DNA from: a virus
Reading direction: 5' to 3' (one strand)
IMG/VR virus record: IMGVR_UViG_3300032322_000777
Location: 1-20,754 of that record
DNA: 20,754 bases
The position numbers and the translations under genes are program-made. Every line of letters starts with the position of its first letter. Position 1 is the stretch's first letter. Below are positions 1 to 20,754 of the stretch, piece by piece. The notes below the pieces were generated by a model that was not told the origin of the DNA, did not search any database, and worked only from the letters and a program-made list of their open reading frames with translations.

Positions 1-1
1 A

Positions 2-64
2 GATGACCGCGACGACGAGCCGGCCGAGTGGCAGGAGTGGCGCGATTATGACCCGGAGTGTTGA
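2..64 (+). CDS. 3' end of an upstream gene (partial)
   Basis: The reading frame starting at base 2 is open from the window edge and ends in TGA at 62-64. It encodes DDRDDEPAEWQEWRDYDPEC, an acidic, Trp-rich tail with the look of real protein. The next gene starts two bases after the stop, with its ribosome-binding GGAG lying inside this tail, as expected of tightly packed phage genes. Only 20 residues are visible, so no function can be given. Confidence 0.6.
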   Translation, partial: DDRDDEPAEWQEWRDYDPEC

Positions 65-65
65 A

Positions 66-596
66 ATGACCTTTACCCAGCTCAACCCCACAATTCCGCT
101 CAGGTCGCCCAAAGCTAGCGGCGAGGCTGTTGCGGTTATTGACATGTCGCTAGAGCACGATCTTATGTGGGTCATCATAGACGACACCACCGGCCAAGTG
201 TGGACCGTGCCTAACCGCGACGTGCGCGCCTATGCAAATTATAGCGCGGGGCGGAACCTCAAGCCTGCCCACACAACGGAAACGGTAGAACAATCTTGCG
301 GCAACGTGTTTGCCGACATAGGGCTGCCAAACGCGGACGAGCTTTTGGAAAAGGCGGATGCTATCATCCGCAACATGCCGACCGAGCCGCCGTCTGCGAA
401 ACAAGCGGTTGCCATGCTGGACGCTTTTGCGGCACAATGGATCGCGCAGCCTGGGGCGACCAAGCGGCTACTTGATACGTGTTTAACAGCGGATCAGGTT
501 TTGCGGGTGCTGCAGATGATTGCCAAGGACCCGGTTGGCTTGGCGGAAGGCGCACCCGATTGGATGCCTGATTTTATGGGAGAGGCGAAGCCATGA
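66..596 (+). CDS. Phage hypothetical protein with HigA-like segment
   Basis: 176 aa from ATG at 66, preceded by GGAG seven bases upstream. An in-frame ATG at base 3 is rejected because the preceding gene's C-terminus occupies 2-64 in another frame. The N-terminal half (about residues 1-65: LNPTIPL, then VIDMSLEHDLMWVIIDD, then TVPNRDVRAYANYSAGR) resembles small conserved proteins found in many alphaproteobacterial phages, function unknown. From about residue 80 comes NVFADIGLPNADELLEKAD, which resembles the stretch that opens HigA-type XRE antitoxins, but no helix-turn-helix can be recognised after it. The rest is a predicted helical region. It is first in a run of five genes joined by 4-base stop/start overlaps, so they are probably co-translated. 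The function is not known. Confidence 0.75.
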   Translation: MTFTQLNPTIPLRSPKASGEAVAVIDMSLEHDLMWVIIDDTTGQVWTVPNRDVRAYANYSAGRNLKPAHTTETVEQSCGNVFADIGLPNADELLEKADAIIRNMPTEPPSAKQAVAMLDAFAAQWIAQPGATKRLLDTCLTADQVLRVLQMIAKDPVGLAEGAPDWMPDFMGEAKP

Positions 597-1069
597 GCAA
601 CCGTGAAGAACTCCGGCGGGCTGTAGCGCGTGCGATCCTTGAGGCTCAACTGTGGCCAGAAGCCTACGCAAAAGCGCCTGAAGCCGAACGAAACCACGCG
701 GTGCACCAAGCAGACGCCGCCATTGCGGCCTATGAGCGCCACCGGCCACGGATAGCTGCGCCGGAAGGTTGCCAATGTGGTCACGACGACCAATGCGCGT
801 TTGCTGCCCGCGCTGAGAAGGCCGAAGCCGAGCGGGACGAAGCGCGCCGCCGCTTCAATGACAAAGACCTTTGCCTGCATGGTCAAGCCCCGTGCGAAGA
901 CTTGCTTGCGGCCGAGCGCACAGCCTACAGCGCAGGCTGGATCGCGGGCCGGGACGCGGCGGCTGAAGCCGCATACGCGGCCGGGCCCAAGGAAGGCCCC
1001 TTGTCGATTGTTACGCAAGGCTTTGTTGACGCCATCCGCGCACTCAACCCACCGGAGGACAAGCCATGA
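593..1069 (+). CDS. Hypothetical phage protein, Cys-containing, Ala/Glu-rich
   Basis: 158 aa. The start overlaps the previous stop as ATGA and the end overlaps the next start in the same way, which fixes both ends. The N-terminal 50 residues are a basic/Ala-rich helix. A cysteine cluster follows (CQCGHDDQC, then CLHGQAPC further on), flanking a short charged coiled-coil-like stretch rich in Glu and Arg. The later AYSAGWIAGRDAAAEA resembles a motif common in small phage early proteins. The cysteines could form a metal site, but spacing alone does not prove it. No function is recognised. Confidence 0.75.
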   Translation: MSNREELRRAVARAILEAQLWPEAYAKAPEAERNHAVHQADAAIAAYERHRPRIAAPEGCQCGHDDQCAFAARAEKAEAERDEARRRFNDKDLCLHGQAPCEDLLAAERTAYSAGWIAGRDAAAEAAYAAGPKEGPLSIVTQGFVDAIRALNPPEDKP

Positions 1070-1386
1070 GCGAATGGGTTTTGGTGCCGTCTGAAGTCGA
1101 CGACGAGACTTGCGAGGATATTTGGAACGTGGCCTACGGTGAATGGGCAGAATTTGGCTCAATGGATAAAGACGCCGGGCGCGCCGCAATCGTGGCCATG
1201 CTCGCCGCTCGCCCACCCATTCCGCGAACCGTGTGGGACGCGATGGTGGAGCGGGCTTACGCCGCGCTGTGGACAGATGGGAAATACAATGGCGTGGACG
1301 CTGCCCTCCGCGCCGCGCTGGGGAATCCGACAATTGAAGAAACTTACGAAGATTGGTCTGCCCGCATAACAGGAGATGAGACGTGA
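1066..1386 (+). CDS. Hypothetical phage protein
   Basis: 106 aa acidic protein, joined to its neighbours by ATGA at the start and GTGA at the end. It contains the block PIPRTVWDAMVERAYAALW followed by a Gly-Val-Asp-Ala-Ala-Leu-Arg-Ala-Ala-Leu helix, a style seen in short proteins of alphaproteobacterial phages. It has no signal peptide, no membrane segment and no recognisable catalytic motif. Its position in a block that converges on the structural genes suggests an early or accessory role. This is inference from layout only. Confidence 0.75.
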   Translation: MSEWVLVPSEVDDETCEDIWNVAYGEWAEFGSMDKDAGRAAIVAMLAARPPIPRTVWDAMVERAYAALWTDGKYNGVDAALRAALGNPTIEETYEDWSARITGDET

Positions 1387-1598
1387 CAATACCGCCGTTC
1401 AAAAATAGAGAAGATTTACAGCGCGCCTTTGACGACGCTAAAGCGCGTTACGACGCAATGACGCCCGAACAGCAAAAAGCTATGTGGGAAGCGCAACGCC
1501 AATCGTGGGCGCGTTCTATGGAACCTTGCGAGCATGGCGTGCGTGATTGGGAAACGTGCCCGGATTGTCTCAACGGTTTTAGAAAGGACACCCCATGA
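1383..1598 (+). CDS. Small protein with Cys/His zinc-ribbon-like motif
   Basis: 71 aa, starting with GTG at 1383 that overlaps the previous stop (GTGA) and ending in an ATGA overlap with the next gene. The N-terminal half is a charged helix. The C-terminal half carries CEHGVRDWETCPDCLNG, a CxH plus CxxC arrangement that would suit one zinc ion. Such tiny zinc-ribbon proteins are frequent in phage accessory operons and may bind nucleic acid or a partner protein. The actual role is unknown. Confidence 0.7.
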   Translation: MTIPPFKNREDLQRAFDDAKARYDAMTPEQQKAMWEAQRQSWARSMEPCEHGVRDWETCPDCLNGFRKDTP

Positions 1599-1870
1599 CC
1601 CGCCACATACTCGCCGTCGCTCTGTGCCTTGCGGGCACGCCAGCCGGTGCGCATAGCTGGTACGACCCATACTGCTGCAACGACAACGATTGCCAACCGC
1701 TAAAGCCTGGGGACGTGATGGAAGGCCGCAACGGCTACACGATCAAGGGCGAGCACTTCGTGCCCTACAACGACAAAGCCATAAGGCCCTCGCAGGACGG
1801 CCAGTACCACTGGTGTGAGTACCCGAAGGGCGTCGTGCGGTGTTTCTACAAGCCGGAGCCAGGCGTCTAA
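1595..1870 (+). CDS. Secreted Cys-rich small protein (AHSWYD type)
   Basis: 91 aa with an N-terminal signal peptide: a short basic start, a hydrophobic core LAVALCLAG and an A-G-A cleavage region near residue 19. The mature part begins HSWYDPYCCNDNDC and ends with two more cysteines near WCEYPKGVVRCFY, giving five cysteines after the signal. It is therefore probably a small disulfide-containing periplasmic protein. Proteins with this HSWYDPxCC opening occur in rhizobial genomes and their phages as conserved hypotheticals, as I recall the family. It is the last gene of the plus-strand run and may act in the host envelope, but nothing in the sequence says how. Confidence 0.75.
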   Translation: MTRHILAVALCLAGTPAGAHSWYDPYCCNDNDCQPLKPGDVMEGRNGYTIKGEHFVPYNDKAIRPSQDGQYHWCEYPKGVVRCFYKPEPGV

Positions 1871-1871
1871 C

Positions 1872-1903
1872 CGTGTACACACTTTGCTGAATTTGTGTAC
1901 ACG
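1872..1903. promoter_or_regulatory. Perfect inverted repeat at convergent junction
   Basis: CGTGTACACA (1872-1881) and TGTGTACACG (1894-1903) are exact reverse complements separated by 12 bases. Each arm also contains the 8-bp palindrome GTGTACAC, and the two palindromes are 22 bp apart centre to centre, about two helical turns. The element fills the gap between the plus-strand stop at 1870 and the minus-strand stop at 1904. As RNA it would form a hairpin in both directions and could help end both transcripts, but neither side has a U-tract. A paired operator for a dimeric regulator is the alternative. Confidence 0.6.
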
Positions 1904-2167
1904 CTAAACCGGATACCCCGTAATCTCATCAGGTGCCGGATCAATAACAGCAGGCGGCGCGGGCTTCGGTTCACGGTTGGGCTTGCCCTGCGAGCGCAAG
2001 AAAGCTAGGGACGCACCCCGCTTCCATTCGCTTAGCTCGCCGTCGAGCCGCTCCGCGTGCGCGTACTCGACCACTAGACGGCGGCAAGCGTCCTCGAATG
2101 CGCGGCCGACGTGCCCGTGGTGTTCGTCTAGGAGCGTCTGGCGAATGGTTTCGTAAGGGTCGGTCAT
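1904..2167 (-). CDS. Hypothetical phage protein
   Basis: 87 aa, starting MTDPYETIRQTLLDEHHG at 2167. This ATG is preceded by AAGGA eight bases upstream, so I prefer it to in-frame starts further upstream. The protein is a charged helix (residues 1-60) followed by a Pro-rich tail (REPKPAPPAVIDPAP). It has no cysteines, membrane segment or known motif. It is the last minus-strand gene of the late block and is separated from the metallophosphoesterase gene by an HNH endonuclease gene on the other strand. No function is recognised. Confidence 0.6.
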   Translation of the reverse strand: MTDPYETIRQTLLDEHHGHVGRAFEDACRRLVVEYAHAERLDGELSEWKRGASLAFLRSQGKPNREPKPAPPAVIDPAPDEITGYPV

Positions 2168-2184
2168 GCTGGCGTCCTTGTCGC

Positions 2185-2226
2185 TTGTGTAAACGGTGGA
2201 ATATGTGCTATCGTTTAGCATGACAA
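2185..2226. promoter_or_regulatory. Possible divergent promoter region
   Basis: The 52 bases between the minus-strand start at 2167 and the plus-strand start at 2220 hold weak sigma70-like elements in both directions. On the minus strand TTGTCA (2226-2221) lies 17 bases before TATTCC. On the plus strand TTGTGT (2185-2190) lies 18 bases before the extended -10 TGCTATCGT, which would place the start point at or near the ATG at 2220. Both matches are imperfect, so this is only a suggestion. Confidence 0.25.
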
Positions 2227-2990
2227 ACACATCAAAAGGCCGTCAAGGGTTTCAATCTACACACGGTATGCGCGATGCGCCAGAATACCGTGTTTGGAAC
2301 CATATGAAATTGCGATGCCATAGCCCAACGAACACGGGTTATTACAAATATGGAGCGCGCGGCATATTTGTTTGCCGCGAATGGCGGGAAAGCTTTGAAG
2401 CTTTTTATGCAGATGTTGGGCCGCGTCCTAGTCCACTTCACTCATTGGACCGCATAGATAACAGCGGCCCTTACGCGCCGTGGAACTGCCGCTGGACAGA
2501 TGCAAAAACGCAGGGCCGCAATAAACGAAATAATATTTTGATTACTGCTAACGGTGAAACGCTTTGCATTAGTGAGTGGTCAGAACGCTTAGGCATCCAT
2601 CCTGCAACCTTAAATATGCGATTTAAGGCGGGATGGGCACACGAAGATATTATTAACCGCCCGGTTCAGAACCACGCACCAAACATGGTTGAATACAAAG
2701 GACAACGACGGCCAATTGAGGATTTTGCGCGCGAGGCTGGAATACACCCGCAGACTGTTAAAAAGCGCGTTAAGTCAGGGTGGACGTTAGAAGACGCTTT
2801 GACAATTCGACCTGAACAGACAATTCCCGTAAAGCGTTTGGCAGAAGAGCACGGAATGTCAGTTTCTCTTTTGCGTTCTAGGCTTGGCCACGGGTGGTCT
2901 TTAGAGCGGGCTCTTTCTGAAAAGAAAGGCCCGCAACACGGGCGGTGGGGGTCTAAGCGTAACGGGACGCAAGTTCATTCATCGGAATGA
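2220..2990 (+). CDS. HNH homing-endonuclease-like protein, three DNA-binding modules
   Basis: 256 aa from ATG at 2220; an upstream GTG at 2196 is in frame but less likely. Residues 23-105 form the HNH region common in phage free-standing endonucleases, with a YGARGIFVC block, LDRID (76-80) and NCRW (89-92). Three similar helix-turn-helix-like modules follow at about 108-146, 157-196 and 202-235. Each has a Gly/Ala-Gly-Trp core close to a Leu/Ile-Glu-Asp-Ala turn. They probably read a long target site. The gene is antisense to all its late neighbours, and its last 38 bases overlap the 3' end of the metallophosphoesterase gene. It is more AT-rich than the surrounding genes, indicating recent transfer. 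Confidence 0.85.
   Translation: MTNTSKGRQGFQSTHGMRDAPEYRVWNHMKLRCHSPTNTGYYKYGARGIFVCREWRESFEAFYADVGPRPSPLHSLDRIDNSGPYAPWNCRWTDAKTQGRNKRNNILITANGETLCISEWSERLGIHPATLNMRFKAGWAHEDIINRPVQNHAPNMVEYKGQRRPIEDFAREAGIHPQTVKKRVKSGWTLEDALTIRPEQTIPVKRLAEEHGMSVSLLRSRLGHGWSLERALSEKKGPQHGRWGSKRNGTQVHSSE
2920..2943 (-). terminator. Possible minus-strand terminator after the metallophosphoesterase
   Basis: On the minus strand GCCCG-TGTTG-CGGGC forms a 5-bp GC stem with a 5-base loop (2943-2929), followed by CTTTCTTTT. It begins ten bases past the metallophosphoesterase stop codon (2953), a natural place for an intrinsic terminator. It lies inside the 3' coding part of the plus-strand HNH gene. The stem is short and the T-run is broken, so termination may be partial. 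Confidence 0.35.
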
Positions 2991-3954
2991 ACGTGTGCCC
3001 GATAATGTGACCGCCTTGTAAAATTAGGTCCACAACGCCCCAGGTCCATGCAGACGTGGCAACGCGAGCATATGGCTTGATGTAGCCCATTGGAAGAGCT
3101 GTTCCAAGGTTTACCAACTCGACGCCGCCCATCGGGCCAAGTTTATGAACATGGAGCATTTGCATACGGTGCGTGTGGCCATGTACCGCGCTCATGCGAG
3201 ATTTATTGGCAATTGAATTCATCCACTCGCCGCCCATCAATTTTCCCATTAACCCAAATGGGCTGTGGCAAAATCCGACACCCGCAATAATTAGCCACTC
3301 GCCTTCTTTGTGCAGCTTAATGTCGAACCGCGCGAACACGTCCATAAGCGGCTGCGTAAGCATTCCCTCAGCCGATGCGCTGGCGTCTTCAAAGCGCCAC
3401 ACGCGGCCTTCATGATTACCGGCCGTGTTATCCGTGCGGATGCCGTCCGCTTCCTTGCGGTACAGGCTAAACGCTTCCTCAAGGCTTTCAAGCTCGGAGG
3501 CAAAAGACGGCTGCAGTTTTTGCGCGGCGCTCCCCGGCTTGGCGTGGCTTGACAGGCTGTCGAAGTCTGCGGTGTCGCCAATCATCACTACACGGTCGGG
3601 CCGCGTGGCTGCCGCGTGCCGACCGATCCACCGGAAACGTTCCTTGTCCAAGCCGGGGCTGTCATGCAAATCGCCAATACCGAGAACGCGCGTGACAGGC
3701 GCATCCTGGTATGGCGACGACACGGCCTTAACCCGAACGCGGGGCCGTGATATCGTTTCCGGGATAATGATGGCAGGCTGTGGGGGTTTGTCGGCAGGCG
3801 TTATCCCGTAGGACAGCCGGGCCGCATCCAAGCGACTGTAGATCGTCGTGCGGGGCACGCCTAGGGCCTTCGCGGCTTCGGACGGGCTTCCGGTGGCTTC
3901 CACGGCGCGCACGGCCTCTAGCGCGCGCGTGCGTGACAGCGGCGGCGTGCTCAT
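2953..3954 (-). CDS. HTH-metallophosphoesterase fusion
   Basis: 333 aa. Residues 8-45 form a Fis/resolvase-like helix-turn-helix (EAAKALGVPRTTIYSRL). Residues 88-333 are a calcineurin-like phosphoesterase with the family's metal motifs: GDLH (94-97), GDTAD (126-130), GNHE (179-182), His230 and HGHTH (258-262). All expected ligands for a two-metal site are present, so it should be an active phosphatase or nuclease. The substrate cannot be told, but DNA is plausible given the HTH. Similar fusions are common in phages, often annotated as DNA-repair-type phosphoesterases. It begins 13 bases after the preceding gene. The last third (2953 to about 3330) is more AT-rich than the first two thirds. 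The C-terminal codons overlap the end of the opposing HNH gene. Confidence 0.85.
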   Translation of the reverse strand: MSTPPLSRTRALEAVRAVEATGSPSEAAKALGVPRTTIYSRLDAARLSYGITPADKPPQPAIIIPETISRPRVRVKAVSSPYQDAPVTRVLGIGDLHDSPGLDKERFRWIGRHAAATRPDRVVMIGDTADFDSLSSHAKPGSAAQKLQPSFASELESLEEAFSLYRKEADGIRTDNTAGNHEGRVWRFEDASASAEGMLTQPLMDVFARFDIKLHKEGEWLIIAGVGFCHSPFGLMGKLMGGEWMNSIANKSRMSAVHGHTHRMQMLHVHKLGPMGGVELVNLGTALPMGYIKPYARVATSAWTWGVVDLILQGGHIIGHTFIPMNELASRYA

Positions 3955-3967
3955 TTACCGCTCTGGG

Positions 3968-4183
3968 TTATCGTGGGAGAAACGCGGCAACGAATGCTCC
4001 AATTTTCCCGCTCAGGAACCCCGCTAGCCCTGCAACCGCCAGCAAAGCCCACCGCGCCCCGCGCGCCTGCATAAGCATTGAATGAAGTTCATCAACTTTT
4101 GATGACATATGCTCGACCGTTGCGGACATATGCTCAATTTGGACTTCCAGCGCACGGATGCGCTCGCGCTCTTCCATTGTCAT
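3968..4183 (-). CDS. Small coiled-coil protein with C-terminal membrane segment
   Basis: 71 aa from ATG at 4183, which overlaps the o-spanin stop as TGATG; a second ATG lies two codons later. Residues 3-40 are a heptad-like helix with a short internal repeat (IEHMSATVEHMS). Residues 43-68 are a hydrophobic segment ending in FLPR, with a central Lys that may break it into a hairpin. Such proteins sit in the lysis regions of many alphaproteobacterial phages as conserved hypotheticals. A holin or holin-like role is possible because no other obvious holin is visible, but this is inference from location and topology. Confidence 0.7.
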   Translation of the reverse strand: MTMEERERIRALEVQIEHMSATVEHMSSKVDELHSMLMQARGARWALLAVAGLAGFLSGKIGAFVAAFLPR

Positions 4184-4371
4184 CACCCGCACCGCTTGCG
4201 CCAGTATTCGTTGACAACCAGCACGGCCACAACGTCCGCGTCGTCCATTGCAGCGATTGCCTGCTTGGACAGCCGCACGGGCTGGTTGGTCAAGCAATAG
4301 CTGTCAACGGGACCATTCATCGAGCAAGCGCTTACGGCGAGCGCTAGCAGGCAGGCGCATAATAGCTTCAT
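4183..4371 (-). CDS. Outer-membrane spanin-like lipoprotein (Rz1-like)
   Basis: 62 aa. The N-terminus MKLLCACLLALAVSAC is a lipoprotein signal with the lipobox V-S-A-C (Cys16). The mature part is short, with a second Cys near YCLTN and a Cys close to the end (WRKRCG). The pattern 'D-A-D-V-V-A-V-L-V-V-N-E-Y-W' plus the final Cys resembles small phage o-spanins. The first 68 bases overlap the upstream TM/coiled-coil gene out of frame, which is the nested arrangement typical of Rz/Rz1 pairs. It would sit in the inner leaflet of the outer membrane and pair with the i-spanin to fuse the membranes at lysis. Confidence 0.75.
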   Translation of the reverse strand: MKLLCACLLALAVSACSMNGPVDSYCLTNQPVRLSKQAIAAMDDADVVAVLVVNEYWRKRCG

Positions 4372-4552
4372 CGGACTTGACCTTCTGTCGAACCGCGTCG
4401 AGTGACGCCTGTGTCTGTTTCAATTGTTCGTCACGTTTGCCGGCGCTGTAGACGCGAGCGACAATCACGGCAACGGTCGCCGCCGCCAGGAGGCCAAGCG
4501 CAAGGTAGCGCCCGACCCTCGAGCCAATAAGCCAGGAGAGAAAACTAAGCAT
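4304..4552 (-). CDS. Inner-membrane spanin-like protein (Rz-like)
   Basis: 82 aa with one N-terminal membrane segment (about residues 15-36, YLALGLLAAATVAVIVARVY) followed by a charged periplasmic helix (RDEQLKQTQASLDAVRQKV) and a basic tail. This is the topology of a type II i-spanin. Its start overlaps the lysin stop by eight bases (ATGCTTAG) and its 3' half overlaps the start of the lipoprotein gene in another frame. It is shorter than lambda Rz (153 aa), which many non-lambda spanins also are. Assignment rests on topology and gene order rather than sequence identity. Confidence 0.7.
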   Translation of the reverse strand: MLSFLSWLIGSRVGRYLALGLLAAATVAVIVARVYSAGKRDEQLKQTQASLDAVRQKVKSDEAIMRLPASARRKRLLDEWSR

Positions 4553-5324
4553 CGTCGCCGCCCTTTAGAGCCACGTACAGCCCCGCCGCGCACGCCACGA
4601 TGGTCAAGGCGACAACGGCCCACTTGAGCCATTCTAGGCCCTCAGAGAGGCCCTGTAGCTGCTGTGCGGCGGCTGTAGCGGCGGTAGCGACAGCGCCGGC
4701 CGTAGCGGCTGCAGCGGGCTTGACGCCAGGCTTGCTGGCGGCCTTAGTGTCAGACGCGCGAGCCTTTTCGTTTGCGGGCTTGGCGTTATCAGTTGTGACA
4801 TCGACCGGCCTGCCCTGTGACATGGCCTTTGCCTTGGTGCGCACGCCCTCAATACGCCGCGTCCATCCTTTGCCGAATGCGTCAAACGTGGACAGGGACC
4901 GCACGAAGGCCAGCCGCGCGTTGCACAGTTCGTCGATCATGTCGGCCGCGAACTGCTTGCGGACGGCGGAAAGGGTCATCTGCCCCATCACGCCGTCCGG
5001 GTTAACGCCCACGATCCGCTGCAGCGTTTTGACCGCACGAGCCGGGCCGCTGTTAACGGCAAAGTCAAACATGGCGAAGTCCAAGCCGGACGGCAGATCG
5101 TCACCGCTTACCGTGCGCCAGTAGCCGTCGCGGTAAATGGCTTCTAAATCTGACCGAGAGATTGCCTTTAGTTCTTCAACGGTTACGGCACGACGTTTGA
5201 AAGCCGCAAATCTGGCAATCGTAACGCCCCGCATAGTTTCTTTTCCTGGGTCTCTTTTGTGGTTCGAAAAACCCCCTTCATAGACTAGCGTGCCTTCCAG
5301 CGCCGTGTTAAAGTTCTCTTTCAT
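4545..5324 (-). CDS. GH108 endolysin with C-terminal membrane segment
   Basis: 259 aa. Residues 4-90 carry the glycoside hydrolase 108 signature: EGGFSNHKRDPG, with Glu16 as the expected catalytic acid, then TMRGVT. A peptidoglycan-binding-like half follows (FDFAVNSGPARAVKTLQRIVG, NPDGVMGQMTL). A Lys/Ala-rich linker (about 175-215) leads to a membrane segment (about 232-252, AVVALTIVACAAGLYVALKGG), so the enzyme may be membrane-tethered. The chosen start is ATG at 5324, seven bases after AGGAAA; an ORF extension to 5369 is rejected because it runs into the opposing HNH start. The 5' end appears to be a replacement: the older one survives at 6011-6067. The first ~60 codons use AGA, ACT, TCA and TTA, unlike the GC-rich remainder. 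Confidence 0.88.
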   Translation of the reverse strand: MKENFNTALEGTLVYEGGFSNHKRDPGKETMRGVTIARFAAFKRRAVTVEELKAISRSDLEAIYRDGYWRTVSGDDLPSGLDFAMFDFAVNSGPARAVKTLQRIVGVNPDGVMGQMTLSAVRKQFAADMIDELCNARLAFVRSLSTFDAFGKGWTRRIEGVRTKAKAMSQGRPVDVTTDNAKPANEKARASDTKAASKPGVKPAAAATAGAVATAATAAAQQLQGLSEGLEWLKWAVVALTIVACAAGLYVALKGGDDA

Positions 5325-5331
5325 AACATGA

Positions 5332-5337
5332 TTTCCT
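5332..5337 (-). promoter_or_regulatory. Ribosome-binding site of the replacement lysin start
   Basis: AGGAAA on the minus strand, seven bases before the ATG at 5324. The relic lysin start at 6067 instead relied on an ATGA overlap with the tailspike stop. The inserted element therefore appears to bring both a new start and a stand-alone ribosome-binding site. Confidence 0.6.
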
Positions 5338-5356
5338 AAGGGCAACGGAAAGCGAC

Positions 5357-6010
5357 ATGACACAAGCAATAGACGTAACAGGCCACCGTTACGGTCGTTT
5401 GACAGCGCAGTACCGCGTTCCTAGTGAGGGGCGGCGGACAATTTGGCGGTTTCGTTGTGATTGCGGGACAGTTAAGGACGTTGAATTATCAAGCGTTCGT
5501 TCTGGTATTGCGCGCAGTTGCGGGTGCTATCGTGCTGAATTGACGGCTGCTAGATCACTGAAACACGGTCACGCGGTGGGGCAAACAAAAGGAGAAAAAC
5601 GTTCCAGAACGTTGAAATCGTATCAGCACGCAAAACAGCGCTGCACAAACCCAAGAGATGCTAAATTCCCTTATTACGGCGGAAAGGGAATTAGCATGTG
5701 TGAAGCGTGGACGGCGGATTTTAGAAACTTTTTGGCTGATATGGGCGAATGTCCGGTAGGCAAAACGTTGGACCGTATTAACCCGCACGGCAATTACGAA
5801 CCTGGGAACTGCCGTTGGGCCACGTCAAGCGAACAGGCCCGCACCCGAACCGATAACGTGATCGTTCATCACGAAGGCCGCTCGATGATCTTGAAAGACT
5901 TTGCGCGACTTATGGACGTTGAATACAAAACGCTTCATGCTCGCGTTCGATACAAAGGAATGAAACCTGCGGATGCTGTTGTCGGGATGCGGCGTTTGTC
6001 AGCGTCGTAA
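5357..6010 (+). CDS. HNH homing-endonuclease-like protein inserted in the lysin gene
   Basis: 217 aa. Residues 9-60 form a small domain with paired cysteines (Cys34, Cys36, Cys55, Cys57: RCDCG ... SCGCY), which probably binds zinc. Residues 87-160 are the HNH region with YYGGKGISMC, LDRIN (138-142) and NCRW (151-154). One helix-turn-helix-like module closes the protein (about 168-210, ILKDFARLMDVEYKTLHARV). It shares the HNH block and the C-terminal module with the other endonuclease gene in the window but has the Cys domain instead of extra modules. It is antisense to the late genes. Its TAA stop at 6008-6010 abuts the relic lysin codons, and its start lies 32 bases from the replacement lysin start. 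Confidence 0.88.
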   Translation: MTQAIDVTGHRYGRLTAQYRVPSEGRRTIWRFRCDCGTVKDVELSSVRSGIARSCGCYRAELTAARSLKHGHAVGQTKGEKRSRTLKSYQHAKQRCTNPRDAKFPYYGGKGISMCEAWTADFRNFLADMGECPVGKTLDRINPHGNYEPGNCRWATSSEQARTRTDNVIVHHEGRSMILKDFARLMDVEYKTLHARVRYKGMKPADAVVGMRRLSAS

Positions 6011-6067
6011 GCCGCCCTCGTAGACAAGCGTAGCCGCCAGCGCGGCGTTAAAATTGCTTGCGGTCAT
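5999..6067 (-). pseudogene. Relic 5' end of the GH108 lysin gene
   Basis: The minus strand from ATG at 6067 reads MTASNFNAALAATLVYEGG (6067-6011), then three codons of foreign sequence (LRR) and TGA at 6001-5999. Aligned to the start of the intact lysin (KENFNTALEGTLVYEGG), 12 of 15 residues from Asn onward are identical, but only 33 of 45 bases. The ATG overlaps the tailspike stop as ATGA, the usual junction style of this operon, so this is very likely the original lysin start. The break falls directly after the Glu-Gly-Gly codons at the boundary with the HNH gene. Confidence 0.85.
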
Positions 6068-7947
6068 GACCCAGCCTTTACAATCCAGTTAGTGCCGTTG
6101 GACTTCAAAATCGCCCATGCCCCAGCGCTTGCCGCCAGGATTGCGGTTCCCGCTGCGGTCCCCGTGCGAGGCACCACGTTGCTTGACGCGCTGACCGTCG
6201 TTTGCGCGACCGTCGTCCGCACCGCGATCTCGCGCATCGGGTACGCGCCAGCCGAAGGCAGCGTCAGCGTGCAAGTGCCAGCGGCGTAGGTGACGACGAG
6301 GCTGTCGTCACTATCGACCGTTGTATAAGTAACCGTGCTTACGGTTGTTTCCGTCGTCAGGAGCGGCGTTTCAACCGCGTCCGCAAACAACGAACCCTCA
6401 TAGTTGCAACGGTGCTTCCCGCCCGTGACCGTCACGTATTGAATGCGTCGGCGCGATGCGTCGGGGACGTAGCCGCTGACGGACCGAAAGCCTGACTTGA
6501 CGTTCACCAAGCACCGGGTTGCGCCCGTCGTGTCAATCTGCACAACTGTCGTGCTATAGTTTGTGGTTCCGTTCTGCACGAAATCGCAGCCGGTAATGTC
6601 GTACAAGCAGTCGTAAGCGTCGTGGTCAATCCAGACTTCGGCCTGAACGCGGTTTGTCTCAAAGTGGACCCCGTACAGCGCAAGGCCGTAGGCCCCGTTA
6701 TAGCCCGCGTTGGTGATCCGAATACACCAACGATTAGCCTCCGACACCCACGCTCCGGCCAGCCCGTTTGCCTCCATAGCGCCGCCGATGAAGGTGACGT
6801 TCGCAGATTTTGTGAAGTGCGCACCATACATGCGATTGTTGGAAACCGCGCAATTGACAAACGTCAGTTCGTTTGGGGGCGAACCAATGCCAACGCCAAG
6901 CTGACCACTGTCAACGCCGCGAATGCCGTAGTTGTTAAACACAAATTGGCAGTCATGAAACCCTGCGCCCACAATGTCCGTCATGTAAATGCCAAACGTC
7001 ATGCTATTGACGCTAACATCTCGGAAATTTACCCAAATAGCTTGATAAAGATCGATCCCGGTTTGACCTGTCCCCGATTGCGCGACCGTCGCCGGGTTTG
7101 TTCCTTGGATCGTGAACCCTGAAAACGTTTGCCGGGAGTATGAACCAGCCAAAGCTGTCCAAGGCGTGCCAATAATCCGAAGGCACGACGTAGAGTTTGC
7201 CCCCGCGTAATAAAAGATTGTAGACCCCGACCCGTCGCCTTCAATGCTAGGGTGCGTGAAGTCTGTAAGGCTTGTCGCTGCCGCTTGTCCTGTCAAATTA
7301 ACAAGGATTGGCGTGGTTACATAGTATCTTCCAGACGGAACATACAGTTTACCGCCTACCGTAATCAGGTAATTTAAGGCGTTGTTGAAATACGGGCCAA
7401 CGTCTGTTGACGAAGAACCGGCTTTAATCCCGGCGTGCAAATTAACAGGGATAAAATCAAGAACATTTACAAAATCGCCTGCTTTTGCTGTCACTAATCG
7501 AGAATTGGCCCCCGTCCCAGATTGCGTAAACGTAGGTGCCGCAAACGTGCCTCCAGCAGACAGGAACCGCCCCGCCGCCGCGTCACCCGCCGCAGGCGCA
7601 GGCACAAGGCCCTTGACGCCTCCGCTGCCGCTGTCACCCGTAAAAGCTGGCAAAACGCCGTTTGCCTGCGCGCCTGTCAGCGCAGACGCCGCCGCCGTGC
7701 CGCCTGACACGTTGCCGAGCAACCGTTGATCGGCGAGAGTAGGGTACGATACAGCAGTTGCCAAAACCTCTTGATAGACTGCACCGTCGCGCAGCAGAAC
7801 CTTTGCTGTGCCGCTAACGCTGCCCGTCGTGGCAAGGGTTGAGCTATCATAAGACAAGTCAAGCGTGCCGTTGGAAAAGTCGGCAACAATTGGCGCGGTA
7901 GCTTCTACAGCGGCCGGGTATCGTGCGAGAAGCCTTGCCTTAATCAT
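6064..7947 (-). CDS. Tailspike / tail fibre with beta-helix domain
   Basis: 627 aa. The N-terminal ~150 residues are a low-complexity virion-attachment region ending in GLVPAPAAGDAAAGRFLSAG, a linker common in tail fibres. From about 165, NLHAGIKAG and then LYVPSGRYYVTTPI open a right-handed parallel beta-helix of the pectate-lyase type, continuing to about 500 with many Asn/Gly turns (DCQFVFNNYGIRG). The C-terminus ends in GTNWIVKAGS, a trimerisation-type end seen in many fibres. It probably binds or cleaves host surface polysaccharide. The start overlaps the previous stop as ATGA. The middle (about 6900-7480) is more AT-rich than both ends, which fits domain swapping. Confidence 0.82.
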   Translation of the reverse strand: MIKARLLARYPAAVEATAPIVADFSNGTLDLSYDSSTLATTGSVSGTAKVLLRDGAVYQEVLATAVSYPTLADQRLLGNVSGGTAAASALTGAQANGVLPAFTGDSGSGGVKGLVPAPAAGDAAAGRFLSAGGTFAAPTFTQSGTGANSRLVTAKAGDFVNVLDFIPVNLHAGIKAGSSSTDVGPYFNNALNYLITVGGKLYVPSGRYYVTTPILVNLTGQAAATSLTDFTHPSIEGDGSGSTIFYYAGANSTSCLRIIGTPWTALAGSYSRQTFSGFTIQGTNPATVAQSGTGQTGIDLYQAIWVNFRDVSVNSMTFGIYMTDIVGAGFHDCQFVFNNYGIRGVDSGQLGVGIGSPPNELTFVNCAVSNNRMYGAHFTKSANVTFIGGAMEANGLAGAWVSEANRWCIRITNAGYNGAYGLALYGVHFETNRVQAEVWIDHDAYDCLYDITGCDFVQNGTTNYSTTVVQIDTTGATRCLVNVKSGFRSVSGYVPDASRRRIQYVTVTGGKHRCNYEGSLFADAVETPLLTTETTVSTVTYTTVDSDDSLVVTYAAGTCTLTLPSAGAYPMREIAVRTTVAQTTVSASSNVVPRTGTAAGTAILAASAGAWAILKSNGTNWIVKAGS

Positions 7948-8348
7948 TGTCCGACAACCCCGTTGACGATAGGCACAACGCCTAGAATTAGCTGCGTGGT
8001 AGCCGGTGCGTTGGTCATGATAACGCCGACTTCATAATTACCGGCCGCAAGACCAGCCATGTCCGTTGCGCGAAACGTCCAAGTGAACACGCCGGTTGAC
8101 GGGATAGTAATCTTGCCGTTTGTGGTTGATGCCACTAGCGCACTATCGGCAAAGCCGTTGTAACCGTAACCGCCTGGACCATAGTTGCCGCGCACGAACC
8201 CTTGACCACGCGGCGTCTGCCAACTGACTTGCAGCGTAATTGTCCACCCCGTCAGATCAATTAGATCGCCGGTTTCTTCGTCAGTTAGCTCGACGCTTTC
8301 AATCCAGTCGGCGCAGTTGGAAACCTGCTTAAAGTTGATCTGATACAT
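7944..8348 (-). CDS. Small tail-associated protein
   Basis: 134 aa from ATG at 8348. The stop of the previous gene doubles as ribosome-binding site (TAAGGG, six bases before ATG). It opens with MYQINFKQVSNCADW and an acidic strand (ESVELTDEETGDLIDLTGW), followed by a beta-rich, Gly/Thr-rich body with no signal peptide or membrane segment. Short beta-sandwich proteins of this type often lie between fibre and spike genes of phages and are thought to be structural or baseplate/fibre-connecting. The exact function is unknown. Its ATGA overlap with the tailspike suggests coupled expression and similar copy number. Confidence 0.7.
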   Translation of the reverse strand: MYQINFKQVSNCADWIESVELTDEETGDLIDLTGWTITLQVSWQTPRGQGFVRGNYGPGGYGYNGFADSALVASTTNGKITIPSTGVFTWTFRATDMAGLAAGNYEVGVIMTNAPATTQLILGVVPIVNGVVGQ

Positions 8349-8357
8349 GCCGCGCCC

Positions 8358-9494
8358 TTACAATTTCTGGTAGAACGTGCCCGCGACGGTCGGCTGCACA
8401 TTGTTATGCGCAAGACCGCTGCCGGTAGCGTCGGACGTGAACGTGTGCGTGTGGTCGCCTGCCGACGTGGTAGCTGTAGCAACAGCGCCCGTGAGGCCGT
8501 TGCCCGCACCAGGGGCAAACGACGGGGTTGTTGACGGAAAGTTGTAATTGTGGGTATGCGCACCGTTGGTGGACGTGGTGCCCGTGTGCGTATGCGACGG
8601 CATCCCTTGCGTAGTTAGCGCCACGCCTTCGTCGCCACCCGCCGAGCCGGGGACTTGCGCGTCAGCAATGGTTGAGAACCTAGCCGCCGTTCCGCTCGCG
8701 CCAGCCGTGGCAGCGTTGGACATTGTAATCGTGGTGCCGCTGATTGCGGTAACGGTGGTGCCTGTCGGAATGTTTGTGCTGACAATGTACATACCGACGA
8801 ACAAACCGGACGCACTGGCCACGGTTGCCGACGTGCTGGCGTTGACCGTCGTGACCGTGGTGGACACTTGCAGCACGTTGGCCGCGCTGTTGCCCATGTC
8901 GTCAAGACCGGCGGGCACACGCCCGCGCATGTCTATAACCTGAATGGTCTTGTTAGCGGCGAAGTCTGCAACCGCGCTTGCGCCACGGCCACCCGACACA
9001 GGGGCAACTGTGTTAGAGTTGTTCGCCCACAGAAAGGCAAACAGGTTTGCCGTGTCCGCGTTAGCGCGTTCCGTGGCGCCTGACGCCGCGTTGCCGATTG
9101 TCCTGCCGTTCAGCCTTACCCATGCCGTACGGGTGCCGCTGACCGGCTGCCACATGACATCGCCGGTTTTGAACAGCAAGTCAGGATCAACCGTGCCGCC
9201 GCCGCCGCTGGTCACGGTCGGCGCGGGATCAACCGGCCCACCCGCCGCAAGCTGCACACCGGTCGCAGACGTAATCAGGAAATTATAGGTCCCGGTCGGC
9301 AAGAATACAGCCGGAAACATACCGGCAGAGTCGGCGGTCACACTAGACCCGAGCGGCGTCGTTAGTGCATTATCCGTGTACACGACGCGGGGCGTAGTCG
9401 TGCCGCCGTTGTAGAAGTATGCAATCGCGCCAGGATACGCCACGCCGTTAACGTTGCGCATTTGGTCGAATGACTTGAACCATAAGGTTGCCAT
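8358..9494 (-). CDS. Tail fibre with collar-like domain
   Basis: 378 aa. The N-terminus (MATLWFKSFDQMRNVNGVAYPGA, reported here in part) is an attachment region with the AYFYNGGTTTPRVVY strand pattern found in phage fibres. Residues 105-185 match the phage collar style: TGDVMWQPVSGTRTAWVRLNG and DMRGRVPAGLDDMGN. The C-terminal part holds repeated His-x-His motifs (SHTHTG, AHTHN, DHTHTF), which in T4-type fibre tips coordinate metal along a trimeric needle. The last residues include HNNVQPTVAGTFYQKL, a common ending of such proteins. It is likely a host-recognition fibre. Confidence 0.8.
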   Translation of the reverse strand: MATLWFKSFDQMRNVNGVAYPGAIAYFYNGGTTTPRVVYTDNALTTPLGSSVTADSAGMFPAVFLPTGTYNFLITSATGVQLAAGGPVDPAPTVTSGGGGTVDPDLLFKTGDVMWQPVSGTRTAWVRLNGRTIGNAASGATERANADTANLFAFLWANNSNTVAPVSGGRGASAVADFAANKTIQVIDMRGRVPAGLDDMGNSAANVLQVSTTVTTVNASTSATVASASGLFVGMYIVSTNIPTGTTVTAISGTTITMSNAATAGASGTAARFSTIADAQVPGSAGGDEGVALTTQGMPSHTHTGTTSTNGAHTHNYNFPSTTPSFAPGAGNGLTGAVATATTSAGDHTHTFTSDATGSGLAHNNVQPTVAGTFYQKL

Positions 9495-9548
9495 GTTGGC
9501 CCCGTGCGATTGCTAATTGTTGTTTTAGTGTGGCTGGTCGTGCCGCCG

Positions 9549-12266
9549 TTAACGAGCGTTTGGCTTGCGTTCATTGTCGCCAGCGCGCGACGGCAACCCA
9601 CCTTGGATTGACCGCATAAGCTCTTGCGCCGTGGTCTGGACACCTGACCGCTCGCCAATCGTGGCTGCGAAATTGCGGCTTGCACGGTCAAGCGCGGCGT
9701 AACTAGCGGCTGTGGGGTTTGTCACCGTCGCGCTGTAGACCTTGGCCCACCGCGCCATTGACGACGCGCTCGCCGGAGACGCCAGCACAGAAGCTAGCCC
9801 ACGCGCGCCAATGATGGTCCCGATGGTTGTTACCGGGTCAACCGCCATGCCGGCCAACATGCTGCCGCCCGCGACGTTCTGCGACGTGCCGGACGGGTTG
9901 GAGAACTTCTGCAGGTCCTTAAAGCGGCTGGATACGGTGGCGATATCGTCAAGCGCGCGCCCCAGATCGGCGCGGCCGGTGCCCTTAAACAACAGGTTTT
10001 TTGCTTCGTCCGACAGGTTGCCATAATCGGTCAAAAACCGCTGGCCACTGAATTGGCCCTGCTTGTCGCGCCCCATGCGGGACACCAGCGTGCCGGCCAC
10101 TTCGTCCCATGTGTCCGTGCCAATTGCGGAGCGAGCCTTGCGCAGCAGGTTGACGTTGGCGCTGCCCTTGTTAGATGCCGCAAGCATGAGGCGGTTTAGG
10201 ACGCCTTCGTCATTCTCAGCGCCGACAATTTTTTGCAGTTCTTCCTTGCGCTTGGCTGCAGCGGCAGCGAACTTATTAGCGCGCTCCCATGCCGACCGTG
10301 CAGCCGTGCCGCCTGCATTCTGCACGGTGTCGCCAAGGTCTTTCGTTAGTGCGCCGTACACCTGACGCAATTCCGCCTGCGGAATATCGGCTGCCGTCAA
10401 GTTAGGGCTGTCAATCAACCGGCCAATTTCGGACCGCAGCCGCTTCACGCCTTCATAGGTCAGGCCAGCGGGGTCCTTGATGGCGTTTTCTACCGCGTCA
10501 ACCGCGCCGCCCGTAGCGTTCTGCAACCGTGCGGCCTGCCGGCTGGACAGGATTTGCGCCACCACACCTTGCGTGTTTGTCAATTTCGTCGTGGCGTTCG
10601 GGTTAACTTTTTGGTCAACCGCGTCATAAAGCTTTTCGGTTACATTGTTAACGCGGCCCTTCCAACCAACCGAGATAGCGTCCCGCACGTTGGCGCCCGC
10701 CTGCGCCGCGTCTGACCCGCCAAAACCGCGCGCCACGTCATCCGCAGCCGTACCAAGCTGCGACATAGCCCGTTCGGACGCCTTCACCAACGGATCGCCG
10801 GCAAACGGCACGTTCCGCACCGCAGCACCCGCGCGCTGTACCGCCATGCTGTCAGACGCAACGGCCTTCGGGACCTCTACGCCAAGCCGCCCGCCAGCCG
10901 CCGCCACGTCCGCGCCGGTAGGCCCTGCGCCAGCAATAGGAGGCGCACCCGACGCGCCCGCCATGTAGCGGCCTGCAGCGCCGCCAAGCGCACCAAGCGG
11001 CACGCCTACAGCCGCCCCTAGTGCGGCGTCGCCAACGCGGTCCGCAGCGCCTTCGCCACCGCCTGCGCCGTAGATTGCGCCCGTGATAGCGCCAGCCTGC
11101 GCGCCAGTCTTTAGCGCTGTGCCTAGGCCCTGATTAAGCGTTGGCGCGATGGCGCGCGCGACCGGGTTAGCAATCGCACCCGCAACGTTGCCGACAATCG
11201 ACGTGATCGGGTTGGCGCTGGACGCATCCGCGTCGCGCTGGCGCTCTTCTTTCAATTTGACTTCATACAGACGCCCGGCCCTGTCGCCAAAGATGCCAGG
11301 TGCGACTTGCTCAAGGCCCATGTTAATCAAGCCGGTGATAACGTCCACCGCGCCAAGGTTGGGCAGCTTGCTCCCGGTGTCCGGCCGAGCAAAAGGCGAA
11401 GCCGCTGCCGCCGCCGACATCTCGTCAGCTAGGTTTCCCGTGAAGCCTTGCGCAACGCCCCTAGCGGCCGTTTCCGCCATACCGGGCACCATTGCGCGTC
11501 CGGTGCGTTCCAAGCCTTCCTTAAGCCCCGCAGGGGCTTGCTGTGGGGCTGGCATGTCAAACTGGCCAGCATAGGGCGACGGTGCGGGCGGCGGCCCTGC
11601 AATAGCGCGGCCAGCCTCAGCGCCAAGCGCCTCCTGCGGCCCCATCAACTGCGACAGGGCGGACGGTGCGGGCGCGGCAGGCGGCGCGGCAGGCTTGGCG
11701 GCGTTCCGCTTGAACGCCTCATATTCCGCCGTTAACTTCTTTTCCGCTAGCGTGTTCACGGTGTTTTTGACCTTGTGCAGCAGGTATTCAGTTTGCAGCA
11801 CCGCGTCGTTAACGGGCGGCAGTTCCCTGCGCTCTACGGGCATCGGTGCGGGCGTAGGAATGCCGGACTGTTCACGGGGTCCGCCGCCACGATGCGCGCC
11901 TGCGACTTCCTGAAACCAAGGCGGGGTGTCGGGCAAAGACGTGTACGAATAATTAGGCCCCCACGCGCGCGGTGCGCCGGGGCGGTTGTCAACGTGAATG
12001 CTGTCGCTGTCCGGGTAATAGCCGAGCCCCGTCGCGCCGCGTTCCCGCCACCAGTTGAGGGCCTCGCGCTTGCGTTCGTCCGGCAGCCCACGTACCGAGA
12101 AATCAAGCGCACGCCCGTCGAGATGCGCGCTCCCCGACGCGCCGCCAACGCGCCGATTGTTGAACGGATCACGAAAACCGGAAGTCGGGCGCACTTCGGG
12201 GAACGCTTGCGAGAACTCTTCAAACGCGCCAGACATTGAGGGGTCAAGGTTGCGTGTATCAACCAT
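9549..12266 (-). CDS. Large virion/ejection protein with N-terminal M15 peptidase
   Basis: 905 aa from ATG at 12266, sharing one base with the previous stop (TGATG). Residues 25-95 form an M15-type zinc peptidase motif set: SGFRDP, SAHLDGRALD (His48, Asp55) and SIHVD (His91), the expected zinc ligands of D-Ala-D-Ala carboxypeptidase/L-Ala-D-Glu peptidases. The rest is a long Ala/Gly-rich helical protein with hydrophobic glycine-zipper-like stretches around residues 360-460 and a coiled coil later. Its place after the stabilisation protein and two Gly/Gln-rich proteins matches the ejection-protein block of P22 (gp7, gp20, gp16). It may cut peptidoglycan and form the DNA conduit at infection. 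Confidence 0.8.
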   Translation of the reverse strand: MVDTRNLDPSMSGAFEEFSQAFPEVRPTSGFRDPFNNRRVGGASGSAHLDGRALDFSVRGLPDERKREALNWWRERGATGLGYYPDSDSIHVDNRPGAPRAWGPNYSYTSLPDTPPWFQEVAGAHRGGGPREQSGIPTPAPMPVERRELPPVNDAVLQTEYLLHKVKNTVNTLAEKKLTAEYEAFKRNAAKPAAPPAAPAPSALSQLMGPQEALGAEAGRAIAGPPPAPSPYAGQFDMPAPQQAPAGLKEGLERTGRAMVPGMAETAARGVAQGFTGNLADEMSAAAAASPFARPDTGSKLPNLGAVDVITGLINMGLEQVAPGIFGDRAGRLYEVKLKEERQRDADASSANPITSIVGNVAGAIANPVARAIAPTLNQGLGTALKTGAQAGAITGAIYGAGGGEGAADRVGDAALGAAVGVPLGALGGAAGRYMAGASGAPPIAGAGPTGADVAAAGGRLGVEVPKAVASDSMAVQRAGAAVRNVPFAGDPLVKASERAMSQLGTAADDVARGFGGSDAAQAGANVRDAISVGWKGRVNNVTEKLYDAVDQKVNPNATTKLTNTQGVVAQILSSRQAARLQNATGGAVDAVENAIKDPAGLTYEGVKRLRSEIGRLIDSPNLTAADIPQAELRQVYGALTKDLGDTVQNAGGTAARSAWERANKFAAAAAKRKEELQKIVGAENDEGVLNRLMLAASNKGSANVNLLRKARSAIGTDTWDEVAGTLVSRMGRDKQGQFSGQRFLTDYGNLSDEAKNLLFKGTGRADLGRALDDIATVSSRFKDLQKFSNPSGTSQNVAGGSMLAGMAVDPVTTIGTIIGARGLASVLASPASASSMARWAKVYSATVTNPTAASYAALDRASRNFAATIGERSGVQTTAQELMRSIQGGLPSRAGDNERKPNAR

Positions 12267-13369
12267 CAATAGCCCTCAGACTGCATTTGCGTGAAGGCGT
12301 CAGACTTTGACATGCCGGACTGCGTAAGCTGCTGGAACCGCTGCCCGAACGGCAACCGAGCGGGGGGCGCGGACTGCTGCGGCGCGACACCCGAAGGCAT
12401 GGCAGGACCGGCCGGCGCGGTAATGCCTAGGTCCGCAAGCGGATAGCCTAGCGCGGCCTCGATCTGCATTGGGTCCACGCCGGTTGTGATATAGTACTTG
12501 GCCAACGTGCCGGCTGCTCGCTTTGCCGCCGTGGCTTGGCGCTGCAGGTTGGTGCGCACCTGATCCGGCGTCATGCCGGGGTTAATGTCGGCCTTGTTAA
12601 ACTCGCCCGCTTCCGTGGCAGTCAGTGCCGAACCAAACAACTGATTGCGGATGATGTTCTTTTTCGATTGGTATTCCTGCCACCATTGCGCCTGTTCGCC
12701 AAAGTTGCCGACATTGGTATTGCGGCCAAGGGTGTTGGCCGCTTCGCCCACAACGGAACCCAGCTTGTAGCCGGCAAAATCGTCTTTGAACCCGCCCGCG
12801 ATGCGGTTAAAGTCGCCAGCGGCCCCGCCACGCTCGCCCAGTTCCTTAACAACGTTAAAAGGAAGGTCCTTTTTGTTGAACTTGCCGACTGCTTCAGCGT
12901 CGGCCCTCTTTTTGGCGGGGTCTTCTGGGCCGCCAGGAATAGGCTCATAACCGCCTGCCGAAGTCGGGCGATACCCAGCAGGCACGCGCCCACCTTCAAG
13001 CGTTTTGCGCTGCAGATCGAGCCCACCTTGCCGCAACCGGTTGGCTTCCGCGTCTTGCTGCTGGCGGTAATTAAAATCCCGCTCATTGGTCTGACGCAGG
13101 AATTGCCTGTCGCCCTGACTTTCCGCCAACCGCGCCGCCGTCAATGCGCCTTCCAAATCGCCGACGCCAAGCAACGTCTTGCCAAGGCTGCCAAGGTTCA
13201 CGTTGCCGTTGGTGCGCTTGCTTTCTTCGGCAAGTGCAGCCTTGCGCTGGTCCTCGATAGCACGCTTGCGCGCGTCGTCGTAATTGCTGAAAAACGACTT
13301 CCCGATTTGCGACAGCGGCGTAAAGCTGTCAGTAGCCGGAGGGCCGAGTGGGATTAGCTGTAATGCCAT
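12266..13369 (-). CDS. Probable internal virion / DNA ejection protein
   Basis: 367 aa. The start at 13369 follows the previous stop, whose TAAGGGG doubles as the ribosome-binding site. The first 150 residues are highly charged and helical (DDARKRAIEDQRKAALAEE; NERDFNYRQQQDAEANRLRQ), the middle contains a conserved-looking helical block (EYQSKKNIIRNQLFGSALT, ATEAGEFNKADINPGM), and the tail is Pro/Gln-rich, ending in a short helix. The middle block occurs in podoviral proteins annotated as internal or injection proteins, as I recall. Gene position between two other ejection-type genes supports this. There is no enzymatic motif. Confidence 0.65.
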   Translation of the reverse strand: MALQLIPLGPPATDSFTPLSQIGKSFFSNYDDARKRAIEDQRKAALAEESKRTNGNVNLGSLGKTLLGVGDLEGALTAARLAESQGDRQFLRQTNERDFNYRQQQDAEANRLRQGGLDLQRKTLEGGRVPAGYRPTSAGGYEPIPGGPEDPAKKRADAEAVGKFNKKDLPFNVVKELGERGGAAGDFNRIAGGFKDDFAGYKLGSVVGEAANTLGRNTNVGNFGEQAQWWQEYQSKKNIIRNQLFGSALTATEAGEFNKADINPGMTPDQVRTNLQRQATAAKRAAGTLAKYYITTGVDPMQIEAALGYPLADLGITAPAGPAMPSGVAPQQSAPPARLPFGQRFQQLTQSGMSKSDAFTQMQSEGY

Positions 13370-13378
13370 GTTAGCCCC

Positions 13379-14182
13379 TTACCGCCCGCCGCCGCCGCCC
13401 GAACCAGTGAAGCCGGAGAACGCCGAACCAAGCGAGCCCAACCCACCGCCGCCCATGAACGACCCAAGCAACTGCGACCCAAGGTTGATGCCGCCGTAAA
13501 TGGCATTCATGCGGTTCTGTGCAGCCTGATCGCCGGCCTTGATCCCCGACATGCTAATCGACGCGGCCTTGTCGCCGTATGCCGTCCCCATGTCGGCAAG
13601 CGTCCGGCCGTAGTTCATGGCAGTGTTGCCGGTGTCCGTGCCGTAGCCGTAAGCAAGCCGGCCTTGCGCGTCATATGCCTGCGACTGGCCCTGCACGCCC
13701 TGCATTGCGCCCTGCTGGCCGCGATACAGGTTGTTCATGTAATTGTTATACCAGTTGTTATATTCCTGGTTCGCAAGGCCCTGTCCGTACTGCTGCGCAG
13801 CCATCAGCGCATTGCCGGACGCCGCACGCCCACCAGCCGCCGCCTGCCGCGCAAGCCCCTGCTGGCCCTGCTGCAATGCGAACTGATAGCCAGGATTGGC
13901 CGTGAACATGCTGCCGAGCGTTGACTGCGACTCCGGCGTGTTGCCTAGGGCCGCCTTGTAGGCGTCGGCATAGTAACCGGCGTTCTGGCCAATAGGCTTG
14001 TAAAGGTCGCCGGCCTGCTGATAGTAGCCCTGCGCCTTGTCATAGCCTTCGCCCACGTTGGTGTTGTACGTGTCGAGGCCAGTCTTAAGGTCGCCTTTTG
14101 CCTCGTTAAAGGCGCGGCCAACTTCCTGTTGTGCGGCGTTGGCGGCCAAGCGGCCGGAGCGCCCGGAGAAAATGCTTGCGAT
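13379..14182 (-). CDS. Ejection-type Gly/Gln/Tyr-rich protein, likely ATC start
   Basis: 267 aa if it begins at the ATC codon 14182-14180, which lies five bases after a strong AGGAGG (14193-14188). It would read (I/M)ASIFSGRSGRLAANAAQQ. No ATG or GTG is available between the upstream in-frame stop and the body of the protein. A TTG at 14149 is possible but has no ribosome-binding site. The body is rich in Gly, Gln, Tyr and Asn (GYYQQAGDLYKPIGQNAGYY; EYNNWYNNYMNN) and ends in a glycine-rich hydrophobic tail. Such proteins sit at the P22 gp7 position in podoviruses and are often named DNA transfer or injection proteins. The function is inferred from position and composition. Confidence 0.72.
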   Translation of the reverse strand: MASIFSGRSGRLAANAAQQEVGRAFNEAKGDLKTGLDTYNTNVGEGYDKAQGYYQQAGDLYKPIGQNAGYYADAYKAALGNTPESQSTLGSMFTANPGYQFALQQGQQGLARQAAAGGRAASGNALMAAQQYGQGLANQEYNNWYNNYMNNLYRGQQGAMQGVQGQSQAYDAQGRLAYGYGTDTGNTAMNYGRTLADMGTAYGDKAASISMSGIKAGDQAAQNRMNAIYGGINLGSQLLGSFMGGGGLGSLGSAFSGFTGSGGGGGR

Positions 14183-14187
14183 ATCAG

Positions 14188-14193
14188 CCTCCT
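14188..14193 (-). promoter_or_regulatory. Strong ribosome-binding site deciding a non-standard start
   Basis: AGGAGG on the minus strand. The codon at normal spacing in the open frame is ATC (14182-14180). ATT follows nine bases later. No ATG, GTG or TTG in the correct frame lies at normal spacing. Confidence 0.65.
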
Positions 14194-14207
14194 ATGGCTG
14201 TTTGTTA

Positions 14208-14351
14208 CTATGGAACTTGCGCTTTGACATCAAGTAAAAACGCAATCAATTCGACTAGCCACGCCTGCCAAGCCGGCGTCAGGTTGCCGTTACCGTCCAC
14301 CACAGGCACGGACGGCGGCGGCGGGCGAGGAACAGCGCGGGTGATGGCCAT
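14208..14351 (-). CDS. Short phage protein (47 aa) between gp10-like and ejection genes
   Basis: A short gene that is easily missed. ATG at 14351-14349 shares a base with the stop of the gp10-like gene (TAATG) and TAG at 14210-14208 ends it. It encodes MAITRAVPRPPPPSVPVVDG, then NGNLTPAWQAWLVELIAFLL and DVKAQVP. The pattern of a proline-rich start, 'VVDGNG-LTPAW' and a short amphipathic helix is seen in very small proteins of other phage tail regions. The following gene's AGGAGG starts 15 bases after its stop. It fills the place where P22 has the tail needle gene but is far too short to be that trimeric needle. The function is unknown. Confidence 0.7.
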   Translation of the reverse strand: MAITRAVPRPPPPSVPVVDGNGNLTPAWQAWLVELIAFLLDVKAQVP

Positions 14352-15787
14352 TACGGTTCTCGCAACGTTGCTTGCATCGCCCCGCCCAGAAGGCCCACAT
14401 AAACCGGGTCGGACACTTCAAGGCGCCACTGCCGGCCGACCGGGCCGCTTGTGCCGGTGCGCAGCACGGTAATGCGTTGGCTATAAGCCCCGCCGCCGCC
14501 TAGCTGGCGCTCTAGGGGCTGTGAGAAGGTGACGCCATTGTCCGACCAGCTAATCCGCACTTTGGGGTTTGTCTCGATTGGATTAGACCCGTCAGCAAGG
14601 CCCCAGCCCATATCGAAGTCAAAGTCGGCGCGATGCACAAAAACAGGCTTTGGAAAGTCGGACGCAAAGCCGCTCGTTACCGACCACACGACAGGGTCGT
14701 TGCCTTCTTGGTAATAGGTGCTGTCGATCGAATACACGATGCCGTTCGTGCTATCGCCGCAAAGCCATAAACCGTAATTCTTGACCGTGCATTCGCCCCG
14801 CCACGTATCGGACTGGTAGGACGCGCGCTCGTGCCAAGTCTGCGTGGTCAGGTCATACACCCAACACCAATCCGCTGCCTTGAGGCTCCACAGCGCGTGG
14901 CCTTCGGACATATACACGCAAGCCTTGATCGTCTCAGGCTCGCCAGCGTTGGCCGTGGCCTGGATCGCCCGCTCAACGTCGTGCGTGCTGATCCGGGTCG
15001 GCGTGTAGCCCGCCATCTGGTAGACGATATTGTCGTCACCCACCCAAATGAGCGTGTTAGCCCAGCCATCCTCCCAACCCGCAACCGCCCACTGGCCGAT
15101 CAACCCGCGCGGGATGACGGTTGAGCGCGAGAACGGGAACCCGGTCGCGTTGGCTGTATTTTGCCAAACCTCAATTGAGGCTTGGCCCATCAAAAGCAAT
15201 TCCTGCCGAAAGAACACGCCGCGCAACAGCCCATCGGGCTTGCTTTCGGCGGTGGTGAAATCCAGCGGATTAATTGCGGTATCGTTCAGGCCCGACGCGA
15301 TGCAAACGCCGTCGCCGTAGGTAAAAAAGAAATACCCGTCACCAAAGCACACAGAGTTAGGCGAGCCTACGTCCGCGTCAGGATACGGGATAGGCGCCGA
15401 ACCCGTGAACACCTGGAACGCGCCGTTTTCCGTAACCGCCACTAAATCGGCGGTTGGCGTCTTGTTGTTCTTCGCCATCGTGATTGGCGTCGTGCCGGCC
15501 AGCGCGCCCAACGCGCTATTCACGTAAGCTCCGCTTGACGGTGCGATGGCTTCCAAGTGGCCGTCATAGGCCACCAGCGTGGTCGAGCCCACCGCCAGAA
15601 AGCCCCGGCAATGCACGCGGCCCCCGACGCTGTTCGCGATCCTATTCAACCCCGCCGTGCGCTTGCGGACGACCCTCTCCCTTGCACCGTCTGACAACTT
15701 TTCCGCGTAGGCGTTGACCATACGGCCCCCGCTTTCCTGCGGCCGGCCACCGGTCGAGGATGAAGCGGGGAAGGGTATGTCGGTCAC
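14351..15787 (-). CDS. P22 gp10-like packaged DNA stabilisation / tail accessory protein
   Basis: 478 aa, close to P22 gp10 (472 aa). It opens TDIPFPASSSTGGRPQESGG and NAYAEKLSDGA, the typical start of this family, and continues through beta-propeller-like strands (CFGDGYFFFTYGDG; GWANTLIWVGDDNIVYQMAG; LTTQTWHERAS). In P22 this protein forms a hexameric tail ring below gp4 and keeps packaged DNA in. The start is GTG at 15787, directly after the gp4-like stop (TAAGTG), so the two are translationally linked, as expected for proteins of one tail machine. Recognition is by overall pattern and position. Confidence 0.88.
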   Translation of the reverse strand: MTDIPFPASSSTGGRPQESGGRMVNAYAEKLSDGARERVVRKRTAGLNRIANSVGGRVHCRGFLAVGSTTLVAYDGHLEAIAPSSGAYVNSALGALAGTTPITMAKNNKTPTADLVAVTENGAFQVFTGSAPIPYPDADVGSPNSVCFGDGYFFFTYGDGVCIASGLNDTAINPLDFTTAESKPDGLLRGVFFRQELLLMGQASIEVWQNTANATGFPFSRSTVIPRGLIGQWAVAGWEDGWANTLIWVGDDNIVYQMAGYTPTRISTHDVERAIQATANAGEPETIKACVYMSEGHALWSLKAADWCWVYDLTTQTWHERASYQSDTWRGECTVKNYGLWLCGDSTNGIVYSIDSTYYQEGNDPVVWSVTSGFASDFPKPVFVHRADFDFDMGWGLADGSNPIETNPKVRISWSDNGVTFSQPLERQLGGGGAYSQRITVLRTGTSGPVGRQWRLEVSDPVYVGLLGGAMQATLREP

Positions 15788-16183
15788 TTACCAGCCGCCC
15801 CAACCATAGCCGCCGTAGCCGTAGCGCGCGCCGATCTGTTCAACCGCAAGCATCTGGCGTGTTCCGCGCGGGCGCACAACGTCCCTCAGCGTGCGCTCCG
15901 CGTTAACGGCGGCTGCGTCGAGGGCTTGTTTCTGACTGCCAATAATGCCGAACGCGCCAGCCAATTCCGCCGCCATGACTGCGGCAAACGGCAGGAAGAA
16001 AGCGTCTTCAATGTCGTCTAGGTCGGGAATAAAGCAAATAGCGCGCGCGTTCAGTTCTTCGTTCTTAGGCTGCAGCCGGCGAACGATAACGACGTTATCC
16101 TCAGCCGACACGCTTTGGCCGGCCGCGAGGACGCCGAGATTCTCCGCTATCGCTACCACCAGTTCCGCTTGCGTGCGCGCCAT
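15788..16183 (-). CDS. gp4-like head-completion / tail accessory protein
   Basis: 131 aa from ATG at 16183 (MARTQAELVVAIAENLGVLA), six bases after AAGGGG; an in-frame TTG at 16204 is less likely. It is helical at the N-terminus with an internal AEDNVVIVRRLQPKNEEL stretch and FLPFAAVMAAELAGAFGI, a layout shared by P22 gp4 and other head-tail connector proteins. It ends in a Gly/Tyr/Trp-rich tail (YGYGGYGWGGW). Lying directly before the gp10-like gene is the P22 order. It would bind the portal and seal the head. P22 gp4 is somewhat longer (166 aa). Confidence 0.72.
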   Translation of the reverse strand: MARTQAELVVAIAENLGVLAAGQSVSAEDNVVIVRRLQPKNEELNARAICFIPDLDDIEDAFFLPFAAVMAAELAGAFGIIGSQKQALDAAAVNAERTLRDVVRPRGTRQMLAVEQIGARYGYGGYGWGGW

Positions 16184-16349
16184 CGTCGTCCCCTTCGTCG
16201 TCAAGCACTAGCGGCAGCGCCGCGCGCTTCGTCCATTCCATCGCGTCCAAGTCAAACGGCGGAACCTCTATCCAGCCGCGCGGCAACACACCGTCCGCGA
16301 ACACATGCGCACGCCCGTCGAGCGTGTATCCCCACCTAGGAGACGCCAT
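16101..16349 (-). CDS. Small protein with AT-hook-like basic tail
   Basis: 82 aa. ATG at 16349 lies inside the last codons of the glycosyltransferase gene (14-base overlap) and the 3' end overlaps the gp4-like gene by 83 bases. The first half (WGYTLDGRAHVFADGVLPRGW) reads like a genuine folded domain. The second half is acidic (DDEGDDDGA), then ends in SRRPRGRPKRVG with the AT-hook core RGRP. Its frame differs from both neighbours. The dense overlap and well-formed N-terminus favour a real gene, but the overlapping tail could simply reflect the coding constraints of the next gene. The function is unknown. Confidence 0.55.
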   Translation of the reverse strand: MASPRWGYTLDGRAHVFADGVLPRGWIEVPPFDLDAMEWTKRAALPLVLDDEGDDDGAHASGTGGSDSGESRRPRGRPKRVG

Positions 16350-17010
16350 CTGTAGTCCTCGCCTTCAACCAATCGCCAATGCAGCCCTTGAACTTGCTAG
16401 ACCCGCCGACATGCGTAAGCGTCAACGAAGGGTCAAGCCAAATCTCGCCGCCAATGGATTGCCACTTGTGGCAAAAGTAAGCGTCCTCGCCGTACAATTG
16501 CCCGTTTAGAAACGGAGCCTGGAACCACGCATGAGCGTGCGTGTCCATGTGGGTGTATTTCTCGGCCGGGAAGGCGTCCCGCAACTTGCCGAACACGTCA
16601 CGCGACAGGCTCATAAACCCGGTCGGCAGTGACGAAACTTTAATTAACCCTAGCTCGTTTGACCACAGTTCGGCGGTTTCCGTACACCAGCCGACCGAAT
16701 AGGCTTCCGTGTCCTGCTTTAGCCTGTAGGCTGCGCCGACAAATTCAACCGGCATCCGTGCCAGTTTGGCAACCGAACCCGGTTCCCACTCCAGATCGGC
16801 GTCGATAAATACAAACCGATCCGCGTCACTGTCCATAAAGTCTTGCGCAAGCTGATTGCGCGCCATTGTAATTAACGAGCAACCGGGCAGAAAGTGCGTT
16901 TCAAGCGTGTCGCCAACGGCAGCGCAAACCGTCTGTTCGTCCAATAGCGACTTGACCGTGCCGGCCAATATCTTGCCGTCATAGGTCGGGATGGCTGCAA
17001 AGATTTTCAT
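16336..17010 (-). CDS. GT-A type glycosyltransferase, phage-encoded
   Basis: 224 aa with AAGG six bases before ATG. The fold signs are an N-terminal strand MKIFAAIPTYDG (nucleotide-sugar site), a mid-protein MARNQLAQDF and the DxD-type metal motif FIDADLEW (Asp70, Asp72). Later come SLPTGFMSLSRDVF and YGEDAYFCHKW, where the Glu-Asp pair is a likely catalytic base. This matches family 2-like glycosyltransferases that transfer a sugar from a UDP- or GDP-donor. It lies between the coat/decoration genes and the head-tail connector genes, so it may decorate virion proteins. Modifying host lipopolysaccharide is the alternative. Confidence 0.78.
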   Translation of the reverse strand: MKIFAAIPTYDGKILAGTVKSLLDEQTVCAAVGDTLETHFLPGCSLITMARNQLAQDFMDSDADRFVFIDADLEWEPGSVAKLARMPVEFVGAAYRLKQDTEAYSVGWCTETAELWSNELGLIKVSSLPTGFMSLSRDVFGKLRDAFPAEKYTHMDTHAHAWFQAPFLNGQLYGEDAYFCHKWQSIGGEIWLDPSLTLTHVGGSSKFKGCIGDWLKARTTDGVS

Positions 17011-17036
17011 TCTTAGCCTTATATCAAACCCGGTAT

Positions 17037-17067
17037 AGAAACGGGGCGACCGTTGCCAGCCGCCCCG
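17037..17067 (-). terminator. Possible terminator/attenuator after head genes
   Basis: On the minus strand CGGGGCG (17067-17061) pairs with CGCCCCG (17048-17042); inner bases extend the stem to about ten pairs including two G-T pairs. TTTCT follows. It lies between the small head gene and the glycosyltransferase gene, so it could reduce transcription after the abundant coat protein. The weak T-run makes partial read-through likely. Confidence 0.45.
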
Positions 17068-17076
17068 CTGTATTGA

Positions 17077-17373
17077 TTACGCCGAACCCTTAATCAGGCC
17101 GAGCGACACAAGCGCGGCCTGCATGGCATTCGTCTGCGCCGCAAGGGTCGCAATCGCATTGCCGATGATGGCCGAGTTGTAAGTGCCGGTCAGGGTCAAG
17201 ATGCCGTTGGTAGCCGCTGCCGTGCCGCCTGAAGCGTCAACAACAGCCGCCTGGGCGGTAGCGGCGGGACGCGCAATCGGCGTGGCCCCGTAGAACGCAA
17301 TAAGCGCAGTGGAAGCACGGCCGAGAACCGTGCCTTCGCTGTCGCCGTCACCAAGCTGACGCTGAAGTGCCAT
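17077..17373 (-). CDS. Small structural protein after coat (possible decoration/fibre protein)
   Basis: 98 aa with a strong AAGGGGAGA before the ATG. The sequence has the pattern DGDSEGTVLGRASTALIAFY, GATPIARP and a C-terminal ALVSLGLIKGSA, a motif pair found in small proteins next to coat genes in many tailed phages. The centre is Ala/Thr/Gly-rich. These proteins are usually annotated as hypothetical or head fibre/decoration proteins. It lies 23 bases downstream of the coat gene and before a possible attenuator, suggesting high expression with the coat. No P22 counterpart is evident. Confidence 0.7.
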   Translation of the reverse strand: MALQRQLGDGDSEGTVLGRASTALIAFYGATPIARPAATAQAAVVDASGGTAAATNGILTLTGTYNSAIIGNAIATLAAQTNAMQAALVSLGLIKGSA

Positions 17374-17396
17374 GATAAATTCTCCCCTTTTCCAGA

Positions 17397-18638
17397 TTAG
17401 CGAGCCATGCGAACGGCAAGACGCGGATCAATGGCCGAGAAGCCATAAAGCACGTCAAGACGCCACATGGACGCATCGTTGATGCCGTCGTAAACCGGGA
17501 TAACGCGGACCGAGAGACCCTTGTAGGTCTCGCGAGCAACGTCGACCGCACCCGGAGGACGATCCATCGGCACGACAGCAAGAGCAAACGCATTCTTGTG
17601 GAACGCGATGTTCTGGCTGTAGCTGGTAGACGCAGTAGCCGCCCACGTCACGACGCCACCCGAAGGAAGCGCAGTACCAGACGCCAACTGCACGGTCTGG
17701 AAAGCCCCGGACGTAATGATGGCCGGGGAGATAGTCAACGAAGCAACGCCGCCCGCCGAAGCAGTCGCCGCCGTGGTGACGACGAACTGCTGCGGATAGG
17801 GCAGAACTGCCTTGGTCACTGGATTGACAGCAAAGACGTTTGCGATGGTAAAGACTTCACCGGCCGCAATCGTGGTGGACACACCGAGGCCCGTAACGCT
17901 AAGGGTCTGAGTGTAGGTGTTAGCCTGCGCGCCAGAATAGGTCACTTCCTGGTTTGCGCCGTTGACAGTGCCGTTGGTGCGAGTGCCAGCCGTGAAAGTA
18001 TTCACGTTCTGGGACATCATCACGTCCATGCCGGCCACGCCGGGCAGCGTCCCCTTGACGTAAGCAGGCGAAGCCTGTGCAGCGATAAACAGGCCAGTAA
18101 GGTTCGACACGGTGTCCCAGTAATCAGCCGGGGAAACCATGCCCATACGCTGATCGGTCGGGACGGCCATTTCGTCAAGGCGCTGCTGTGCCTTGGCGTA
18201 GGAGGCGAAACTATTCACGGTCGAGCCAAGCGTGCCGGTGTAGTTATACACGCGGGTGTAAAGGCTAGCCAGATCACGGTCGATCTTGTTGGCAATCTGG
18301 ACCATCTGGGGCTTAATAACCCGTTCAGACAGATCACCAATCTTCATGGTCAGGTCAGCAGACGAGAACTTGAAGTCGGTTCCGATCTGCTGGTCAACGG
18401 TCAGAGTGGTCGTGCCTTCAATCACGTCCTGCACGCTCGCGACGTTGCCGGTACGAACCGAGAACTGCGCGGGCTTGCGGATCGAAATCGCCGTGCCGAC
18501 CTTGTAGCCGTTGACGTTTTTGCTGTATTCCTCTTCGTATCCGCGATAGACAGACTTCGCGAACCGCAGTTCATTGTCAAGAATGACCAGCGCCTCTTTG
18601 GCGATGATCGACGGGTTAAGTACGGTATTGAGAGCCAT
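17397..18638 (-). CDS. P22-type major coat protein
   Basis: 413 aa (P22 gp5 is 430). The start MALNTVLNPSIIAKEALVIL matches the N-terminal arm region of the P22 coat family. YRGYEEEYSKNVNGYKVGT and the IKPQMVQIANKIDRDLASLY helix follow. Residues ~210-330 are a Gly/Thr/Val-rich beta insertion at the place of the P22 insertion domain. The C-terminus (YKGLSVRVIPVYDGINDASMWR is the core, quoted here as YKGLSVRVIPVYDG) closes the HK97-like fold. AAAGGA precedes the ATG at suitable spacing. It follows the scaffold gene immediately, as in P22. Confidence 0.92.
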   Translation of the reverse strand: MALNTVLNPSIIAKEALVILDNELRFAKSVYRGYEEEYSKNVNGYKVGTAISIRKPAQFSVRTGNVASVQDVIEGTTTLTVDQQIGTDFKFSSADLTMKIGDLSERVIKPQMVQIANKIDRDLASLYTRVYNYTGTLGSTVNSFASYAKAQQRLDEMAVPTDQRMGMVSPADYWDTVSNLTGLFIAAQASPAYVKGTLPGVAGMDVMMSQNVNTFTAGTRTNGTVNGANQEVTYSGAQANTYTQTLSVTGLGVSTTIAAGEVFTIANVFAVNPVTKAVLPYPQQFVVTTAATASAGGVASLTISPAIITSGAFQTVQLASGTALPSGGVVTWAATASTSYSQNIAFHKNAFALAVVPMDRPPGAVDVARETYKGLSVRVIPVYDGINDASMWRLDVLYGFSAIDPRLAVRMAR

Positions 18639-18659
18639 GACGGCTGTTCCTTTGAGGGT

Positions 18660-19547
18660 TTAGCCCCTACCGCCCTTCGCCCTGTAGGCTGCGTATTCTT
18701 CCATCGACATTTCGGCCGGAGCCTTGGTCGGGGAAGCGCCGCCTTTTAAAGGTGCGACTGGCTTAGGTGCTGCTGTTGCCTTGTTCGGGTTTGGCAGTGA
18801 CAGCCGGGCTTCCAGTCTTCCGATCTCGCGAGCCGCAGCGACAGGCGGCAGTGCGTTCAATCGTTCCAACTTGTCCGGGTTTTTCGCCAAGTGATACGCA
18901 AGCAACGCAGACTTTTCGCTTTCAAGGATCAAGCCTTCAACGTGTGGCGCAACAGGTGCTTTTTCTGCGGAACGCAGAACCGCGTCATAGTCAGAAATTG
19001 ATTTACGGGCGGTAGCCTGCCCTTCCTCGTAATCTGACCGCAGATCATCGATGCGCTGCTGTTGGCGCGTCATGGTCTGTTCAACACGGCCCCGGATATC
19101 TCGCTTTGTCAGCGCATATTCAGTGCGCCACAATGCCTTCGCGTCTTCAAACGCAAGATAATCCGAGAAGTCCTGTTCGCGTGGCGGGGGACCAATTTCG
19201 GCCTGGATAGCGGCTTCCAAATCAGCCGGAGCACCTGCGCGTGATGCGCTGGCGCGAATGGCTTCAATCTCTGCCTGCAGTCGCCGGTTTTGGTCCTTAA
19301 GCCGCTGCACACCGGAGCGCCGCTTAGGCTTTTCAGCCTCTACGTCGTCCGCGTCGTTGTCGTCCTCGTTAGCGTCGTCTGCCTTGTCGCTTTCGTCCGC
19401 TTCCTCTGCGGGCTTGGCGTCTGTCTCTGGCTTGGTTTCGCCCTCGTCCTTCGTCACCTCAAAAGGATCGGGAAGGCTTACGGGCTGTTCGGCCTCAATA
19501 ACTGGCGCGGCTGGCGCCTGCTCAATCGGCTGCGTGTCTTCGGTCAT
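18660..19547 (-). CDS. Scaffolding protein
   Basis: 295 aa from ATG at 19547 (P22 gp8 is 303). An in-frame TTG at 19562 abuts a terminator T-run and is less likely. The N-terminal 75 residues are extremely acidic (DESDKADDANEDDNDADDVE). Coiled coils follow (RLKDQNRRLQAEIEAIRAS; TRQQQRIDDLRSDYEEGQ), and the C-terminus is short and basic (EEYAAYRAKGGRG), which is the type of helix-turn-helix end that P22-like scaffolds use to bind coat. Position directly before the coat gene supports the call. It would direct procapsid assembly and leave before packaging ends. Confidence 0.85.
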   Translation of the reverse strand: MTEDTQPIEQAPAAPVIEAEQPVSLPDPFEVTKDEGETKPETDAKPAEEADESDKADDANEDDNDADDVEAEKPKRRSGVQRLKDQNRRLQAEIEAIRASASRAGAPADLEAAIQAEIGPPPREQDFSDYLAFEDAKALWRTEYALTKRDIRGRVEQTMTRQQQRIDDLRSDYEEGQATARKSISDYDAVLRSAEKAPVAPHVEGLILESEKSALLAYHLAKNPDKLERLNALPPVAAAREIGRLEARLSLPNPNKATAAPKPVAPLKGGASPTKAPAEMSMEEYAAYRAKGGRG

Positions 19548-19563
19548 CCTGTAAATGTCCAAT

Positions 19564-19585
19564 AAAAAACCCCACCGAAGCGGGG
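19564..19585 (-). terminator. Rho-independent terminator with UUCG loop
   Basis: On the minus strand CCCCGC-TTCG-GTGGGG (19585-19570) forms a six-pair stem, one of them G-T, closed by the very stable C(UUCG)G tetraloop, followed by six Ts (19569-19564). It lies after the small-gene block at 19639-20754 and only 17 bases before the scaffold ATG. This is a textbook intrinsic terminator. It separates the upstream minus-strand transcript from the scaffold-coat genes, unless an antiterminator acts. Confidence 0.85.
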
Positions 19586-19638
19586 CGCGGTCATCATCGC
19601 GGCCGGCGCGTCATGCGCTGGCCTGCGTGAAGTCGTTC

Positions 19639-19863
19639 TTACCGACGGGGCATTGATCCGAGATTGAACCCACGGGCGGCAAGGATTGCGGCCAGCGACG
19701 GCGCGACGGGCGCGGTCGGAACCACAATGGAAAGGGTCGGGGCAACCGGCGCGGTCACGCGAGCGGGCATGACAGGCATACGGATTGCCGGGACGCGGTA
19801 CACGGCGGCAGAAGCCGTGGACGCGGCGAGCGTCAGAACGGTAGCAAGAGCAAAAGCGCGCAT
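19639..19863 (-). CDS. Small exported Pro/Val/Ala-rich protein
   Basis: 74 aa from ATG at 19863, eight bases after GGAGG. A longer frame upstream is rejected because it overlaps the previous gene and has no such site. The first ~19 residues are a signal peptide (MRAFALATVLTLAASTASA). The mature part is short and Pro-rich (VYRVPAIRMPVMPARVTAPV) and ends in FNLGSMPRR. It has no cysteines and no further membrane segment. It lies just before the strong terminator, at the end of a small accessory block. It may act on the host periplasm, but the sequence does not show how. Confidence 0.65.
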   Translation of the reverse strand: MRAFALATVLTLAASTASAAVYRVPAIRMPVMPARVTAPVAPTLSIVVPTAPVAPSLAAILAARGFNLGSMPRR

Positions 19864-19867
19864 GGGC

Positions 19868-20260
19868 TTAGCCTCCGTTGGAGAACACGTAGTCCGCGCC
19901 AGCATACATTGGCGACAGTTTAACAGCCGCCATGCGTTCGGCAGGCACGGCAGAGAACAGCAACCAAGGCTCGCCACGGCTCAGCGCGTCACGGTCGCAA
20001 GCGATCTCTAGGCCGGTCAGGGTGGTGTCGTAGGCGTTCAGAGCAACCCAGATGCGGTAGCCTGGCACGTCCACCTCAGCGCGGATCACGGTCACGGTGC
20101 CGTCGTCGTGCTGTGTGTACTCACCGGGCACGTAGGCCCGCACCGGCATCACGTTGGACCCGTTCCAATGCCAGCCGCCGTCTTCATCCACCATGCCAAA
20201 CTGCGGAACAGCAGCGCGGGCTGCGGCTTCGTTTGCGAAAACCAAAAGATGGTCAATCAT
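19868..20260 (-). CDS. Hypothetical phage protein
   Basis: 130 aa. The ATG overlaps the stop of the preceding structural gene as ATGA and the TAA lies five bases before the next start. It begins MIDHLLVFANEAAARAAVPQ, a type of opening I associate with small proteins downstream of phage tail or lectin-like genes, and continues with FGMVDEDGGWHW. There is no signal peptide or catalytic motif. Coupling to the upstream structural gene suggests a partner or chaperone role, which is inference. Confidence 0.7.
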   Translation of the reverse strand: MIDHLLVFANEAAARAAVPQFGMVDEDGGWHWNGSNVMPVRAYVPGEYTQHDDGTVTVIRAEVDVPGYRIWVALNAYDTTLTGLEIACDRDALSRGEPWLLFSAVPAERMAAVKLSPMYAGADYVFSNGG

Positions 20261-20754
20261 GCTGTAAGCGCCTGAATAGTGGCATTGCTTTCACGTGATG
20301 GAATGTAGAAAAGCCGGTACACGAACCCACTCATGGGGCGAATGCCGTCAAACCTATTGCTAATGTTTAACGTTGTAATTGTCGGCATAGTGTCAGCACT
20401 CACAAGCGCAGAAACCGTATTGCCGTTTGATGCTGACGCTACGCCAGCGGCATCAATGCCAAATGCAAACTTGTTTATTGCGTTGATTGGTGTTTGGCCG
20501 ACTACACCACCTGAGGTTCTATTGGCTCCAGCAACGGCTTGGGTTTGTGTTGCGTTTGACGGCCCAAGAAAAAGAACCTCATTTAGATTGGCTGTAGTCC
20601 CATTTGAAGCAGAAAAAGGCCGCTGGACAGTTGAAGTGCCATCAAACGACAAAAACTCTACAAACCACGTCCCCGCACTCGCCGAATACCACCCCGTCGT
20701 AGGCAGGCTCAGCACGTCAGCCGCGCGGGTTACTGCGCCGGAGGACGTTGGAAT
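20257..20754 (-). CDS. C-terminal part of a phage structural protein, lectin-like (partial)
   Basis: The frame is open to the window edge, giving 165 visible residues from IPTSSGAVTRAADVLSLPTT. It therefore starts outside the window, and the internal GTG at about 20715 is not its start. The visible part is a beta-rich, concanavalin/LamG-like end found in phage tail or structural proteins: GTWFVEFLSFDG, NRFDGIRPMSGFVYRLFYIP. Such domains typically bind carbohydrates. Its position upstream of the scaffold gene, where P22 has portal and scaffold adjacent, suggests an accessory insertion. The full length and exact role cannot be judged here. Confidence 0.75.
   Translation of the reverse strand: MPTSSGAVTRAADVLSLPTTGWYSASAGTWFVEFLSFDGTSTVQRPFSASNGTTANLNEVLFLGPSNATQTQAVAGANRTSGGVVGQTPINAINKFAFGIDAAGVASASNGNTVSALVSADTMPTITTLNISNRFDGIRPMSGFVYRLFYIPSRESNATIQALTA

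Follow-up and report, generated by a model that had tools for sequence, protein, structure and literature searches.

The window analysed here, a 20.8-kb virus record of an uncultured podovirus-like phage whose coat protein is of the P22 type, carries a lysin locus that is split by an HNH endonuclease gene. The features of the locus are as follows:

6064-7947, minus strand: tailspike-like protein with a beta-helix (PF13229), whose TGA stop overlaps the start of the lysin stub as ATGA.
5999-6067, minus strand: relic lysin 5' end, peptide MTASNFNAALAATLVYEGGLRR followed by a stop; the GH108 part spans 6011-6067.
5357-6010, plus strand: HNH endonuclease ORF of 654 bp and 217 aa, antisense to the lysin (phrog_374, E 1.6e-56).
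5325-5356: divergent spacer of 32 bp with ribosome-binding sites for the HNH gene (plus strand, GGAAAGCGACATG) and for the lysin (minus strand, TTAGGAAATCATGTTATG), both read directly from the sequence.
4545-5324, minus strand: complete working lysin of 259 aa with GH108 (PF05838, 4.2e-23) and PG_binding_3.
5136-5324, minus strand: imported lysin 5' end, codons 1-63, GC 0.47 and GC3 0.44.
5136-6010: putative single imported tract comprising the HNH gene, the spacer and 63 lysin codons, delimited by composition, with an approximate boundary.
5118-5135, minus strand: YRDGYW motif, lysin codons 64-69, the likely right-hand crossover, with the change-point at nt 191 / codon 63.

The HNH gene lies on the plus strand and the lysin on the minus strand, and the TAA stop of the HNH gene (6008-6010) directly abuts the lysin stub. 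This stub begins with the ATG at 6067 within the ATGA overlap (6067-6064), comprises 19 lysin codons (6067-6011, minus strand) opening with MTASNFNAALAATLVYEGG, and runs past its GGC GGC codons into LRR and a stop, the left junction thus reading GGCGGC followed by TTACGACGC. The native-type junction sequence consists of GTCTACGAGGGCGGC and the lysin continuation, and the matching sequence in the second copy is GTCTATGAAGGGGGT. Coordinates, ATGA overlap, relic peptide and the second start at 5324 all agree with the initial annotation of this DNA.

An N-terminal GH108 profile covering 18 model positions was made from related lysins, leaving out the window. Among the 692 ORFs of the window, this profile ranked the stub first (E 1.7e-6), ahead of even the true lysin N-terminus (E 6.9e-6), with the next ORF at E 0.83, and the best of 20000 shuffles reached 11.9 bits versus 25.6 bits for the stub. 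Profile ranking and shuffles together exclude a chance origin of the GH108 likeness. Related lysins overlap their upstream gene by a 4-nt NTGA in 9 of 35 cases and by 1 nt in 5 more, so that both the profile score and the position at an ATGA overlap, typical of such lysins, identify the stub as the old lysin start, that is, the N-terminus of a GH108 lysin that persists as a dead remnant. The proposal that the HNH gene has split the lysin and left the old 5' end as a relic, whose start looks native and is translationally coupled, is therefore borne out, the coupling being in line with the overlaps seen in relatives.

Free-standing endonuclease genes are mostly found between genes, or within genes by way of introns and inteins. 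The HNH ORF described here is the sole ORF within the insert and belongs to the HNH family by its matches to phrog_374 and phrog_3377 (E 1.8e-43 for the latter), while Pfam gave no match. The family residues CxC, CGC, DR and NCRW are kept; position 163 is Thr, a position held by Asn in 97% of relatives, and given this substitution the enzyme may be dead. The gene sits outside any intron or intein, being antisense to its host gene with only 32 bp beyond the ORF. An intron or splicing was rejected, as Rfam showed no intron and the antisense ORF leaves no space for one, and an intein is ruled out by the strand opposite to the lysin. A tandem or target-site duplication was likewise dismissed, the two lysin copies being only 33/45 identical, as was integrase attachment, for which an identical core is missing (the longest run shared between the copies is 7 nt) and the insert holds no recombinase. 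A second HNH ORF of 264 aa is located at 2196-2990 of the window (plus strand; phrog_3377, E 4e-67; GC 0.49). It is 27% identical to the first and overlaps a metallophosphoesterase gene (2953-3954, minus strand) at the 3' end of the latter; its flanks showed no duplicated gene end, and a phosphoesterase query returned no relatives.

The complete lysin combines its GH108 and PG_binding_3 domains with a hydrophobic C-terminal stretch, has AGGA 9 nt ahead of its ATG as ribosome-binding site, and shares the retained EGG motif with the stub. At codon 63 its GC content rises from 0.47 to 0.65 and its GC3 from 0.44 to 0.76 (permutation p 0.0005), a shift with a counterpart in 0 of 35 related lysins (z 4.7 and 4.2); between the same two segments the GC difference in those lysins has a mean of 0.007 (sd 0.033, maximum 0.081), as against 0.165 here. 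DNA-level likeness to related lysins begins only at 5141/5129, i.e. at the change-point, and the HNH tract is likewise GC-poor (0.51). The composition jump at codon 63 suggests that the HNH gene was imported together with the lysin 5' end, as a single tract of ~875 bp (6010-5136) that ends at the conserved YRDGYW motif.

By residue, codons 64-160 are nearest to the lysin of L171 (62%) and that of Faunimonas L189 (59%), and codons 1-63 to those of L177-L181 (51-52%). Residues that distinguish two lysin groups favor one group by 14 to 7 before codon 61 and the other by 26 to 5 after it (Fisher p 0.0003, for groups chosen afterwards). A tree on codons 64-160 rejects the other lysin group (p 0.012), and trees on the short segment of codons 1-63 do not settle its origin (AU p 0.41-0.54). 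As the comparison groups were partly retrieved with an N-terminal query and the N-terminal trees do not resolve, we base the claim of a foreign start on composition. The working lysin hence begins, as had been suggested, with a different, imported 5' end and its own ribosome-binding site, and the foreign part extends to about codon 63, beyond the 15 codons that had originally been aligned.

Across these 15 codons, stub and second copy share 33 of 45 nucleotides and 12 of 15 amino acids, and 6 of the 12 identical residues are encoded by differing codons, including all four of YEGG; these earlier counts were reproduced. Their reading as a 5' end recoded to destroy the cleavage site was not supported, as the codon differences are no greater than ordinary divergence. 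Related lysins, at lower identity, share codons at just 18-42% of identical N-terminal residues, so that divergence alone suffices for the changes. The clustering of differences on all four YEGG codons (p 0.03 given 6/12) fits a resistant donor site, though weakly.

The same differences bear on the possibility that the HNH gene makes up a standing mobile unit together with a cleavage-resistant lysin start that has a ribosome-binding site of its own, and that this unit always restores the gene it enters. Such a unit would follow the logic of C-terminal replacement in fungal mitochondria (PMC3630166), and the own ribosome-binding site, the four differing YEGG codons at the junction (p 0.03) and the exact abutment of HNH stop and stub would all suit it. 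We nevertheless regard it as unlikely, given that ordinary divergence produces as many codon changes, that none of 174 tested HNH places carries a lysin stub, and that no HNH gene was found near related GH108 lysin loci. Nor did the collections searched yield another instance of an HNH gene with a replaced lysin start, and the element habitually carrying a replacement exon that had been postulated for this locus is thus left with no second copy.

Besides the window, the flank scan of the 174 HNH places gave one clear same-gene duplicated end, the dcd 3' end of L064. At L064:4547-6570, a dCTP deaminase gene precedes an oppositely oriented HNH gene and then a diverged second dcd 3' end; the two ends are 70% (aa) and 72% (nt) identical, with the first 24 nt the same in both. 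A tyrosine-recombinase-like ORF is located ~2.5 kb away, and the dcd gene of phage PIS 136 adjoins an integrase. Given the identical 24 nt, the recombinase-like ORF and the PIS 136 integrase, the L064 duplication is no less likely to stem from an attachment site than from a C-terminal replacement. Compared with the uninterrupted PIS 136 dcd, the L064 relic is only slightly nearer than the working end (0.71 vs 0.67). In L041, an HNH gene is flanked by two methyltransferase-like genes whose short C-terminal ends are almost the same (TRQHKLFP-SGGG; 4150-4212 and 7363-7436).

A degenerate pattern of the relic gave 0 matches to an uninterrupted lysin in IMG/VR, and no uninterrupted close relative or donor was found in IMG/VR, GTDB contigs and INPHARED. 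A search of phages for the donor DNA at 5120-5360 was equally negative, and in the collections searched no close relative covers the lysin, with the coat-protein relatives L112 (98%) and L113 (89%) ending before it. L113 has an extra 302-aa gene, not HNH, at 12870-13778, at the junction that matches window positions 15788-15791. The coat protein of L112 is 98% (aa) and 92% (nt) identical to that of the window. At L112:4485-5162, another HNH gene separates two structural genes, a place that in the window measures only ~40 bp, giving an occupied/empty pair. The most diverged flanking bins are found directly beside this HNH gene on both sides (0.70 identity), and to its right 11 of 22 codons differ, compared with 36 of 198 farther off. 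The L112 insertion is therefore the same kind of event in the same lineage as the window phage. At 14180-14182 (minus strand), the window reads ATC, preceded by a good AGGAGG, where L112 (5171) has the start ATG; either a different choice of start codon or a sequencing error may account for this.

Recombination between phage modules is frequent around tailspike and lysin genes. A module junction could accordingly have fallen within the lysin through ordinary mosaicism, with the HNH gene carried along and the endonuclease uninvolved, a view favored by the possible inactivity of the HNH enzyme (T163). However, the junction falls on the conserved catalytic EGG motif, the kind of site that endonucleases typically target, and within this phage lineage HNH genes are inserting at other sites (L112), which makes this origin rather improbable. 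An assembly chimera of two phages from one metagenome has to be considered for a contig from a virus database, particularly as the right break falls in a conserved motif, and a k-mer common to two lysins is conceivable there. Such an artifact would require two independent breaks, yet both sides carry intact ORFs and the left junction has no visible shared k-mer; we therefore consider it very improbable.

Taken together, we favor a homing-type transfer in which the lysin 5' end of a donor was co-converted and the left side was joined non-homologously, with a probability of roughly 0.6; co-conversion from a donor phage is also a simpler reading than the replacement-exon element of the initial annotation. 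A mobile HNH gene would have entered the lysin, presumably in a single step, when a break cut by the HNH enzyme was repaired from the DNA of a related donor phage of lower GC; in this donor, the gene would have lain immediately upstream of the lysin and divergent from it. Repair of the right side may have proceeded via lysin homology with a crossover near YRDGYW (~codon 63), a conserved motif that would allow easy crossover; as this crossover would have brought the donor start codon, ribosome-binding site and first 63 codons, the lysin would have remained complete, in chimeric form. As to the left side, tailspike ends vary among phages and would have offered no usable homology, so that the end was probably joined directly past the GGC GGC codons. 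Since this side did not recombine within homology, the 19-codon stub would have stayed at the old operon start.

Homing in phages is known to be accompanied by co-conversion of flanking DNA (PMC2988022), and arguing for such a transfer here are the GH108 identity of the stub, the GC/GC3 break at codon 63 together with the onset of DNA similarity, the low GC of the HNH gene, the switch of residues between lysin groups and the L112 insertion. Against it count the negative searches for a donor, an uninterrupted relative and HNH genes at related lysin loci, the unresolving N-terminal trees, Thr163 and the exact abutment of HNH stop and stub, which co-conversion leaves to chance. The foreign start and the stub are probably the scar of gene transfer between phages.

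The Allomyces atp6 precedent cited for this locus is real: mobile ORFs with C-terminal gene replacement are described in fungal mitochondria for Allomyces atp6 and for Glomus atp6, atp9, cox2 and nad3 (PMC3630166). As in these elements, the endonuclease ORF is placed between an inserted working end and a dead native end, and the copies are similar in protein and diverged in DNA, with 64-81% nt identity in fungi and 33/45 = 73% for the lysin. In contrast to the fungal elements, which replace C-terminal ends and encode LAGLIDADG or GIY-YIG enzymes, the end replaced here is N-terminal, in a phage, and the endonuclease is of the HNH type and encoded opposite to the lysin; gene-end replacement is always C-terminal in that source, with 72 mentions of C-terminal and 0 of N-terminal (PMC3630166). 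An intron-less endonuclease gene with co-converted flanks is shared with the T4 seg/mob genes (PMC2988022) and the lactococcal HNH genes (PMC12724721), which usually lie between genes, whereas here a gene is interrupted and a stub is left. The mobE gene in nrdA of Aeromonas phage Aeh1 likewise represents a free-standing endonuclease inside the critical region of an essential gene (PMC2988022), but nrdA works as two split polypeptides and the lysin as one chimeric full-length gene beside a dead stub.

A search of the open-access literature revealed no N-terminal or phage counterpart, and the N-terminal, phage version of gene-end replacement appears to be new, its C-terminal form being already known from fungal mitochondria. 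The native stub site and the imported site provide a concrete sequence pair for cleavage comparison, and the signature of a stub and a foreign start can be searched systematically beside other phage HNH genes. Should the HNH gene and its lysin start prove to be a standing unit, this would constitute an intron-free, harmless entry into essential genes at their N-terminal end. As they stand, the stub and the foreign working start show how co-conversion could bring an endonuclease gene into an essential gene.
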